This document shows, piece after piece, positions 1 to 64,000 of a stretch of 64,000 bases of DNA. The stretch is taken from contig NZ_CP157000.1 of NCBI RefSeq assembly GCF_039905635.1, positions 3,038,001-3,102,000 of the forward strand, written 5' to 3'. The notes beneath the pieces were generated by a model. The model did not search any database. It was not told the origin of the DNA and saw only the letters and a list, made by a program, of their open reading frames with translations. This DNA is from Microbacterium sp. ProA8 (GTDB lineage Bacteria > Actinomycetota > Actinomycetes > Actinomycetales > Microbacteriaceae). Each line of letters begins with the position of its first letter. Within the stretch, counting starts at the first letter, position 1. A program made the translations under genes and the position numbers.

Positions 1-1678
1 CCGGGATGATGACGGTCCGGTCGCGGGTCGACGTGTCGTTGGTGTCGATGTCGGTGGCCGTCTCGCCGCCGACGATCGCCGTACCCTCACCGAGCGCCTC
101 ATCGAGGTCGGCGCGCAGCTCGCGCACCGTGTCCTCGGCGGCGACAGAGTCCGCGGCATCCGTCAGCGTGCCGATCACCAGCACGTCGCCCTCCGAGACC
201 GTCGCCTCCGGAGCCGGCGTGCCGGGCGGGCCGACAGCCGTGAGAACCGGCTCGCCGTCCTCGACCTCGACGGCGGCCTGCCCGGTCGGGGAGTCATCGG
301 AGGCGACCGCCACGGAGTCGATGCCGTCGGACGCCGCCAGCACCTCGACGGCGTCGGCGAGGTCGTCCTCGGGGACGATCACGTACACCGGAGAGCCGGA
401 GCCGGCCGGGAAGTGCTCGGCGAGCACGTCCTGGCCGTCGCGGGCCTCTGACGACCCGAGGACGAGATCGCTCGTAGGCACGCCGTCTGCCTTGAGCTGA
501 GTGATCCCGATCGCGCCGGCGAGGAGCACGATCGTGCACGCGATCCACACGACGCGCGCGTTCCGCGCCACGAACCGCGCCTGCCGCGGCCAGAGGCCCT
601 TGACGGGCTGCGTCAGGTCGTCGGGGATCATCGCGATCGGCTGCTTCGGGATGAACGGCCAGAACGCCGCACGGCCGCAGAGCGCCAGCAGCGCCGGCAG
701 GAACGTCAGCGCCGAGAGCACCGAGAACGCGATGCCGATCGATGCGATCGGCCCGAGCGCCCGGTTGGTGGCGAGATCCGACAGCAGCAGGCACAGCAGT
801 CCTGCGATCACCGTGCCGCCGGAGGCCAGGATCGGCTCGAACGCTCCGCGCCACGCCGAGAGCGTCGCATCCCACTTCGACGCACCTGTCGCGATCGATT
901 CGCGGAACCGCGCCACGTAGAGCAGCGCGTAGTCGGTGGCGGCGCCGATCACGAGGATGAAGAGGATGCCCTGCACCTGACCGTTGAGCACCACGATGCC
1001 GGCGTATGCCAGCCACCACACCGTGAGCAGCGCCGCACAGAGCGCGAACAAGGAGGTGAGGAGCACCAGGACCGGCAGCAGCGGCGAGCGATACACGATC
1101 ACGAGGATCAGGAAGACGGCGAGCAGCGCCACACCCAGAAGCAGCCCATCGATTCCGAGGAAGCCCTCGACGAGGTCTGCCGTGAATCCCGCCGGTCCGG
1201 TGACCCAGCCCTCCAGACCGTCGGGCAGCTCGTCGGCGACGAGCGTGCGCATCTCGTCGACGATCTCGCCCACCTCGCCGGCGGCATCGATGGGAACGAA
1301 GATCTGCACGGCCTCACCGTCGTCCGAGAGGATCGGCGGTGAAACGCCTTCCTGGACCCCGTCGATCGCCGCGATGTCGTCGGCGAGCGCCTGTACGTCG
1401 GCGACGTCGTCCTCCGACAGCTCACCGTCGCCGGTCACGACCACGACGGCGGGGATGCTGTCGTCGCCGAGGAAGTCCGTCAGCCTCTCGTTGACCTGCG
1501 TGGCATCCGCATTCTCGGGCAGGAAGCTCGACCGGTCGTTGGTCGACACCTCGTCGACCTTGCCGAAGTACGGCCCGCCGATGGAGCCGGCGGTCAACCA
1601 GATCAGCACGAGGATGGCCGGGATCCCGATGCGCAGCCAGCCGGAAGGGCGGCGGTGAGCGCGGTGAGGCGAAGACAT
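1..1678 (-). CDS. MMPL/RND-family membrane transporter (3' end beyond window)
   Basis: The gene reads leftward and runs off the window, so about 559 N-terminal residues are visible. After a short basic start (MSSPHRAHRR) come one membrane helix, a soluble loop of about 150 residues, then a block of five or six helices (including the LVLLTSLFALCAALLTVWW stretch and a VIGAATDYALLYVARFRE segment), and a second soluble domain after another helix. The ATDYALLY...RFRE segment is the hallmark of MMPL/actinorhodin-type exporters. Family members export lipids or hydrophobic drugs using proton motive force; the substrate here cannot be told. The ATG at 1678 follows a TAAGCT -10-like box by six bases, so the message may be leaderless, and a perfect palindrome covers that box. 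Identity is certain at family level. Confidence 0.9.
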   Translation of the reverse strand, partial: MSSPHRAHRRPSGWLRIGIPAILVLIWLTAGSIGGPYFGKVDEVSTNDRSSFLPENADATQVNERLTDFLGDDSIPAVVVVTGDGELSEDDVADVQALADDIAAIDGVQEGVSPPILSDDGEAVQIFVPIDAAGEVGEIVDEMRTLVADELPDGLEGWVTGPAGFTADLVEGFLGIDGLLLGVALLAVFLILVIVYRSPLLPVLVLLTSLFALCAALLTVWWLAYAGIVVLNGQVQGILFILVIGAATDYALLYVARFRESIATGASKWDATLSAWRGAFEPILASGGTVIAGLLCLLLSDLATNRALGPIASIGIAFSVLSALTFLPALLALCGRAAFWPFIPKQPIAMIPDDLTQPVKGLWPRQARFVARNARVVWIACTIVLLAGAIGITQLKADGVPTSDLVLGSSEARDGQDVLAEHFPAGSGSPVYVIVPEDDLADAVEVLAASDGIDSVAVASDDSPTGQAAVEVEDGEPVLTAVGPPGTPAPEATVSEGDVLVIGTLTDAADSVAAEDTVRELRADLDEALGEGTAIVGGETATDIDTNDTSTRDRTVIIP

Positions 1679-1679
1679 A

Positions 1680-1698
1680 TCGCTAGCTTATCTAGCGA
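1680..1698. promoter_or_regulatory. Palindromic operator candidate over the MMPL promoter
   Basis: TCGCTAG and CTAGCGA (7-bp arms, 5-bp spacer) form a perfect inverted repeat immediately upstream of the MMPL start codon. It overlaps the putative leftward -10 box (TAAGCT on the minus strand, 1685-1690). A TetR- or MarR-type repressor bound here would block RNA polymerase; such regulators often control MMPL exporters. No regulator gene for it is visible in the window. Confidence 0.5.
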
Positions 1699-1768
1699 AA
1701 TAGCTTTTCAGGAAACGAAGTTCGGGCATTCGCCCTGCGCGCTCGTCCCGCTCCTATGCTGAGTCGCG

Positions 1769-2725
1769 ATGCTCTCCGCCGTCCTCGCCCTGATCGGCGC
1801 CGTGGTCTACGGCTCCGCGGACTTCCTCGGCGGGCTGGCGGCCCGGCGACTGCGCTCGATCGTCGTCACCGCCGTGGCGGCGCTTTCGGGGTTCTTGGCG
1901 CTGCTGCTGGTGCAACCTCTCGTGGGCGGAGTGTGGACGACCGCGGATGTCGCGTGGGGCGTCCTGGCCGGCGTCGTCGGCGTCGTCGCGGTCGCGCTGC
2001 TCTACGCGTGCCTCGCGATCGGCCCCATGAGCATCCTGTCGCCGCTGACCGCCGTCGTCTCGGCGATCGCACCGATGCTGTGGGGTCTGCTCGTCAAAGG
2101 CGATGCGCTGGCGCCGATCGGCTACGCCGGGCTCGCCGTCGCCCTCGTCGCAGTGGTCCTCGTCGGCTTCATCCCGGGTGAGAGGATCGTGCGGCCCACG
2201 GCACGCGGGCTCGCGATGGCGGTCGGCGCAGGTCTCGCCATCGGCGCCTTCCTCATCATCATCGACCAGACCTCCGCCGGGAGCGGTCTGATTCCCCTCC
2301 TGACCAGCCGCGCCACCAGCACGGTCGTCACCGTCGCCGTGGTCGGCGCGCTCGCCGTCGCAGCAGTCCGGCGCGGCGCGCCCGCGCGTTCCGTCCTGCA
2401 CGTCTCCGGTGCGCAGCTCGGCGCCGCCCCGAGCGGTCGCGCCGATCTGGAGCACGCGACGACCGAGCCCCGGCCCACGGTCACGACGGCGCGTCAGGCG
2501 TGGTCGCTCGCGATCGCGTGCGGAATCGCGGATGCCGCCGCCAACGCCCTCATGCTCCTGGCGCTGCGGACCGGAGACCTGGCGGTGGTCTCTGCGCTGA
2601 CGGCGCTCTACCCCGCCGGCACGATCCTGCTGGCGGCCATCCTGCTGCGGGAGCGCGTCGCCGTCGTCCAGTGGGTGGGCCTCGGTCTCGCCCTCGCCGC
2701 CGGGGGCATGCTCGCGGTCGCGTAG
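1769..2725 (+). CDS. DMT/EamA-family transporter
   Basis: A 318-residue, highly hydrophobic protein with about ten predicted helices in two similar halves (first half residues 1-150, second about 165-318, separated by a polar stretch around residues 200-240), as in drug/metabolite transporters of the EamA fold. It starts MLSAVLALIGAVVYGSADFL, and the GSADFLGG segment is typical of this group. It is divergent from the MMPL gene across about 90 bp. A TATGCT box lies 8 bases before the ATG and there is no clear Shine-Dalgarno sequence, which suggests a leaderless message. An ATG at 1756 is in another frame. The substrate cannot be inferred. Confidence 0.85.
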   Translation: MLSAVLALIGAVVYGSADFLGGLAARRLRSIVVTAVAALSGFLALLLVQPLVGGVWTTADVAWGVLAGVVGVVAVALLYACLAIGPMSILSPLTAVVSAIAPMLWGLLVKGDALAPIGYAGLAVALVAVVLVGFIPGERIVRPTARGLAMAVGAGLAIGAFLIIIDQTSAGSGLIPLLTSRATSTVVTVAVVGALAVAAVRRGAPARSVLHVSGAQLGAAPSGRADLEHATTEPRPTVTTARQAWSLAIACGIADAAANALMLLALRTGDLAVVSALTALYPAGTILLAAILLRERVAVVQWVGLGLALAAGGMLAVA

Positions 2726-2840
2726 GCGACGTACCGCGTCGATGCAGAGAATCGGAGACTCTTCGCGACACGCCGGCGGGCGGCATCCGTTCTTCGGCGT
2801 GCCGTCGAGAACCTCCGACGCCGTGCGGGCGCCTCTGCGG

Positions 2841-3236
2841 TCAGCCGCGTGCGAACAGCATGACGAGCGACGTCACCAGAGCGACGACCCCGAGGCCGAG
2901 CATCCCGACGGCGAGCAGTGCCACCGCGCGCACGGCCGGCGATCCCTGCGTCAGCCGCATGCGGTTGCGGGACCCCCGGCGGATGAAGATGTCGGTCATG
3001 TCGGCGTCGCCGATGTGGTGTTCCTGCTCGTGGGTCAGATGCGCCTCGCCCACGCCGCCGTCCTCGTCGAACCAGCGCACCAGACGACCGTGCTCGGACG
3101 CTTCGACGACGGCCCGCACCGGTACCCAGGTGCCGTCGAACAGGTACATGATGAGCGCGACTCCGGCGAGCAGCGCCCCCACGCCGAACCCGATCCACGA
3201 GAAGATCTCGGCGAGGGCGTCGATCGCCTGGGGCAC
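2841..3236 (-). CDS. Small membrane protein of unknown function
   Basis: A 131-residue protein with an N-terminal helix (IFSWIGFGVGALLAGVALIMYLF), a central soluble part of about 60 residues rich in Glu, Asp and His, and a C-terminal helix (VALLAVGMLGLGVVALVTSLV). The frame stays open to a GTG at 3299, but that stretch encodes the tRNA-Thr terminator and the tRNA 3' end. The GTG at 3236, preceded by AAGGA at 10 bases, is therefore the better start. I do not recognise the family; the layout suggests a two-pass protein with a cytosolic or external middle domain. It lies downstream of tRNA-Thr on the same strand. Confidence 0.65.
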   Translation of the reverse strand: MPQAIDALAEIFSWIGFGVGALLAGVALIMYLFDGTWVPVRAVVEASEHGRLVRWFDEDGGVGEAHLTHEQEHHIGDADMTDIFIRRGSRNRMRLTQGSPAVRAVALLAVGMLGLGVVALVTSLVMLFARG

Positions 3237-3260
3237 CGCACCACCGTCCTTCGCATACGG

Positions 3261-3284
3261 AAAACGGCCGCTCCCGCGGCCGTT
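3261..3284 (-). terminator. Intrinsic terminator of tRNA-Thr
   Basis: Read leftward, AACGGCCGC and GCGGCCGTT form a perfect 9-bp stem with a GGGA loop, followed by T residues, ten bases after the tRNA 3' end. This is a standard Rho-independent terminator. Confidence 0.8.
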
Positions 3285-3293
3285 CCGGTTCTG

Positions 3294-3366
3294 AGCCACC
3301 TAAGGGAATCGAACCCTTGACCTATTCATTACGAGTGAATCGCTCTGCCGACTGAGCTAAGGTGGC
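3294..3366 (-). tRNA. tRNA-Thr (anticodon CGT)
   Basis: The reverse complement folds as a full cloverleaf of 73 bases: acceptor GCCACCT/AGGTGGC, D-stem GCTC/GAGC, anticodon stem ATTCA/TGAAT around loop CTCGTAA, and T-stem AAGGG/CCCTT with loop TTCGATT. Bases 34-36 are CGT, which reads ACG (Thr). CCA is not encoded. Confidence 0.97.
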
Positions 3367-3577
3367 GCGCCTCGCTTGCGCGATGCACAAGCAACGATCT
3401 TACAGGGTCTGTGGAGCGCTCGCGAACACCGAGGGGTGCACCGCGGACGACACCGTGGCGCGGGGGGCGCAGCGACGCGGGCAGCCGCTCGGTGTCGACG
3501 TGTTACGACCGGGTTCGGACGAGCGGCGTACGCCACGTAGGTTCGAACGCGGTCCGCGACGAAGCGTGCGCGGTCCG

Positions 3578-3621
3578 GTGGATCGAGCACGCGGTCACCC
3601 GCCAGACGGGCCTCGATCCAC
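3578..3621 (+). promoter_or_regulatory. Stem-loop in the metQ leader
   Basis: GTGGATCGAG (3578-3587) and CTCGATCCAC (3612-3621) form a perfect 10-bp stem. Its 24-base loop contains a smaller CCCG/CGGG hairpin. The 3' arm ends next to the AGGAG Shine-Dalgarno of metQ (starting at 3623). It may control translation of the methionine importer, but it does not match any S-adenosylmethionine riboswitch consensus I know. Confidence 0.4.
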
Positions 3622-3633
3622 AGGAGCACGCAC

Positions 3634-4536
3634 ATGTCCACGCCCAAGAAGCTCACCGCAGCAGCAGCACTCGCACTCCCCCTCGCCCTCCTCCTCGCCG
3701 GCTGTGCCGGAAGCGGGACGGATGCCGCGGCCGACGCCCCCGCCGGCGACGAGGTCGTGCGCATCGGCGTCGTCGGCGCCGGGGACCCCTACTGGGAGAC
3801 CTACACCGAGGCGGCCGCCGAAGAGGGCATCGAGGTGGAGCTCGTCGACTTCAGCGAGTACACGCAGCCGAACCCGGCCCTGTCGGCCGGAGAGCTGGAC
3901 CTGAACCAGTTCCAGCACATCATCTACCTCGCCACGTACAACGTGCAGAGCGACGACGACCTGCAGCCGGTCGGTGCGACCGCGATCTATCCGCTCGGTC
4001 TCTACTCCTCGCAGTACGCCTCGGTCGAAGACATCCCCGAGGGATCGACCGTCGCCGTGCCGAACGACGAGTCGAACCAGGCCCGCGGGCTTCTCGTGCT
4101 GCAGTCGGCAGGACTCATCGAGCTCGAGGACGGCGGGTCGGTGTTCTCCACCGTCGCCGACGTGCTCCCGGAGTCGAAGGTGAAGGTCGAGGCGCTCGAC
4201 GCCGCATTCACCGCGACCTCCCTCCCCGATGTCGCGGCCGCGATCATCAACAACGACTTCGTCGAGGATGCCGGCCTGAGCTTCGAGGATGCGATCGCCA
4301 CCGACGACCCGTCCGACCCGAGCGCGTTCCCGTACATCAACATCTTCGCCGCCAAGGCCGAGGACGCCGACAACCCGACGTACCTCAAGCTCGTGGAGAT
4401 CTACCAGAACACGCAGGACGTGCTCGATGGCGTCGTCGAGGCGTCGGGCGGCACCGCGGTCCTCGTCCAGACGCCCGTCGACGAGCTCCTCACGTCGCTC
4501 ACCGACGTCGAGGACGACATCCGCGCCAACTCGTAA
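3634..4536 (+). CDS. metQ: Methionine ABC transporter substrate-binding lipoprotein MetQ
   Basis: A 300-residue lipoprotein of the NlpA/MetQ family. Residues 1-22 form a signal peptide ending in the lipobox LLAGC, so Cys23 is the likely lipidated residue. The mature part begins with the GDEVVRIGVVGAGDPYWE pattern typical of the fold and carries the DLNQFQHIIYL and VAVPNDESNQARGLLVLQ segments seen throughout the family. It binds D- or L-methionine outside the membrane and delivers it to MetNI. It is first in a metQ-metN-metI operon. AGGAG precedes the ATG, and a 10-bp stem-loop in the leader may regulate it. Confidence 0.95.
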   Translation: MSTPKKLTAAAALALPLALLLAGCAGSGTDAAADAPAGDEVVRIGVVGAGDPYWETYTEAAAEEGIEVELVDFSEYTQPNPALSAGELDLNQFQHIIYLATYNVQSDDDLQPVGATAIYPLGLYSSQYASVEDIPEGSTVAVPNDESNQARGLLVLQSAGLIELEDGGSVFSTVADVLPESKVKVEALDAAFTATSLPDVAAAIINNDFVEDAGLSFEDAIATDDPSDPSAFPYINIFAAKAEDADNPTYLKLVEIYQNTQDVLDGVVEASGGTAVLVQTPVDELLTSLTDVEDDIRANS

Positions 4537-4623
4537 GCCCGCCACACCGCGGCACTCGCCTGTGCGGCCCGCCGGCGCCTCGTGCGCCCGGGCCGCACAC
4601 GCGCGTTCCGCCGAGGAGCACCC

Positions 4624-5661
4624 ATGACCCTCATCCGCCTGACCGGCGTGACCAAGACCTTTCCGGCATCCTCCAAGGACGGCGCGCCCGTCGTCGCCGT
4701 CGACGATGTCTCGCTCGACGTCGCACCCGGCGAGGTGTGCGGCATCATCGGGTACTCCGGCGCCGGCAAGAGCACCGTGCTGCGCCTGGTGAACGCGCTG
4801 GAGACGCCGACCGCCGGCACCGTCGAGATCGACGGCCGCGACATCACGCACCTTCGCGAGCGGGAACTGCGCGAGCTGCGCGGCGACATCGGCATGATCT
4901 TCCAGCAGTTCAACCTCTTCGACTCGCGCACCGTGGCGAAGAACGTCGCCTACCCGCTCGAGGTTGCCGGTCGCCCGCGGGCCGAGATCGCGGCGCGCGT
5001 CGGGGAGCTGCTGCGCTTCGTCGGGCTCGCCGACAAGGCCCGCAACTACCCGGAGCAGCTCTCCGGCGGGCAGAAGCAGCGCGTCGGCATCGCCCGCGCC
5101 CTTGCGACGAGCCCGCGGATCCTGCTCGCCGACGAGGCGACCAGTGCCCTCGACCCCGACACCACGAAGGAGGTGCTCGCGCTCCTCGCCCGCATCAACG
5201 CGGAGCTCGGCGTCACGATCCTCGTCATCACGCATGAGATGGACGTCATCCGCACGCTCGCCGACCGGGTCGTCGTGATGGAGAACGGCCGCATCATCGA
5301 GAGCGGCGCCGTCTTCGACGTGCTCTCGGCGCCCCGGCACGCGGCGACACGCAGGTTCGTCGCCAGCATCATCGAGGACGTGCCCGTCGGCGACCAGCTG
5401 CGCACGCTGCAGGATCGCCACCCGGGGCGGATCGTGACGTTCACCGTGCGCGAAGGCGACGTCACCCAGGCGGACGTTTTCGCCGCTCTCTCATCGCACG
5501 GCGTGCGGTTCGAACTCATCCACGGCGGGATCAACGACATCGCGGGGCGCGTGTTCGGGCACCTCACCCTGGCACTGACCGGAGAGCCGGATGCCGTGCA
5601 GCAGGCGATCGCCGCCGCTTCGGCGTTCGCGCCACTCATCGAGGAGGACGCCCGTGGATAG
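4624..5661 (+). CDS. metN: Methionine ABC transporter ATP-binding protein MetN
   Basis: A 345-residue ABC ATPase. Walker A is GYSGAGKST, the Q-loop lies in MIFQQFNLFDSRTV, the signature is LSGGQKQRVGIARAL, and Walker B is ILLADEATSALD, followed by the switch histidine in LVITHEMD. The last 80 or so residues form the NIL ligand-sensing domain found on MetN proteins, which binds methionine and inhibits transport when the cell is replete. The ATG at 4624 has GAGGAG upstream; an in-frame start 14 codons earlier lacks one. The stop overlaps the metI start by eight bases, so the two are coupled. Confidence 0.96.
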   Translation: MTLIRLTGVTKTFPASSKDGAPVVAVDDVSLDVAPGEVCGIIGYSGAGKSTVLRLVNALETPTAGTVEIDGRDITHLRERELRELRGDIGMIFQQFNLFDSRTVAKNVAYPLEVAGRPRAEIAARVGELLRFVGLADKARNYPEQLSGGQKQRVGIARALATSPRILLADEATSALDPDTTKEVLALLARINAELGVTILVITHEMDVIRTLADRVVVMENGRIIESGAVFDVLSAPRHAATRRFVASIIEDVPVGDQLRTLQDRHPGRIVTFTVREGDVTQADVFAALSSHGVRFELIHGGINDIAGRVFGHLTLALTGEPDAVQQAIAAASAFAPLIEEDARG

Positions 5662-6313
5662 GCTCGTCGATCTGCTTCCCGAGCTCTGGGCCGCAACGGC
5701 GGAGACGCTGTACGTGGTGTCGCTGAGCCTGGTGTTCGGCGGCGTCGCAGGCCTGTTCGTGGGGCTCGCGCTCTATGCGACACGACCGGGCAGCCTCTTC
5801 CCGAACCGGTTCCTGTTCGGGACCATCAACGTGATCGTCAACTTCTTCCGCCCGATCCCGTTCGTGATCCTGCTCGCCGCGGTGCAGCCGATCGCCCGCA
5901 GCCTCGGAATCCCCGGGATCGGACCGGAGTTCGGCATCTTCGCGATCACCATCGCCTCGCTGTTCGCGATCAGCCGCATCGTCGAGCAGAACCTGCTCAC
6001 GGTGCGTCCCGGTGTCATCGAGGCGGCCCGCGCCACGGGGGCGAGCCGCTCACGGATTCTCCTGCGCCTGCTCCCCCGCGAGGCACTCGGCCCCCTGATC
6101 CTCGGCTACACGTTCATCGTGGTGGCGCTCGTCGACATGACCGCGATCGCCGGTGCGGTGGCGGCCGGCGGCCTCGGCGAGTTCGCGATCGTCTACGGCT
6201 TCAAGCAGTTCAACCCGTGGGTCACGTGGGCGGCGGTGCTGGTCATCATCGTGATCGTGCAGGCCGTGCAGTTCATCGGCAATGCGCTGGCGCGTCGCGT
6301 GCTGCGCCGCTGA
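5654..6313 (+). CDS. metI: Methionine ABC transporter permease MetI
   Basis: A 219-residue inner-membrane permease with about five helices. The EAA loop (IEAARATGASRSRILLRLLPREALGPLILGY) that docks with the ATPase is clear, as are the FFRPIPFVILL and TAIAGAVAAGGLGEFAI segments typical of MetI. The GTG at 5654 lies inside the end of metN and is preceded by GAGGAGG, so translation is coupled. With MetQ and MetN it forms the full methionine importer. Confidence 0.95.
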   Translation: MDRLVDLLPELWAATAETLYVVSLSLVFGGVAGLFVGLALYATRPGSLFPNRFLFGTINVIVNFFRPIPFVILLAAVQPIARSLGIPGIGPEFGIFAITIASLFAISRIVEQNLLTVRPGVIEAARATGASRSRILLRLLPREALGPLILGYTFIVVALVDMTAIAGAVAAGGLGEFAIVYGFKQFNPWVTWAAVLVIIVIVQAVQFIGNALARRVLRR

Positions 6314-6343
6314 CGGCTGAGGCGATCGCGCCGCTTCCGGCTC

Positions 6344-7936
6344 CTAGTCGCAGCGCAGGCCGTCCTCGGGCGGCGTGCCGTCGAGCAGGTAGGTCTCCAC
6401 TGCCGAGTCCACGCACGAGTTGCCCTTGTTGTAGCCGGTGTGTCCCTCGCCGACGCGCGTCACGAGAACGCCGGACGACAGCTGCTCGGCCAGTGACACC
6501 GACCACTCGTACGGAGTGGCGGGATCGTTGGTCGTCCCCACCACGACGATCGGAGCGGCACCCTCGGCGGTGATGCGCTCGCGGACGCCCGTCGCCGGGT
6601 ACGGCCAGACCTCACAGGGATCGGGGCTGCTCCAGTACGGCGCGATGGTCGGCGCCTCAGCCGCCAGCAGCGCCAGGGCGTCCGCCTGCTGCTGCTCGGT
6701 CGCGTCCACGGGATAGTCCATGCAGTTGTACGCGCGGAAAGCCTCGGTCGAGTTGTCGAGGTATTCGCCGTCCTGCCGGTTGTAGTAGAAGTCGGCCAGC
6801 TGGAACGCGAGGTCGGCGTTGCCCTGGAGGACCTCGGTGAGCGCCATCGTCAGGTACGTCCAGCTGTCCTGGGAGTACAGGGCCGAGACGATCGTGGTCA
6901 TGAGCGAGTCTGCGCCGAGCAGGCGGCCGTCCGCGTTGGGGATGGGGTTGCTGTCGACCTCGGCGAGGAGCGTGCCGAGGTCGGTCATCGCCTGGTCGAC
7001 GCTTCCGCGGAACGGGCACTCGTCGTCGTTCAGGCAGTCGGCCATATAGGCGCGCAGCGCCGACTCGAACCCGATCCCCTGCGTGATGCCGACGTCCAGT
7101 CCCGGGATCGACGGATCGATGGCGCCGTCGAGCACGAGGCGTCCGACCTTCTCGGGGAACAGCTTGGCGTAGGTCGCACCGAGGAACGTGCCGTACGAGT
7201 AGCCCAGGTAGTTCAGCTGCTCATCGCCCAGCACGGCGCGCAGCATGTCCATGTCGCGCGCGGAGTTGTCGGTCGTGATGTAGGGCAGGATGCCGTCGCT
7301 GCTCGCCTCGCACGCCTCGCCGAACGCCGTGTGGCGTGCGAGCAGCTCGTCGGCCCAGGCATCCGTCCCGCGCTCGTTCTCGGGGATGTCGAACAGGTAC
7401 GCGTCCATGTCCGCCGCGTCGTAGCACGTCACGGCGGTCGACTCGCCGACACCGCGGGGATCGAAGCCGATGACGTCGAACTGCTGACGCACCGGGTCGC
7501 TCACCGCGAACGACACCGAGTCGCGGATCAGCGCCACCCCGCTGGACCCCGGTCCGCCAGGATTGGTCAGAAGAGACCCGATCGGCTCACCGCCGCCCTC
7601 GGCGCGACTGCGGATCAGCGAGAGCTCGATCTCACCCCGCGACGGATCGGCCCAGTCCAGTGGTGCCGTGACGGTGGTGCAGTCGAAGTCGCCGCTGCAG
7701 GAGCTCCAGTCGAGCGTCTGGTCGTAGTACGGCAGGAGCTCGGCCGGTACGCCGTCGGTGTCGGCCGTCTTGCTCGTGGTGGGGCGGGGCGCCGCGTCGG
7801 GGATCATGCTGGAGAGGCAGCCGCTCAGGGCGACGGATGCCGCGACGAGGCCCGCCACGACGGCCACGGCCTTCGTCCAGGTGCCGAGCCTGCCGGACTG
7901 CGGAGAGCCGGGTCGGCGGGGGCGGGTCGTGTTCAC
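6344..7936 (-). CDS. Secreted alpha/beta hydrolase, tripeptidyl-aminopeptidase type
   Basis: A 530-residue lipoprotein. The N terminus has a positively charged start, a hydrophobic stretch (VVAGLVAASVALSGC) and a lipobox, so it is likely anchored outside the cell. The alpha/beta fold shows an oxyanion region (LLTNPGGPGSSG), the nucleophile elbow GYSYG with catalytic Ser, and a C-terminal TAP-like domain carrying the catalytic His in GEGHTGYNKGNSCV. The conserved Cys near the end fits the disulfide-containing C-terminal region of this group (SlpD/SlpE and tripeptidyl aminopeptidases). Its GTG overlaps the holB stop by four bases (GTGA). The likely role is exopeptidase action on secreted or environmental peptides; the exact substrate is unknown. 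Confidence 0.88.
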   Translation of the reverse strand: MNTTRPRRPGSPQSGRLGTWTKAVAVVAGLVAASVALSGCLSSMIPDAAPRPTTSKTADTDGVPAELLPYYDQTLDWSSCSGDFDCTTVTAPLDWADPSRGEIELSLIRSRAEGGGEPIGSLLTNPGGPGSSGVALIRDSVSFAVSDPVRQQFDVIGFDPRGVGESTAVTCYDAADMDAYLFDIPENERGTDAWADELLARHTAFGEACEASSDGILPYITTDNSARDMDMLRAVLGDEQLNYLGYSYGTFLGATYAKLFPEKVGRLVLDGAIDPSIPGLDVGITQGIGFESALRAYMADCLNDDECPFRGSVDQAMTDLGTLLAEVDSNPIPNADGRLLGADSLMTTIVSALYSQDSWTYLTMALTEVLQGNADLAFQLADFYYNRQDGEYLDNSTEAFRAYNCMDYPVDATEQQQADALALLAAEAPTIAPYWSSPDPCEVWPYPATGVRERITAEGAAPIVVVGTTNDPATPYEWSVSLAEQLSSGVLVTRVGEGHTGYNKGNSCVDSAVETYLLDGTPPEDGLRCD

Positions 7937-9135
7937 GGGATCCTTCCGCTCGCGACGGTGACGAGCATGCTCTCGAGGGCGAGTGCGGGGGCGGCGTTGA
8001 GTTCGAGGTTCTCACGGGTGACGCCGATGCGGTCCACGACCGTCAGCGTGCGTTCCGGCGTCCAGGCCGCGGCGAGCGCACGCAGGTCGGACTCGAGTTC
8101 CCGGTTGATGAGCACGGCGTCCCGGCCGAACTGCAGCATCAGCACGTCGCGGAACATCGACTCCAGGTCGGTCAGCACGCGATCGATGCCGTCGCGCAGG
8201 CTGCGCGTGGCCCGGCGCTTCTGCTCATCCTCCAGGGCCGAGAGCTGCGAGCGCACCGCCGGCGGGATCGCCGCGCCCTCGGCGATGCCGAGCGTGCGCA
8301 GGAGCGAGGAGCGCTCGGCTTCGTCGCGTTCGGCCGTGAGCGCCTTGGCGTCATCGGTCGCGGCCGAGACGATCGCGCCGGCCACCTCGACCGCGTCGCC
8401 GACCCCTCGCACGGCCAGCACCCCTCGCAGGGTGGCGTCGCGGCGTGCCCGGGCTGCGGCATCCGTCGCCAGCCGCTGGGCCATGCCGATGTGACGCTGC
8501 GCGTGCCGGGCGGACTGCTCGGCGATCGCCGGATCCACGCCGCTGCGCCGCACGATCAGCTCGGCCACGTCGGCGATGTCGGGCTCGCGCAGGCGCAGGG
8601 TGCGCACGCGGGAGCGGATCGTGGGCAGGAGGTCGGCATCGCTCGGCGCACAGAGCACCCACACGGTGCGCTCCGGCGGCTCTTCGAGCGCCTTCAGAAG
8701 AACGTTCGAGGTGCGCTCGGCCATACGGTCGGCGTCTTCCATGACGATGACGCGGTACCGGCCGAGCGAGGGCGAGAAGTACGAGCGCTCCACGAGGGCG
8801 CGCGCGTCCTTGATCGAGATGATGACGCCTTCGGTGCGCAGCGCCGTGAGGTCGGGATGGGTGCCGGCCAGCACCTGCTGCATCGCGCGCTCATCGCCCG
8901 GCTCGGCGATGAGCGCCGCCGCGAACGCGTGCGCCAGCGTCGAACGGCCCGAGCCGGGAGGGCCCGTGATGAGCCAGGCGTGGGTCATCGAGGCGGGATC
9001 GGATGCCGCCTCCCGAAGTGCCGCGACGGCCTCCGGCTGCCCCCACACATCGCCCCACGGGACGGCCGCTCCGCCGTCCGCGGCGTCGCGCACGTCGCGC
9101 TCGTTCGCGTTGGCGGGCAGGGTGGGGGCATCCAT
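7933..9135 (-). CDS. holB: DNA polymerase III subunit delta'
   Basis: A 400-residue clamp-loader subunit. Residues 1-180 carry the AAA+ core: GPPGSGRSTLAHAFAAAL (P-loop), the VIVMEDADRM Walker B-like segment, and LLKALEEPPERTVWVLC, a near-invariant clamp-loader motif. The C-terminal half is the helical oligomerisation region. It works with the tau/gamma subunit DnaX, encoded at about 40 kb, to load the beta clamp. The frame is open to 9174, but the ATG at 9135 follows a TAGGCT -10 box by seven bases and fits a leaderless start. It follows topA-tmk, a common actinobacterial order. Confidence 0.93.
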   Translation of the reverse strand: MDAPTLPANANERDVRDAADGGAAVPWGDVWGQPEAVAALREAASDPASMTHAWLITGPPGSGRSTLAHAFAAALIAEPGDERAMQQVLAGTHPDLTALRTEGVIISIKDARALVERSYFSPSLGRYRVIVMEDADRMAERTSNVLLKALEEPPERTVWVLCAPSDADLLPTIRSRVRTLRLREPDIADVAELIVRRSGVDPAIAEQSARHAQRHIGMAQRLATDAAARARRDATLRGVLAVRGVGDAVEVAGAIVSAATDDAKALTAERDEAERSSLLRTLGIAEGAAIPPAVRSQLSALEDEQKRRATRSLRDGIDRVLTDLESMFRDVLMLQFGRDAVLINRELESDLRALAAAWTPERTLTVVDRIGVTRENLELNAAPALALESMLVTVASGRIP

Positions 9136-9142
9136 CCCGCCC

Positions 9143-9148
9143 AGCCTA
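9143..9148 (-). promoter_or_regulatory. -10 box of holB (leaderless)
   Basis: TAGGCT on the minus strand ends seven bases before the holB ATG and no Shine-Dalgarno lies between. This fits transcription starting at or next to the start codon. Confidence 0.45.
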
Positions 9149-9181
9149 ACCGCGAGGGCTGACAGCGGGCGCACGAGGTGC

Positions 9182-9303
9182 CCCGGCTATGCCGGGGCGG
9201 CGGGCGGCCGCGGGGCCTGGTCAGCCGGGGCGGCGCGCGCCGGGGCACTCCGCTCTATCGGGGCCGGCGCCCGCCCGGAGGACCCGGCTATGCCGGGGCG
9301 GCG
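9182..9303. repeat. Duplicated 21-bp palindromic repeat in the tmk-holB spacer
   Basis: The same 21 bases (beginning CCCGGCTATGCCGGGG) occur at 9182-9202 and 9283-9303. Each has a CCCGGC-TAT-GCCGGG hairpin. The second copy contains the tmk stop codon. Between them lies very G+C-rich sequence with degenerate versions of the same word. It may act as a transcription pause or terminator between tmk and holB, but there is no T-tract. Confidence 0.6.
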
Positions 9304-9967
9304 CCGAGCAGCCGCGCGACACGCTCCCGCACGGCGGCGGCGAGCTCCTCGGCCGGCCGGGACGCGTCCAGCACGAGGAAGCGGCCGGGCTCGGCATCGG
9401 CGAGGGCCAGGAACTCCTCCCGTACGCGCGCGTGGAAATGCTCCTTCTCGGCCTCGAGCCGGTCGAAGGGCTTGTCGTCGGCGTCGAGCCGCGCGCGGGC
9501 CGTCGCCGGGTCGAGGTCCAGGAGCACCGTGACGTCCGGAAGCAGGCCCTCCGTCGCCCACAGCGAGAGGTCGCGCACCTCGTCTCGGCCGAGCACGCGT
9601 CCGGCGCCCTGGTAGGCGACCGACGAGTCGAGGTAGCGGTCCTGGATCACGACCTCGCCCCGGGCGAGGGCCGGGCGCACGAGCGTCTCGATGTGGTGGG
9701 CCCGGTCAGCGGCGTACAGCAGCGCTTCCGCGCGGGGCGCCACCTCGCCCCGATGGTGCAGCACGATGTCGCGGATGAGCACCCCGACCTCCGTGCCGCC
9801 GGGCTCGCGTGTGCGCACGACGGTGCGGCCGGCATCCGTCAGCCATTCCTCGAGAAGCGCCGCCTGGGTGGTCTTGCCGGCGCCGTCACCACCCTCGAAC
9901 GTGACGAACAGCCCGGCGGTGGCCGGTCGGCCCTCGGCGGAACCGGATCGCGGGGCCGGGTCCGCCG

Positions 9968-9971
<4 letters not shown>
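9288..9971 (-). CDS. tmk: Thymidylate kinase
   Basis: A 227-residue dTMP kinase that phosphorylates dTMP to dTDP. FEGGDGAGKTTQ is the P-loop, TREPGGTEVG is the DR(E)-type substrate motif, and DRYLDSSVAYQGAGR carries the DRY/H motif and the lid-proximal region. The GTG start overlaps the topA stop by four bases (GTGA), so it is translated with topA. About 19 residues precede the fold, slightly longer than usual. This is the standard actinobacterial topA-tmk-holB cluster. Confidence 0.95.
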
Positions 9972-12688
<2,717 letters not shown>

Positions 12689-12755
12689 CGGGGGCGTCCT
12701 TTCTTCGACGCAAACCATACACGCCAGTTCTCGGTACCGGCGCTGTGAGCCCGGA

Positions 12756-13130
12756 TCAGGGTGGCGGCCCCGCGCGGGCCGAGGACCGAGCGGTGACCGG
12801 TCCGAGCTGCAGCGAGACGGTGATCGTCGCCACCAGTTCGTCGAGATCGCAGGCGTCCACGACCGCTCCGAATGTGCCCGCGACCTCCGCCGCGCGGGCG
12901 CACGGGATGCCGGGAACCGCGCCGGACGCCGCATCCGCGGCCGCCAGCGCGCCGGCGTCCGCCGCCGACGCGAGACGCTGCCCCGCGACGGCCGCAGCTC
13001 CCACCACCGCGAGGCCGGACGTGAGGAGTGCTGCGGCCGCCACGATACCCGTGACGGCGATGGTTCCCGGCATCAGGCGCCGCTGCCGTATGTGTGGACA
13101 CCCGGACGGGGCGGGCGCGCGGCTCCGCAT
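12756..13130 (-). CDS. TadE-like pilus-associated protein (Rv3654c-like)
   Basis: A 124-residue protein with one N-terminal helix (GTIAVTGIVAAAALLTSGLAVVGAAAVAGQR) followed by ASAADAGALAAADAASG, the pattern of the small TadE/TadG-like protein that closes actinobacterial tad loci. Two Cys residues further on (PCARA, DACDL) may pair outside the cell. It probably takes part in pilus assembly at the membrane. The start is uncertain: the ATG at 13130 gives the full frame, while the ATG at 13073 lies just before the helix; neither has a good ribosome site. Confidence 0.7.
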   Translation of the reverse strand: MRSRAPAPSGCPHIRQRRLMPGTIAVTGIVAAAALLTSGLAVVGAAAVAGQRLASAADAGALAAADAASGAVPGIPCARAAEVAGTFGAVVDACDLDELVATITVSLQLGPVTARSSARAGPPP

Positions 13131-13229
13131 CGAGCGGCATCATGCACGGGGTGCGTGGCGGGGCAGCCGCCGACGCAGGGTGCTCGGCGGAGGAGCCGGG
13201 CGCGCTCGCACCCGCTCACAGCCCGCCCC

Positions 13230-13685
13230 TCACAGTCCGCCGCCCAGGGCGCAGCCGGTGGCCCGGATCTGGAAGCCGAAGAGGGCGGATGCCGATGCGC
13301 TCACGCACACCAGGTCGCCGCGTGGGGCGATCTCGACAGATGCCCCCGCCACCGACGCCGACACGGCATCACGCGCCCGCTGATCGGACTCGCCACGGGC
13401 GCTCAGGCGTGCGGCGTCGGCGACCGCGTCCTGCAGCCGCACCTGGCGTGCTGCCCCGGCGAGCGCGCCGACGCCGAGGACGAGCACCAGCGCGATGGCG
13501 GGCAGCGCGACCGCGAACTCGGCGACGACCGCACCGGTGTCGGCACCGCGCCGCAGGCGCTTATCGGCACTGGGCCGCAGGCGCTGGTCGACACTCGGCC
13601 CTAGCCGCTTGTCGACACCCGGCCGCAGGCGCTTGCCGGCAAGGCGCCGCAGGCGCTGGTCGTCGCCCAGCCGCGGACGGGTCAT
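13230..13685 (-). CDS. TadE-family minor pilin with repeat-bearing N terminus
   Basis: A 151-residue protein. From about residue 48 it reads GADTGAVVAEFAVALPAIALVLVLGVGAL, the TadE membrane helix with the Glu after the cleavage region, followed by the RQVRLQDAVADAARLSARGE amphipathic segment and a domain with two Cys. The first 47 residues are odd: five to six RLRxxxDK-like units of about eight residues in tandem, strongly basic, where TadE proteins normally have only a short positive leader. The ATG overlaps the pilin stop by four bases (ATGA), which fixes the start. TadE helps assemble Flp pili. Confidence 0.82.
   Translation of the reverse strand: MTRPRLGDDQRLRRLAGKRLRPGVDKRLGPSVDQRLRPSADKRLRRGADTGAVVAEFAVALPAIALVLVLGVGALAGAARQVRLQDAVADAARLSARGESDQRARDAVSASVAGASVEIAPRGDLVCVSASASALFGFQIRATGCALGGGL
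13539..13673 (-). repeat. 24-bp tandem repeat coding the TadE N terminus
   Basis: Five to six imperfect 24-base units encode consecutive eight-residue blocks beginning RL(R/G), for example RLRPGVDK, RLGPSVDQ and RLRPSADK. Unit length is a multiple of three, so copy-number change would keep the frame. Confidence 0.7.
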
Positions 13686-13930
13686 GCCACCGTGAGTGCG
13701 CGGCGCACGAGCTCCGTCAGGATGCCACGCACCTCGTCGCTGCGCATGATGACGACCAGGAGACCGGCGAAGGCCACCGCCGCCATGGTCGCGATGGCGT
13801 ACTCCGCGGTCGCGGCACCGGCATCGTCGGCCGATCCGTGGCCGTGGCCGTCGCCTCGCGGGAGGAACAGCCGCTCGGCGCGTCGGCGGGTGAGACGCGG
13901 CACCGGGGTGGTGGCCCAGAGGAAGGACAT
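13682..13930 (-). CDS. Flp-type pilin (DUF4244)
   Basis: An 82-residue protein ending in DDAGAATAEYAIATMAAVAFAGLLVVIMRSDEVRG, the DUF4244 version of the Flp pilin: the ATAEYAIATMAAVAF helix follows the G/A-rich cleavage region, with Glu at +5 and Tyr at +6 as in class III pilins. Its leader of about 35 basic residues is longer than in other Flp pilins. The ATG at 13930 has GGAG six bases upstream, although the frame is open to 14056. It overlaps the TadE start. It is the likely major subunit of the pilus built by the upstream tadA and tadBC genes. Confidence 0.82.
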   Translation of the reverse strand: MSFLWATTPVPRLTRRRAERLFLPRGDGHGHGSADDAGAATAEYAIATMAAVAFAGLLVVIMRSDEVRGILTELVRRALTVA

Positions 13931-14052
13931 GTGGTTCTCCGTTCGATGGAAGGGGTGTGCGGGCACGGTCTGGGGTTCGGGTGCGATGAGGAGGCCTGAG
14001 CCATGCGATGGCGATCTCGTGGGGAGCAGATCTACGGCGGCCGGTGCGGTGG

Positions 14053-15081
14053 TCACAGCGAGACCGACATCGTGGACATGACGCTCAGCATCATCGGCGC
14101 GACGCCGAGAAGGAGGAACGCGGGCAGGGTGCAGACGCCGAGCGGAAGAAGCAGCCGCGAGGACAGCCGGGCGACGCGCAGTCGTCCGTCGATGCGGGCG
14201 CGGTGGCGCGCGTGGGCAGCCGAGGCGCGCAGCAGCTCGACCGCCGGCACGCCGGCGCTCTTCGACAGCGCCAGCACCGCATCCACTCCGTCGGCCTCGT
14301 GACCCAGTGCGGCAGCGTCTACCCCTGCCGCAGCATCGCCGCGCGGTTCGTCGCTGCGTGCACGCGGGCTGCTCAACACGTGAGCATCACGCACCACCGC
14401 ACGCGCGCGATCGATCGAGACCCCACCGGTCAAGGCGATCGCGATCAGCTCGGCATCGAGGCCCGGCACGTCGCCGGCGGACTGCGCACTGCGGACCAGC
14501 CGCGCCGTCCAGCGTTGCGCGACCACGATGAGAACGCCGCCGCCGGCGAGGCAGGCGAGGCCCAGCGGGTTCGTGAACAGGGTCCCGAAGGTGTCGAAGC
14601 CGAGCGCGGCGCCCAGTCCCACGGCGACCAGCGGCAGCCAGCTCATGAGTCGCGCCGTGCCGGCCGGCTCGGCCAGCGCGACGCGTACGTCGTCGGCGGC
14701 CTCGTGCGCGTCGCGCAGCGCGACCGCCAGCCCGCGAAGGCACTCCGCAAGGGGCGCTCCGACCACCAGGGCGACCTGACAGGCGATCCCCACTTCACGC
14801 CAGGCGCCCGCCCCTGCACTCGCGATCGCCTGTGGCAGCGGCACCCCTTCGCCGATCGACGAGGCCACGTGCTCGGCCGCGGGATCGCCGCTGTGCGCGA
14901 GATGCTCCCACGCCCGTGCCGGAGACACCCCGGCCTGCAGCAGCACGGCGAGCCGCAGCACCGTCTCGGCGACGTCCGCCACCGGCGATGAGGACGACCG
15001 CTTCGGCAGCGACCGCCGGAGCGCCGCGACGCCTCCTCGCCCGCTCCCCCGCCCCGCGTGCGGCGCGTGTCGCTCGTTCAT
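14053..15081 (-). CDS. TadB-TadC fused type II secretion F-like platform protein
   Basis: A 342-residue membrane protein. The first 170 residues (AVLLQAGVSPARAWEHLA..., then helices SWLPLVAVGLGAALGF and PLGLACLAGGGVLIVV) look like TadB. The second half repeats the F-domain theme (LDAELIAIALTGGVSIDRA..., ending RLLLPLGVCTLPAFLLLGVAPMML) and looks like TadC. In mycobacteria these are two genes. The protein forms the inner-membrane platform on which TadA assembles pilin. It overlaps the tadA stop by four bases if it starts at the ATG at 15081; an ATG at 15093 with GAGGAGG close upstream is the alternative. Confidence 0.82.
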   Translation of the reverse strand: MNERHAPHAGRGSGRGGVAALRRSLPKRSSSSPVADVAETVLRLAVLLQAGVSPARAWEHLAHSGDPAAEHVASSIGEGVPLPQAIASAGAGAWREVGIACQVALVVGAPLAECLRGLAVALRDAHEAADDVRVALAEPAGTARLMSWLPLVAVGLGAALGFDTFGTLFTNPLGLACLAGGGVLIVVAQRWTARLVRSAQSAGDVPGLDAELIAIALTGGVSIDRARAVVRDAHVLSSPRARSDEPRGDAAAGVDAAALGHEADGVDAVLALSKSAGVPAVELLRASAAHARHRARIDGRLRVARLSSRLLLPLGVCTLPAFLLLGVAPMMLSVMSTMSVSL

Positions 15082-16028
15082 TCCGCGTCCCATCGCGCCT
15101 CCTCGATCGCGAGGCGGCCGTCGCCGCCCACCACCGGATGCCCGGCCGACGCGATCCGACGCGCGCCGTTCGCGCCTCGTTCCACGTGCAGCACCAGTCC
15201 GATCGCACTCGCCGCCTGCCGGGCGAGCGCCCGATCGTCGAGCCCTGCCAGTGCGCCGAGCGCCTCGAGCCGCGCCGGCACGTCGTGCAGGCTGTTCGCG
15301 TGCACCGTGCCCGCGCCGCCGTCGTGGCCGGTGTTGAGAGCGGAGAGCAGCTCGCGCACCTCGTCCCCACGGCACTCGCCGACCACGAGCCGGTCGGGCC
15401 GCATGCGCAGCGCTTCGCGCACCAGGCGCGCCAGGCCGATGCCACCGGTGCCTTCGATGTTCGGCTGACGCGCCTCCAGACGAACGTGATGGGGATGCGC
15501 GATGCGAAGCTCGGCGACGTCTTCGATCGTGACGATCCGCTCGTGCGGCGGCGCCTCCGCGAGCAGCGCGGCGAGCAGCGTCGTCTTGCCCGCGCCCGCA
15601 GCTCCGGAGACCAGCAGGTTCACGCGCCCGGCGATCGCCTCGCCGAGCCGGCGGCGGACGGCGTCGCCGAACATGCCGGTGCGCGCCAGATCGTCGAGCG
15701 TCGCGACGTCGAGGCGGGGCACGCGGATCGACAGCACCGTCCCCTCCGGCGCGATGGGCGGCAGCACCGCGTGCACACGGATGCCGCCCTCCAGCCGGAC
15801 GTCCACGCACGGCGACGCGTCGTCGATATGACGCCCGCCCGCGCCGATGAGGGCGACCGCGAGATCGCGCACCTCTTCTTCTGTGGCGCGCCACTCTCGC
15901 GCCGAGACGACTCCGGCGCCGCGATCGACGAACAGCCCCTCAGCGCCGTTGACGAACAGGTCGGTGACGTCGGGGTCATCGAGGTATGCCGCGAACGGCG
16001 CGAGTGACGGATGCCGCTCCACGGGCAT
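15078..16028 (-). CDS. tadA: Pilus assembly ATPase TadA/CpaF
   Basis: A 316-residue secretion ATPase of the VirB11/GspE class. Motifs in order: VTDLFVNGAEGLFVD (N-terminal domain), LLVSGAAGAGKTTLLAALLAEA (Walker A), RIVTIEDVAEL (Asp box), LVVGECRGDEVRELLSALNTGHDGGAGTVHANS (Walker B and His box). It powers pilin assembly. The start at 16028 has GGAGG six bases upstream. The frame remains open to an ATG at 16412 with no ribosome site; those 128 extra residues are low-complexity. A separate TadZ/Ssd gene, usual in mycobacteria, is not present between tadA and the 6C RNA. Confidence 0.92.
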   Translation of the reverse strand: MPVERHPSLAPFAAYLDDPDVTDLFVNGAEGLFVDRGAGVVSAREWRATEEEVRDLAVALIGAGGRHIDDASPCVDVRLEGGIRVHAVLPPIAPEGTVLSIRVPRLDVATLDDLARTGMFGDAVRRRLGEAIAGRVNLLVSGAAGAGKTTLLAALLAEAPPHERIVTIEDVAELRIAHPHHVRLEARQPNIEGTGGIGLARLVREALRMRPDRLVVGECRGDEVRELLSALNTGHDGGAGTVHANSLHDVPARLEALGALAGLDDRALARQAASAIGLVLHVERGANGARRIASAGHPVVGGDGRLAIEEARWDAE

Positions 16029-16532
16029 CCGCGGCCTCCGCGGGGCCGATCGGCGGTCGCCCGACTGCTCGCCTCCCCGGGGCGCGGCGGCCTCTCCCAG
16101 CACGGCCTCATGCTGGCGAGAGCGGATGACGGTCGCGCCGGCAGGCGCGTCGAGCCGCAGAGGCACCCATGGCTGCCGCGATGAGCTACCCACCGCCGCT
16201 CGCCTCGCGCGCCCGATCGGCACCTCGGCCGCCACGGCCCGCGCTGCGTCGGCCGCGGTACCGGCACCAGCGCTCGACCCGCGAACCGCGTCATCGAGCG
16301 GGCGGGCGGCCGCGCGTCCCGACGAATGCCGGGCCGCGGCATCCCATCGATCCTTCGTCACCGCAGCGGCGGAGACCCCGACGCGGGGTCGGGCGACGAA
16401 GGGTGCGGACATGCTTCGACGCTAGAAGCGCCGCACGCAGAGCACCGGTCGAGCCGGAGGATCCGTGGATGAGCGGCGCAGAACCCGGCCTGGGGAGGAA
16501 CGGGCGCACGGCATCTCAGCGGGACCGCTCCC
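16029..16532. other. Stretch upstream of tadA without a clear gene
   Basis: The tadA reading frame stays open to 16412, but the conceptual protein is Ala/Arg-rich and lacks a recognisable domain. I see no ribosome site at its far end. The rest, up to the 6C RNA terminator, probably holds the tad operon promoter and leader. A longer tadA product cannot be excluded. Confidence 0.4.
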
Positions 16533-16640
16533 AGAAAAGAGAGGCGGCATCCCATGGGGGGAATGGGATGCCGCCAAGCGCGGGCCCGAATTCGGGGGGT
16601 GACGTCGGGCGCCGCAATGCCAGAATCGATGTTCGGCCAA
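16533..16640 (-). ncRNA. 6C small RNA
   Basis: Read leftward, this stretch has the two hallmark hairpins of actinobacterial 6C RNA. The first pairs GCGG(c)GCCCGA with TCGGGCCCGC around a loop holding six C in a row. The second is a perfect 13-bp stem (16543-16555 with 16563-16575) with loop TCCCCCC, again six C, followed by TCTCTTTTCT, so it doubles as an intrinsic terminator. The M. tuberculosis homologue (B11) lies next to the tad locus, as here. 6C RNAs are thought to base-pair with G-rich leader sequences of mRNAs through the C-rich loops. The 5' end is estimated from the promoter; length is about 105 bases. Confidence 0.85.
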
Positions 16641-16645
16641 CGGTC

Positions 16646-16673
16646 AGCATATGCGAGGAAGGGGCCCTCACAA
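16646..16673 (-). promoter_or_regulatory. Putative promoter of the 6C RNA
   Basis: On the minus strand TTGTGA (16668-16673) and TATGCT (16646-16651) are spaced by 16 bases. Transcription would begin near 16640, giving a transcript of about 105 bases that ends at the T-tract at 16533. Confidence 0.45.
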
Positions 16674-16834
16674 AACGAAAAGGAGAGGATTCTCACTGAT
16701 ATATCGGTCGAGTCCAACATTGCGGGCGCTACCCACTATCGGGGGTAGCCGGTTCCGGCACTGCTGGGTACATTTCCTGGCAGACTCGCCGGCAGCCGTC
16801 GGCCTTCCTCAAGCCCGCAAAGGAGCGCGCTCCC

Positions 16835-18829
16835 ATGAGCGAACAGTCCCCCCTCACGCAGTCCGGCAGCAGCCAGATCGACCATCTCCTGAACGAGGAT
16901 CGACGCTTCGCGCCCACCGCCGATTTCGCCGACAACGCGGTCGCCACCGCCCAGCTGTACGAACAGGCGAAGACCGATCGGCTCGGCTTCTGGGCCGAAC
17001 AGGCGCGCGACCTCCACTGGCACAAGCCCTTCACCGAGGTGCTGGACTGGTCGAACCCGCCGTTCGCCCAGTGGTTCGCCGACGGCGAGCTCAACGTCGC
17101 CTACAACTGCCTCGACCGCCATGTCGAGGCAGGCAACGGCGACCGCGTCGCGCTGCTCTGGGAGGGTGAGCCCGGCGACGAGCGTCGCGTCACCTATGCC
17201 GAGCTCACCGACGAGGTGAAGCGGCTCGCGAACGTGCTCGAGGGTCTTGGGATCGGACAGGGCGACCGCGTCGCGATCTACCTGCCGATGATCCCCGAGG
17301 CGGTCGCCTCGATGCTGGCGGTGGCGCGCATCGGCGCCATCCACTCCGTCGTGTTCGGCGGCTTCTCCGCCGACAGCCTGCGTGCGCGCATCGACGACGC
17401 CGGCGCCAAGCTCGTGATCACCGCCGACGGCGGCTACCGCAAGGGCAAGGTCTCGCCTCTCAAGCCCGCGGTCGACATGGCACTCGGCGACCGGGGCACG
17501 GGGGCGCAGGAGACGGTCGAGCACGTCCTGGTCGTCAAGCGCGGCGACAACGAGGTCGACTGGACCGACGAGCGCGATCTGTGGTGGCACGATGTCGTCC
17601 CGGCCGCGTCCGGCGAGCACGAGGCCCAGGCCTTCCCGGCCGAGAACCCGCTGTTCATCCTCTACACGTCGGGAACCACCGGAAAGCCCAAGGGCATCCT
17701 CCACACCTCCGGCGGCTACCTCACCCAGTCGGCGTTCACCAACAAGGTCGTGCACGACATCCACCCCGAGACCGACGTCTACTGGTGCACGGCCGACATC
17801 GGCTGGGTCACCGGCCACTCGTACGTCACCTACGGTCCGCTCGCCAACGGCGTGACGCAGGTGCTGTACGAGGGGACTCCGGATGCCCCGCACCCGGGTC
17901 GCTGGTGGGAGATCGTGCAGAAGTACGGGGTCACGGTGCTCTACACGGCGCCGACCGCGATCCGCTCGTTCATGAAGCTCGGCCGCGCCATCCCCCAGCA
18001 GTTCGACCTGTCGTCGCTGCGGCTCCTGGGTTCGGTGGGCGAGCCCATCAACCCCGAGGCGTGGATGTGGTACCGCAAGATCATCGGCGGCAAGACGGCG
18101 CCGATCGTCGACACGTGGTGGCAGACCGAGACCGGGTCGATCATGATCTCGGCGCTCCCCGGTGTCACAGAGACGAAGCCCGGCTCGGCGCAGGTGCCGC
18201 TTCCCGGCATCTCCATCGACGTCGTCGACGAGGACGGCACGCACGTCGGCAACGGCAACGGCGGTCTCCTCGTCGTCACGGAGCCGTGGCCGTCGATGCT
18301 GCGCGGCATCTGGGGCGACCCGGAGCGCTTCGTCGAGACGTACTGGGAGAAGTTCCAGAAGCAGGGCTACTACTTCGCCGGCGACGGGGCACGCCTCGAC
18401 GACGACGGGGACGTGTGGCTGCTCGGCCGCGTCGACGACGTCATGAACGTGTCGGGGCACCGCCTGTCGACCACCGAGATCGAGTCGGCGCTGGTGGCGC
18501 ACGAGGCCACCGCCGAGGCGGCCGTCGTCGGGGCCTCCGACGAGACCACCGGGCAGGCCGTCGTGGCGTTCGTCATCATCAAGCAGTCGTACCTCGACGA
18601 GCACGATGTGGAGGGTCTCGGCCAGACGCTGCGGCAGTGGGTCGGCGAGCAGATCGGTCCGATCGCCCGCCCGCGCGACGTCTACATCGTGGGAGAGCTG
18701 CCCAAGACCCGCTCCGGCAAGATCATGCGCCGCCTCCTCCGCGATGTCGCCGAGGGCCGCGAGGTCGGAGACACGACGACGCTCGCCGACACCGCCGTCA
18801 TGTCGGTGATCTCGGCCCAGGTCAAGTAG
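16835..18829 (+). CDS. acs: Acetyl-CoA synthetase
   Basis: A 664-residue AMP-forming enzyme that makes acetyl-CoA from acetate, ATP and CoA. Motifs: LFILYTSGTTGKPKGI (ATP-binding P-loop), WVTGHSYVTYGPL, VDTWWQTETGS, YYFAGDGARLDDDGDVWLLGRVDDVMNVSGHRLST, and near the C terminus LPKTRSGKIMRRLLRD, whose Lys is the usual site of regulatory acetylation. Length and order match the family throughout. AAAGGAG precedes the ATG. It is transcribed away from the 6C RNA. Together with pta-ackA at 47.5-51 kb it gives the cell both acetate-activation routes in one window. Confidence 0.97.
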   Translation: MSEQSPLTQSGSSQIDHLLNEDRRFAPTADFADNAVATAQLYEQAKTDRLGFWAEQARDLHWHKPFTEVLDWSNPPFAQWFADGELNVAYNCLDRHVEAGNGDRVALLWEGEPGDERRVTYAELTDEVKRLANVLEGLGIGQGDRVAIYLPMIPEAVASMLAVARIGAIHSVVFGGFSADSLRARIDDAGAKLVITADGGYRKGKVSPLKPAVDMALGDRGTGAQETVEHVLVVKRGDNEVDWTDERDLWWHDVVPAASGEHEAQAFPAENPLFILYTSGTTGKPKGILHTSGGYLTQSAFTNKVVHDIHPETDVYWCTADIGWVTGHSYVTYGPLANGVTQVLYEGTPDAPHPGRWWEIVQKYGVTVLYTAPTAIRSFMKLGRAIPQQFDLSSLRLLGSVGEPINPEAWMWYRKIIGGKTAPIVDTWWQTETGSIMISALPGVTETKPGSAQVPLPGISIDVVDEDGTHVGNGNGGLLVVTEPWPSMLRGIWGDPERFVETYWEKFQKQGYYFAGDGARLDDDGDVWLLGRVDDVMNVSGHRLSTTEIESALVAHEATAEAAVVGASDETTGQAVVAFVIIKQSYLDEHDVEGLGQTLRQWVGEQIGPIARPRDVYIVGELPKTRSGKIMRRLLRDVAEGREVGDTTTLADTAVMSVISAQVK

Positions 18830-18834
18830 GACCC

Positions 18835-18941
18835 CGGTCGTTGAGCGAAGGGCGCTCTGGCGCCCGCAGACGAAACGCTCCGGGATTGTGCGGAGACTCC
18901 GGGCGTTTCGTCTCGCTCGTTCCTCGCTCGCTCAACGACCG
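18835..18941. repeat. Dispersed palindromic intergenic element, copy 1
   Basis: The outer arms CGGTCGTTGAGCGA and TCGCTCAACGACCG are perfect complements, and inner arms AGACGAAACG and CGTTTCGTCT also pair, giving a cruciform-like element of 107 bp. It begins six bases after the acs stop, between acs and the convergent ridA. Two related elements lie at 26.2 kb and 48.8 kb. Confidence 0.8.
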
Positions 18942-18959
18942 ACAGCGGGCGAACAGAAG

Positions 18960-18998
18960 AGAGCGGATGCCGCAGCCCTGGGCTGCGGCATCCGCTCT
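18960..18998. terminator. Bidirectional terminator between acs and ridA
   Basis: AGAGCGGATGCCGCAGCC and its exact complement (18 bp) flank a CTG loop. The leftward side is followed by a CT-rich tract and the rightward side by a shorter one. It sits between two convergent genes and contains the GGATGCCGC word on both arms. Confidence 0.7.
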
Positions 18999-19028
18999 TC
19001 GTTCGCGTCGTCTGACCGCGATGGTGCG

Positions 19029-19502
19029 TCAGGCGTACGAGAAGACGACCTCGACCTCGACGGGTGCATCGAGCGGCAGCACCGGGACGCCCACGGCGGA
19101 CCGGGCGTGCGTGCCGGCGTCGCCGAAGATGTCGCCGAGCACCTCGCTGGCGCCGTTGATGACGCCCGGCTGGCCCGTGAACTCCGGGACGGAGGCCACG
19201 AAACCGGTGACCTTCACCACGCCGGTAAGCCGGTCGACTCCGCCGACGGCGGCCGCGGCGGCGGCGATGGCGTTGAGGGCGCTCTGGCGGGCGTATCCCT
19301 TGGCGTCAGCCGCGGGGACGAGGCCTTCGCCATCCCCCACCTTGCCGGTCGCCGGGAGGGCGCCCGACACCATGGGAAGCTGGCCGGCGGTGTAGACGAG
19401 ATCGCCGTGCGCCTTCGCCGGCACGTACGAGGCGACGGGCGGGACGACGCCGGGAAGGGCGATGCCGAGTTCGGCGAGACGGTCGCTCACGCTCATGGTC
19501 AT
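19029..19502 (-). CDS. RidA/YjgF-family enamine/imine deaminase
   Basis: A 157-residue protein of the Rid family, which hydrolyses reactive enamine/imine intermediates from PLP enzymes. Family segments visible are YVPAKAHGDLVYTAGQLPM, GYARQSALNAIAAAAAAVGGVDRLTGVVKVTGFVAS and the C-terminal HARSAVGVPVLPLDAPVEVEVVF. The Arg in HARSAVG, which binds the substrate carboxylate, is present. At 157 residues it belongs to the longer YjgF-like subgroup found beside ponA2 in mycobacteria (Rv3678c). The ATG overlaps the upstream DUF4177 stop (ATGA); a second ATG two codons on is possible. Confidence 0.9.
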   Translation of the reverse strand: MTMSVSDRLAELGIALPGVVPPVASYVPAKAHGDLVYTAGQLPMVSGALPATGKVGDGEGLVPAADAKGYARQSALNAIAAAAAAVGGVDRLTGVVKVTGFVASVPEFTGQPGVINGASEVLGDIFGDAGTHARSAVGVPVLPLDAPVEVEVVFSYA

Positions 19503-19714
19503 GCCCCCTCGAACTGCTGGGCGGCCTGGGCCGCGGCATCCAGTCCGGCGTTCTGCTGTCCGCCCCCGGCGGGGCGCTTGAAGTAGGCGACCAGGCCGCC
19601 CTCAGGACCAGGAACGACCTGGACGAGCTCCCAGCCCTGCTTGCCCCAGTTGTTGAGGATCGCGGCGGTGTTGTGGATCAGCAGGGGCGTGGTGAGGTAC
19701 TCCCACGTCGTCAT
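19499..19714 (-). CDS. DUF4177-family small protein
   Basis: A 71-residue protein beginning MTTWEYLTTPLLIHNTAAIL and continuing NNWGKQGWELVQVVPGPEGGLVAYFKRP, the compact pattern of DUF4177 (a short Trp-rich fold with GWELVxV). It ends in a Gln/Ala-rich tail. The ATG at 19714 has GAGGAG five bases upstream. It is translationally coupled to ridA. Function unknown; the pairing with ridA next to a bifunctional PBP is conserved in actinobacteria. Confidence 0.85.
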   Translation of the reverse strand: MTTWEYLTTPLLIHNTAAILNNWGKQGWELVQVVPGPEGGLVAYFKRPAGGGQQNAGLDAAAQAAQQFEGA

Positions 19715-19810
19715 CGCGACTCCTCGGGTATGCGGAAAGGACGGCAGGTGAAGGCTGGGAAACACCCCGGCGGGCGCACGTCTCTGAGGGATTCGCCCAG
19801 GTATCTCCCC

Positions 19811-19816
19811 TACGAT
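19811..19816 (+). promoter_or_regulatory. -10 box of the PBP gene (leaderless)
   Basis: TACGAT ends seven bases before the ATG at 19824 and there is no ribosome site between, so translation may begin at the first transcribed base. Confidence 0.45.
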
Positions 19817-19823
19817 CAACCCT

Positions 19824-22649
19824 ATGCCTGATACCAAACGCACGGCCACAGGTGTGCTCGGCGGCCTCGCCGGGCTCGTAGGCCTCAGCGCCGCAGCCGG
19901 TGTCCTGATCGCCGCGACCGTCACCCCCGCGGTCGCCATCACGAGCACTGCGGCCGAGCGCGCGATCACGATGTTCGACAATCTGCCGAGCTCGCTCGAG
20001 ATCGACAAGCTCATGCTGCCGAGCAACTTCTACTACACCGACCCGGCGAGCGGGCAGCCGCAGCTCATGACGCAGTTCCTCGAGCAGGACCGCACGCCGG
20101 TCAACTTCGACCAGATCAACCCCGTCATGTATGACGCGCTGCTGTCCAGTGAGGACCCGCGCTACTACCAGCACGGCGGCATCGATCTCATCGGAACCAC
20201 CCGCGCGCTGCTCTCCAACGCCGGAGGTGCCGCGGAGACGCAGGGTGGCTCGTCGATCAGCCAGCAGTACGTCAAGAACGTGCTGATCCAGAAGTGCGAG
20301 CAGAACGCCGCCACGGAGTACGAGACGAACGACGCCGGCGAGGTGGTCATCGACGAGGCGACCGGTCTGGCGAAGGAGAAGGTCAGCCGCGATCAGGCGC
20401 TGCTCAACTGCTGGGTCGAGGCGACCACGGCCGAAGGGGCCGAGGGTTACAGCCGCAAACTGCAGGAGATGCGCTACGCGATCGCGCTCGAGCAGAAGTA
20501 CTCCAAGAACGACATCCTGCTCGGCTACCTCAACATCGCCAACTTCGGCGGCATCACGTACGGCATCGAGGCGGCAGCCCGCCGGTACTTCAACACCACT
20601 GCCGCGAATCTCACCGTTGCGCAGGCGGCGACGCTCGCCGGCATGGTGCAGAATCCGAACAGCTACCGCATCGACAAGGTCGGCGGATCGATCACCAGCT
20701 CCGACGGAACGACCTTCAACAAGGCACCGGACGGCGTGATCGACGAGGGCGCCAAGCTCGGCGTGCTGGATGACCTCGTCGCCTCCGGTGACATCACGGA
20801 AGAGCAGAAGCTCGCCGCCGCCGACGGATACACCTCGACGAAGGTGCGCCAGCTGTACGTGCTGAGTCGCCTGCTCGAGGACGGCAAGATCACGCGCGAG
20901 CAGTACGTCGAGGCGGCCGCCTGGCCGATCACGCCCAATGTCGTCGAACCGAAGACCGGTTGCGGGAATGCCGGCGGGGCCGCGTATTTCTGCCAGTACG
21001 TCAAGTACGTGATCCTCAACGACCCGGCGTTCGGAGAGACCGTGGAAGCGCGCCAGGACACCCTGCAGCGCGGCGGACTCAACGTCTACACGACTCTCGA
21101 CCCGCGCATCCAGGGCCCCGCCGAGCAGGCGATGGCCACGTACGCGCCGACCAGCATCCAGATGCGGCAGGGGACGACCCAGCCGGAGGCGGGCCGCTTC
21201 GGCTCGACCACGGTCAGCGTCGAGGCGACGACCGGACGCGTCCTCGCGATGGCCCAGAACACGAAGTTCAGCGAGGATGCCGCCAACGCCCCGGACTGGA
21301 ACTTCTCGTCGCAGGTGTATGCCGGCGACCAGACCTTCGGTGCCTCGACCGGCTTCAGCGCGGGATCGACGTTCAAGCTCTTCACGCTTCTCGACTGGCT
21401 CGAGAAGGGTCACTCGGTCAACGAGACGCTCAACGGCACGCTGCGCATCTTCAAGAAGCTGACCGTGTGCGGCGAGACCTGGAACAACACCGCGACCAAG
21501 CCCACCGGCAACTTCGGCAAGGATCCCGGGCGTATCGGCACTCCGATGCAGTTCACGGCATCGTCGCTGAACACCGGCTACTTCGCGATGGCCGAGAAGC
21601 TCGACCTCTGCGACATCGGCAACGTCGCCACGAAACTGGGCGTCATCGATACCTTCAACAACGCGCCGGTCAAGATGAGCGGCCTGAACACCGTCATCGG
21701 GACGGCGAACGTGTCGCCCCTCGCGATCGCGGGAGCCTACGCGACGGTCGCCAACAACGGTACGTACTGCCAGCCGCAGGTGATCGACCGCGTGACCGAT
21801 TCCGACGGCAACGAGCTGCCGAAGCCCGAGCGCACGTGCAACCCGGTCCTCGATCCGAAGGTGGCAGCGACCGCGGCCTACGCGCTGCAGGGCGTGATGA
21901 ACGGCGGGACAGGAAGCCAGGGCAAGCCGCGCGACAGCGTGCCGCTCATCGGCAAGACCGGTACCCATGAAGAGCTCCAGTCGTGGCTGGTCGAGTCCAG
22001 CACCAAGGTCGCCACGGCGACCTGGGCGGGCAACGTCCAGGGAGGTGGGGACATCTTCAAGACCTCCAACAGCAACGGGGTGCGCCTCTCCGACATCCGC
22101 TACCGCATCACCCGGGACGTTCAGGGCGCCGCCAATGCCGCGTACGGCGGCGAGCGGTTCGCGAGCCCTGACAACGACCTCATCAAGGTGCAGCTGACCG
22201 AGCTCCCCAACGTCGTGGGCCAGACGATCGACCAGGCGACGAAGACGCTGACCGACGCCGGGTTCACGGTCCAGGTCGGCGGGCCGGTCGACTCCAACCA
22301 GCCGGCGGGAGTCGTCGGCGCCCAGAACCCGGGAGCCGGCAGGGTCCCCGGTGGCAGCACCGTCACGATCAACCCCAGCAACGGCGAGGGCCTCACAGTC
22401 CCCGACGTCTCGGGTCGCTCGCTGGAGGACGCCAAGAAGGCCCTGCGCAGCGCCGGCTTCGGAAACGTCGGCGACGGCACCTGCACCGCTGACGCCGCCG
22501 CCGGTGCCCAGACGAGGGCGACTGCGACCAACCCCGGCGCCGGCAGCGTCGTCAACCGCAACACGGGGATCCTCGTCGACTACACCGCCGCGGCCTGCGG
22601 TGGTGGCGGTGGAGGCCGCGGTCCCGGCGGCGGCGGTGACGACGACTAG
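19824..22649 (+). CDS. Bifunctional penicillin-binding protein with two PASTA domains
   Basis: A 941-residue class A PBP (PonA2-like). A membrane anchor lies near residues 10-40. The glycosyltransferase domain has EDPRYYQHGGID with catalytic Glu and GGSSISQQYVKN. The transpeptidase domain has SAGSTFK (nucleophile Ser in SxxK), SSLNTGY (SxN) and IGKTGTHEE (KTG). Two PASTA repeats follow (about residues 790-850 and 855-925; cores ELPNVVGQTIDQA and LTVPDVSGRSLEDA), which bind peptidoglycan or beta-lactams. The tail is Gly-rich. It polymerises and cross-links peptidoglycan outside the membrane. The stop overlaps the next gene by one base. Confidence 0.95.
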   Translation: MPDTKRTATGVLGGLAGLVGLSAAAGVLIAATVTPAVAITSTAAERAITMFDNLPSSLEIDKLMLPSNFYYTDPASGQPQLMTQFLEQDRTPVNFDQINPVMYDALLSSEDPRYYQHGGIDLIGTTRALLSNAGGAAETQGGSSISQQYVKNVLIQKCEQNAATEYETNDAGEVVIDEATGLAKEKVSRDQALLNCWVEATTAEGAEGYSRKLQEMRYAIALEQKYSKNDILLGYLNIANFGGITYGIEAAARRYFNTTAANLTVAQAATLAGMVQNPNSYRIDKVGGSITSSDGTTFNKAPDGVIDEGAKLGVLDDLVASGDITEEQKLAAADGYTSTKVRQLYVLSRLLEDGKITREQYVEAAAWPITPNVVEPKTGCGNAGGAAYFCQYVKYVILNDPAFGETVEARQDTLQRGGLNVYTTLDPRIQGPAEQAMATYAPTSIQMRQGTTQPEAGRFGSTTVSVEATTGRVLAMAQNTKFSEDAANAPDWNFSSQVYAGDQTFGASTGFSAGSTFKLFTLLDWLEKGHSVNETLNGTLRIFKKLTVCGETWNNTATKPTGNFGKDPGRIGTPMQFTASSLNTGYFAMAEKLDLCDIGNVATKLGVIDTFNNAPVKMSGLNTVIGTANVSPLAIAGAYATVANNGTYCQPQVIDRVTDSDGNELPKPERTCNPVLDPKVAATAAYALQGVMNGGTGSQGKPRDSVPLIGKTGTHEELQSWLVESSTKVATATWAGNVQGGGDIFKTSNSNGVRLSDIRYRITRDVQGAANAAYGGERFASPDNDLIKVQLTELPNVVGQTIDQATKTLTDAGFTVQVGGPVDSNQPAGVVGAQNPGAGRVPGGSTVTINPSNGEGLTVPDVSGRSLEDAKKALRSAGFGNVGDGTCTADAAAGAQTRATATNPGAGSVVNRNTGILVDYTAAACGGGGGGRGPGGGGDDD

Positions 22650-23581
22650 TGCCGCCCGCAGCAACTCGCACCGCCCTCACCGTGCTCGGCACGGTGGGGG
22701 CGGTCGGTGCAGGAGCCGCGATCTGGGGCATCGGCATCGAGCGCTACCTCTTCACCGTCCGCTTCCACGAGGTGGCTGTGCTTCCGGCCGGAGCCGCGCC
22801 GATCCGGGTCCTGCACCTGTCCGACGCGCACATGGCGCCCTGGCAGCATCGCAAGCAGAAATGGATCGCTGCCCTCGCGGAGCTTCAGCCGGACCTCGTG
22901 GTCAACACCGGCGACAACTTGGGCCACGCCGAAGGGCTTCGCGGCCTGCGCGAGGCGTTCGACCCGCTGCGCGGCATCCCGGGGGTCTTCGTCCACGGTT
23001 CGAACGACCATGCCTCCCCTTCGCCGCGCAACCCGCTGAAGTACTTCACCGGGCCGTCGAAGGTGAAGCACACGTCCGAGCCCCTCGACACCCAGGCGCT
23101 CGACGACTACCTGACCGATGAGCTCGGCTGGCTCGATCTCAACAATCGTGTCGGGGCGCTGGATGCCGCCGGCCGCCGCATCGCCGCCTTCGGCGTCAGC
23201 GACGCCCACCGCGGGTGGGACAAGCCCGAGCTGCTCCCCGGGCTGCTGTCGGAGCTGCGCAGCGACGAGTCCGCCGACCTCACGATCGGTGTCACCCACG
23301 CGCCGTACCGGCGCGTGCTCGCCGAGTTCGTCGACCTCGGCGCCGACGCCGTCTTCGCGGGCCACACCCACGGCGGTCAGGTGCGTCTGCCCGGCTTCGG
23401 CGCCCTCGTCGCCAACTGCGACATTCCGCTGAAGCAGGCGCGTGGACTCAGCACGTGGACGCACGGCGGGCGCACCGTACCCCTGAACGTCAGCGCCGGT
23501 CTCGGGCACTCGATCTACGCGCCCGTGCGGTTCGCCTGTCGTCCGGAAGCGTCGCTACTGACCCTCGTTCCTGGCGCGTAG
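22649..23581 (+). CDS. Membrane-anchored metallophosphoesterase (YkuE-like)
   Basis: A 310-residue calcineurin-like phosphoesterase. An N-terminal helix (VLGTVGAVGAGAAIWGIGI) precedes the metal motifs: VLHLSDAHM (DxH), LVVNTGDNLGH (GDxx), VHGSNDH (GNH variant, here GSNDH), GVTHAPYRRV and AGHTHGGQVRLPG (GHTHG). The order and the GHTHGGQVRLP ending match the YkuE/Rv3683 group. It starts with GTG overlapping the PBP stop by one base, so the two are co-translated. Phosphodiesterase or phosphatase activity on an unknown, perhaps envelope, substrate. Confidence 0.9.
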   Translation: MPPAATRTALTVLGTVGAVGAGAAIWGIGIERYLFTVRFHEVAVLPAGAAPIRVLHLSDAHMAPWQHRKQKWIAALAELQPDLVVNTGDNLGHAEGLRGLREAFDPLRGIPGVFVHGSNDHASPSPRNPLKYFTGPSKVKHTSEPLDTQALDDYLTDELGWLDLNNRVGALDAAGRRIAAFGVSDAHRGWDKPELLPGLLSELRSDESADLTIGVTHAPYRRVLAEFVDLGADAVFAGHTHGGQVRLPGFGALVANCDIPLKQARGLSTWTHGGRTVPLNVSAGLGHSIYAPVRFACRPEASLLTLVPGA

Positions 23582-23675
23582 CCTCGGTTCCTCCCCAGAA
23601 GGAGGTCGCGGGCGCTGGTCCACAGATCCGCTCGACGGACACTCGCGCGGGCCGGCGCTCCCGCAGTCTCGGTGT

Positions 23676-25262
23676 GTGCCGAAGAATCGCCGACCGCCTC
23701 TGAACTCCGCACCGCGACCCCTTGTGCTGCGGGTGCTGTTCGCCCGACTGCCCCTGCCCGCCTACGTGCTGATCTTCCCTGTGCTGATCCTGCTCCTGGC
23801 CCTCGACGTCGTGGCGCCGCCGCGGGCCGACGCCGCCGAGCGGGGCGTGGGATTCGGCACGTGGGCACCTGTCTCGGCGTACGGCTGGCACGGCTCGATG
23901 CTCATCGACGGCGTGCACACCTACTGCATCACTCCGGGTGCACCCGCGCCGACCGGACCGAGCAGCGACCACGGGATCAGCGGCTCGGCCGCGGGACTGT
24001 CGCCGCAGCAGCTCGCCGGGATCAACCTGCTCGTGTCGAGCTACGGACAGACGCAGGATCCTGTGCAGGCCGCTGCGGTGGCATGGGCGGTCAAGGCCAT
24101 CGCGAATCGCGAGGAGACGCTCCACGCCTTCGGGTATCGCGGCGATTCGCTGGCTGAGGCGATCCATTGGACGCTCTCCGCGCTCGCGCCGCAGCACGAT
24201 CGGGCCGTGCAGGAGCGTGCGGTCGCCTACTACGACGAAGCGCTCCGTGCCGCACACACCGCGACGGCGGCGAGCGGGAGCCTGGTGTTCTCGACGGATG
24301 CCGCCGACCACCGCAGCGGCACGGTGCGGGTGGACGCCACGAGCGCCGCAACCGGGACGGTGACACTGGTCAACGCCGTCTTCGCCGACTCGGGGTCACC
24401 GACGCGCGACGGGGCGTCCGTGGGAAGCGCCTACTCGATCCGGACGGTGCCGCCGGCAGAAGGGCGCGCGTACGCGGTGAGCGGCACCGGGCGCTTCCGA
24501 GCCGGCCTCCCCGCTGCGGTGCGCCACTACACGACGCCGGGTGGGCAGGAGACGGCCGGCCCTGCCGGCGTGATCGAGTTCGAGGTCGCGGGATCCGACG
24601 CCGTCCCGCGCGTTCCGCCGTTCTCCCCCAGCATCTCGACGCGGGTGCCCGCGCGAGAGACGGCGGGAGGCCCGTACCTCGACGAGGTGACCTTCACCGC
24701 GGACGCCGGCTCATGGCCGCGCGCGGAGGACGGGTCATACCTGCCGGTGACCGCCGGCGCCGTCGTGTACCGCACGGACGTGGAGCCGGTGCCCGGCTCG
24801 CCGGTCCCGGCCGCGGCATCCGTCGTCGGCACCCTGCGCGTGACGACCGATCCGCTGATCGGTCCGATGGGCCCGTACACGGTCACCTCCCCGTGGGAGA
24901 TGAACACGCCGGGCTTCTACACGGCGGTATGGAGCGTGAGCGCCGCCGACCAGGTCGCCGCAGTCGTCGCCCACACCGGGCCGGATTTCGTCTGGATGGA
25001 GCGCTTCGGCGAGCCGTCGCAGGTCGCCGTCGTCGCACCCCCGTCCGCCGCGTCGACGCCCCCACCGCCCGCGCCGACGGAGACTCCTGCGCCCGACGGA
25101 GAGGTCGCTGCGAACCCGCCGTCGGCCGCGCTCGCCGCCACGGGGACGGACACCGCCGCCGTCCGAGGGCCTGCGGCCATCGCCGTGGCGCTGCTCAGCA
25201 TCGGCATCGCGATCGTCGCTTCCCGTCGACCCCGGTTCGGAGCACGCCCCGTGATCAGGTAG
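23676..25262 (+). CDS. Cell-wall-anchored surface protein (LAATG sorting motif)
   Basis: A 528-residue secreted protein. The signal helix spans residues 29-50, ending ADAAE. The N-terminal domain carries HTYCITPG (Cys84) and, about 47 residues later, DPVQAAAVAWAV (Gln131), an arrangement resembling internal thioester domains of Gram-positive adhesins. The middle is beta-rich and Thr/Ser-rich. A Pro/Thr-rich stalk precedes LAATGTD, a helix and a basic tail (RRPRFG), the layout of a class E-type sortase substrate. It probably works in attachment. No sortase gene is in the window. The thioester idea is an inference from spacing only. Confidence 0.72.
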   Translation: MPKNRRPPLNSAPRPLVLRVLFARLPLPAYVLIFPVLILLLALDVVAPPRADAAERGVGFGTWAPVSAYGWHGSMLIDGVHTYCITPGAPAPTGPSSDHGISGSAAGLSPQQLAGINLLVSSYGQTQDPVQAAAVAWAVKAIANREETLHAFGYRGDSLAEAIHWTLSALAPQHDRAVQERAVAYYDEALRAAHTATAASGSLVFSTDAADHRSGTVRVDATSAATGTVTLVNAVFADSGSPTRDGASVGSAYSIRTVPPAEGRAYAVSGTGRFRAGLPAAVRHYTTPGGQETAGPAGVIEFEVAGSDAVPRVPPFSPSISTRVPARETAGGPYLDEVTFTADAGSWPRAEDGSYLPVTAGAVVYRTDVEPVPGSPVPAAASVVGTLRVTTDPLIGPMGPYTVTSPWEMNTPGFYTAVWSVSAADQVAAVVAHTGPDFVWMERFGEPSQVAVVAPPSAASTPPPPAPTETPAPDGEVAANPPSAALAATGTDTAAVRGPAAIAVALLSIGIAIVASRRPRFGARPVIR

Positions 25263-25280
25263 ACTCATGGGGTTGTCAAA

Positions 25281-25354
<74 letters not shown>

Positions 25355-25359
25355 CATCG

Positions 25360-25389
25360 GAGAGGCTCCGCCGGAAGGCGGAGCCTCTC
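25360..25389 (+). terminator. Stem-loop after tRNA-Pro
   Basis: GAGAGGCTCCGCC and GGCGGAGCCTCTC form a perfect 13-bp stem with a GGAA loop, six bases after the tRNA. No T-tract follows, so it may be a weak terminator or a processing element between the tRNA and the HAD gene. Confidence 0.55.
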
Positions 25390-25408
25390 GCATGAAAGGA
25401 CGGACACC

Positions 25409-26185
25409 GTGACCGACAATAACCCGCCCCTTCTCGTCGCCTTCGACCTCGACGACACCCTGGCTCCGTCGAAGAGCCAGATCGACCGGCGCATCGGCGA
25501 GCTGCTCATCGCTCTGGCCGAGCGGGTCGAGGTCGCGATCATCTCGGGCGGCCAGCTGGCCCAGTTCACGACGCAGGTCGTCGACCGTCTTCCGGATGCC
25601 TCCGCCGCCGCCCGCTCGCGGATGCACCTGCTGCCCACGTGCGGCACTCAGTACTACCGCCTGACGGAGGACGACGTCGTCACCGTCTACAAGCGCTCGC
25701 TGACCGACGACCAGAAGTCCCGAGCGCTCGCCGCCGTCGAGGGGGAGGCCCGTCGCCTCGGACTCTGGGAATCCGAGACCTGGGGCGACATCCTGGAGGA
25801 CCGCGGCTCGCAGATCACGTTCTCGGCCCTGGGTCAGCAGGCGCCCGTCGCAGCCAAGATGGCATGGGATCCGACCGGCGAGAAGAAGAACGCCCTGCGG
25901 GCGGCCGTGGCCGCACTGATCCCCGATCTCGAGGTGCGCTCAGGGGGCTCGACCTCGGTCGACATCACGGAGCAGGGCATCGACAAGGCCTACGGCATGC
26001 GTCAGCTCGCCGAGCAGACCGGCATCGCCCTCGACGACATGCTCTTCGTGGGCGACCGCCTCGACCCGGACGGCAACGACTACCCCGTCCTGGCGATGGG
26101 CGTCGCCTGCCACGCGGTGGAGGGCTGGGAAGACACCGCCGTCTACCTCGAGCAGCTCATCCCCACGCTCCCCGTCCGCGTCTGA
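25409..26185 (+). CDS. HAD-IIB family phosphatase (phosphomannomutase-like)
   Basis: A 258-residue HAD hydrolase. VAFDLDDTLAPSK gives the nucleophile/acid Asp pair (DxDxT), IISGG is motif II, KAYGMRQL carries motif III Lys, and FVGDRLDPDGNDYPV is motif IV. The C2-type cap (residues 90-190) places it in the IIB subfamily with sucrose phosphatase and eukaryotic-type phosphomannomutase. The segment SGGSTSVDITEQGIDKAYGM resembles sugar-phosphate-binding parts of the latter, so a sugar phosphate substrate is likely. It starts with GTG 54 bases after tRNA-Pro. A palindromic element separates it from the convergent lldD-like gene. Confidence 0.85.
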   Translation: MTDNNPPLLVAFDLDDTLAPSKSQIDRRIGELLIALAERVEVAIISGGQLAQFTTQVVDRLPDASAAARSRMHLLPTCGTQYYRLTEDDVVTVYKRSLTDDQKSRALAAVEGEARRLGLWESETWGDILEDRGSQITFSALGQQAPVAAKMAWDPTGEKKNALRAAVAALIPDLEVRSGGSTSVDITEQGIDKAYGMRQLAEQTGIALDDMLFVGDRLDPDGNDYPVLAMGVACHAVEGWEDTAVYLEQLIPTLPVRV

Positions 26186-26237
26186 GATCGCCGGAGCGCT
26201 CCATCGCCGAGCGGCGCCTCCTCGCGCGCCCAGCCCG

Positions 26238-26309
26238 CGTTCGTCCCACTCGTTCCCCCGCCCGCTCAACGACCGGTTGAGGCAGCGGTCGTTGAGCGAG
26301 CGGAACGTC
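26238..26309. repeat. Dispersed palindromic intergenic element, copy 2
   Basis: CGCTCAACGACCG (26263-26275) and CGGTCGTTGAGCG (26286-26298) are perfect complements separated by 10 bases. The flanks (GTTCGTCCCACTCGTTCC and CGAGCGGAACG) continue the sequence seen in copies 1 and 3, but the arm order is reversed, as if the ends of two elements met. It lies between two convergent genes. Confidence 0.75.
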
Positions 26310-26316
26310 GAATGGA

Positions 26317-27714
26317 TCAGCCCTGAGGGCGCGACGAGGTGCCCTTCGACGCGGTGGTCTTCGCGGGACGGGATGCCGCGGCATCCGTCTTCCCGTTCGC
26401 CGTCGTCCGCGGTGCCCGCGCGGCCGGACCCGACGCGACGCGCACGCGCGGGGCGCCACCACCGGCGGCCTCGGCCGGAGCTCCCGCGAGCGGCATGAGG
26501 CGCGTGAGCTGCGTGACATGCCGCGGCTCGAGCTCGGCGAGGGTCGAGACGCCGAGGAGCTTCATGGTGCGCTCGATCTCGCTGCGCAGGATCTCGATCG
26601 TGCGGTCGACGCCCTGTCGTCCGCCCGCCATGAGGCCGTAGAGGTACGCGCGGCCGATGAGCGTGAACTTCGCGCCGAGCGCGATGGATGCCACGATGTC
26701 GGCGCCGTTCATGATGCCGGTGTCGACCATGACGGTGGCGTCCTTGCCGACTTCGCGCACCACCTCGGGCAGCAGGCGGAACGGGACGGGCGCGCGGTCG
26801 AGCTGGCGCCCGCCGTGGTTCGACAGGATGATGCCGTCGACGCCCGCGTCGATGAGCCGCTTCGAGTCGGCGACGTTCTGCACGCCCTTGACCACGATCT
26901 TGCCCGGCCAGATGTCGCGGATGATCGCGAGGTCGTCGTAGCTGATCGTCGGGTCCATCGCGGAGTTGAGCAGCTCGCCCACGGTGCCGCCCGTCGTCGA
27001 GAGGGAGGCGAACTCGAGCTTCGGCGTGGTCAGGAAGTCGTACCACCACCACGGCCGCGGGATCGCGTTGATGATCGTGCCGAGGGTCAGCTGGGGCGGG
27101 ATGGAGAACCCGTTGCGCTTGTCGCGCAGGCGTGCGCCCGCGACGGGCGTGTCGACGGTGAACTGCAGCGTGTCGAAGCCGGCGGCCGCCGCGCGGCGCG
27201 CAAGGTTGTACGAGATCTCGCGGTCGCGCATGACGTACAGCTGGAACCAGTTGCGTCCGTGGGGGTTGGCCTTCTTCACGTCCTCGATCGACGTCGTGCC
27301 GAGGGTCGAGAGCGTGAACGGGATGCCGGCGGCACCGGCCGCACCCGCACCGGCCGTCTCGCCCTCGGTCTGCATGAGCCGCGTGAAGCCGGTCGGTGCG
27401 ATGCCGAACGGTAGCGCCGAGGGACCGCCGAGGATCTCGGTCGACATGTCGACGTGCTCGGCCGGACGCAGGATGTCGGGATGGAATTCGACGTCCTCGA
27501 ACGCCTGGCGCGCACGGGCGAGCGAGAACTCGCCCTCAGCGGCGCCGTCGGTGTAGTCGAAGGCCGCCTTGGGTGTGCGGCGCTTGGCGATCGTGCGCAG
27601 ATCGTGGATGGTGAGCGCCGCCTCGAGCCGGCGTTTGCGACCGTCGAGTTCGGGCTTCTTGAACTGCATGAGCTCGAGCAGCTCTGCGGGCTTGGGGAGT
27701 TGGCGCTGGACCAT
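26317..27714 (-). CDS. lldD: FMN-dependent 2-hydroxyacid oxidase/dehydrogenase (LldD-like)
   Basis: A 465-residue flavoenzyme that oxidises L-lactate or a similar 2-hydroxyacid. Family motifs: [13 protein letters not shown] near residue 50, [72 protein letters not shown] with the catalytic His, and [14 protein letters not shown]. After about residue 405 a tail of some 60 residues rich in Ala, Lys, Arg and Thr extends beyond the usual fold. It follows the GntR-family regulator by 11 bases in one operon, which fits lactate-type control. AAAGG precedes the ATG at 27714. Confidence 0.9.
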
Positions 27715-27725
27715 GGGAGTGCCTT

Positions 27726-28514
27726 TCAGGAGGTCGGATCCGTGGCGGCGGGTCCGGGGACGGAATCGGCGGCGGCGCGCGCGAGGCCCGCCGAGGCGTA
27801 GTAGCCCACGATGTGGTCGTGGACGAGGGTGCGGGCACGGAGGGCGTCGCCCGCGTCGACGGCGTCGAGGATCGCGTGGTGCTCGCGGCGGAGGCGGTCG
27901 GCAGCGGCATCCCATTCCGCGATGCCGGCGGCACCGGCCTGGACGTACGACTCGATCGCCGTGCGCAATCCCGCCATCATGGCGGCGATCACGACGTTGC
28001 CCGACGCTTCGGCGAGGGCCAGATGCAGCTGGGCGTCGAGTGCCAGGAACTCCGGCGCCGTGAGGTCTGCGGCGTCCATCGCATCGAGGATGTCGCGGGC
28101 CCGGGTCGTCGTCAGCGCCGGGTCGGTCGCGACCGCGTCCACGACAGCGGACTCCAGTACGAGGCGGGTCGCCACGACGTCGTCGAAGGGGAAGCCCTGA
28201 GCGGCGACCTGCAGCCGCAGCAGCGCCGACATTCCCCCCTCGGGCGTCGCGATGATGATCGCGCCCGACGTCGGGCCGGAACCGGTGCCGGTGCGGATGA
28301 GCCCCATCACCTCGAGCACGCGCAGCGCCTCGCGGACGCTGGAGCGACCGACGCCGAGGGTGGCCGCGAGCTCACGCTCGGGCGCGAGCCGGTCGCCCGG
28401 GCGGAGCGTGCCGTCGAGCAGGTCCGTCTCGATCTTCTCGAGGACGACACGCCAGGCGCGCGCCGGCGCGATCGCCGGCGGCGGGGTGGGGGTTCCTGCC
28501 ACGGATCTCCTCAT
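27726..28514 (-). CDS. GntR-family regulator with FCD domain (LldR-like)
   Basis: A 262-residue regulator. Residues 22-90 form the winged helix ([34 protein letters not shown]). Residues 110-240 form the all-helical FCD ligand domain, with the metal-binding pattern D..H ([15 protein letters not shown]) and later His residues ([10 protein letters not shown]). It is first in an operon with the 2-hydroxyacid oxidase, so lactate or a related acid is the likely effector. Four operator-like sites at 21-bp spacing lie 40 bp upstream; their TGGTCnGACCA core is what this subfamily usually binds. The start may be the ATG at 28514 or the GTG at 28502. Confidence 0.9.
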
Positions 28515-28555
28515 CGATGTCGGATCCGCCTGCCCTCCTCGATGAAGGCCAGGTG

Positions 28556-28639
28556 TGGTTCGGTCAAGAAAACGTGTGGTTCGGTCAAGATCGCCTGTGG
28601 TCAGACCACGATAACGTGTGGTCCGACCACAGACAACCC
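28556..28639. promoter_or_regulatory. Four-site operator array, 21-bp period
   Basis: TGGT-initial sites start at 28556, 28577, 28598 and 28619, exactly 21 bases apart. The last two are perfect palindromes, TGGTCAGACCA and TGGTCCGACCA; the first two share a variant TGGTTCGGTCA followed by AGA. The palindromes match the FadR/LldR-type GntR consensus. The array lies between the divergent GntR gene and the DUF1295 gene, so it may control both. Confidence 0.8.
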
Positions 28640-28669
28640 ACGGTGACGCGGGATGTCGTCCTGGAGCGC

Positions 28670-28675
28670 TACTCT
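28670..28675 (+). promoter_or_regulatory. -10 box of the DUF1295 gene (leaderless)
   Basis: TACTCT ends six bases before the ATG at 28682. It lies about 40 bp downstream of the last operator site. Confidence 0.45.
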
Positions 28676-28681
28676 GACCCC

Positions 28682-29512
28682 ATGGATCCCCTCCCCCTCG
28701 TGCTCATCGTCGCGGGCGTCGCTGCCGCGTTCTGCTGGATCACCTCCCTCATCACCAACGAGACGTCATGGATCGACCGGATCTGGTCGATCGTCCCGGT
28801 GATCTACGTGTGGATCTTCGCCGCTGCCGCCCTCGTCACAGGCGTCGATGCGGCCCGGCTGGTCGTGATGGCCGTGCTGGTCACCGCCTGGGGTGTGCGG
28901 CTCACCTTCAACTTCGCGCGCAAGGGCGGCTACACCGGCATGGAGGACTACCGCTGGGCGGTCCTGCGCGGGCGCATGAAGCGGTGGCAGTTCCAGGTGT
29001 TCAACCTGCTCTTCATCGTCGGATTCCAGAGTGCGCTGCTGGTGCTCATCTCGCTGCCGGCGTTCATCGCGTGGCAGCATCCGGTGCCGTTCAACGGATG
29101 GGATGCCGCATTCGCCGTCGTCTTCGCCGGGTTCCTCGTCGGTGAGACCATCGCCGACCAGCAGCAGTGGGCCTTCCACCAGGCGAAGAAGGCCGCCGGC
29201 GGCGCGCTGGAGCCCGGGTTCCTGACGACAGGGCTGTTCGCGTACAGCCGCCACCCCAACTTCTTCTTCGAACAGGCGCAGTGGTGGGCGTTCTACGCCC
29301 TCGGCGCGGTCGCCCTCGTCGCCGACGGCGGCAGCTGGCTCAACTGGACCATCGCCGGCCCGGCGCTGCTGACCGTGCTGTTCATCGGTTCGACGGTGTT
29401 CACCGAGTCGATCTCGGCCGGGAAGTACCCCGCGTACCGCGAGTACCAGCGCACCACGTCGATGCTGCTCCCGTTCCCCCGTCGCCAGGGGCGCGCGCCG
29501 GAGACCGCCTGA
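28682..29512 (+). CDS. DUF1295 membrane protein (steroid 5-alpha-reductase-like)
   Basis: A 276-residue protein with about seven helices. The C-terminal half has the hallmark GLFAYSRHPNFFFEQAQWWAFYALG and, near the end, STVFTESISAGKYPAYREYQ, which DUF1295 proteins share with 3-oxo-5-alpha-steroid 4-dehydrogenases and isoprenylcysteine methyltransferases. The family is suspected to reduce or modify membrane lipids, but the reaction is not established. It is divergent from the GntR-oxidase operon across the 21-bp operator array and may share that control. The message is probably leaderless. Confidence 0.88.
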   Translation: MDPLPLVLIVAGVAAAFCWITSLITNETSWIDRIWSIVPVIYVWIFAAAALVTGVDAARLVVMAVLVTAWGVRLTFNFARKGGYTGMEDYRWAVLRGRMKRWQFQVFNLLFIVGFQSALLVLISLPAFIAWQHPVPFNGWDAAFAVVFAGFLVGETIADQQQWAFHQAKKAAGGALEPGFLTTGLFAYSRHPNFFFEQAQWWAFYALGAVALVADGGSWLNWTIAGPALLTVLFIGSTVFTESISAGKYPAYREYQRTTSMLLPFPRRQGRAPETA

Positions 29513-29530
29513 CCGCCGCCCCGCCGAGAG

Positions 29531-30178
29531 TCACTCCAGGCGTCCGCCGGACGCGCGGAGGTAGTCCTCGGCGCAGAGGGACTCGTACGTGATGCGGTCG
29601 GCGGTGAGCTCGTCGATCGCCACCTGGTCGCCGTCGAAGACGAAGCGTCCCCCGACCAGACGTGCGTTGAAGAGCGCCTTGCGTCCGCATCGGCAGATCG
29701 TTTTGAGCTCCTCGAGGCTGTGCGCGAGCTCCAGCAGCCGGGCCGAACCCGGGAACGCCTGCGTCTGGAAGTCGGTGCGGATGCCGTAGGCGAGCACCGG
29801 CACGCCGTCGAACACGACGATCCGCAGCAGGTCGTCCACCTGTTCGCGCGTGAGGAACTGCGCCTCGTCGATGAGGAGGCAGGCGACGTCGACGTCGTGC
29901 TCGAGCGCCTCGGGAACCAGGGTGTCCGCCGCCTCGGCCTTGACACGCGCGCGGTGCTCGGCGAACAGAGCCCGGATGTCGTCGTCGGGCCCCACGAGGA
30001 AATCAACGGTGCGCTTGACGCCGAGGCGGCTGTCGATCTGATCGGCGCCCTTCGTGTCGATCAGCGGCTTGGCCAGCAGCACGTGCTGGCCGCGCTCCTC
30101 GTAGTTGTACGCGGCCTGAAGGAGCGACGTCGACTTGCCGGAGTTCATCGCCCCGTAGCGGAAGTAGAGCTTGGCCAC
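29531..30178 (-). CDS. tdk: Thymidine kinase
   Basis: A 215-residue type II thymidine kinase (salvage of thymidine to dTMP). LYFRYGAMNSGKSTSLLQ is the P-loop, ACLLIDEAQFL carries the catalytic Glu/Gln region, and GIRTDFQTQAFPGSARLLELAHSLEELKTICRCGRKALFNARL covers the thymidine loop and the zinc-ribbon start. Only the first CxC of the zinc site is clear; later Cys (SLCAEDYL) is single. GTG at 30178 follows a TACGCT box by six bases. It is convergent with the DUF1295 gene, separated by 18 bases. Confidence 0.94.
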   Translation of the reverse strand: MAKLYFRYGAMNSGKSTSLLQAAYNYEERGQHVLLAKPLIDTKGADQIDSRLGVKRTVDFLVGPDDDIRALFAEHRARVKAEAADTLVPEALEHDVDVACLLIDEAQFLTREQVDDLLRIVVFDGVPVLAYGIRTDFQTQAFPGSARLLELAHSLEELKTICRCGRKALFNARLVGGRFVFDGDQVAIDELTADRITYESLCAEDYLRASGGRLE

Positions 30179-30184
30179 GGATCG

Positions 30185-30190
30185 AGCGTA
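30185..30190 (-). promoter_or_regulatory. -10 box of tdk (leaderless)
   Basis: TACGCT on the minus strand ends six bases before the tdk GTG; no ribosome site is present. Confidence 0.45.
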
Positions 30191-30229
30191 GTCGCTGGCG
30201 AGGCGACGCCTCTGCTCCGGTGGGCCCCG

Positions 30230-30667
30230 TCAGAGTGGGGGCGCCGCGCGCTCCCAGGGCTCGATCGCACCCGGCCGCTCCACGAGACTGGGCGACGGCG
30301 CAGCGACAGCCGGAAGGCGGGGCAGCCAGGCCGGGTCGCGCAGCGTCACCTTCGCCCGCAGATGCGCGAGCTCGAAGGCGAGCTGACCGGTGGTGACCGG
30401 GATGCCGGGGTTCGCAGCATCCGTCCGCAGCACGCGCGATCCGTCGAACGAGTACCCGCGGGTCATCGCCTCGAGGCGCACCGCGCAGAGGTAGTGGCCG
30501 ATCGCATCGAGCGGCTCGTCGGCCGCCCGGAAGCGTTCGAGCTGCGGATGCCGCGTGTAGCCGCGTGTCGTGCCGGTGAGCACCCGCTGCGCGAGGAGCC
30601 CTTCACGCCAGCACGCCACGAGTGGCGCGCGATCGAGGACCGAGGGGTGCAGCGACCACAGCCTCAT
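30230..30667 (-). CDS. Pyrimidine-dimer DNA glycosylase family protein
   Basis: A 145-residue protein starting MRLWSLHPSVLDRAPLVACW and continuing REGLLAQRVLTGTTRGYTRHPQLERF, the signature of the Pyr_excise family (T4 endonuclease V relatives). These proteins are predicted to cut DNA at UV photoproducts by glycosylase/AP-lyase action. Later segments (AIGHYLCAVRLEAMTRGYSFDGSRV) also match. The C-terminal 25 residues are Pro/Ala-rich. It lies six bases downstream of mqo on the same strand and is probably co-transcribed. Activity is not proven for most bacterial members. Confidence 0.82.
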   Translation of the reverse strand: MRLWSLHPSVLDRAPLVACWREGLLAQRVLTGTTRGYTRHPQLERFRAADEPLDAIGHYLCAVRLEAMTRGYSFDGSRVLRTDAANPGIPVTTGQLAFELAHLRAKVTLRDPAWLPRLPAVAAPSPSLVERPGAIEPWERAAPPL

Positions 30668-30673
30668 GGCCGG

Positions 30674-32197
30674 CTAGGCGGTGAGCGCGAGCGTCTCCGC
30701 GGTCTCGCCGAGGAGCTCCTGCGCGACCTCGGGACGCGCGTTGAGCGTGTCGCCGTAGGTCGGGATGAGCTCGCGGAGGCGCGGCTCCCAGGCGTCGATG
30801 CGGTCGGGGAAGCAGGTCTTCAGCAGCCCGAGCATGATCGACACCGCGGTCGACGCACCCGGGGATGCGCCCAGCAGGCCCGCGATGGTGCCGTCGGCGC
30901 CGGTGACGACCTCGGTGCCGAACTGCAGCACGCCGCCCTTCTCGGGATCCTTCTTCATCACCTGGGCGCGCTGACCGGCCTGGATGATCTCCCAGTCCTC
31001 GTCCTTCGCGGTCGGCATGAACTCGCGCAGGCTGTCGACCTTCTTCGCGTGGTTCTTCAGCAGCTCGCCGACGAGATACGTGATGAGGCTGGGGTTGTCC
31101 CACGCGACCTTGAGCATCGGGCCGAGGTTGCCGGGCCGCACCTGACCGACGATGTCGAACCACGAGCCGGTCTTGAGGAACTTCGGGCTGAACGTCGCGA
31201 ACGGGCCGAAAAGCAGCGATGCCTCGCCGTCGACGACGCGCGTGTCCAGGTGCGGCACCGACATGGGCGGAGCGCCGACGGATGCCTGCGAGTACACCTT
31301 CGCCTTGTGCTGCGCGACCACCGCAGGGTTCGACGTCTTGAGGAACTGTCCGCCGATCGGGAACACGCCGTAGCCCGAGATCTCGGGGATGCCGGAGCGC
31401 TGCAGCAGCTTGAGCGCCCAGCCGCCGGCGCCGACGAAGACGAACTTGGCGCGGATCTCGCCGGGTGTCCGGCCGACAGTGCGGCGGTACTTCACGCGCC
31501 ACGTGCCGTCGGGCAGGCGCTTCAGGCGGCGCACCTCGGTGTTGATGCGCACGTCGGCGCCGTTCTCGGCGAGCCGGTCGATGAGCTGGTGGGTCAGCGC
31601 TCCGAAGTCGACGTCCGTACCCGCCGGCATGCGGGTCGCGGCGAACGGCTCGCCCTTGCGGCGCTTCTGCATCAGGAGCGGCGCCCACTGGTTGATGACG
31701 CGGGAGTCCTCGCTGTACTCGATGCCGGCGAACAGCGGCTCGTCCTTCAGCGCCTCGTAGCGCTTCTTGAGGTAGGCGACATCCTTCTCGCCCTGCACGA
31801 AGGTCATGTGCGGGGTGGAGTTGATGAACGTCGACGGAGCGTCGAGCACGCCGGCTTCGACGAGCGACGACCACAGCTGACGGCTCTGCTGGAACTGCTC
31901 GTTGATCGAGATCGCCTTGGCGGGGTCGACGGTGCCGTCCTTGCCCTCGGGCATGTAGTTCAGCTCGCAGAGCGCCGCGTGGCCGGTGCCGGCGTTGTTC
32001 CAGGGGTTCGAGCTCTCCAGCGCGACGTCGCTCAGCCGCTCGAAGACGGCGATCTTCAGGTCGGGCTGCAGCTGCTGCAGCAGGGTGCCGAGCGTCGCAC
32101 TCATGATGCCGCCGCCGATCAGCAGAACGTCGACCGTCCCCGTGGGGAGGTCGCTGTCGTCAGGGCTGGGCAGGGCGTCGGAGGGCGTTTCGGTCAC
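30674..32197 (-). CDS. mqo: Malate:quinone oxidoreductase
   Basis: A 507-residue FAD-dependent peripheral membrane enzyme that oxidises malate to oxaloacetate and passes electrons to quinone. VDVLLIGGGIMSATLGTLL is the dinucleotide-binding fold; ESSNPWNNAGTGHAALCELNYMP, FVGAGGWALKLLQRSGIPE, GYGVFPIGGQFL and LLGASPGASTAVSIMLGLL are all family segments. Length is typical. The GTG at 32197 follows a TAGAAT box by six bases, a likely leaderless start. It reads toward the glycosylase-like gene and may lead an operon with it. Confidence 0.96.
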   Translation of the reverse strand: MTETPSDALPSPDDSDLPTGTVDVLLIGGGIMSATLGTLLQQLQPDLKIAVFERLSDVALESSNPWNNAGTGHAALCELNYMPEGKDGTVDPAKAISINEQFQQSRQLWSSLVEAGVLDAPSTFINSTPHMTFVQGEKDVAYLKKRYEALKDEPLFAGIEYSEDSRVINQWAPLLMQKRRKGEPFAATRMPAGTDVDFGALTHQLIDRLAENGADVRINTEVRRLKRLPDGTWRVKYRRTVGRTPGEIRAKFVFVGAGGWALKLLQRSGIPEISGYGVFPIGGQFLKTSNPAVVAQHKAKVYSQASVGAPPMSVPHLDTRVVDGEASLLFGPFATFSPKFLKTGSWFDIVGQVRPGNLGPMLKVAWDNPSLITYLVGELLKNHAKKVDSLREFMPTAKDEDWEIIQAGQRAQVMKKDPEKGGVLQFGTEVVTGADGTIAGLLGASPGASTAVSIMLGLLKTCFPDRIDAWEPRLRELIPTYGDTLNARPEVAQELLGETAETLALTA

Positions 32198-32203
32198 CCA
32201 ACG

Positions 32204-32209
32204 ATTCTA
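32204..32209 (-). promoter_or_regulatory. -10 box of mqo (leaderless)
   Basis: TAGAAT on the minus strand ends six bases before the mqo GTG. It is the closest match to the -10 consensus among the leaderless candidates here. Confidence 0.5.
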
Positions 32210-32285
32210 GTTCGGCCGGAAAGCACCCCTGACCGGGCGCCGGCTTCTCCCCGGAAAGTCCTGCCGTTCTTGCCGCAACGACAAG

Positions 32286-32320
32286 GCGAGCGGATGCCGA
32301 AGGCACCGGCATCCGCTCGC
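32286..32320 (-). terminator. Terminator hairpin of asd
   Basis: GCGAGCGGATGCCG and CGGCATCCGCTCGC form a perfect 14-bp stem around AAGGCAC, 22 bases after the asd stop. The downstream tract on the minus strand is only weakly T-rich. Both arms contain the GGATGCC word. Confidence 0.65.
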
Positions 32321-32342
32321 TCTCGCGTCGTCGAAGGGAAGG

Positions 32343-33485
<1,143 letters not shown>

Positions 33486-33517
33486 CTACCGCCCTGCCGC
33501 AGAAGCGAGGTTCGCCG

Positions 33518-34087
33518 TTACCGTCTGCGGTATTCGTTCACGACCACACCGGTCTCGAACGCGCGGGACCGCTCCAACGCGAACCGGGTCGGCGCGTACT
33601 GGCCCGCGAACAGAGGAATGCCGTCTCCGGAGACGAACGGGTTGACCTTCAGCACCAGTCGGTCGATGAGATCCACCAGCTGTGCGGCGAGCACACCTCC
33701 CCCGCACAGCCAGATGTCGCCGCCGCGCTGCTGCTTGAGCGCAGTGACGATCTCCCGCGGGTCGTCGTCGGTGATCCGGACGCCATCTGCGCCGGCCGGC
33801 GCACCCTGCGTACGGGAGAACACGATCTGCTCGAGGTGCGAGTACGGGCTGGGCATGTCCGGCAGACCCACGGCGTAGGTGTTCCAGCCCATCAGAACCG
33901 TGGAGATGGTGCCCCGGCGAACGTCGAGTCCGAGAGCCTGGTGGATCGGCTCGGGGATGGTGTCGCCCCACTCGGGGGTGAGGACCTCGGCGTGATCGCC
34001 TTCGCTCAGGAAGGATTCGAAGCCGTGCGTCGGCGAAGCGATCCGGCCGTCCAGGCTGACGGCGACGTAGTAGACGAGTTCTCGCAT
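33518..34087 (-). CDS. Dihydrofolate reductase family (RibD C-terminal-like) protein
   Basis: A 189-residue protein: MRELVYYVAVSLDGRIASP opens the fold, VLMGWNTYAVG is the adenine-nucleotide segment, and DIWLCGGGVLAAQLVDLIDRLVLKVNPFVSGDGIPLF is the GGG loop plus the C-terminal strand region of RibD-C/DHFR-like proteins. These often reduce small substrates with NADPH but are rarely true folate reductases. It is divergent from a TetR-family gene, across a 97-bp spacer with inverted repeats, so it is probably that regulator's target. Confidence 0.87.
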   Translation of the reverse strand: MRELVYYVAVSLDGRIASPTHGFESFLSEGDHAEVLTPEWGDTIPEPIHQALGLDVRRGTISTVLMGWNTYAVGLPDMPSPYSHLEQIVFSRTQGAPAGADGVRITDDDPREIVTALKQQRGGDIWLCGGGVLAAQLVDLIDRLVLKVNPFVSGDGIPLFAGQYAPTRFALERSRAFETGVVVNEYRRR

Positions 34088-34096
34088 GTTTCTTCT

Positions 34097-34167
34097 TTCA
34101 CGACATGTGTAGTGGTTACTCGATCACTGTAGTGTGGTGCGCGGCCATTCACAACACCTGTCGTGAA
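34097..34167. promoter_or_regulatory. Inverted and direct repeats between DHFR-family gene and TetR gene
   Basis: TTCACGACA (34097-34105) and TGTCGTGAA (34159-34167) are exact complements facing each other across the spacer. Between them, TGTAGTG occurs twice, at 34108-34114 and 34128-34134, exactly 20 bp apart. Either set could be the TetR operator. Confidence 0.45.
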
Positions 34168-34172
34168 CCAGG

Positions 34173-34178
34173 TACAGT
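34173..34178 (+). promoter_or_regulatory. -10 box of the TetR gene (leaderless)
   Basis: TACAGT ends six bases before the ATG at 34185; no ribosome site is present. The TGTCGTGAA half-site ends five bases before it. Confidence 0.45.
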
Positions 34179-34184
34179 GCACGC

Positions 34185-34766
34185 ATGGCTCGAAACGATG
34201 CCCGCCGCGCGGAACTGGCCGACGCCGCGATCGCAGTGGTGGCCGATGAGGGCATGCGGGGCCTCACCCATCGCGCCGTCGATGCGCGGGCGGGTGCGCC
34301 GGTGGGCACCGCATCCAACTACTTCCGGTCACGAGACGCGCTGACGGACGCCATCGTCACGCGGATCGGGGAGAGGCTCACTCCGTCCCCGGACGTGCAC
34401 GAGGAACTCGCGGCGCGGTTCCCCGGGCCCGAGCTCTTCGCGGACTACCTCCGCGACATCGTCCGCCGACTGCTGGGCGACCGGCAGGTCGCGCTGGCAC
34501 TGTTCACGCTGCGCCTGGAGGCGGCGCGCAACCCCACCATCGCCGACCGCTTGGGCCGGTGGATGCGCGCGGGCTTCGAGGCCGATGTGGACTTCAACCG
34601 CGACGCGGGCCTACCAGGGGAGGCGTTCGACATCGCGCTGTTCCACTACGCGATCGACGGATTGATCCTCGACCGGCTCACAGTGATGATCGACCCCGAG
34701 ACCTCCACCGACGCGATTGTCGACGCCTTCGTCGATGGGCTGCTCCGCGACAGGATCTCCCCCTGA
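34185..34766 (+). CDS. TetR-family transcriptional regulator
   Basis: A 193-residue repressor-type protein. Residues 8-55 form the TetR helix-turn-helix (ELADAAIAVVADEGMRGLTHRAVDARAGAPVGTASNYFRSRDALTDAIV). The GTASNYF segment is the recognition-helix end with the conserved Tyr-Phe. The remaining helices form the ligand and dimer domain. It is divergent from the DHFR-family gene, which it probably controls together with itself through the repeats in the spacer. Ligand unknown. Confidence 0.92.
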   Translation: MARNDARRAELADAAIAVVADEGMRGLTHRAVDARAGAPVGTASNYFRSRDALTDAIVTRIGERLTPSPDVHEELAARFPGPELFADYLRDIVRRLLGDRQVALALFTLRLEAARNPTIADRLGRWMRAGFEADVDFNRDAGLPGEAFDIALFHYAIDGLILDRLTVMIDPETSTDAIVDAFVDGLLRDRISP

Positions 34767-34891
34767 TGCCCGTGGCCGGGCGCATCCGCAGCATCGCCTG
34801 ATCCTCGAGCGGCTGGGCGGACGCCGCAGCCGGCGCGGTCAGCGGTCGAAGCCACCGCGGACGGCGATGGGGTGCAGGCGTCGCCCGCGAG

Positions 34892-36178
34892 TCAGCGGCC
34901 CGAGCCGGCGTAGACGGTCGCCTCGATGTCGCCGTCGAGCCCGTACGCGGTGTGGACGACGCGCGCGGCCTCGGCGAGATCGTCGCCGCGCACCACGACC
35001 GAGATGCGGATCTCGGAGGTCGAGATCATCTCGATGTTGATGCCCGCGACGCTCAGCGCCTCGAACAGCGTGGCCGAGACGCCCGAGTGCGTGCGCATGC
35101 CGGCGCCGACGACCGAGAGCTTGCCGATCTGGTCGTCGTGGACGAGGTTCTCGAACCCGATGTCGGACTGGTCGCCGGCGAGCGCCTTCAGCGCCGTGGC
35201 CGCGTCCGTCTTCGGGAGGGTGAACGAGATGTCGGTGCGCCCGGTGGCCGCCGCCGACACGTTCTGCACGATCATGTCGACGTTGGCCCCGGACTTGGCG
35301 ATGACCTTGAAGATCTCCGCGGCTTTGCCCGGCACGTCGGGCACGCCGATGACGGTGATCTTGGCCTGGCCGAGGTCGGTGGCGACCCCGGCGACGATCG
35401 GCTCTTCCATCTCTTCTCCCTTTTCGCCCTGGGGAACGCTCATCCCCGGGCCGAGCACATAGGTCCCCACGCTCGAACTGAACGTGGAGCGGGCGTGGAT
35501 CAGCACACGGTGGCGGCGTGCGTACTCGACAGCGCGGATGTACAGCACCTTCGCACCGTTGGCAGCCAGCTCGAGCATCTCCTCTGCCGACACGACGTTC
35601 AGCTTCTTGGCCTTCGGCACGACGCGGGGGTCGGCGGTGAAGATGCCGTCGACGTCGCTGTAGATCTCGCAGACGTCGGCCTCGAGCGCCGCCGCGAGCG
35701 CGACGGCCGTGGTGTCGGAGCCGCCGCGACCGAGCGTCGTGATGTCCCGCGTGTCGCGGTTGAAGCCCTGGAAGCCGGCGACGATGACGATCGCACCCTC
35801 GTCGAGGGCCTCGCGCAGGCGGATGGGCGTGACGTCGACGATGCGCGCGGAGCCGTGGTCGGCGGTCGTGATCATGCCGGCCTGGCTGCCGGTGAACGAG
35901 CGCGCCTCGAAGCCCATCGAGTGAATGGCCATCGCGAGCAGCGCCATCGAGATGCGCTCGCCGCTCGAGAGCAGCATGTCGAGCTCTCGTGGGGCCGGGA
36001 TCGGGGCGACCTGCCCGGCGAGGTCGAGCAGCTCATCCGTGGTGTCACCCATCGCGCTGACGGCGACGACGACGTCGTGGCCGGCGCGGCGCGTGTCGAC
36101 GATGCGCTTGGCGACGCGCTTGATGCTCTCGGCATCGGCGACCGACGATCCGCCGTACTTCTGGACGATCAGCGCCAC
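34892..36178 (-). CDS. lysC: Aspartate kinase
   Basis: A 428-residue aspartokinase, the first step of the aspartate amino-acid family. [22 protein letters not shown] is the N-terminal kinase motif; [30 protein letters not shown] covers the nucleotide and aspartate site; two ACT domains follow (about residues 265-340 and 345-420; [17 protein letters not shown] and [22 protein letters not shown]), which give feedback inhibition. The GTG at 36178 has GGAG six bases before it; a GTG four codons earlier is less well placed. An internal start could yield a beta subunit, as in related species. Confidence 0.95.
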
Positions 36179-36381
36179 ATCGAACTCCACGGGTAAATGT
36201 CAAAGGCGAGAACGGATGCCGCACCCGAGCTGAGGGACTTCACCCAGGGATCCATCTTACGGACGCGCTCATGCGCGCCCGGCCATGTGTCGCGCGCGCC
36301 CCGCGTCGTCGGGCGCAGCCGCCACCGCGGGGCGGCGCGGGTGGATCCGATCCCGTGCGGCGCGCCGGCGAAGGCCGCCGC

Positions 36382-36387
36382 TAGCAT
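36382..36387 (+). promoter_or_regulatory. -10 box upstream of the 36394 gene (leaderless)
   Basis: TAGCAT ends six bases before the ATG at 36394, with no ribosome site between. Confidence 0.45.
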
Positions 36388-36393
36388 CCGAGC

Positions 36394-36882
36394 ATGGAGC
36401 AGATCGAAGCGTGGTCGGAGTTCAACGTGGCGATGGCCGGCGCGACGGCGGCCCTTGCCGGTCTCGTCATCGTGGCGGCCAGTGTCAACATCGGCGACAT
36501 CATCAAGGAGGCCTCCCTGACGGCACGGCTGGCCGCGGGGATCTCCGGCCTCGTGCTCGCGCTCATCGGCTCGGCGATCGGGCTGATCCCGGGGGTCGGC
36601 CTTCTCCCCTACGGTGTCGCGATGATCCTGCTCGCGGTCGTGGCAGGCGTGTTCCAGGCGCAGGCGGCACGGCGAATCTTCGAGAATCGGCATCCCGCCA
36701 ACCGACTTCGCACCGCCAAATCGGCCGTGGGCTTCCTCGCTCCCGTCGTCTATGTGATCGGCGGCGGGCTGCTGGCGGCGGGCCGGACGGACGGCCTCAT
36801 GTGGTTCGCCCTCGGCTCGATCGTCGCGATCGTGGCCGCACTGCTGGTGTCGTGGATCGTACTCGTCGAAGTGCTCCGCTGA
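36394..36882 (+). CDS. Four-helix membrane protein of unknown function
   Basis: A 162-residue protein with about four hydrophobic segments: near residues 13-30 (AMAGATAALAGLVIVAASV), 50-90 (two adjacent helices around GLIPG) and 108-160 (two helices). A short basic loop (AARRIFENRHPANRLRTAKS) lies between helices three and four and is probably cytosolic. I do not recognise the family. It is convergent with the downstream DMT transporter gene and appears to be a single-gene, leaderless transcript. Confidence 0.7.
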   Translation: MEQIEAWSEFNVAMAGATAALAGLVIVAASVNIGDIIKEASLTARLAAGISGLVLALIGSAIGLIPGVGLLPYGVAMILLAVVAGVFQAQAARRIFENRHPANRLRTAKSAVGFLAPVVYVIGGGLLAAGRTDGLMWFALGSIVAIVAALLVSWIVLVEVLR

Positions 36883-36918
36883 CCGCGATCACGGATGCCG
36901 GCGCTCGCGGCGGCACGA

Positions 36919-37848
36919 TCAGCTGGGTCCGATCGGCGGAAGGTCGGCCACCGGCTTGCGGGCTCGCACGACGCCGCCGGTGGCGGCGAGCCAGCACCCG
37001 GCGACGACCAGCGGGAAGCCGATCAGGAGGCCGAGCGTCAGCGGCTCGCCGAGGATGAGGGTGCCGAGCACGATCGCCACGACCGGGTTGACGTAGGTGA
37101 ACAGGGGCGCGCGTACCGGACCGACGCGCGCGATCAGCGCGAAGAAGGTGATGAACGCGAGAGCGGTGCACAGCACCGCGAGAGCGATCAGCGACACGGT
37201 GCCTTCCACCGTCGGCACCTGGTGCTGGGTGAGGAACGCGATGGGCGTATAGAAGATGCCGACCGCGAGGAGGGCGAGCGTGATGGAGCCGAGGGACGGC
37301 ACGTCACGCAGCTTCGTCGCGATGACGAACGGTGCGATCGCGTAGAGCAGGGCGACCAGGAGCACCTCGCCGACCGCGATGAGTCCGGCGCCGCCCTCGA
37401 TGGAGAGCCCCGGTCCTGCCACGATGACGAACACCCCGATGAAGCCGATGAAGAGCCCGATGCTGCGGGCGGGGCTCAGCACCGAGCGGTCGCCGCCGCC
37501 GAAGGCGATGATCGCGGCGAACAGTGGGACCGTCGCGACGAGCAGGCCGGTCAGGCCGGAGGGAAGCGTCTGCTCGGCGTGGCCGAGGAGGAGGAAGGGC
37601 CCCGCCATCTCGATGGCGCCGAACACCAGCACCCAGCCGATCTTCGCGAACGCGGGGCGCAGCGCCTTCTGCCGGATGGCGAACGGCAGCAGCAGCAGCG
37701 CGCCGAGGAGCGTGCGTCCGGCCACCACCGCGGCAGGAGAGTAGGACTCCACGGCGATGCTGATGAACAGATACGGGATGCCCCACAGCACCGCCATCGC
37801 CGCGAACAGCAGCCACGCACGCGTGTCGAAGCGCTGCGAGGAGTTCAT
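36919..37848 (-). CDS. DMT/EamA-family transporter
   Basis: A 309-residue membrane protein with about ten helices in two EamA halves (residues 12-140 and 155-290). MAVLWGIPYLFISIAVESYSPAAVVAGRTLLGALLLLPFAIRQ is the typical first-half motif, and GPVRAPLFTYVNPVVAIVLGTLILGEPLT is the matching second-half motif, a strong family signature. The ATG at 37848 has GGAGAGG nine bases upstream. Substrate unknown; members export amino acids or other metabolites. It is the second DMT protein in the window and is not close in sequence to the first. Confidence 0.88.
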   Translation of the reverse strand: MNSSQRFDTRAWLLFAAMAVLWGIPYLFISIAVESYSPAAVVAGRTLLGALLLLPFAIRQKALRPAFAKIGWVLVFGAIEMAGPFLLLGHAEQTLPSGLTGLLVATVPLFAAIIAFGGGDRSVLSPARSIGLFIGFIGVFVIVAGPGLSIEGGAGLIAVGEVLLVALLYAIAPFVIATKLRDVPSLGSITLALLAVGIFYTPIAFLTQHQVPTVEGTVSLIALAVLCTALAFITFFALIARVGPVRAPLFTYVNPVVAIVLGTLILGEPLTLGLLIGFPLVVAGCWLAATGGVVRARKPVADLPPIGPS

Positions 37849-37994
37849 GTGGTGGTGCCTCTCCGTGAAGAAATGGAGCCCGCTGCGCGGATCGCCCGGC
37901 CCCGACGCTCGGGATTCCAGCATCGGGCGACCGAGCGGTGAAGGGCGAGGCGGCCGACCGCCAATCTACGGCGGAGTTCCGACATCCTCCCGGG

Positions 37995-38588
37995 TCAGAC
38001 CGACCGTCGTCCTTCGAACGCGCGCCCGAGGGTGACCTCGTCGGCGTACTCGAGGTCGCCGCCGACCGGGAGACCCGAAGCCAGACGTGTGACCGAGATC
38101 TCGAGCGTGTGCAGCAGCCGACTCAGGTAGGTCGCCGTGGCCTCGCCCTCGAGGTTGGGGTTGGTCGCGAGGATGACCTCCTGCACCGTGCCGTCGGCGA
38201 GTCGCTGCATGAGCTGGGTGATGCGCAGGTCGTCGGGGCCGATGCCGGCGATCGGGCTGATGGCGCCGCCGAGGACGTGGTACAGCCCTCGGAACTCCCG
38301 CGTGCGCTCGATCGCGGCGACGTCCTTCGCGTCTTCCACGACGCAGACGAGCGTCTGGTTGCGGCGCGGGTCGCGGCAGATGGAGCAGCGCTCCTGCTCG
38401 GAGACGTTGCCGCACACCTCGCAGAAGCGCACCCTCTCGCGCACCACGCTGAGCAGCTCGGCGAGATGGGACACGTCGAAGTTGGGTGTCTGCAGGATGT
38501 GGAATGCGATGCGCTGCGCCGACTTCGGACCGATCCCGGGTAGGCGACCGAATTCGTCGATGAGGTCTTGGACGATGCCGTCGTACAT
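37995..38588 (-). CDS. recR: Recombination mediator RecR
   Basis: A 197-residue protein. The N-terminal helix-hairpin-helix is [23 protein letters not shown]; a four-Cys zinc finger follows ([16 protein letters not shown]); the Toprim domain has [17 protein letters not shown]. It works with RecO and RecF to load RecA at gaps. It is four bases downstream of dnaX on the same strand, the conserved dnaX-recR pair. Length and motifs are complete. Confidence 0.96.
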
Positions 38589-38591
38589 GGG

Positions 38592-40916
38592 CTAGCTGAA
38601 CCTCGTCGGCGGCTCGTAGGGCTCCTCGCGCACGAACGTGGCGCCGAGCACCTGACGCACCACCGCCTCGCCGTAGCGCTGGACGCTGCCCGGCCGGGAC
38701 GACGAGGGGGTGCGCGTCGCGGCGACAGAGGTCAGAGGCGGTGCGATCGTCGGCGGCACCGGGACGTCGGCGATGGCCTCCGGCTGGTCATCCTCGTCGC
38801 CCTCGAGCGAAGGAGCGACCTCGGTGCGCGGAAGCACCTCGCCCTCGCGGGGTGGCGCCAGTGTCGCCACGCGCGTCGCCGCCGCCGCTTCTTCGGGCTC
38901 GTCGTCGACGGCGAACTGACCGGGCGTCTCGACGGGCATCGCCGCCGGGCCGGGGTCGGGCGGTGGAGCGTCGTCGTCGGAGGGGATCGCGGCGACGGCC
39001 CAATCGGTCACGGGTGCGGCCGCAGCTGAGGCGGCGGACGGCGCGGCGGGTGACGACGGGCGAGATGCGCGCGCCGATGCCGGCCGGCCGGGCGCCGAGC
39101 CGCCGGGCGCCGAGCCGCCCGGTGCGGCGCGCGATGCCGAAACGGGTGCCTGAGCCGACGCGAGTGCCTGAGCCGAAGCGGGCGCCTGCGGGGCCGCGGC
39201 CGGTGCGGTCGCCGACGCGCGCGGCGCGAGCGCCTCCGCGGCGGACGACGCCCGCTGATCCTCAGGCCCGGGAGCCGGCGCGGCGTGACCGCCCGCGGGC
39301 CCGGCCGAGCCACCCGAACCGCCCGCGGCGGGACCGCCCGGGCCCCCGCCGGCATCGTGACGGGCGATGTACTTCACACGGATGCCGAGCACAGCCTGAA
39401 TCGCCTGGCGAAGGTCTTCGCTCGGGCCCTTGCCTGCGGCGAGCTGTTTGAACTTGACGACGTCGCTCTGGCTGGCGAACGCGAGCGTGAGCACGTCATC
39501 GTCGAGCGCCGCGGTGCGCGCGCCCGACGCCAACATCCACGAGGAGCGGCTGACGTTCTCGAGGTGACCGAGCACCTGCGGCCAGGCTGCTTGCAGCCGC
39601 TCGAGCGTGACCGGTCCGGCCGGCACCGGCGCCGGCTCGGCGGGCGCGCCGGCCGCCGGCGCGGACTGTGTCGCGGTGGTCGACGCGGGCACGGCGGCGG
39701 GCGCAGGAGCGGTGGTCGGCGTGGCAGCGGGCGCGGCGGCGGCAGGCGCACTCACCGCAGCGGGCGCGGCGACAGCGGCGGGCGCAGCCGCAGGTACCGC
39801 CGCAGGTCCGCCGCCTGCTCCTCGTGCGAGCACGCGCGCGACCATGAGCTCGAGCTGGAGCCGGGGCGAGGTCGCGCCGGTCATGTCGTCCAGCGTGGCG
39901 ATGACGAGGTCGGCGATGTGGGAGAGCCGCGACGTCCCGAAGGCGTCGGCCTGGCGCTGCATGCGCTCGAGGTCCTCGGTGGACACCCCGCGCAGCACCG
40001 CGGCAGCGCCCTGACCGGTCGCCGACACGACGATGAGGTCGCGCAGACGCTCGAGCAGGTCGTCGACGAAGCGTCGCGGGTCCTGGCCGGTCTGGACGAC
40101 GCGGTCGACCGCGGCGAAGGCCGCTGCGGCGTCGGAGCCGGCGAACGCGTCGACCACCTCGTCGAGCAGCTCGGCGTGCGTATAGCCGAGCAGCGCGACG
40201 GCGCGCGCGTACGTCACCTTCGCGTCCTCGGATCCGGCGATCAGCTGGTCGAGCAGCGACAGCGTGTCTCGGGGAGATCCGCCGCCGGCGCGCACGACGA
40301 GCGGCAGCACGCCCCGTTCGACGTCGACGCCCTCCTGCCCGCACAGCTGCTCGACGTACTCGAGCATGGCTGCCGGCGGCACCAGTCGGAACGGATAGTG
40401 GTGGGTACGCGAGCGGATCGTGCCGATGACCTTCTCGGGCTCGGTCGTCGCGAAGATGAACTTGACGTGGTCGGGCGGCTCTTCGACGAGCTTGAGCAGG
40501 GCGTTGAAGCCCTGCGGCGTGACCATATGGGCCTCGTCGAGGATGAAGATCTTGAACCGGTCGCGGGCGGGTGCGAACACGGCCCGCTCGCGCAGGTCTC
40601 GGGCGTCGTCGACGCCGTTGTGGCTCGCGGCGTCGATCTCGACGACGTCGAGCGAGCCGCCGCCGCCGCGGCCGAGCTCGACGCAGCTGTCGCACTCGCC
40701 GCAGGGCGTGTCGGTCGGTCCCTGCGCACAGTTGAGGCAGCGCGCCAGGATGCGCGCCGACGTGGTCTTTCCGCAGCCGCGGGGGCCCGAGAAGAGGTAC
40801 GCATGCCCGACCCGGTCGCTGCGCAGCGCCGTCATGAGCGGTTCGGTGACCTGCGACTGCCCGATCATCTCGCCGAACGACTCGGGTCGGTAACGGCGAT
40901 AGAGGGCGGTGGTCAC
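38592..40916 (-). CDS. dnaX: DNA polymerase III subunits gamma and tau
   Basis: A 774-residue clamp-loader ATPase. AYLFSGPRGCGKTTSARILARCLNC is Walker A plus the zinc site start (CLNCAQGPTDTPCGECDSC), ILDEAHMVTPQGFNALLKLVEEPP covers Walker B and sensor, and the DTLSLLDQL segment follows. After residue about 375 come low-complexity Ala/Pro-rich linkers, a structured block (LQAAWPQVLGHLENVSRSSWMLASGARTAAL) and a Ser/Ala/Pro-rich region, a long tau-type tail. I see no clear slippery site for a gamma frameshift. GTG start follows TAGGCT by six bases. Confidence 0.95.
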   Translation of the reverse strand: MTTALYRRYRPESFGEMIGQSQVTEPLMTALRSDRVGHAYLFSGPRGCGKTTSARILARCLNCAQGPTDTPCGECDSCVELGRGGGGSLDVVEIDAASHNGVDDARDLRERAVFAPARDRFKIFILDEAHMVTPQGFNALLKLVEEPPDHVKFIFATTEPEKVIGTIRSRTHHYPFRLVPPAAMLEYVEQLCGQEGVDVERGVLPLVVRAGGGSPRDTLSLLDQLIAGSEDAKVTYARAVALLGYTHAELLDEVVDAFAGSDAAAAFAAVDRVVQTGQDPRRFVDDLLERLRDLIVVSATGQGAAAVLRGVSTEDLERMQRQADAFGTSRLSHIADLVIATLDDMTGATSPRLQLELMVARVLARGAGGGPAAVPAAAPAAVAAPAAVSAPAAAAPAATPTTAPAPAAVPASTTATQSAPAAGAPAEPAPVPAGPVTLERLQAAWPQVLGHLENVSRSSWMLASGARTAALDDDVLTLAFASQSDVVKFKQLAAGKGPSEDLRQAIQAVLGIRVKYIARHDAGGGPGGPAAGGSGGSAGPAGGHAAPAPGPEDQRASSAAEALAPRASATAPAAAPQAPASAQALASAQAPVSASRAAPGGSAPGGSAPGRPASARASRPSSPAAPSAASAAAAPVTDWAVAAIPSDDDAPPPDPGPAAMPVETPGQFAVDDEPEEAAAATRVATLAPPREGEVLPRTEVAPSLEGDEDDQPEAIADVPVPPTIAPPLTSVAATRTPSSSRPGSVQRYGEAVVRQVLGATFVREEPYEPPTRFS

Positions 40917-40922
40917 TCCCCC

Positions 40923-40928
40923 AGCCTA
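40923..40928 (-). promoter_or_regulatory. -10 box of dnaX (leaderless)
   Basis: TAGGCT on the minus strand ends six bases before the dnaX GTG. A GGGGGA lies in that gap and could act as a ribosome site if transcription starts further upstream. Confidence 0.4.
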
Positions 40929-40985
40929 CGGCGTGACGCCGACATCGCGGTGGCTGGTCGCGCCGCCTGCTAGATTGCTCGGCAG

Positions 40986-41059
40986 TGACACGGGGTGCCC
41001 GCGCGGCGGGCTGAGAACACACCCGTCGAACCTGATCTCGATCATGCGAGCGAAGGGAT
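40986..41059 (+). ncRNA. TPP riboswitch
   Basis: The THI-box signature is complete: ACGGGGTGCC near the 5' end, then GGCTGAGA, ACCCGTCGAACCTGATC, and the 3' part CGATCATGCGAGCGAAGGGA. It precedes thiM by six bases. The AGGGA at its 3' end is also the ribosome site of thiM, so thiamine pyrophosphate binding should hide it and shut off translation. Confidence 0.95.
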
Positions 41060-41065
41060 GTCGCG

Positions 41066-41884
41066 ATGAACGCGCGCACCGAGACCCACCTGTCCGCCCT
41101 CTTCCCGGCGGCCGCGCTGACGGCGCTGCGCGAGGCCCCGCCTCTGGTGCAGTGCATCACCAACGCGGTGGTGACGAACTTCACCGCCAACGCCCTCCTC
41201 GCCGTCGGCGCGGCTCCGGCGATGTGCGACATCCCGGGTGAGGCGGGGCTGTTCGCCGGCGTCGCCGACGGCGTGCTGGTCAACCTCGGCACCCCGACCG
41301 CGGAGCAGCGCGATGCCGCCCGCGAGGCCGTGCGGCATACGTCGCGGTGGGTGCTCGATCCCGTCGCGGTCGGCGTGCTCCCCGTGCGCACGGCTCTCGC
41401 GGCCGAGTTGCTCGAGCACCGTCCGGCGATCGTCCGCGGCAACGCCTCCGAGATCCTCGCGCTGGCCGGTGAGGGCGCCGGCGGTCGCGGCGTCGATGCG
41501 ACGGACGGAACGGATGCCGCAGCCGGCGCCGCGCGATCGCTCGCGCTGCGCACCGGCGGCGTGGTCGCCGTGTCGGGCCCGGTCGATCTCGTGACCGACG
41601 GCGAGCGGGTCGTGCGGATCCACGGCGGCGACGCGCTTCTCACCCGCGTCACCGGCGGCGGCTGCTCGCTCGGCGCGGTGATGGCCGCGCTGCTCGGCGT
41701 GTGCGCCCCGCTCGAGGCCGCCGTGGCGGCATCCGCTCTCTACGCGGTCGCCTCGGAACGCGCCGCGGCGCGGTCAGAGGGGCCGGGGTCGTTCGCCGTG
41801 GCGTTCCTCGACGCGCTCGACGCCGTGGCGGCGGCGCCCGCCGAACTCGATGCGCGCGTCGCCGACGCGCTCGTGGCTCGATGA
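41066..41884 (+). CDS. thiM: Hydroxyethylthiazole kinase
   Basis: A 272-residue kinase that phosphorylates 4-methyl-5-(2-hydroxyethyl)thiazole in the thiamine salvage route. Motifs: [29 protein letters not shown], then [38 protein letters not shown] with the catalytic GGGC region. It is first in the thiM-thiE-thiD/tenA operon under a TPP riboswitch. Its stop overlaps the thiE start by four bases (ATGA). Confidence 0.95.
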
Positions 41885-42561
41885 CCCGCGCTGCCGGGAG
41901 CCTCGCGGTGCATCTCGTGACCGACGACCGCCTGCCGTTCGACCGGCTGCTCGACGTCGTCGACGCCGCGGTCGGGGCAGGAGTCGACGTGGTGCAGCTG
42001 CGCGCCAAGTCCGTCAGCGCGCGCGAGCTGCTGCGGCAGGCGGTGGTGATGGCGGACGTCGTCGACCGCCGCTGCCTGCTGCTGGTCAACGACCGTGTCG
42101 ACGTGGCCGTGGCCGCGCGCGATGCCGGAGCGCGCGTCGACGGCGTCCACCTCGGCCAGGGCGACCTCCCGCCCGAGACGGCCCGACGCCTCCTCGGGGC
42201 GCACGCCATCATCGGATGGACGGCGAACTCGCCGGAGCACGCGGCCGCGGCATCCGCTCTGCCTTCGGGCGTGGTCGACTACCTCGGAGTCGGCGTGATC
42301 CGGCCGACCTCCACCAAACCCGACCACCCTCCGGCGCTCGGCATCGACGGCTTCGCCGCGTTCGCGACGAGCACGACCGCACCCTGCGTCGCGATCGGCG
42401 GAGTGCGTGTGAGCGACGTCGCCCCGCTGCGGGAAGCGGGTGCAGCGGGCATCGCGGTGGTCTCGGAGATCTGCGCGGCCGCCGATCCCGCAGCGGCCTC
42501 ACACGCGCTCCGCACCGCCGCCGACGCGCGCACGCTCGGCGCCGAGGCGGTGGCGCGGTGA
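41881..42561 (+). CDS. thiE: Thiamine-phosphate synthase
   Basis: A 226-residue TIM-barrel enzyme joining HMP-PP and thiazole phosphate into thiamine phosphate. [17 protein letters not shown] carries the diphosphate-binding Arg/Lys, [14 protein letters not shown] is a conserved motif, [20 protein letters not shown] follows, and [15 protein letters not shown] is the phosphate loop. It starts with ATG overlapping the thiM stop, and its own stop overlaps the next gene (GTGA). Active-site residues look complete. Confidence 0.95.
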
Positions 42562-44036
42562 GCGGGTTCGTCACGCAAACCGCGACGGCGACGACGCCCC
42601 AGCGCGGGCAGGCGATCCCGCGCGTGCTGAGCATCGCCGGCACCGACCCGACGGGCGGCGCGGGCATCCAGGCAGACCTCAAGTCCATCGCCGCGCTGGG
42701 CGGCTACGGCATGGCGGTGGTGACCGCCCTCGTCGCGCAGAACACGCGCGGCGTGCGCGAGGTGCACGTGCCGCCGGTGGCGTTCCTCGTCGCGCAGCTC
42801 GACGCCGTGTCGGATGACGTCGAGATCGACGCGGTGAAGATCGGGATGCTCCAGTCGGCCGAGATCATCGGCGCCGTGCGCGAGTGGCTCGACCGCGTGC
42901 GCCCGCCCATCGTGGTGCTCGACCCGGTCATGGTGGCCACGAGCGGCGACCGGCTGCTCGACCCCACCGCCGAGGACGCGCTGCGCGCACTCGCGAGCGA
43001 GGCGGACCTCATCACTCCGAACCTCGCCGAGCTCGCCGTGCTCGTGCGTCGCCCACGAGCGACGACATGGGGGCAGGCGCTCGCCGACGCGCGGGCCCTG
43101 GCGAGCGCGACGGGAACGGCCGTGCTGCTCAAGGGCGGGCATCTCGACGACGCCGACTGCCCCGATGCGGTCGTCGCGGCCGACGGCGCGGTCCACGAGG
43201 TGGGCGGCATCCGCGTCGCGACCCGCAACACACACGGCACGGGCTGCTCGCTCTCGTCGGCGATGGCGACCCTGCGCGCGGACGGTGCGACATGGCCCGA
43301 CGCCCTGGTGCGCGCGAAGACCTGGCTCACCGGCGCACTCGCGCACGCCGATGCGCTGGGTGTGGGTGAAGGCAGCGGCCCGATCGACCACTTCCATGAA
43401 CAGCGGGTCGCGGCATCCCGCCCCGCCGCGTCGTGGTCGGCACAGGCGTGGGAGGCCGCCATCACCGTGCGCGCCGACGTCGACGCCCTCGACTTCGTCC
43501 GAGGGCTGGCGGACGGCAGCCTGCCGCGCGCGACGTTCCTGCGCTACCTCGCCCAGGACGCGCTCTACCTCGGCGAGTACTCCCGCGTGCTGGCGAAGGC
43601 GAGCGCGCTCGCGCCGAGCTCCGAGGAGCAGGCGTTCTGGGCGCGCGCGGTCGAATCCTCGATCGTCGAGGAGCGACGGCTGCACGAGTCGCATCTCGGG
43701 ACGGCCGCGGACACACCCGCGCCGCAGACCCTGGCCTACACGAACCACCTGCACGCCTCGACGCGGTCCTACGGGGAGCTCGTCGCCGCGCTGCTGCCGT
43801 GCTTCTGGCTGTACACCGACCTCGGCCTCCGCCTGGCGGCCCGGCGCCACGACGGGCACCCGTACGACGACTGGCTCGCGACGTACGGCGACCCGGGGTT
43901 CACGGCCGCGACCGCGCGTGCGGCAGAGATCGCCGACGCAGCGGCGCGAGAGGCCGGACCGCAGGAGCGCGCGCGCATGAGCGCCGCGTTCGCCCGCTCG
44001 ATGGAGCACGAGCGGGAGTTCTTCGCCCGCGTGTGA
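42558..44036 (+). CDS. thiD: Fused HMP(-P) kinase ThiD and TenA aminopyrimidine aminohydrolase
   Basis: A 492-residue fusion. Residues 20-280 are ThiD: RVLSIAGTDPTGGAGIQADLKSIAALGGYGMAV, VLDPVMVATSGDRLL and NTHGTGCSLSSAMATL. It phosphorylates HMP twice to HMP-PP. Residues 285-492 are TenA (thiaminase II): FVRGLADGSLPRATFLRYLAQDALYLGEYSR and LPCFWLYTDLG with the catalytic Cys, ending EREFFARV. TenA salvages degraded thiamine pyrimidine, so one protein supplies and activates HMP. The GTG start overlaps the thiE stop. Last gene of the riboswitch operon. Confidence 0.94.
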   Translation: MSGFVTQTATATTPQRGQAIPRVLSIAGTDPTGGAGIQADLKSIAALGGYGMAVVTALVAQNTRGVREVHVPPVAFLVAQLDAVSDDVEIDAVKIGMLQSAEIIGAVREWLDRVRPPIVVLDPVMVATSGDRLLDPTAEDALRALASEADLITPNLAELAVLVRRPRATTWGQALADARALASATGTAVLLKGGHLDDADCPDAVVAADGAVHEVGGIRVATRNTHGTGCSLSSAMATLRADGATWPDALVRAKTWLTGALAHADALGVGEGSGPIDHFHEQRVAASRPAASWSAQAWEAAITVRADVDALDFVRGLADGSLPRATFLRYLAQDALYLGEYSRVLAKASALAPSSEEQAFWARAVESSIVEERRLHESHLGTAADTPAPQTLAYTNHLHASTRSYGELVAALLPCFWLYTDLGLRLAARRHDGHPYDDWLATYGDPGFTAATARAAEIADAAAREAGPQERARMSAAFARSMEHEREFFARV

Positions 44037-44072
44037 CCATCGGGCGCACGGCGGGCGCCCGCCCGACAGGCA

Positions 44073-44131
44073 GGAGATCCGGCGGAAGCAGGACGAATCG
44101 CCTCGGATCGCCCTGTTCTCGCCGGATCTCC
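44073..44131. terminator. Bidirectional terminator-like palindrome between thiD/tenA and GH65 gene
   Basis: GGAGATCCGGCG (44073-44084) pairs exactly with CGCCGGATCTCC (44120-44131), and the interior (GAAGCAGG/CCCTGTTC) can extend it. It lies between convergent genes and has no long T-tract. Confidence 0.55.
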
Positions 44132-44147
44132 CGTTCGCGCGGAGCGG

Positions 44148-46673
44148 TCAGGCGTCCGCCCCGTGCTCGACGTCCGCCGCGCCCACGATGATCGGGATCG
44201 TGGAGGTGACGGTCGGCACCGAGGCCGACAGCAGCGATCCGTCCTCCCGGCGGGCGTCGCCGAGCTCGCGGAGCGACGGACGCCCGGCGATGACGGGACC
44301 CTGTCCGTCGAGGCGCGCGACGATCTCTTCGCCCGCGCCGACGACGTAGCCGACACCGCGCACGCTGAAGCCGACGGGCTCGCCCTCGGTCGCGCGCACG
44401 CGCAGCTCGTCGCGGGTGACGGTGACGACCAGGCGCGTGCCGTGCCAGTGCAGCACGAACTCGAGCGACGGCCACGTGGCGGGCAGGCGCGGGTCGAACG
44501 ACAGCTCGCCGAAGTGGTCGCGCATGCCCCCGAAGCCCGAGACCAGCGCCGTCCAGACGCCGCCCGCGGACGCCACGTGCACGCCGTCGGCCGCGTTGTG
44601 GTGCAGGTCGCCGAGGTCGACGAAGATCGACTCCCGGAAGTACTCCAGCGCCAGATCCTGATAGCCGACCTCGGCCGCGAGGATCGCCTGCACGACCGCC
44701 GACAGCGTCGAGTCGCCCGTGGTCAGCGGGTCGTAGTACTCGAAGTCGGCGAGCTTGTCTTCATCCGAGAAGTGGTTGCCCTGGAGGAACAGCGCGAGCA
44801 CCACGTCGGCCTGCTTGAGCACCTGGTACCGGTAGATGACGAGCGGGTGGAAGTGCAGCAGGAGCGGGCGCTTGTCGGGCGGCGTGTTCTCGAGGTCCCA
44901 GATCTCCCGCTCCAGGAACACGTGATCCTGTGGATGGATGCCGAGTCCCGGGCTGAACGGGATGTGCATGGCCTCGGCGGCCCGCTCCCACGCCTCGGGC
45001 TCGCCGGGCTCCAGCGCGAGACGGTCGACCATCTGGCGGTAGACCTCGCCGTCGACGTCGGCCATGTCGCGCACGGTGCGCGCCGCGAAGCGCAGGTTGA
45101 ACCGCGCCATGACGTTCGTGAACAGGTTGTCGTTGACGACGGTGGTGTACTCGTCGGGGCCGGTGACGCCGTGGATGTGGAAGGTGTCGCCCTCGCCGTC
45201 GACCACCCCGTCGTTCGAGCGCCAGAAGCCGAGGGTCGCCCACAGCCGCGCCGTCTCGACAGCGATGTCGACGCCCTCCCGGTAGAGGAACTCGTCGTCG
45301 CCCGTCGCCCGCACGTACTTGGCGAGCGCATAGCTGACGTCGGCGTTGATGTGGTACTGCGCCGTGCCGGCGGCGTAGTACGCGGATGCCTCTTCGCCGT
45401 TGATCGTCCGCCACGGGAACAGGGCTCCCGCTTCGTTCAGCTGGAACGCGCGCCTGCGGGCGGCGGGGAGCATGAGGTAGCGCATACGCAGGGCGTTGCG
45501 CGCCCACAGCGGCGTCGTGTAGGCGAGGAACGGGAGGACGTAGATCTCGGTGTCCCAGAAGTAGTGCCCGGAGTAGCCCGACCCCGTCATGCCCTTGGCC
45601 GGAACGCCCTGGCCGTCCGCGCGGGCCGTCGCCTGCGCGAGCTGGAACAGGCACCAGCGCGTGGCCTGCTGCAGGTCGCCGTGGCCGCCGATGCGCACAT
45701 CCGAGCGCTGCCAGAACTCTTCCAGCCATGCCCGCTGCCGCGCCTCGATCGCCCCGACGCCCTCTGCGAGGGCGCGGTCGAGCGTCCGACGGCAGCGGTC
45801 GACGAGCTCGCGCGAGGGCACGCCGCGGGAGGTGTGGTAGCTGACGAGCTTGGTGACCCGCACCGGCACCCCGGCCTTGGCCTGCACACGGAACACGTTC
45901 TTGGCGATGTCGGGTTCGATGAGCGTGCGCGAGGTGTACTCGTTCTCGGTCTCGACCAGGTGGTCGGCGATCACGGCGACGGTCATCCCCGAGTCGGTGG
46001 CGCGGTACGACAGCGCCGAGCGCAGCTTGTCCTGCCAGTACTCCTGCGGCTGCAGCACCCGCTCGTGGAGCTTCTCGGTCTTGCGCGGGTCGAAACCGGC
46101 GCGCCTCGGCGCGGTGGGGGTTCCGCCGTAGACGTCCTCCCCGTCCTGCCGGTTGATCATCTGGCAGCTGACGGTGACCGGGGCGTCGGCGTTGAGCACC
46201 GTGACCTCGATCGTCATCACCGCGAGGTGCTTCTCTTCGAAGGAGACGAGCCGCTCCATGTCGATGACGACGTCCTTGCCCGACGGCGTCATCCATCGAA
46301 CATGCCGGCGGAGCACGCCGTCGCGCATGTCGAGAGCGCGCTCGTACTCGCGGATGTCGGCCACATCGAGCGACAGCGGCTCGTCGTCGACGTACACGCG
46401 CATGACCTTCGCGTCGGGCGCGTTGACGATCGCCTGTCCCACCTCCGCGAAGCCGTACGCCTGCTCGGCGTGGCGGATCGGGAACGTCTCGTGGAAGCCG
46501 TTGATGAAGGTGCCCTGCTCGTGCGCGAAGCGCCCTTCGGGGTGATTGCCGCGCAGCCCGAGATAGCCGTTGCCGACGGCGAACAGCGTCTCGGTGACGC
46601 CGGCGTCGTCGAGGTCATACGACGACTCGACCAGTCGCCACTCGTCGACGGGGAAGCGGTCGCGGTCGATCAT
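44148..46673 (-). CDS. Glycoside hydrolase family 65 disaccharide phosphorylase
   Basis: An 841-residue protein of the maltose/trehalose/kojibiose phosphorylase family. The N-terminal beta-sandwich begins VESSYDLDDAGVTETLFAVGNGYLGLRGNHPEG. The catalytic (alpha/alpha)6 barrel has GYSGHYFWDTEIYVLPFLAYTTP and HIHGVTGPDEYTTVVNDN, whose Glu is the general acid. DLHHNAADGVHVASAGGVW is the phosphate-binding loop of phosphorylases. Release of beta-glucose 1-phosphate is expected and fits the coupled beta-phosphoglucomutase gene. Which disaccharide is used cannot be told from motifs. The ATG overlaps the upstream stop (ATGA). Confidence 0.92.
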   Translation of the reverse strand: MIDRDRFPVDEWRLVESSYDLDDAGVTETLFAVGNGYLGLRGNHPEGRFAHEQGTFINGFHETFPIRHAEQAYGFAEVGQAIVNAPDAKVMRVYVDDEPLSLDVADIREYERALDMRDGVLRRHVRWMTPSGKDVVIDMERLVSFEEKHLAVMTIEVTVLNADAPVTVSCQMINRQDGEDVYGGTPTAPRRAGFDPRKTEKLHERVLQPQEYWQDKLRSALSYRATDSGMTVAVIADHLVETENEYTSRTLIEPDIAKNVFRVQAKAGVPVRVTKLVSYHTSRGVPSRELVDRCRRTLDRALAEGVGAIEARQRAWLEEFWQRSDVRIGGHGDLQQATRWCLFQLAQATARADGQGVPAKGMTGSGYSGHYFWDTEIYVLPFLAYTTPLWARNALRMRYLMLPAARRRAFQLNEAGALFPWRTINGEEASAYYAAGTAQYHINADVSYALAKYVRATGDDEFLYREGVDIAVETARLWATLGFWRSNDGVVDGEGDTFHIHGVTGPDEYTTVVNDNLFTNVMARFNLRFAARTVRDMADVDGEVYRQMVDRLALEPGEPEAWERAAEAMHIPFSPGLGIHPQDHVFLEREIWDLENTPPDKRPLLLHFHPLVIYRYQVLKQADVVLALFLQGNHFSDEDKLADFEYYDPLTTGDSTLSAVVQAILAAEVGYQDLALEYFRESIFVDLGDLHHNAADGVHVASAGGVWTALVSGFGGMRDHFGELSFDPRLPATWPSLEFVLHWHGTRLVVTVTRDELRVRATEGEPVGFSVRGVGYVVGAGEEIVARLDGQGPVIAGRPSLRELGDARREDGSLLSASVPTVTSTIPIIVGAADVEHGADA

Positions 46674-47401
46674 CGTACGAATTCCTCCAGGTCCTGGACC
46701 ACGACGTGCGCCCCGGCGTCGATCAGGTCCTGCACACCGACACCGCGGTCGACACCCACCACGAGACCGAAGCCGCCGGCCGCCGCCGAGCGCACGCCGC
46801 TGATGGCATCCTCGACCGCGGCGCTGCGAGCGGGCTCGACCTGCAGCATCCGTGCCGCCTCCACGAACACGTCGGGCGCGGGCTTGGAGGCGAGGTGGTC
46901 GCGTTCGGCGATGACACCGTCCATCACGACCGTGAAGCGATCACGGATGCCGGCTGCCGCCAGCACCTCTTCCGCGTTCTTGGAGCTCGACACCACCGCG
47001 GCGGGTGTGCCGGCCGCGGCGAGCACATCGAGCAGGCGCAGGGACCCCGGATAGGCCTCGATGCCCTCGGCGCGCAGCACGCGCTCGAAGACGGCGTTCT
47101 TGCGGTTGCCGATGCCGCAGACCGTGTCTGCGGACGGCGGGTCGGACGGATCGCCCCAGGGCACCTCGACGTCGCGCGAGCGCAGCAGGCTCGCCACGCC
47201 GTCGTAGCGCTTCTTGCCGTCGAGGTGGTCGAAGTAGTCGCGCTCGGTGTACGGCGGGGTGATGTCCCAGGCGGCGAAGAGCTCTTCGAACATGGTCTGC
47301 CACGCGTGCATGTGCACTTCGGCCGTCGGCGTCAGGACGCCGTCCAGATCGAAGAGCACAGCGTCGAACGCGGTCAGATCGGGCAGGGCGTCGTAGGCCA
47401 C
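46670..47401 (-). CDS. pgmB: Beta-phosphoglucomutase family HAD protein
   Basis: A 243-residue HAD phosphatase/mutase. DAVLFDLDGVLTPTAEVHMHAWQTMF carries the phosphorylated Asp and the acid Asp; RDYFDHLDGKKRYDGVASLL is the cap substrate region of beta-PGM; VVSSSKNAEEVL is motif II; KPAPDVFVEAARML and VEDAISGVRSAAAGGF complete the site. It turns beta-glucose 1-phosphate from the neighbouring GH65 phosphorylase into glucose 6-phosphate. The GTG at 47401 has GGAGG four bases upstream; an earlier in-frame start at 47437 is less likely. Coupled to the GH65 gene. Confidence 0.88.
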   Translation of the reverse strand: MAYDALPDLTAFDAVLFDLDGVLTPTAEVHMHAWQTMFEELFAAWDITPPYTERDYFDHLDGKKRYDGVASLLRSRDVEVPWGDPSDPPSADTVCGIGNRKNAVFERVLRAEGIEAYPGSLRLLDVLAAAGTPAAVVSSSKNAEEVLAAAGIRDRFTVVMDGVIAERDHLASKPAPDVFVEAARMLQVEPARSAAVEDAISGVRSAAAGGFGLVVGVDRGVGVQDLIDAGAHVVVQDLEEFVR

Positions 47402-47515
47402 AGAACCTCCGGGAGCGAGTGCGGGTGAGCTCGGCACTCCACGATGCGTATCTCAGCGAGCGTGCCGTTCAGCAAGCGTAATGCGGTCGGGCGCCGGGTC
47501 GACACCCCGCGAGGG

Positions 47516-48760
47516 TTACGGGCGGGCGACGCTCAGGGTCTGGCGCGCGATCTCGAGCTCCTCGTCGGTCGGGACGACGAGAACCGTCACGGCCGAGGCA
47601 TCCGTCGAGATGATCCGGATGCCGCGCTCGGCGCTCTCGTTGCGCGCGTGGTCGATCTCGACGCCCGCGAAACCGAGGGTCTCGAGCGCCCCCGCGCGTA
47701 CGCCGGGGGCGTTCTCGCCGACGCCCGCGGTGAACGAGATGACGTCGGCGCCGCCGAGCTGGGCGAGGTAGGCCCCGGCGTAGGAGCGCAGCCGGTGGAC
47801 GTAGACCTCGAAGGCGAGCTGCGCCCGCGGCTCACGGCGTTCGACGGCGGCACGGATGTCGCGCAGATCGTTGGATCCCGCAAGTCCCAGCAGTCCGCTG
47901 CGCTTGTTGAGGAGGTCGTCGAGGTCGTCGACGGTCATGCCGGCGCGCCGCTCGAGCTGGAAGAGCACGGCCGGATCGATGTCGCCCGAGCGCGTGCCCA
48001 TGACGAGGCCCTCCAGCGGCGTGAAGCCCATCGAGGTGTCGATCGACCGGCCCCCGTCGATCGCGGTGACCGACGCGCCGTTGCCCAGGTGGAAGACGAT
48101 CTGCTTGAGCTCGCCGAGCGGCCGCCCGAGGAATGCGGCGGCCGCTTCGCTGACGAACTTGTGCGACGTGCCGTGGAACCCGTACCGGCGGATGCGATGG
48201 GATGCCGCGACCTCCGCGTCGATCGCGTACGTGTAGGCGGCGGGCGCCAGGGTCTGGTGGAAGGCGGTGTCGAAGACGGCGATATGCGGCACATCGGGGA
48301 ACGCCGTGCGGCCGGCCACGATCCCCGCGAGGTTCGCGGGGTTGTGGAGCGGTGCGAGCACCGAGAGCTCGTCGATGTTGATCTCTACCAGCGGGGTGAT
48401 GAGCGTGGGCTCGAAGAACCGCGCGCCGCCGTGCACGACACGGTGCCCGACGGCGACCGGCGGAGTCTCGGAGAGCGACGGACCGTGCGCCGCGAACGCC
48501 TCGAGCATGACGGCGAAGCCGGCGGTGTGGTCGGGGATCGGCAGCTCGCGCGTGCGCGTCGCGTCGAGCACGGCGGGCGCCGGCCCGGTTGCGGACGCGA
48601 GGGCCGCCGCATGGACGGTGTGACGGGCGACGCCCACCGGTTCGCCGATGCGCTCGACGAGGCCTGACGCGAGCGTGCGCTCGGTGTCCATGTCGAGGAC
48701 CTGGTACTTGAACGACGACGAGCCGCTGTTGATGACGAGCACCGGGGTCATGCGGGTCAC
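47516..48760 (-). CDS. ackA: Acetate kinase
   Basis: A 414-residue ASKHA-fold kinase interconverting acetyl phosphate and acetate. PVLVINSGSSSFKYQVLDM opens the fold, VGHRVVHGGARFFEPTLI carries the substrate Arg/His region, YGFHGTSHKFVSEAAAAFLGRP and IVFHLGNGASVTAIDGGRSIDTSMGFTPLEGLVMGTRSGDIDP are signature blocks, and SFTAGVGENAPGVR follows. With pta it makes ATP from acetyl-CoA or activates acetate. It lies downstream of pta, separated by a 106-bp spacer almost filled by a palindromic element. A start at the second ATG (48751) is also possible. Confidence 0.96.
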   Translation of the reverse strand: MTRMTPVLVINSGSSSFKYQVLDMDTERTLASGLVERIGEPVGVARHTVHAAALASATGPAPAVLDATRTRELPIPDHTAGFAVMLEAFAAHGPSLSETPPVAVGHRVVHGGARFFEPTLITPLVEINIDELSVLAPLHNPANLAGIVAGRTAFPDVPHIAVFDTAFHQTLAPAAYTYAIDAEVAASHRIRRYGFHGTSHKFVSEAAAAFLGRPLGELKQIVFHLGNGASVTAIDGGRSIDTSMGFTPLEGLVMGTRSGDIDPAVLFQLERRAGMTVDDLDDLLNKRSGLLGLAGSNDLRDIRAAVERREPRAQLAFEVYVHRLRSYAGAYLAQLGGADVISFTAGVGENAPGVRAGALETLGFAGVEIDHARNESAERGIRIISTDASAVTVLVVPTDEELEIARQTLSVARP

Positions 48761-48770
48761 TCCCGGATTC

Positions 48771-48857
48771 CGGTCGTTGAGCGAGCGAGGAACGAGGGAG
48801 ACGAAACGTGCTCGAGACGCAGCTGCGTTTCGTCTCGCTTCGCTCGCTCAACGACCG
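48771..48857. repeat. Dispersed palindromic intergenic element, copy 3
   Basis: An 87-bp element with outer arms CGGTCGTTGAGCGAGCG and CGCTCGCTCAACGACCG (17 bp, perfect) and inner arms GAGACGAAACG and CGTTTCGTCTC. It fills most of the pta-ackA spacer and would fold into one long hairpin in the pta-ackA transcript. Confidence 0.8.
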
Positions 48858-48866
48858 AGAGTGGCA

Positions 48867-51011
48867 TCATTCCCCCTGCGCCTGGATCGCGGTGATCGCG
48901 ATGGTGTTGACGATGTCGTCCACGAGCGCGCCGCGTGACAGGTCGTTGATCGGCTTGTTGAGGCCCTGCAGCACCGGTCCGATCGCGACGGCCCCCGCCG
49001 AGCGCTGCACCGCCTTGTAGGTGTTGTTGCCGGTGTTGAGGTCGGGGAACACGAACACCGTGGCACGTCCGGCCACATCCGAGCCGGGCATCTTCGCCGC
49101 GGCCACGGCGGCGTCGGCGGCGGCGTCGTACTGGATCGGCCCCTCCACGAGCAGCTCGGGCGCGCGCGAGCGGACGAGGGCGGTGGCATCCCTCACCTTC
49201 TCGACGTCGGCACCCGACCCGGACTCGCCCGTCGAATACGAGAGCATCGCCACCCGCGGCTCGATGCCGAACTGCGCGGCCGTCGCGGCCGACGAGATGG
49301 CGATGTCGGCGAGCTGCTCGCTGGTGGGGTCCGGGATGACGGCGCAGTCGCCGTAGACGAGCACGCGGTCGGCGAGCGCCATCAGGAACACGCTCGAGAC
49401 CACCGAGACGCCCGGGCGGGTCTTGATGATCTCGAACGCCGGGCGGATGGTGTGCGCGGTCGTGTGGACGGCACCCGAGACCATGCCGTCGGCGAGCCCC
49501 AGGTGCACCATCATCGTGCCGAAGTAGGACACGTCGGTCACCGTGTCCGAGGCCTGCCCGAGCGTGACGCCCTTGTGGGCGCGCAGCCGGGCATACTCCT
49601 CGGCGAACTTGTGGACGTGGACGGGGTCCAGCGGCGAGAGCACCTCGGCGGCCCGGATGTCGATTCCGAGCTCGATCGCGCGCGCCCGCACCTCGAACGG
49701 CTCGCCGAGGATCACCAGGTCGGCGATGCCGCGCTTGAGCACCGTCGCCGCCGCGCGCAGGACCCGGTCGTCGCCGCCCTCGGGCAGCACGATGCGCCGG
49801 CGCTGCGAGCGCGCGCGCTCGATGAGCTGGAACTCGAACATCAGCGGTGTCACGACCGTCGCGCGCGCGAGGCCGAACGCCACGAGCAGCTCGTCGGTGT
49901 CGACGCTCTGCTCGAACAGGGCGAGAGCCGTGTCGTACCGGCGCTGCGAGTCCGCGGCGAGGCGGCCGCGGGTGCCCATGATGCGCACCGCCGTCTCGTA
50001 GGTGCCGAGCTCGGTGGTGATGATCGGCACGCTCGAGCCGAGTCCGTCGATCAGCCGTGTCACCGGCTCGGGCAGCTCGAACCCGCCGTTGAGCACGATG
50101 CCCGAGATCGAGGGGAAGGTGCCGGAGGCGTTGGCCAGCAGGGTGGCCAGCAGCACCTCGGAGCGGTCGGCGGGGATGATGACGACGGCGCCCTCGAGCA
50201 GGCGGGGAAGGACGTTGACCATCGACATGCCGGCGACGACCACGGCGAGCGCTTCGCGGGTGAGCCGGTCGGGGTCACCTGAGAGCAGCTCGCCTTCGAC
50301 CGAGCGCATGATGCCGCGGATCGACGGGGCCACCAGATGGCGATCCTCGGGGATGGCCCACACCGGAACCGGTGACGCCGGCACGGTCGCCTCTCCGCGG
50401 TGGGTGTCGACCGAGCGGCGGATCGCCGCGATGGTCTCTTCGGCGCTGTCCGCCTCTGCACGGTTGGCGACGACGGCGAACAGCTTCGCGCGGCCGTGAC
50501 GCAGCTCGGCGAGCGCGAGGTCGGCGATCTGACCCATCTCGTCCGGCGTCCGCGGGAGCGATGACCCGAGCTGCTCGGGCTGCGTCTGGTTCTGCGCGGA
50601 GCGGCCGCCGAGCACGAGCAGCACCGGCGCGCCGAGGTTGGCGGCGATGCGGGCGTTGTAGGCGAGCTCGGCGGGGCTGCCGACATCCGTGTAGTCGCTC
50701 CCCACGATGACCACAGCCTCGCACTGGGCCTCGACCGCTTTGTAGCGCTCGACGATCGTCGCGAGCGCGGCATCCGGGTCCTGCCGCACGTCGTCGTACG
50801 TGACGCCGACGCAGTCGTCGTAGGGCAGGTCGACGCCGTCGTGGTCCAGCAGCATCTCGAGCACGTAGTCGCGTTCGATCGTGGAGCGTGCGATCGCCCG
50901 GAAGACGCCCACGCGCGCCGTCGCGTGGCTCAGCGCATCGAGCACGCCCAGCGCGACCGTCGACTTTCCCGAGTGGCCTTCGGCCGAGGTGATGTAGATG
51001 CTCTGAGCCAC
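48867..51011 (-). CDS. pta: Phosphate acetyltransferase (long form)
   Basis: A 714-residue enzyme converting acetyl-CoA and phosphate to acetyl phosphate. The N-terminal third is a P-loop-like domain (SIYITSAEGHSGKSTVALGVLDAL, DRxGG-like middle), and a DRTGG-type regulatory region follows. The catalytic PTA domain fills the last 330 residues: RIVLPEGGDDRVLRAAA, FGTMMVHLGLADGMVSGAVHTTAHTIRPAFEIIKT, SVFLMALADRVLVYGDCAVIPDPT, YSTGESGSGADVEKV and VFVFPDLNTGNNTYKAVQRSAGA. GTG start follows TAGTCT by six bases, so leaderless. It is upstream of ackA. Confidence 0.96.
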   Translation of the reverse strand: MAQSIYITSAEGHSGKSTVALGVLDALSHATARVGVFRAIARSTIERDYVLEMLLDHDGVDLPYDDCVGVTYDDVRQDPDAALATIVERYKAVEAQCEAVVIVGSDYTDVGSPAELAYNARIAANLGAPVLLVLGGRSAQNQTQPEQLGSSLPRTPDEMGQIADLALAELRHGRAKLFAVVANRAEADSAEETIAAIRRSVDTHRGEATVPASPVPVWAIPEDRHLVAPSIRGIMRSVEGELLSGDPDRLTREALAVVVAGMSMVNVLPRLLEGAVVIIPADRSEVLLATLLANASGTFPSISGIVLNGGFELPEPVTRLIDGLGSSVPIITTELGTYETAVRIMGTRGRLAADSQRRYDTALALFEQSVDTDELLVAFGLARATVVTPLMFEFQLIERARSQRRRIVLPEGGDDRVLRAAATVLKRGIADLVILGEPFEVRARAIELGIDIRAAEVLSPLDPVHVHKFAEEYARLRAHKGVTLGQASDTVTDVSYFGTMMVHLGLADGMVSGAVHTTAHTIRPAFEIIKTRPGVSVVSSVFLMALADRVLVYGDCAVIPDPTSEQLADIAISSAATAAQFGIEPRVAMLSYSTGESGSGADVEKVRDATALVRSRAPELLVEGPIQYDAAADAAVAAAKMPGSDVAGRATVFVFPDLNTGNNTYKAVQRSAGAVAIGPVLQGLNKPINDLSRGALVDDIVNTIAITAIQAQGE

Positions 51012-51017
51012 CCGACC

Positions 51018-51023
51018 AGACTA
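51018..51023 (-). promoter_or_regulatory. -10 box of pta (leaderless)
   Basis: TAGTCT on the minus strand ends six bases before the pta GTG; no ribosome site is present. Confidence 0.45.
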
Positions 51024-51101
51024 TGGGGCGAGCAGGATTCCGCGCCCTATTGGGCGGGCGGGATGCCGCGGCAGGCTGACAACGGGATCATGGGGCGCGA
51101 T

Positions 51102-51107
51102 TACGCT
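51102..51107 (+). promoter_or_regulatory. -10 box of the Nudix gene (leaderless)
   Basis: TACGCT ends six bases before the ATG at 51114. This supports that ATG over the earlier ATG at 51090. Confidence 0.4.
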
Positions 51108-51113
51108 CGAGGC

Positions 51114-51785
51114 ATGCCTGAGCCGCGCCCCGGAATCGACGTCCCCGATCACCGCGGCCGCACCGGCCTCGACCGGGCGGGACGCGACCTGCAGCGCAAC
51201 CCGGACGTCCGCGTGACGGACGTCGAGGTGCTGGCCTCGGCATGGCACGTGCTGCGGCGGACCACACTGGAGTACCGCGACCCGGCGGGCCGGTGGGAGA
51301 CGCAGCAGCGCGAGACCTACGATCGCGGCAACGGCGCCACGGTGCTGCTGTACGACCCCGAGCAGCGCACAGTGCTCCTCACACGCCAGTTCCGCTACCC
51401 CGTCTACGTCAACGACCACGCCGACGGCATGCTCATCGAGACCGCGGCGGGGCTCCTCGACGACGACGACCCGGCGACGGCGATCCGACGGGAGGCCGCC
51501 GAGGAGACGGGCGTCGAGGTGGGCGAGCTCGAGCACGTCTGGGACGTGTACATGAGTCCCGGCTCGGTCACCGAGCGCCTGCACTTCTTCGCCGCCCGGT
51601 ACGACGGCTCGACCCGCACCGGCGACAGGGGCGGCCTGCAGGAGGAGGGCGAGCACATCGAGCTGCTCGAGATCGGCATCGACGAGGCGCTGGCGATGGT
51701 GCGCGAGGGGCGGATCCAGGACGCGAAGACCATCATGCTGCTGCAGTGGGCGGTGCTCGACGGCCCCTTCGCCGCCGGCCCCTGA
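51114..51785 (+). CDS. Nudix hydrolase (NudK/ADP-ribose pyrophosphatase-like)
   Basis: A 223-residue Nudix protein. The Nudix box is GLLDDDDPATAIRREAAEETGV (REaaEExGx core with metal-binding Glu residues). Preceding segments (TVLLTRQFRYPVYVN and IETAAGLL) and the following YMSPGSVTERLHFFAARYD are typical of the YffH/NudK and ADP-ribose pyrophosphatase group, which splits sugar nucleotides such as GDP-mannose or ADP-ribose. Divergent from pta. About 40 N-terminal residues precede the domain. Confidence 0.88.
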   Translation: MPEPRPGIDVPDHRGRTGLDRAGRDLQRNPDVRVTDVEVLASAWHVLRRTTLEYRDPAGRWETQQRETYDRGNGATVLLYDPEQRTVLLTRQFRYPVYVNDHADGMLIETAAGLLDDDDPATAIRREAAEETGVEVGELEHVWDVYMSPGSVTERLHFFAARYDGSTRTGDRGGLQEEGEHIELLEIGIDEALAMVREGRIQDAKTIMLLQWAVLDGPFAAGP

Positions 51786-51825
51786 GCCTGTTCGAACGCT
51801 CGGTCCATCGAAGCGCCCGGGAAAA

Positions 51826-51920
51826 TTAAGACTCTCCGCGAACCCGGCAGAGCCTGGTTACCCTTGCTACGTTTCCGTCCTGGGGGAGTTGGCCTGGATG
51901 CCGCCTCGCGGAGAGCTTCT
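51826..51920 (-). ncRNA. ffs: Signal recognition particle RNA, small bacterial type
   Basis: Read leftward, a perfect terminal helix (CTCTCCGCGA with TCGCGGAGAG) encloses the conserved apical domain: CCAGGACGGAAACGTAGCAAGGGTAACC, split here as CCAGGACGGAAAC and GTAGCAAGGGTAACC, with the GGAA tetraloop and the asymmetric-loop sequences bound by Ffh. The RNA guides membrane proteins to the translocon. A T-rich stretch (CTTAATTTTCCC on the minus strand) follows the 3' end. The ends are estimated; total length is about 90-97 bases. Confidence 0.9.
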
Positions 51921-52143
51921 GACAGTCTACCCGGTCCGCGCGGGGGTCACGTCACACCATCAGGGTCGAGCGTCGGCGGTGCTGGTGGCGGCCGCATCCC
52001 TGTAGGACGACGACCGGCGGGCCGCGGCATCCAGCGTTCTCCCAGTGCCGCGGCGGGTGCACGGTGGATAGGATCGATCCGTGGGCGAGGACGCCCTCAC
52101 CCACCCGCCCACCGCCCGCTCGCGGGCGGAACAGGAGGCCTCG

Positions 52144-53166
52144 ATGGTCGACACCGCGACGGATGCCCGAACCGGACCGGAGGCGCTCGCGGGCGCGCTC
52201 ACCGCCGAGGGATTCGCCCGCATCACGGACGCGATCCTCGCTGCGGTCGCCACGGTGATCGACGGCAAGCCGGACGCGGTGCGCAGCTCCCTGGTCTGCC
52301 TGCTCGCCGAGGGGCACCTGCTTATCGAGGACGTGCCCGGCGTCGGCAAGACCATGCTCGCGCGGGCCCTGGCGACCTCCGTCGATGCCACGGTCCGCCG
52401 CATCCAGTTCACGCCCGACCTTCTGCCGGGAGACGTGACCGGTGTGAGCGTGTTCAATCCCGTGGATCGCGAATTCGAGTTCAAGCCCGGTGCCATCTTC
52501 GCCAACATCGTCATCGCGGACGAGATCAACCGCTCATCCCCCAAGACCCAGTCCGCACTCCTGGAGGCCATGGAGGAGCGGCAGGTGACCGTCGACGGCC
52601 GGACGCACTTCGTGCCCGAGCCGTTCCTCGTCGTCGCCACGCAGAACCCCCTCGAGATGGAGGGAACCTACGCCCTTCCCGAGGCCCAGCGCGACCGCTT
52701 CATGATGCGCATCTCGATGGGTTACCCCGACGCGCGGTCCGAAGCGCTCATGCTCCGTCAGCGCGACACCGCGAACCCGCTCGACCAGCTCGCGTCGGTC
52801 GTCTCGGCCGACCAGGTGTCGGAGCTGATCGGATGGGCGCGGGCCGTGCATGTCGCCCCGGCGATCGAGGACTACGCGGTCGCCCTGGCCCAGGCCACGC
52901 GCACCCACAGCGACCTGCGACTGGGCGCGAGCCCGCGCGCGACCCTGCAGCTCGTCCGCGCGGCCAAGGTCTGGGCGGCGCTCGACGGGCGCGGGTTCGT
53001 CATCCCCGATGACATCACGGCGCTCCTGGCGGCGGTGTTCGCCCACCGCCTCATCCCGACGCGCGCCGCGGGCGGCGCACGCGGCGGCAGCGCGGCCGAC
53101 GCGATCGCGACGATCCTCGAGCGCATCGCGGCGAACGTCCGGGTGCCGATCGCCTCCCGTCAGTGA
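52144..53166 (+). CDS. MoxR-family AAA+ ATPase
   Basis: A 340-residue ATPase. LLIEDVPGVGKTMLARALA is Walker A, IVIADEINRSSPKTQSALLEAMEERQVTVDG carries Walker B and the MoxR signature, FLVVATQNPLEMEGTYALPEAQRDRFMMRISMGYP has the sensor and Arg finger. MoxR proteins act as chaperones with partner DUF58/VWA proteins. The ATG at 52144 has AGGAGG five bases before it. A GTG at 52081, in frame and six bases after a TAGGAT box, could be a leaderless start adding 21 residues. First gene of a MoxR-DUF58-transglutaminase operon. Confidence 0.92.
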   Translation: MVDTATDARTGPEALAGALTAEGFARITDAILAAVATVIDGKPDAVRSSLVCLLAEGHLLIEDVPGVGKTMLARALATSVDATVRRIQFTPDLLPGDVTGVSVFNPVDREFEFKPGAIFANIVIADEINRSSPKTQSALLEAMEERQVTVDGRTHFVPEPFLVVATQNPLEMEGTYALPEAQRDRFMMRISMGYPDARSEALMLRQRDTANPLDQLASVVSADQVSELIGWARAVHVAPAIEDYAVALAQATRTHSDLRLGASPRATLQLVRAAKVWAALDGRGFVIPDDITALLAAVFAHRLIPTRAAGGARGGSAADAIATILERIAANVRVPIASRQ

Positions 53167-53173
53167 GACGACG

Positions 53174-54433
53174 ATGAGACGCCTGTGGCCGCTGACCGTC
53201 CGGGGAACCGGAGCGCTGGTCCTTGCGCTCACATGCTTCATCGTTGCGAACGAGGCCGGGATCGTCGAGCTGATGTACTTCGGCATCCTGATGCTCGCCG
53301 TCGTCGCGGCGAGCATCGCGTCGCTGTACGTCGGCAGTCGCACCGACGCCGTGACGCGATCCCTCACGCCCGAGGTCGCCTCCGTCGGGCGCGACGCACG
53401 GGTGTCGGTGCGCGTCGAGGTGCGCACCGCGCTCCCTACGGCGCCCGGCACCTGGCGCGACACCCTGCCGAAGGGCCTCCGCGGCAAGGCGGAGGGCGCC
53501 TTCCCAGCGCTCGGGTCAGGCCTGCGCGGAGGTGAGCGCGGGGGCGTCCGCAGCATCGACCTCGCCTACACCTTCACCGGCGCGCGGCGCGGCGTGCACT
53601 CGATCGGCCCGCTCACCGTGCGAACCTCCGACCCGTTCGGGCTCGCGCGGCGCACCGTCGTCTTCAGCCAGCGCACGCCGGTCACCGTCGCGCCGGCGGT
53701 CGTCGACCTGCCGCCGCTCGTCGACTACGCCGGCGCCACCGGCGGCATGCTGCACACCACGACGGATCAGCCCGGCCAGGGCGCCGACAACCTGGTCGCC
53801 CGGCCGTACGCCTCCGGCGACTCGATGCGCCGCATCCACTGGCGCGCGACGGCGCACCGCGACGAGCTCATGGTGCGGCAGGAGGAGCAGGAGTCCACGC
53901 CCGAGGCGACCGTCGTGCTCGACCGGGCGGCGCTGCGCTGGTCGCCCGAGGCCCTGCGCGCCCCGGGGGCCGACGCCGGCTTCGAATCCGGGGTCTCGGC
54001 ATGCGTGTCCGCGGTCGCCCGGCTCGTGCACGACGGCTACGCCGTGGAAGTGCTCGACTCGGAGGGCACGGTGCTCGTCGACCGCATCGACGGCGGTGAC
54101 ATGACCGAGGTGGATGCGATGCTCGTCCACTTCGCGACCATCACGGCGCACCGCGATGACGCGCTCCCCCGACTGCCGCGTCTGTTCGCCGGCCTCTCGA
54201 CGGGACCCATCGTGTTGATCGTCGGCCGGCTCGATCCGGCCGACGCCGTGACGCTGGGATCCGTCGCCCACCACAGCACCCTGCCCCTTCTCCTGACGGC
54301 GTCGCCCATGGGCGACGCGCTCGACATCGCGGCCGACCACGGCTGGCATGTCGCCACCTTCGGTCCCGATCGCGACCTGGGCGTCGCGTGGGCGAATGCG
54401 ATCGGCCGCGGGGTGCATCATGTCTTCGGCTGA
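53174..54433 (+). CDS. DUF58-family membrane protein
   Basis: A 419-residue protein. Two helices near the N terminus (GTGALVLALTCFIVANEAGI and LMYFGILMLAVVAASIASLYVG) anchor it. A long soluble part follows with the DUF58 core NLVARPYASGDSMRRIHWRATAHRDELMVRQEEQES near residues 220-250, then a VWA-like region. DUF58 proteins always pair with MoxR ATPases. It starts seven bases after the moxR stop, and the next gene starts 14 bases before its end. Exact function unknown. Confidence 0.88.
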   Translation: MRRLWPLTVRGTGALVLALTCFIVANEAGIVELMYFGILMLAVVAASIASLYVGSRTDAVTRSLTPEVASVGRDARVSVRVEVRTALPTAPGTWRDTLPKGLRGKAEGAFPALGSGLRGGERGGVRSIDLAYTFTGARRGVHSIGPLTVRTSDPFGLARRTVVFSQRTPVTVAPAVVDLPPLVDYAGATGGMLHTTTDQPGQGADNLVARPYASGDSMRRIHWRATAHRDELMVRQEEQESTPEATVVLDRAALRWSPEALRAPGADAGFESGVSACVSAVARLVHDGYAVEVLDSEGTVLVDRIDGGDMTEVDAMLVHFATITAHRDDALPRLPRLFAGLSTGPIVLIVGRLDPADAVTLGSVAHHSTLPLLLTASPMGDALDIAADHGWHVATFGPDRDLGVAWANAIGRGVHHVFG

Positions 54434-56699
54434 GGCGGCCCGCGTCGCGCGCGGACGCGGCGGCGAGCGCCTGCTGACGATCTCGATCCTCGCGGCGCTC
54501 CTGGCGGCGCTGCTGCCGGTGGTGCGCGTCATCGAGCCGGGATGGTGGCTCATCGGAGCGCTGCTGCTGGCGGCGATGGTGCTCGCTGCGGGTTACACCG
54601 CCCGTCGGTATCGCCTTCCGGCCGTCGCCGTGACCCTGATCGAGGCAGCGGTGTGGGTCGTGTTCATGACCTTGGTGTTCCTGCGCGACACCGCGCTGCT
54701 CTGGATCATCCCCACGACCGACACCTTCCGAGTGGCCCCTCAGCTGGTCGAGGCGGCGATGGTCGAGATCACCGTCGGCGCGGCCCCGCTCGAGCCGACC
54801 CTGTCGCTGGGGTTCGTCGTGGTCGGGGCGATGGGCCTGCTCACGATCATCGTCGACCATGTCGCGGTGACCGCACGGATGCCGCTGCTCGCCTCTGTCG
54901 GCATCGTCGCGGTGTCGCTCATCCCGGCGATCGCGGCACCGAGCGACGTCGACGTCATCGGATTCGTGTTCCTCGCGGTGACGATCCTCTTCCTCATCCG
55001 ATCCGAGACGCGCTCGCGGGAGAAGCCGCTCGAGCGCGAGGCCGAGCGGACAGCAGGAGTCCCTGCGACGGCCCTCGGCATCGGCGCGATCGCGATCGTC
55101 GTCGCCGTGGTCGCGACACCGGTGCTGCCCCAGCCGGGTGCGCGGGCGGGAACCGGAATGGGACCGGGACCTGGGATCGACGCGACGCTGCAACTCGGCG
55201 ACGATCTGCGCCGCCCGCAGGAGGCGGAGGTTCTCCGGCTGCGGACCGACGCGCCGTCGGTGCCCTATCTGCGCGCGACGACGCTGTCGCGATTCGAGGG
55301 CGGGGTATGGGAGCCTGACCGTGCCCAGACCATCTCGCTCGGCTCCGAGCGGGCCTTCGGCGCGGTGGATGCCGATGCCGACGTCCGCCTCGGCGACTAC
55401 ACGGCGAAGATCGACGTGGTCAACCTCGACTCGCCATGGGCGCCGGTGCCCTACCCGGCCGTCGGTGTCGACGGCCTCAGCGCGGGCCTGTGGGGGGCGG
55501 TCCCGTACAACCACACGGTGGCTTCCACGAACAGTTCGACCCAGGGGCAGGCCTACGAGGTCGCCTATGCGCCAGCGCGGCCTTCGCTCGAGCAGGTGCG
55601 AAACACCACCTCGGTGGGGTCGCAGGTGCGCGATGAGACCACGGAGCTGCCCTCCGACATCTCTCCGATCATCGGGGAGCTCGCGCAGCAGATGACCGCC
55701 GAGGCGACCACCGACTACGACCGGCTGACGGCGCTGCAGCGCTGGTTCCGCGGCGGCGACTTCAAGTACTCGTTGGAGGCCCCCGTCGAGGAAGGCTTCG
55801 ACGGCAGCGGTGCTGAGGCCGTCGCCCGGTTCCTGGAGGTGCGCGAAGGCTACTGCGTCCACTTCGCGTCGGCGTTCGCGCTTATGGCCCGCACCCTGAA
55901 CATGCCCTCGCGCATCGTCGTCGGCTACCTGCCGGGGACGCCCACCACCGAGAGCATCGACGGCCAGCCGGTGTTCTCCGTGTACAGCTCGCAGCTGCAC
56001 GCCTGGCCCGAGGTGTACTTCGACGGCATCGGCTGGATCCCGTTCGAGCCGACGTCGGGCCTCGGGGTGCCGACGACGTTCTCGTCCGAGGCGGCGCTGC
56101 CGGGCCAGTCCACGAATCCGGATGCCGTGACCCCGCAGTCCAGCGCCACACCCACGGCGCCGGGCGACCAGGCCCAGATCGACCTCGAGGAGGAGCGTCA
56201 GAACGCGAGCGGCGGAGGTGCGGCAGCCGGCCTCGACCCGCTCCCGATCCTCGGCGTCGTGGCGGCGCTGGTGGTGCTCCTCGCACTCCCCTTCCTCATC
56301 CGCGAACTGCGCCGGCGTCAGCAGGAAGCCGCGGCCCGCAGCGGCGATGCGGCCGCGGCGTGGCAGTCCGTCCAGGAGGCGGCCATCGACGTCGGCATCG
56401 CGGTGCCGGCCAGCGAGACGCCTCGCGCGTTCGCACGCCGCCTGGTCGAGGAGCACGGAGCTCCGGCATCCGAGATGAACACGGTCGTCCTGGCGATCGA
56501 GCGTGCCAGCTACTCGCGTGCCGGCACGCGCTCGCAGTGGATGGGAGATGCCGCCGCCGCCGCGGCAGGCTCCGTGCGAGCGGCGCTGCTGGCGTCGGTG
56601 CCACCGTCGCGCCGCATCCTCGCCCTGCTCGCGCCGCGATCGCTCATCATCCGTCCGGGCAGCGTCTACGCGGGAAGCGCCCCGGTTCGGGCAGGGTAG
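54420..56699 (+). CDS. Membrane protein with transglutaminase-like domain
   Basis: A 759-residue protein. Residues 15-260 contain about six or seven helices (TISILAALLAALLPVVRVIEPG, WWLIGALLLAAMVLAAGY and others). A large external part follows, with a transglutaminase core at about 455-555: EGYCVHFASAFALMARTLNMPSRIVVGYLPG has the catalytic Cys near residue 478, LHAWPEVYFDGIGWIPFEPTSG the His and later Asp. A last helix (LPILGVVAALVVLLALPFLI) precedes a basic cytosolic tail with a DUF4129-like look. The 14-base overlap with DUF58 implies coupled expression. Such proteins are thought to act on the envelope; the reaction is unknown. Confidence 0.9.
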   Translation: MSSAEAARVARGRGGERLLTISILAALLAALLPVVRVIEPGWWLIGALLLAAMVLAAGYTARRYRLPAVAVTLIEAAVWVVFMTLVFLRDTALLWIIPTTDTFRVAPQLVEAAMVEITVGAAPLEPTLSLGFVVVGAMGLLTIIVDHVAVTARMPLLASVGIVAVSLIPAIAAPSDVDVIGFVFLAVTILFLIRSETRSREKPLEREAERTAGVPATALGIGAIAIVVAVVATPVLPQPGARAGTGMGPGPGIDATLQLGDDLRRPQEAEVLRLRTDAPSVPYLRATTLSRFEGGVWEPDRAQTISLGSERAFGAVDADADVRLGDYTAKIDVVNLDSPWAPVPYPAVGVDGLSAGLWGAVPYNHTVASTNSSTQGQAYEVAYAPARPSLEQVRNTTSVGSQVRDETTELPSDISPIIGELAQQMTAEATTDYDRLTALQRWFRGGDFKYSLEAPVEEGFDGSGAEAVARFLEVREGYCVHFASAFALMARTLNMPSRIVVGYLPGTPTTESIDGQPVFSVYSSQLHAWPEVYFDGIGWIPFEPTSGLGVPTTFSSEAALPGQSTNPDAVTPQSSATPTAPGDQAQIDLEEERQNASGGGAAAGLDPLPILGVVAALVVLLALPFLIRELRRRQQEAAARSGDAAAAWQSVQEAAIDVGIAVPASETPRAFARRLVEEHGAPASEMNTVVLAIERASYSRAGTRSQWMGDAAAAAAGSVRAALLASVPPSRRILALLAPRSLIIRPGSVYAGSAPVRAG

Positions 56700-56740
56700 C
56701 CGCGCAGGGTAGGATGGTCGGCGGCCCTCCGGGGCCGCCT

Positions 56741-56828
56741 GGAGGATTCGCCTAGTGGCCTATGGCGCACGCTTGGAAAGCGTGTTGGGTGCAAGCCCTC
56801 GGGGGTTCGAATCCCCCATCCTCCGCCA
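56741..56828 (+). tRNA. tRNA-Ser (anticodon GGA)
   Basis: An 85-base class II tRNA plus encoded CCA (56826-56828). Acceptor GGAGGAT/ATCCTCC; anticodon stem CACGC/GCGTG around loop TTGGAAA (GGA, reads UCC/UCU); a long variable arm (TTGGGTGCAAGCCCTC); T-arm GGGGG/CCCCC with loop TTCGAAT. A TAGGAT -10 box lies about 25 bases upstream, with a GGCGGCCC/GGGCCGCC hairpin in between. Confidence 0.96.
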
Positions 56829-56923
56829 TCTGCAATCCGTGTGCCCTCACGGCATCGCGACCCGTCCCGGCCTCTTGCCCCACGCAGGTCTGCGGACGGA
56901 GGCCAACCTGTCGCGGTCGGCTC

Positions 56924-57202
56924 TCAGTCGCTTCGACGCGCACCGCCGACCAGAATCGCGTCCACCTCGTCGAGCGCCGCCTGCAGCGTCGGCAACTCGA
57001 CCGCTTCCGGGCGGCCCTTCACGCAGAGCAGGTAGACCACCGAATCCTTGCACTCGAGATAGGCGAGAACCCGCCCCGGGTCGTCGGGGTCAGCCTCGGG
57101 ATCGCAGGCGATCCATCCTCCCTCTCCCACCCAGACCAGTTCCGGTCGGCGTCGCCGGGGTGATAGCGATGCAGTCCGTCCCGCGGGGGCGTTGGTGTGC
57201 AT
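56924..57202 (-). CDS. Small hypothetical protein
   Basis: A 92-residue soluble protein. The ATG at 57202 has GGGAGG seven bases before it, which makes it a convincing gene. After a basic start (RTASLSPRRRRPE) it reads LVWVGEGGWIACDPEADPDDPGRVLAYLECKDSVVYLLCVKGRPEAVELPTLQAALDEVDAILVG, compatible with a small alpha/beta fold. Two Cys residues are present. I do not recognise it. It lies between tRNA-Ser and a second small orphan on the other strand. Confidence 0.6.
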   Translation of the reverse strand: MHTNAPAGRTASLSPRRRRPELVWVGEGGWIACDPEADPDDPGRVLAYLECKDSVVYLLCVKGRPEAVELPTLQAALDEVDAILVGGARRSD

Positions 57203-57578
57203 GAGCGTTCCTCCCAGTACTGACGACGTCGCGAGGGAATGCCGCCACCATCGGGGATGGGAAGCACCGCTGACGAGGGGGTTGACGAAACGCCGAACGA
57301 GCGGAATCGTCGTCCGGGGACGAGGCGACGCTGCTCAGGCCCCACCGTCATAGGCGGAGGCTCCGCCCGGGGACGTGGCGTGCGCGGCAGTGGTTGTGAT
57401 CTGCGCGGTGGCGTGACTCGCGCGGGTGCCTCGTCGGACACGCTCGGCTGTGTATGACCCGTGCATATCGTCGTGCCCGGGGGTACGAGTGCTGCGCAGG
57501 CGTAGCGTCGACCCCAGCCGGGCCTCGCAACTCCAGGAGCGTTCGCTCACAGCTCGGGATCTCATTGCGAGGGCCGCG
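57203..57578. other. Divergent spacer between two small orphan genes
   Basis: About 376 bases without a convincing gene. A frame on the plus strand is open from 57426 into the next gene but lacks a start with a ribosome site. I see no strong terminator or known RNA motif, only GC-rich sequence that must contain the two divergent promoters. Confidence 0.4.
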
Positions 57579-57854
57579 ATGCTCATCAACAAGGTCCGCT
57601 TCGACGGACAGACCTTCCTTCTCGCGCCGGATCAAGACGTGGACGCGCTGAAGACGGCGATCGTCACTGCGGTGCGCGAAGGCTCGGATTTCGTAGACTT
57701 CGCAACCGTGGGACACGGCACCATCTCGCTGCTGGTGACGTCTTCGCTGCCCGTGCGATTCCAGGTCATCGAACGCACCGAGGAGCAACTCCAGCTTCTC
57801 GAGGCAGAGCCGCCGCCCTTCGACGAAGACGCCTGGATCGAACACGGTTTCTGA
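57579..57854 (+). CDS. Small hypothetical protein
   Basis: A 91-residue acidic protein: MLINKVRFDGQTFLLAPDQ followed by DVDALKTAIVTAVREGSDFVDFATVGHGTISLLVTSSLPVRFQVIERTEEQLQLLEAEPPPFDEDAW. It looks like a compact alpha/beta domain with an acidic tail. The ATG at 57579 has GAGGG five bases upstream. I do not recognise the family. It is 186 bases upstream of the RsbQ-like gene, same strand; a link to that pair is possible but unproven. Confidence 0.62.
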   Translation: MLINKVRFDGQTFLLAPDQDVDALKTAIVTAVREGSDFVDFATVGHGTISLLVTSSLPVRFQVIERTEEQLQLLEAEPPPFDEDAWIEHGF

Positions 57855-58040
57855 TTCGCGCTGAACTCGACACCGGGCGACGCGCCAGACAGCGGGCTCG
57901 AGCCCGCGCCGTTCCCCCACCCCTCGATTCGCTCCCCGGACGCAATCGGTCGAAGGCCGAGCGTGTGTTCGATCGGCAAGCGTCTACGATTCTGCTGGGC
58001 GCCTCTTTGCGCGCGACGGCGAGTCGGAACTGGAGCACAC

Positions 58041-58853
58041 ATGGCGGTCCTCGGTACGCGCGACGCGCTGCGGCGGAACAATGTGACGGTTTCCGGCGCC
58101 GCCGGCGGCCGCGCCATGATCTTCGCGCACGGGTTCGGGTGCAGCCAGGCGACGTGGGATCTCGTCGCTCCGCACTTCGAGACCGACCACAAGGTGATCC
58201 TGTTCGACCACGTCGGTGCAGGAGGTTCGGACACGTCGGCGTACGACCCGGGCAAGTACGACTCGCTGCACGGCTACGCCGAGGACCTGCTCCAGATCCT
58301 CGACGCGCTGGACGTCACGGATGTGGTGTTCGTCGGTCACTCCGTCAGCGCGATGATCGGGATCCTTGCCGCCAACCGCGACCCCTCGCGCTTCGGCGCA
58401 CTGGTGCTCGTCGGTCCGTCGCCCCGGTACGTCAACGACGGCTCGTATCGTGGCGGGTTCGAGCCGGACGACATCACGTCGCTGCTCGACTCCCTCGACA
58501 GCAATTACCTGGGATGGTCCCGCGCGATGGCTCCCGTGATCATGGGGAACCCGCAGCGGCCAGAGCTGGGCGATCAGCTCACCGCGAGCTTCTGCGCCAT
58601 CGATCCGGAGATCGCGAGGCATTTCGCCCACGTGACCTTCCTCTCCGACAATCGCGCCGACCTTCCGCTGGTGACCGTGCCGACACTGGTGCTGCAGTGC
58701 AGCGCAGACGCCATCGCTCCGGTCGAGGTCGGGCGATACATGCACGCGGCGATCGAGGGCAGCACGCTGTCGGTGCTCGAGGCGACCGGGCATGTGCCGA
58801 TCCTGTCCGCACCCGATGAGGTGGTCGCTCAGATCCGCGGGTATCTCGGGTGA
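58041..58853 (+). CDS. RsbQ-like alpha/beta hydrolase
   Basis: A 270-residue protein closely following the RsbQ/KAI2/D14 pattern: MIFAHGFGCSQATWDLVAP, VILFDHVGAGGSD, DSLHGYAEDLLQILDALDV, VGHSVSAMIG with nucleophile Ser101, LQCSADAIAP with Asp223 and TGHVPILSAP with His251. The spacing matches the B. subtilis RsbQ triad (Ser96, Asp219, His247). RsbQ is needed to activate the PAS phosphatase RsbP in the energy-stress pathway; its ligand is unknown. Here the partner gene, overlapping by four bases (GTGA), is a PAS-GAF-GGDEF protein instead. GGAG lies five bases before the ATG. Confidence 0.9.
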   Translation: MAVLGTRDALRRNNVTVSGAAGGRAMIFAHGFGCSQATWDLVAPHFETDHKVILFDHVGAGGSDTSAYDPGKYDSLHGYAEDLLQILDALDVTDVVFVGHSVSAMIGILAANRDPSRFGALVLVGPSPRYVNDGSYRGGFEPDDITSLLDSLDSNYLGWSRAMAPVIMGNPQRPELGDQLTASFCAIDPEIARHFAHVTFLSDNRADLPLVTVPTLVLQCSADAIAPVEVGRYMHAAIEGSTLSVLEATGHVPILSAPDEVVAQIRGYLG

Positions 58854-60253
58854 CGCCGACGAATGACCCCGGGTGGTTCCACCACGCCCCCTGCGGCCTG
58901 ATCGCCACCTCGCTCGAGGGCGTCATCCTCGAGGCGAACGACACGATGCTCGACTGGACAGGCTTCAGCTCGGAACAGCTCCAGGGCCGATCGTTCGCGT
59001 CGCTCCTGGATCCCGGTAGTCAGCTCTTCTACGAGACCAGGCACGCGCAGGCCCTGCCCTTGCAAGGCCGGCTGAACGAGGTCGCGCTGACGATGATCGG
59101 TGCGGACGGCACCCCGCTGCACGTTCTGATCAATTCGACACGCGACAGCGCGGCGGGGCTGATCCGCATCGCGGTGTTCAATGCGTCCGGGCGCATCGAG
59201 TACGAGCGGGACCTCCTGCACGCTCGGCGGGCGGCGGAGTCGTCGGAGGCACGGGTCCGGGTCCTCCAGGAGGTGTCGCGCACCTTCGGCGTCAGCGCGA
59301 GCGACGAGGACGTCGCGCATTCCTTCGCCGAGGTCGCCCGAACGGCGTTCGCCGCGCGCGACGCGGGAGTGCTGCTGCTCGACGACGACGGCGAATTGGC
59401 TCTGGTCGGAGGCACCAATCCGCTGGCCGGGCTCGTTTCGCCGATCGTCAGCCTTCGCAACAGTCCGGACGTGGTCGTCGTCGACGAAGAGACCGCGACC
59501 CGAGAATTCCCGCAGCTCGCCACGGCATTGCGCGCGACCCGGCTGGCGGCGGTCAGCGTGATGCCGCTGCTGGACGACCACCGGCGGCTGGGGATCCTGG
59601 TCTGCTTCTTCGGGCGCGCCCGGCGGTTCGACGACCAGTTCTTCGATCTGCAGAAGGCACTGGGGCGCCAAGCGTCGCAGACGCTGGTGCGCGTGAGACT
59701 GCAGCGCCAATTGGCGTTCCTGGCGCTGCACGACCAGCTCACCGGCGTCGCCAACCGACAGCTTCTCGAGCAGAGCCTCGCGGAGGCCCTGGAAGCGGCA
59801 TCCGCGCGCGATGAGCCACTTGCCGTGCTGTTCCTCGATGTCGACGATTTCAAGTCGATCAACGACCGGTTCGGCCACGCCGTCGGCGACATGGTGCTCG
59901 TGGAATTGGCTCTCAGGCTGAGCGCCGGAGTGCGCTCCGAGGATGTGGTGGGCCGGATCGGCGGGGATGAATTCGTCGCCATCTGCGCGAACGCCGACGA
60001 GGCCGCTGCGACGAGCATCGCCGAGCGCATCCTGCGTCTCACCAACGAGCCCATCACGATCGCTGCGGGGCAGATCTCGGCGTCCGTGAGCGTCGGCGTC
60101 TCGATGTTCCAGCCCGGGGTGCACCCACGCCCCGCCCCCGAGCAGCTGCTCGTACGCGCCGACCGTGCGATGTACGAGTCGAAGGGCGCCGGCAAGAACC
60201 GCTTCAGTTTCGAGACGCCGCTCCGACTGCTCCCCACCGACGGCACGGCGTGA
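58850..60253 (+). CDS. PAS-GAF-GGDEF diguanylate cyclase
   Basis: A 467-residue cytosolic sensor enzyme. PAS domain at about residues 10-115 (GLIATSLEGVILEANDTMLDWTGF..., with SQLFYETRHAQALPLQG, a sequence type I associate with the PAS domains of RsbP-like proteins). GAF domain at 140-285. GGDEF domain at 290-455: active-site GGDEF at 371-375 is intact, and an RxxD inhibition site (RSED, 362-365) lies five residues before it. It should make cyclic di-GMP from GTP under PAS/GAF control with product feedback. No EAL domain. The GTG overlaps the RsbQ-like stop, so the two are co-translated. Confidence 0.93.
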   Translation: MTPTNDPGWFHHAPCGLIATSLEGVILEANDTMLDWTGFSSEQLQGRSFASLLDPGSQLFYETRHAQALPLQGRLNEVALTMIGADGTPLHVLINSTRDSAAGLIRIAVFNASGRIEYERDLLHARRAAESSEARVRVLQEVSRTFGVSASDEDVAHSFAEVARTAFAARDAGVLLLDDDGELALVGGTNPLAGLVSPIVSLRNSPDVVVVDEETATREFPQLATALRATRLAAVSVMPLLDDHRRLGILVCFFGRARRFDDQFFDLQKALGRQASQTLVRVRLQRQLAFLALHDQLTGVANRQLLEQSLAEALEAASARDEPLAVLFLDVDDFKSINDRFGHAVGDMVLVELALRLSAGVRSEDVVGRIGGDEFVAICANADEAAATSIAERILRLTNEPITIAAGQISASVSVGVSMFQPGVHPRPAPEQLLVRADRAMYESKGAGKNRFSFETPLRLLPTDGTA

Positions 60254-60357
60254 GGGACCGCTGAGCCCGCGCTTTCGGGATCATCCCGGCCGAACGGCAG
60301 AGGAGTCGCGGCGGAGCCGCCGCCCCCGGAGGATTTTGACGGGGTGAGTGGAGGCGG

Positions 60358-61704
60358 TCAGTCGTCGCCTTGTTCGTCGTCGTCCTGCTTCTGCTGCTCC
60401 TCGAGGCGCTTCTGCTCATCCTCGGCCTGTTTGCGCTGTTCCTCCTCCAGCTTCTTCTGCGCTTCCTCGGCCTCCTTCCGAGCTTCTTCGGCCGCTTTGC
60501 GCTCCTCCTTCGTCATGCCCGGGTCATCGACGACGGTGTCGTTGCCGGTGTCCTCTGCCGGCGGCGGAGAGTCAGACGGGTCGGTGACAGCGGGCACGGG
60601 CGCAGGCGTATCCTGCGGCCCGCCCGGCGCGATCGCACCGATGACCACCGCGATCACGAGCGCGACGGCGGCGAGCGCGCCCCCGATCATGGCGAGCAGA
60701 CGCCCCCGCCGACCTCCGCGCACGGGCGTCCCGCTTTGCGCAGAGGCGACCGGCGCAGACGGTCCCCCAGCGGCAGCCGCCGCACCCGCCGCGGGCGCGA
60801 CCAACGTGGCAGCGGTGAGGGGGACAGTGGCCGTCGTGCCTGGCGCAGACATGTCGACCGCGCCGGCCGGATCGGTGAGCGTGCCTGCTGCGGCCGCCAC
60901 CTCGGCCGCGGTCGGCCGGTTCTGCGGCTCGGCATCCAACATGCGCGTCAGGAGGTCACGCCAGCGGAGATCCAGCGCCGCGGGAATCGCCGGCGGGTTC
61001 TCCACGCGCGCCACCGCAGCGGCCATCCCACCTCCGTGAGGATGGGCTCGCTCTCCGGTCAGCGCTTCCAAGAGCACGAGGCCGAGTGAGTAGATGTCCG
61101 ACGCCGGAGCGGGCTCTCCGCCACGGATCTGCTCGGGCGCGAGATAGGCGACGGTCCCGACGACCAATCCGGGCGACGTCAGTCGCGACGCGTCGAGCAG
61201 ATAGGCGATGCCGAAATCGGCCAGCTTCGCACGCGGGCGGGAGCCGGGAAGCTGAGCCGGACTCAGCAGGACGTTGGAGGGCTTGATGTCGCGATGGACG
61301 ACACCGGCCTGATGCACGACGTGCAGCGCCTCCGCGAGCTCGGCACCCAGGTGTGCCACCGCATCGGGCGGCAGCGGACCGCGCTCGGCAAGCCGAGAAC
61401 CGAGCGTGGGCCCATCGACGAACTCCATCACCAGATACTCCGGCTGACCGGGGGTCAGTCGAGCGTCGAACAGCGTCACCAGAGACGGATGATTGAGGGA
61501 GGCGAGCACGGTCATCTCACTGCGAGCCCGCTCCGACGAGGCTCCGTCCACACCGGGGCGGATGAGCTTGATCGCTACGGTCCGGCCGAGGGCGACATCC
61601 TCCGCGCGATAGACCCGCGCCATGCCGCCTTCGCCGACGCACTCGCCCAGCCGATACCGGCCGTCCAGCAGCGCGGCCGGCTCATCGCTGTCGGCAGCTG
61701 TCAT
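60358..61704 (-). CDS. Membrane Ser/Thr protein kinase with charged external tail
   Basis: A 448-residue Hanks-type kinase. GECVGEGGMARVYRAEDVALGRTVAIKLIRP has the Gly loop and Lys; VVHRDIKPSNVLLS the catalytic loop; LADFGIAYLLD the DFG; GTVAYLAPEQIRGGEPAPASDIYSLGLVLLEALTGERAH the activation and D-box regions. A Pro/Ala-rich linker leads to a helix (LLAMIGGALAAVALVIAVVIGAI, near residue 350). Outside there are no PASTA domains; the last 50 residues are a Glu/Lys/Gln-rich helix (coiled-coil-like). The ATG at 61704 has GGAGG four bases before it. Convergent with the GGDEF gene. Confidence 0.92.
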   Translation of the reverse strand: MTAADSDEPAALLDGRYRLGECVGEGGMARVYRAEDVALGRTVAIKLIRPGVDGASSERARSEMTVLASLNHPSLVTLFDARLTPGQPEYLVMEFVDGPTLGSRLAERGPLPPDAVAHLGAELAEALHVVHQAGVVHRDIKPSNVLLSPAQLPGSRPRAKLADFGIAYLLDASRLTSPGLVVGTVAYLAPEQIRGGEPAPASDIYSLGLVLLEALTGERAHPHGGGMAAAVARVENPPAIPAALDLRWRDLLTRMLDAEPQNRPTAAEVAAAAGTLTDPAGAVDMSAPGTTATVPLTAATLVAPAAGAAAAAGGPSAPVASAQSGTPVRGGRRGRLLAMIGGALAAVALVIAVVIGAIAPGGPQDTPAPVPAVTDPSDSPPPAEDTGNDTVVDDPGMTKEERKAAEEARKEAEEAQKKLEEEQRKQAEDEQKRLEEQQKQDDDEQGDD

Positions 61705-61805
61705 CGTTCCTCCCACCGCCCACGCGGAACGCGGGCATCAGCGAAACTAGTCGATCACCCGTCGCCGCGCGTACCCGTGACGCCCATCCTCCTGCTGTCG
61801 GCATG

Positions 61806-61847
61806 CGAGAACCCCGGCACGGGCGTTCGCTCGTGCCGGGGTTCTCG
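61806..61847 (-). terminator. Terminator hairpin of the secreted-protein gene
   Basis: CGAGAACCCCGGCACG and CGTGCCGGGGTTCTCG form a perfect 16-bp stem around a 10-base loop, about 35 bases after the stop at 61882. No long T-tract follows; the stem strength suggests termination all the same. Confidence 0.65.
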
Positions 61848-61881
61848 TGTGAATCAGGCGCGTTTGCCCAACCCTGCCGTC

Positions 61882-62412
61882 TTACAGGCCGAGGCCCGTC
61901 AGCAGGCGGTTCAGCAGTGCGCTGATCCCCGTCAGCGGACCGTCGCGATCGAGGAGACCAGCGACGGCACACAGCAGGTTGCCGAGCAGGTTGCCCGCAC
62001 CGGGGACCGCTGTGATGTCGAGATGGATCTCGTCGAGGTCGATCACAAGGCCGAGCAGGTCAAGGTGCAGCGGTCCCAGATCGAGGTCCAGAATCGTGCA
62101 GGCGTCTCCCACCTGCAGGCTGTCGATCACTGCGGTGAACGGTTCCGCCGTGATCGTCTCACCGTTGAGCACACCGTCGATCACACCGGTGAGCTGGAGT
62201 TCGCCGTCGACGACCTCAGCAGTCAGGTCGCTGATCTCACCGACGAAACCGGCTCCGGTGACGTCCAGAGCGGTGGGTGCGACGGCCTTCTGCGCAACCG
62301 AGTGGCTCGCGACCGGCGGCGCTGCACTGGCGGCTGCCGCAGGCAGCACTCCGAGGGCGGCAGAAAGGGCGAGGGCGATTCCGGCGCCAGCAACTTTGCT
62401 TCTGCGCAACAT
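61882..62412 (-). CDS. Small secreted protein of unknown function
   Basis: A 176-residue exported protein. Signal peptide at residues 1-31 (LRRSKVAGAGIALALSAALGVLPAAAASAA). The mature part is hydrophobic and acidic (DLTAEVVDGELQLTGVIDGVLNGETITAEPF) with two Cys (DACTIL, NLLCAVAG) that could pair, and a Leu-rich C terminus (LDLDLGPLHLDLLGLVIDLDEIHL). Similar orphan secreted proteins occur in other actinobacteria, but I cannot name a family. The ATG at 62412 has AAGGA 10 bases before it; an earlier GTG at 62421 sits on the ribosome site. A strong hairpin ends the gene. Confidence 0.72.
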   Translation of the reverse strand: MLRRSKVAGAGIALALSAALGVLPAAAASAAPPVASHSVAQKAVAPTALDVTGAGFVGEISDLTAEVVDGELQLTGVIDGVLNGETITAEPFTAVIDSLQVGDACTILDLDLGPLHLDLLGLVIDLDEIHLDITAVPGAGNLLGNLLCAVAGLLDRDGPLTGISALLNRLLTGLGL

Positions 62413-62659
62413 GGTTTGCACTTCCTTTCGTAGGCGGCCCCGCCTCCCCCATCGGGCTACGAGACCATCGGAGTAGCCACGCTAGGCGACCCACCCGGTG
62501 AGGTGAGGGGGCTACCGATCATGAGAAGCGGCGGGTACTATCCCCGCATCGACGTCCGTCTGGGCTCACCGAACGCCGCGGAGGCCCGGTGTGCGAGACG
62601 CTCCGCGGCGCGGTGCAGAACCGGGGCCGACGAGAGAGATGCTCCCTGCGCGTGACCTG

Positions 62660-63076
62660 TCACGCAGCGCCGCGCGCAGGCACGATCTCGGTGAGCAGCG
62701 CCTCCACTCGGCTGCGGATCTCATCGCGGATCGGACGCACCGCCTCGATGCCCTGCCCCGCCGGGTCGTCCAGTTCCCAGTCCTCGTAGCGCTTGCCGGG
62801 GAAGATCGGGCAGGCGTCGCCGCAGCCCATCGTGATCACGACATCGGACTCCCTGACGGCGTCGACGGTGAGCACCTTGGGGGTGCTGCCGGCGATGTCG
62901 ATGCCCTCTTCCGCCATCGCCTCGACGGCAACCGGGTTGATGGCATCCTTGGGCGCGGATCCCGCGGACAGCACCTCGACATCGTCGCCGCCGAGGGCGC
63001 GGAGGTACCCGGCGGCCATCTGCGAGCGGCCGGCGTTGTGCACGCAGACGAACAGGACGGTGGGCTTATCGGTCAC
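62660..63076 (-). CDS. arsC: Arsenate reductase (low-molecular-weight phosphatase fold)
   Basis: A 138-residue ArsC. TVLFVCVHNAGRSQMAAGYL holds the CX5R phosphate/arsenate loop; VITMGCGDACPIFPGKRYEDWELDDPAGQ has the second and third Cys (ITMGCGDACP) and the Asp of the DP motif. It reduces arsenate to arsenite with thioredoxin or mycothiol/mycoredoxin. The GTG at 63076 has GAGG five bases before it; an earlier in-frame start at 63106 is less likely. It lies downstream of an ArsR-ArsC fusion with a similar ArsC part. Confidence 0.92.
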   Translation of the reverse strand: MTDKPTVLFVCVHNAGRSQMAAGYLRALGGDDVEVLSAGSAPKDAINPVAVEAMAEEGIDIAGSTPKVLTVDAVRESDVVITMGCGDACPIFPGKRYEDWELDDPAGQGIEAVRPIRDEIRSRVEALLTEIVPARGAA

Positions 63077-63120
63077 GGTGGCCTCGCTTTCTCTCTCGGA
63101 AAGCATAGACCACCATCTAT

Positions 63121-64000
63121 CTATACCGCGAGACCGGCCGATGAACTCTCGGCGACGAGCTCGTCGAGCAGGGCACGCACTCGGCGGTCGATGTCGTCCC
63201 TGATCTCTCGAATCCGGTCAGGCGACTTTCCGACGGGATCGTCCAGCTCCCAGTCGACGTAGCGTCGGCCCGGGTAGATCGGGCACGCATCGCCGCAGCC
63301 CATCGTGACGACGACGTCGGCCGCTCGCACGGCTTCGTCGGTCAAGGGCTTCGGGAACTCGTCCCCGAGCGGGACGCCGATCTCATCGAGCACCCTCACG
63401 ATGGCGTTGCGCACGTCGCCTGCCGGCTCGGATCCGGCCGTCGTCACCAGCACTCGATCGCCGGCCAGCTGGCGGAGGATCCCGGCCGCGATCTGCGATC
63501 GACCCGCGTTCTGCACGCAGACGAACAGGACGGAGGGAACGGCGCCCGGCGTCCCCTGAGATCGCTTCAGAGCGTCGAGTCGCGCCGCGGCGAACGCGGC
63601 CGTCCGACTCGCCAGCATCGGCGACTGCGACCGGCTGGCCAGCAGCTCATAGCTCTCCGCAACCTTGGCGTGAACGGTCTCCGGGCCGAAGACGCCGCGA
63701 TATCTGAGGGCGAGATCCGCCGCGATCCGCTCCAGGTCGGGGTCCGTCGCCGGCCGCACCGCATCGCCGAGCAGGGCGTCGACACGCCCCGCGTAGTCGG
63801 GGGCGATCGAGTACCAGACGCGGCGCCCGTCGGGCTCACGGACGACGATCCCCTCGTCGCGCAGTGACTTCATATGGTGGCTGATCGTCGGCTGCCGAAG
63901 CTCCAGCGCCTCCGCGAGACGACTCACGAGGGCTTTCCCCTCCTCCGAATCGCGGATCAGCCGGAGGATGCGGGCACGCGTCGGGTCCCCCAGCGACGTG
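63121..64000 (-). CDS. ArsR-ArsC fusion: repressor plus arsenate reductase (5' end beyond window)
   Basis: The frame is open to the window edge, so the N terminus is missing. The visible start (LGDPTRARILRLI) is the ArsR winged-helix entry, followed by LVSRLAEALELRQPTISHHMKSLRDEGIVVREPDGRRVWYSIAPD. A linker (YRGVFGPETVHAKVAESYELLA) of the three-helix type leads to the ArsC part: SVLFVCVQNAGRSQIAAGIL, VVTMGCGDACPIYPGRRYVDWELDDPVGK. It should both sense arsenite and reduce arsenate. ArsC Cys residues are complete. The separate ArsC downstream has the same motifs, so the locus carries two reductases. Confidence 0.92.
   Translation of the reverse strand, partial: TSLGDPTRARILRLIRDSEEGKALVSRLAEALELRQPTISHHMKSLRDEGIVVREPDGRRVWYSIAPDYAGRVDALLGDAVRPATDPDLERIAADLALRYRGVFGPETVHAKVAESYELLASRSQSPMLASRTAAFAAARLDALKRSQGTPGAVPSVLFVCVQNAGRSQIAAGILRQLAGDRVLVTTAGSEPAGDVRNAIVRVLDEIGVPLGDEFPKPLTDEAVRAADVVVTMGCGDACPIYPGRRYVDWELDDPVGKSPDRIREIRDDIDRRVRALLDELVAESSSAGLAV

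Follow-up and report, generated by a model that had tools for sequence, protein, structure and literature searches.

The closest described relatives of the locus considered here are the RsbQ-PAS modules. In the portions of the survey by Nadezhdin, Brody and Price (2011, PMC3183031) that are drawn on here and below, 45 RsbQ homologues adjoin genes for RsbP-type PAS proteins, a PAS class without the DIT motif, and the attached output is a PPM phosphatase, a histidine kinase or a diguanylate cyclase, the last in Gram-positive and Gram-negative bacteria; in 36 of the 45 members a helical or coiled-coil link lies behind the PAS domain. In B. subtilis, the RsbP PAS domain interacts with RsbQ and the F55A substitution abolishes the interaction; RsbP L48A, F55A, Y59A and E72A are null, and change of P86 to Ala leaves a weak response (PMC3183031). 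Beads carrying RsbP captured RsbQ out of B. subtilis extract, whereas purified RsbQ was not captured (PMC3183031). The B. subtilis pair also requires the RsbQ catalytic triad, as earlier work established. Two models have been offered, the hydrolase making a ligand for the PAS domain or being itself the sensor; the same excerpts report that no ligand or cofactor was found on RsbP-PAS, and give the signal sensed by RsbQ-RsbP as not known in 2011 (PMC3183031). The coupling of this input to GGDEF cyclases was restated in 2025 in a paper whose excerpted text also presents an AlphaFold2 model of RsbP with RsbQ, in which RsbQ lies between PAS and linker (PMC12143880).

The pair described here occupies positions 58041..60253 of the window (the whole 64,000-nt stretch of DNA that was analyzed). 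An RsbQ-like alpha/beta hydrolase of 270 residues (58041..58853, plus strand; ATG start, TGA stop) is followed on the same strand by a 467-residue PAS-GAF-GGDEF protein, a predicted diguanylate cyclase (58850..60253; GTG start, TGA stop), whose start codon overlaps the hydrolase stop codon in the sequence GTGA (58850..58853). Both reading frames and the overlap were in the preliminary description and are confirmed, as are the hydrolase triad and the cyclase GGDEF and RxxD motifs that it listed. The pair resembles the published RsbQ-PAS-cyclase modules in having an RsbQ homologue immediately upstream, PAS as the most N-terminal domain, equivalents of L48, F55 and E72, and GGDEF as the output, and in lacking the DIT motif; the helix predicted to follow PAS may be a further resemblance. 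It differs from those modules, as excerpted, in the GAF domain between PAS and GGDEF and in having Arg for Tyr59, Gln for Pro62 and His for Pro86 (PMC3183031). (The word GAF is missing from the main text of that paper by word search, figures excluded.) With the B. subtilis pair it shares gene order and PAS class, and the hydrolases are 50% identical; the output here is a diguanylate cyclase in place of a PPM phosphatase for RsbV, and a direct link to sigma B is not implied. Wiring of RsbQ-PAS to a cyclase, already published in 2011, is not new. The earlier proposal that a hydrolase-PAS input is wired to c-di-GMP draws support from homology, from the linkage of the genes and from their retained catalytic residues. 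A literature search found, among the titles listed, no paper on this locus or closer to it; what is added here is clade-level detail, namely the GAF insert, Arg59, a frequent EAL neighbour and hydrolase-free cyclases.

On balance it appears likely that the two genes form a translationally coupled RsbQ-PAS sensing module with diguanylate cyclase output, in which liganded hydrolase docks on PAS and helices relay the switch. A small molecule would be bound, and possibly cleaved, in the hydrolase pocket; the liganded hydrolase would dock on PAS in the region of the F-alpha helix and of the helix that follows the domain; docking would alter the cyclase dimer by way of helix 113-145, GAF and helix 262-293, and c-di-GMP synthesis would rise or fall as a result. 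By analogy, we infer that the contact, ligand dependence and helix relay of the B. subtilis pair may apply here too.

The hydrolase (Pfam PF12697/PF00561) has B. subtilis RsbQ (1wom) as its top match among solved structures, whether compared by sequence (E 1.7e-86) or by fold (rmsd 1.2 A at 50% identity); its predicted model is confident (pLDDT 94.6). An alpha/beta hydrolase fold, a helical cap and a Ser-Asp-His triad place it with RsbQ, KAI2 and D14, the receptor family to which it had been assigned in the preliminary description. The triad consists of Ser101 (codon 58341..58343, plus strand; within GHS at 99-101), Asp223 and His251. Among 186 aligned relatives, Asp223 and His251 are each retained in 186 and Ser101 in 185, with Cys in the remaining one. 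Identity to KAI2 and D14/DAD2, which have the same family fold and triad, is 33-41% among the plant structures listed. These plant proteins are receptors despite retaining the Ser-Asp-His triad, and the partner of the KAI2/D14 receptors is an F-box protein; the bacterial partner is, unlike theirs, a PAS domain. That receptors carry the same triad counts against the alternative that the hydrolase is an enzyme making a ligand or cofactor for the PAS pocket, with PAS as the sensor. This, the first of the two published models, is also weakened by no ligand or cofactor having been found on RsbP-PAS according to the excerpted source (PMC3183031). It draws support from the retention of each triad residue in 185 or all 186 of the aligned relatives, and from Gly125. 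By a numbering offset of +5 this residue sits where RsbQ has Gly120 and KAI2 has Ser119; the excerpted text of PMC3548789 links this difference to reactivity with PMSF, by which RsbQ can be modified. We hold this model possible and distinctly less probable than docking of a liganded hydrolase, with which it overlaps so far as the latter leaves cleavage open.

The reading of the second protein as a working cyclase rests on its GGDEF domain (residues 292-451, 59723..60202, plus strand as for all features of this gene; PF00990, E 3.1e-44), which is of full length (151 bits across the whole model) and retains both the GGDEF motif (residues 371-375, 59960..59974) and the RxxD inhibitory-site motif (R362-S-E-D365, 59933..59944). 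RxxD lies five residues ahead of GGDEF, which we take to be the usual I-site spacing. These features make it highly improbable that the protein is a c-di-GMP binder or degenerate regulator without working cyclase activity, a fate for which there is a parallel of sorts in the 9 of 102 GGDEF-type relatives that miss the GG[DE]EF motif. The cyclase has its closest named relatives in Microbacterium. Upstream of GGDEF, the predicted layout is PAS, helix 113-145, GAF and helix 262-293; placement of the domains is uncertain because pTM is 0.49 (pLDDT 86.9). The RsbP-type PAS domain (residues about 10-111, 58877..59182) is seen by Pfam (PF08448/PF00989/PF13426, residues 10-97), by a home-made profile and in the predicted model, and scores 147 bits against an HMM of 90 hydrolase-linked PAS domains that include its own. 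It has FNASGR at the place of the DIT motif, and a DIT-like sequence occurs in 2 of 92 GAF-GGDEF proteins. The long helix predicted behind PAS (residues 113-145, 59186..59284; pLDDT 65-76 in residues 111-150) runs into the GAF domain (residues 154-279, 59309..59686; PF01590) and not directly into the output domain. Stress-switch input to a GAF-GGDEF cyclase by way of helices is also a feature of MtG of Moorella thermoacetica, whose input is, unlike the one here, RsbT acting on a different (RsbU-type) N-terminal domain, according to the excerpted account (PMC12143880).

Published RsbP-PAS residues map onto the cyclase PAS with a constant offset of 5, so that C10, L48, F55 and E72 become C15, L53, F60 and E77, and Y59, P62 and P86 become R64, Q67 and H91. 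F60, R64 and Q67 lie in the predicted F-alpha helix (residues 55-72, 59012..59065). The class residues L48, F55 and E72 of the RsbQ-PAS module are thus present as L53, F60 and E77. At the position of Y59, for which the consensus of a neutral aromatic residue (His or Tyr) is our reading of the legend in PMC3183031, the cyclase has Arg; the consensus being a 75% one, this marks it as a variant and not as a non-member. At the position of P86 it has His, and Pro is found there in 62 of 88 GAF-GGDEF relatives. With Arg for Tyr59, Gln for Pro62 and His for Pro86, this PAS domain does not necessarily make the contact known from B. subtilis.

Arg at position 59 prevails in the GAF-GGDEF modules. Among 190 distinct PAS domains (186 with a hydrolase, four without), residue 59 is His in 52/52 PPM proteins and in 34 of the 36 proteins matching neither GGDEF nor PPM ("HK/other"), or 86/88 jointly. 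Of the GAF-GGDEF proteins linked to a hydrolase, 77 of 88 have Arg there, the present cyclase among them, and so do 8/10 GGDEF-EAL proteins. The two "HK/other" proteins with Arg59 (L167 and L191) come from Microbacteriaceae genes in which reading ends ahead of the GGDEF domain: L167 stops at the contig end, and the frame of L191 turns to low-similarity sequence within GAF, which we read as the source of its early end. Among hydrolase columns, 35 gives the best separation of R-type and H-type modules (Asp in 87/89 H-type, Ser in 73/87 R-type). Column 37 comes second; both lie in one loop, which follows the HG pair. On a tree, residue 59 changes six times, giving four independent pairs; across these, the hydrolase residue changes in the same direction 1.4 times on average and never in the opposite one. 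With so few events and a sign test that is not significant, covariation of positions 35 and 59 was rejected as proof of an interface; eight R-type GGDEF-EAL modules retain Asp35, and strict pairing is therefore disfavoured. The association of hydrolase 35 with PAS 59 is only a lead.

Hydrolase distances follow those of PAS more closely than those of GAF or GGDEF. For the 77 R-type GAF-GGDEF modules, pairwise hydrolase distances correlate with those of PAS at r 0.635, of GAF at 0.566 and of GGDEF at 0.490; partial correlations with the hydrolase are 0.483 for PAS given GGDEF, 0.291 for GAF given PAS and 0.153 for GGDEF given PAS. The hydrolase-PAS correlation can be explained by gene adjacency alone. 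Two other candidate marks, one of contact and one of linkage, were discarded. Hydrolase-PAS gene fusions, a possible proof of contact, number zero among 225 hydrolase ORFs (duplicates included). R-H following E-T fails as a strict mark of linkage: ETRH or DTRH occurs in 19 of 21 main-lineage linked Microbacterium proteins and ETRV in the other two (L009, L019), and hydrolase-free cyclases have ETRD, EERV, ETHL and, in L150, ETRH at that site.

For the module with a docking hydrolase we have counted RsbQ as nearest solved structure, linkage, the triad, L53/F60/E77 and the missing DIT motif, together with the distance correlations, the long helices and the published AlphaFold2 model as excerpted (PMC12143880); the four hydrolase-free cyclases and Arg, Gln and His at published Tyr59, Pro62 and Pro86 have been counted against it.

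Linkage was followed in three samples. A census of 295 Microbacterium genomes (thresholds E 1e-40 for the hydrolase and E 1e-12 for PAS) finds the PAS in 25 and the hydrolase in at least 27, hydrolase counts being lower bounds since the best 8 or best 6 first-look candidates were scored per genome. A PAS protein lies directly behind the hydrolase in 27/27 of these (in L025 it is detected by the home-made profile alone, with no Pfam PAS), and 22/25 PAS cyclases are hydrolase-linked. The genus hydrolases divide into 21 close relatives (identity at least 64%) and six of a second lineage (40-47%); GGDEF is present in 6/6 second-lineage pairs by Pfam and in the other genus pairs by profile searches. 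In 398 Microbacteriaceae genomes (PAS threshold E 1e-15), 53 of 54 PAS places are directly behind a hydrolase, and 45 of the 47 distinct PAS proteins retrieved are GAF-GGDEF, the other two ending before the GGDEF domain. Hydrolase is found at 69 or more family places, 16 of them without a PAS match at E 1e-15: one is the known second-lineage pair of G098, one (G961) is at a contig edge, and 14 were retrieved (L151-L164). In 13 of these, the PAS is more distantly related and is accompanied by GGDEF (four with GAF, nine with GGDEF-EAL in a single protein); in L155 no PAS was found.

The wider set comprises 139 loci, duplicates included, from Microbacterium, its order and class, and the best 80 of at least 582 named genome contigs. 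A profile whose seed sequences came from 90 of them places PAS behind the hydrolase in 138 (the exception is L104); the outputs are PPM in 63, GGDEF in 46 plus one GGDEF-EAL, a kinase-like motif in 13, and 15 unclassified. A new output class among the unclassified was considered and dropped: Pfam scans of seven of the 15, and of three from the 13 called kinases by motif, showed kinase domains in 8/10, including 5/7 of the unclassified; of the rest, L126 has PAS alone, and L125, truncated where its locus ends, has PAS and GAF. How often the cyclase wiring occurs had been left open in the preliminary description; in Microbacteriaceae the output is GGDEF in nearly all pairs examined, and phosphatases and kinases predominate in the other loci examined. 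Counted over distinct pairs, the four-base overlap (NTGA) is found in 77/88 with GAF-GGDEF, 26/52 with PPM, 18/36 with HK/other and 6/10 with GGDEF-EAL. Because 53/54 family PAS domains lie directly behind a hydrolase, the pairing is not due to chance; the genus and family censuses together rule out chance adjacency, and the module is conserved and probably working. Around the genes here, a promoter scan found no sigma-70-like site, and terminator-like matches number two against 1.6 expected. A small ORF before the hydrolase (57579-57854) was examined as a conserved third partner and rejected, its sole match in the other loci examined being a weak one in L057; queried without its first codon it matches no Pfam family.

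Unlinking in related genomes had been named beforehand as an outcome that would speak against the proposal. Linkage largely prevails (22/25 in the genus, 53/54 in the family), and it fails in 3/25 genus PAS cyclases (G152, G246 and G295; L030-L032) and 1/54 in the family (G725; L150), absence of the hydrolase being judged from the genome search (best 8 or 6 candidates scored per genome) and the retrieved stretch. These four cyclases retain PAS, GAF and GGDEF. In L030, about 15 codons that match the hydrolase near its start (E 4e-4, identity up to 87%) lie 59 bases ahead of an intact, full-length cyclase gene; the hydrolase was therefore most likely lost there and the cyclase retained. No such remnant was found at L031, L032 or L150. 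An EAL gene lies within about 1.1 kb of the three genus hydrolase-free cyclases, and the retrieved stretch of G725 (L150) contains no EAL. A cyclase can thus persist without its hydrolase partner, which counts against strict need; it could be a free-running or altered enzyme. The intact hydrolase-free cyclases, and the L030 remnant ahead of one of them, are what speaks for mere co-expression of the two genes, the cyclase being set by a ligand of its own PAS or GAF. Linkage at 53/54 and 22/25, the conserved four-base overlap and the RsbQ-RsbP precedent make this unlikely.

A stand-alone EAL phosphodiesterase gene is found near the pair in 9/21 close Microbacterium loci: divergent and upstream in G241, G132, G216, G070 and G101, upstream on the same strand in G161, G087 and G124, and downstream in G225. 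The 12 EAL-negative close loci were covered for 3 kb or more ahead of the hydrolase and for 1.5 kb or more past the cyclase. A second PAS-GAF-GGDEF gene is divergent upstream in three further close loci, G117, G200 and G017 (G200 by Pfam). Second-lineage loci showed no EAL gene in the upstream sequence covered, 1.5 kb in five of them and a longer stretch in one. Outside Microbacterium, 7 of 12 GAF-GGDEF loci from the best 80 of at least 582 named contigs have an EAL gene, in six cases divergent upstream (L044, L046-L048, L050-L053, L057, L064, L065 and L094; flanks at most 3.5 kb, some shortened by contig ends). By chance, given two EAL matches in the 4.37 Mb of this genome, an EAL gene would fall in a 6-kb neighbourhood in roughly 0.3% of cases, by an arithmetic that ignores shared ancestry.

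Tentatively, and with rather more doubt than confidence, the Microbacteriaceae RsbQ-PAS modules may be seen as a dedicated c-di-GMP branch, with a re-tooled helix (Arg59 with hydrolase Ser35), a GAF relay and often an EAL neighbour. If so, hydrolase, synthase and degrading enzyme would form one small-molecule-gated c-di-GMP switch with a cousin of the karrikin and strigolactone receptors in charge. The clade-specific features make the module testable, and the natural hydrolase-free cyclases are ready-made comparisons. The KAI2 ligand was still undiscovered as of a 2023 review, as excerpted (PMC10504578). A search for ligands would be easier to read out through this module than through the sigma B cascade, its predicted output being a small, countable second messenger and GGDEF and EAL matches being few in the genome. 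No EAL gene lies within the 64,000-nt window; the whole genome (4.37 Mb) has three GGDEF and two EAL matches. Its second GGDEF protein is of phytochrome type (PAS_2-GAF-PHY-GGDEF) and adjoins an EAL gene, and its third is a long GAF-GGDEF protein.

Immediately ahead of the full-length, hydrolase-free cyclase gene of L030, one of three Microbacterium cyclase loci of this kind, lies a remnant of a hydrolase gene (L030 2957-3061), comprising ~15 codons that come from the region near the hydrolase gene start. On this vestige of sequence, the hydrolase was likely lost from L030. A small ORF lies upstream of the intact hydrolase gene in the window (57579-57854); a Pfam scan assigns it to no family and, the window's own copies aside, its sole match among the related loci compared is a weak one, in L057.

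Substitution of the hydrolase's catalytic Ser by Cys is confined to L208 (G807:C5; 1 of the 186 hydrolases in the aligned set). No RsbP-type PAS was found behind the RsbQ-like hydrolase of L155 (G729:C7:288500-293500); the same genome holds a second hydrolase, partnered with a PAS-GAF-GGDEF protein (L151). The hydrolase-linked GGDEF-type proteins of L006, L064, L065, L156, L157, L159-L161 and L163 do not match GG[DE]EF, and are possibly c-di-GMP sensors or EAL-driven enzymes.

In Microbacteriaceae, a stand-alone EAL phosphodiesterase gene repeatedly lies in the vicinity of the hydrolase-cyclase pair or a hydrolase-free cyclase (loci with such a gene close by are L012, L013, L015, L016, L020-L023, L030-L032, L038, L039, L046, L050, L052, L053, L057, L094 and L227). 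Elsewhere in the window's own genome, a stand-alone EAL gene adjoins that of a phytochrome-type PAS_2-GAF-PHY-GGDEF protein (L218, G000:C1:3902500-3911000), and the two may constitute a light-read c-di-GMP pair.
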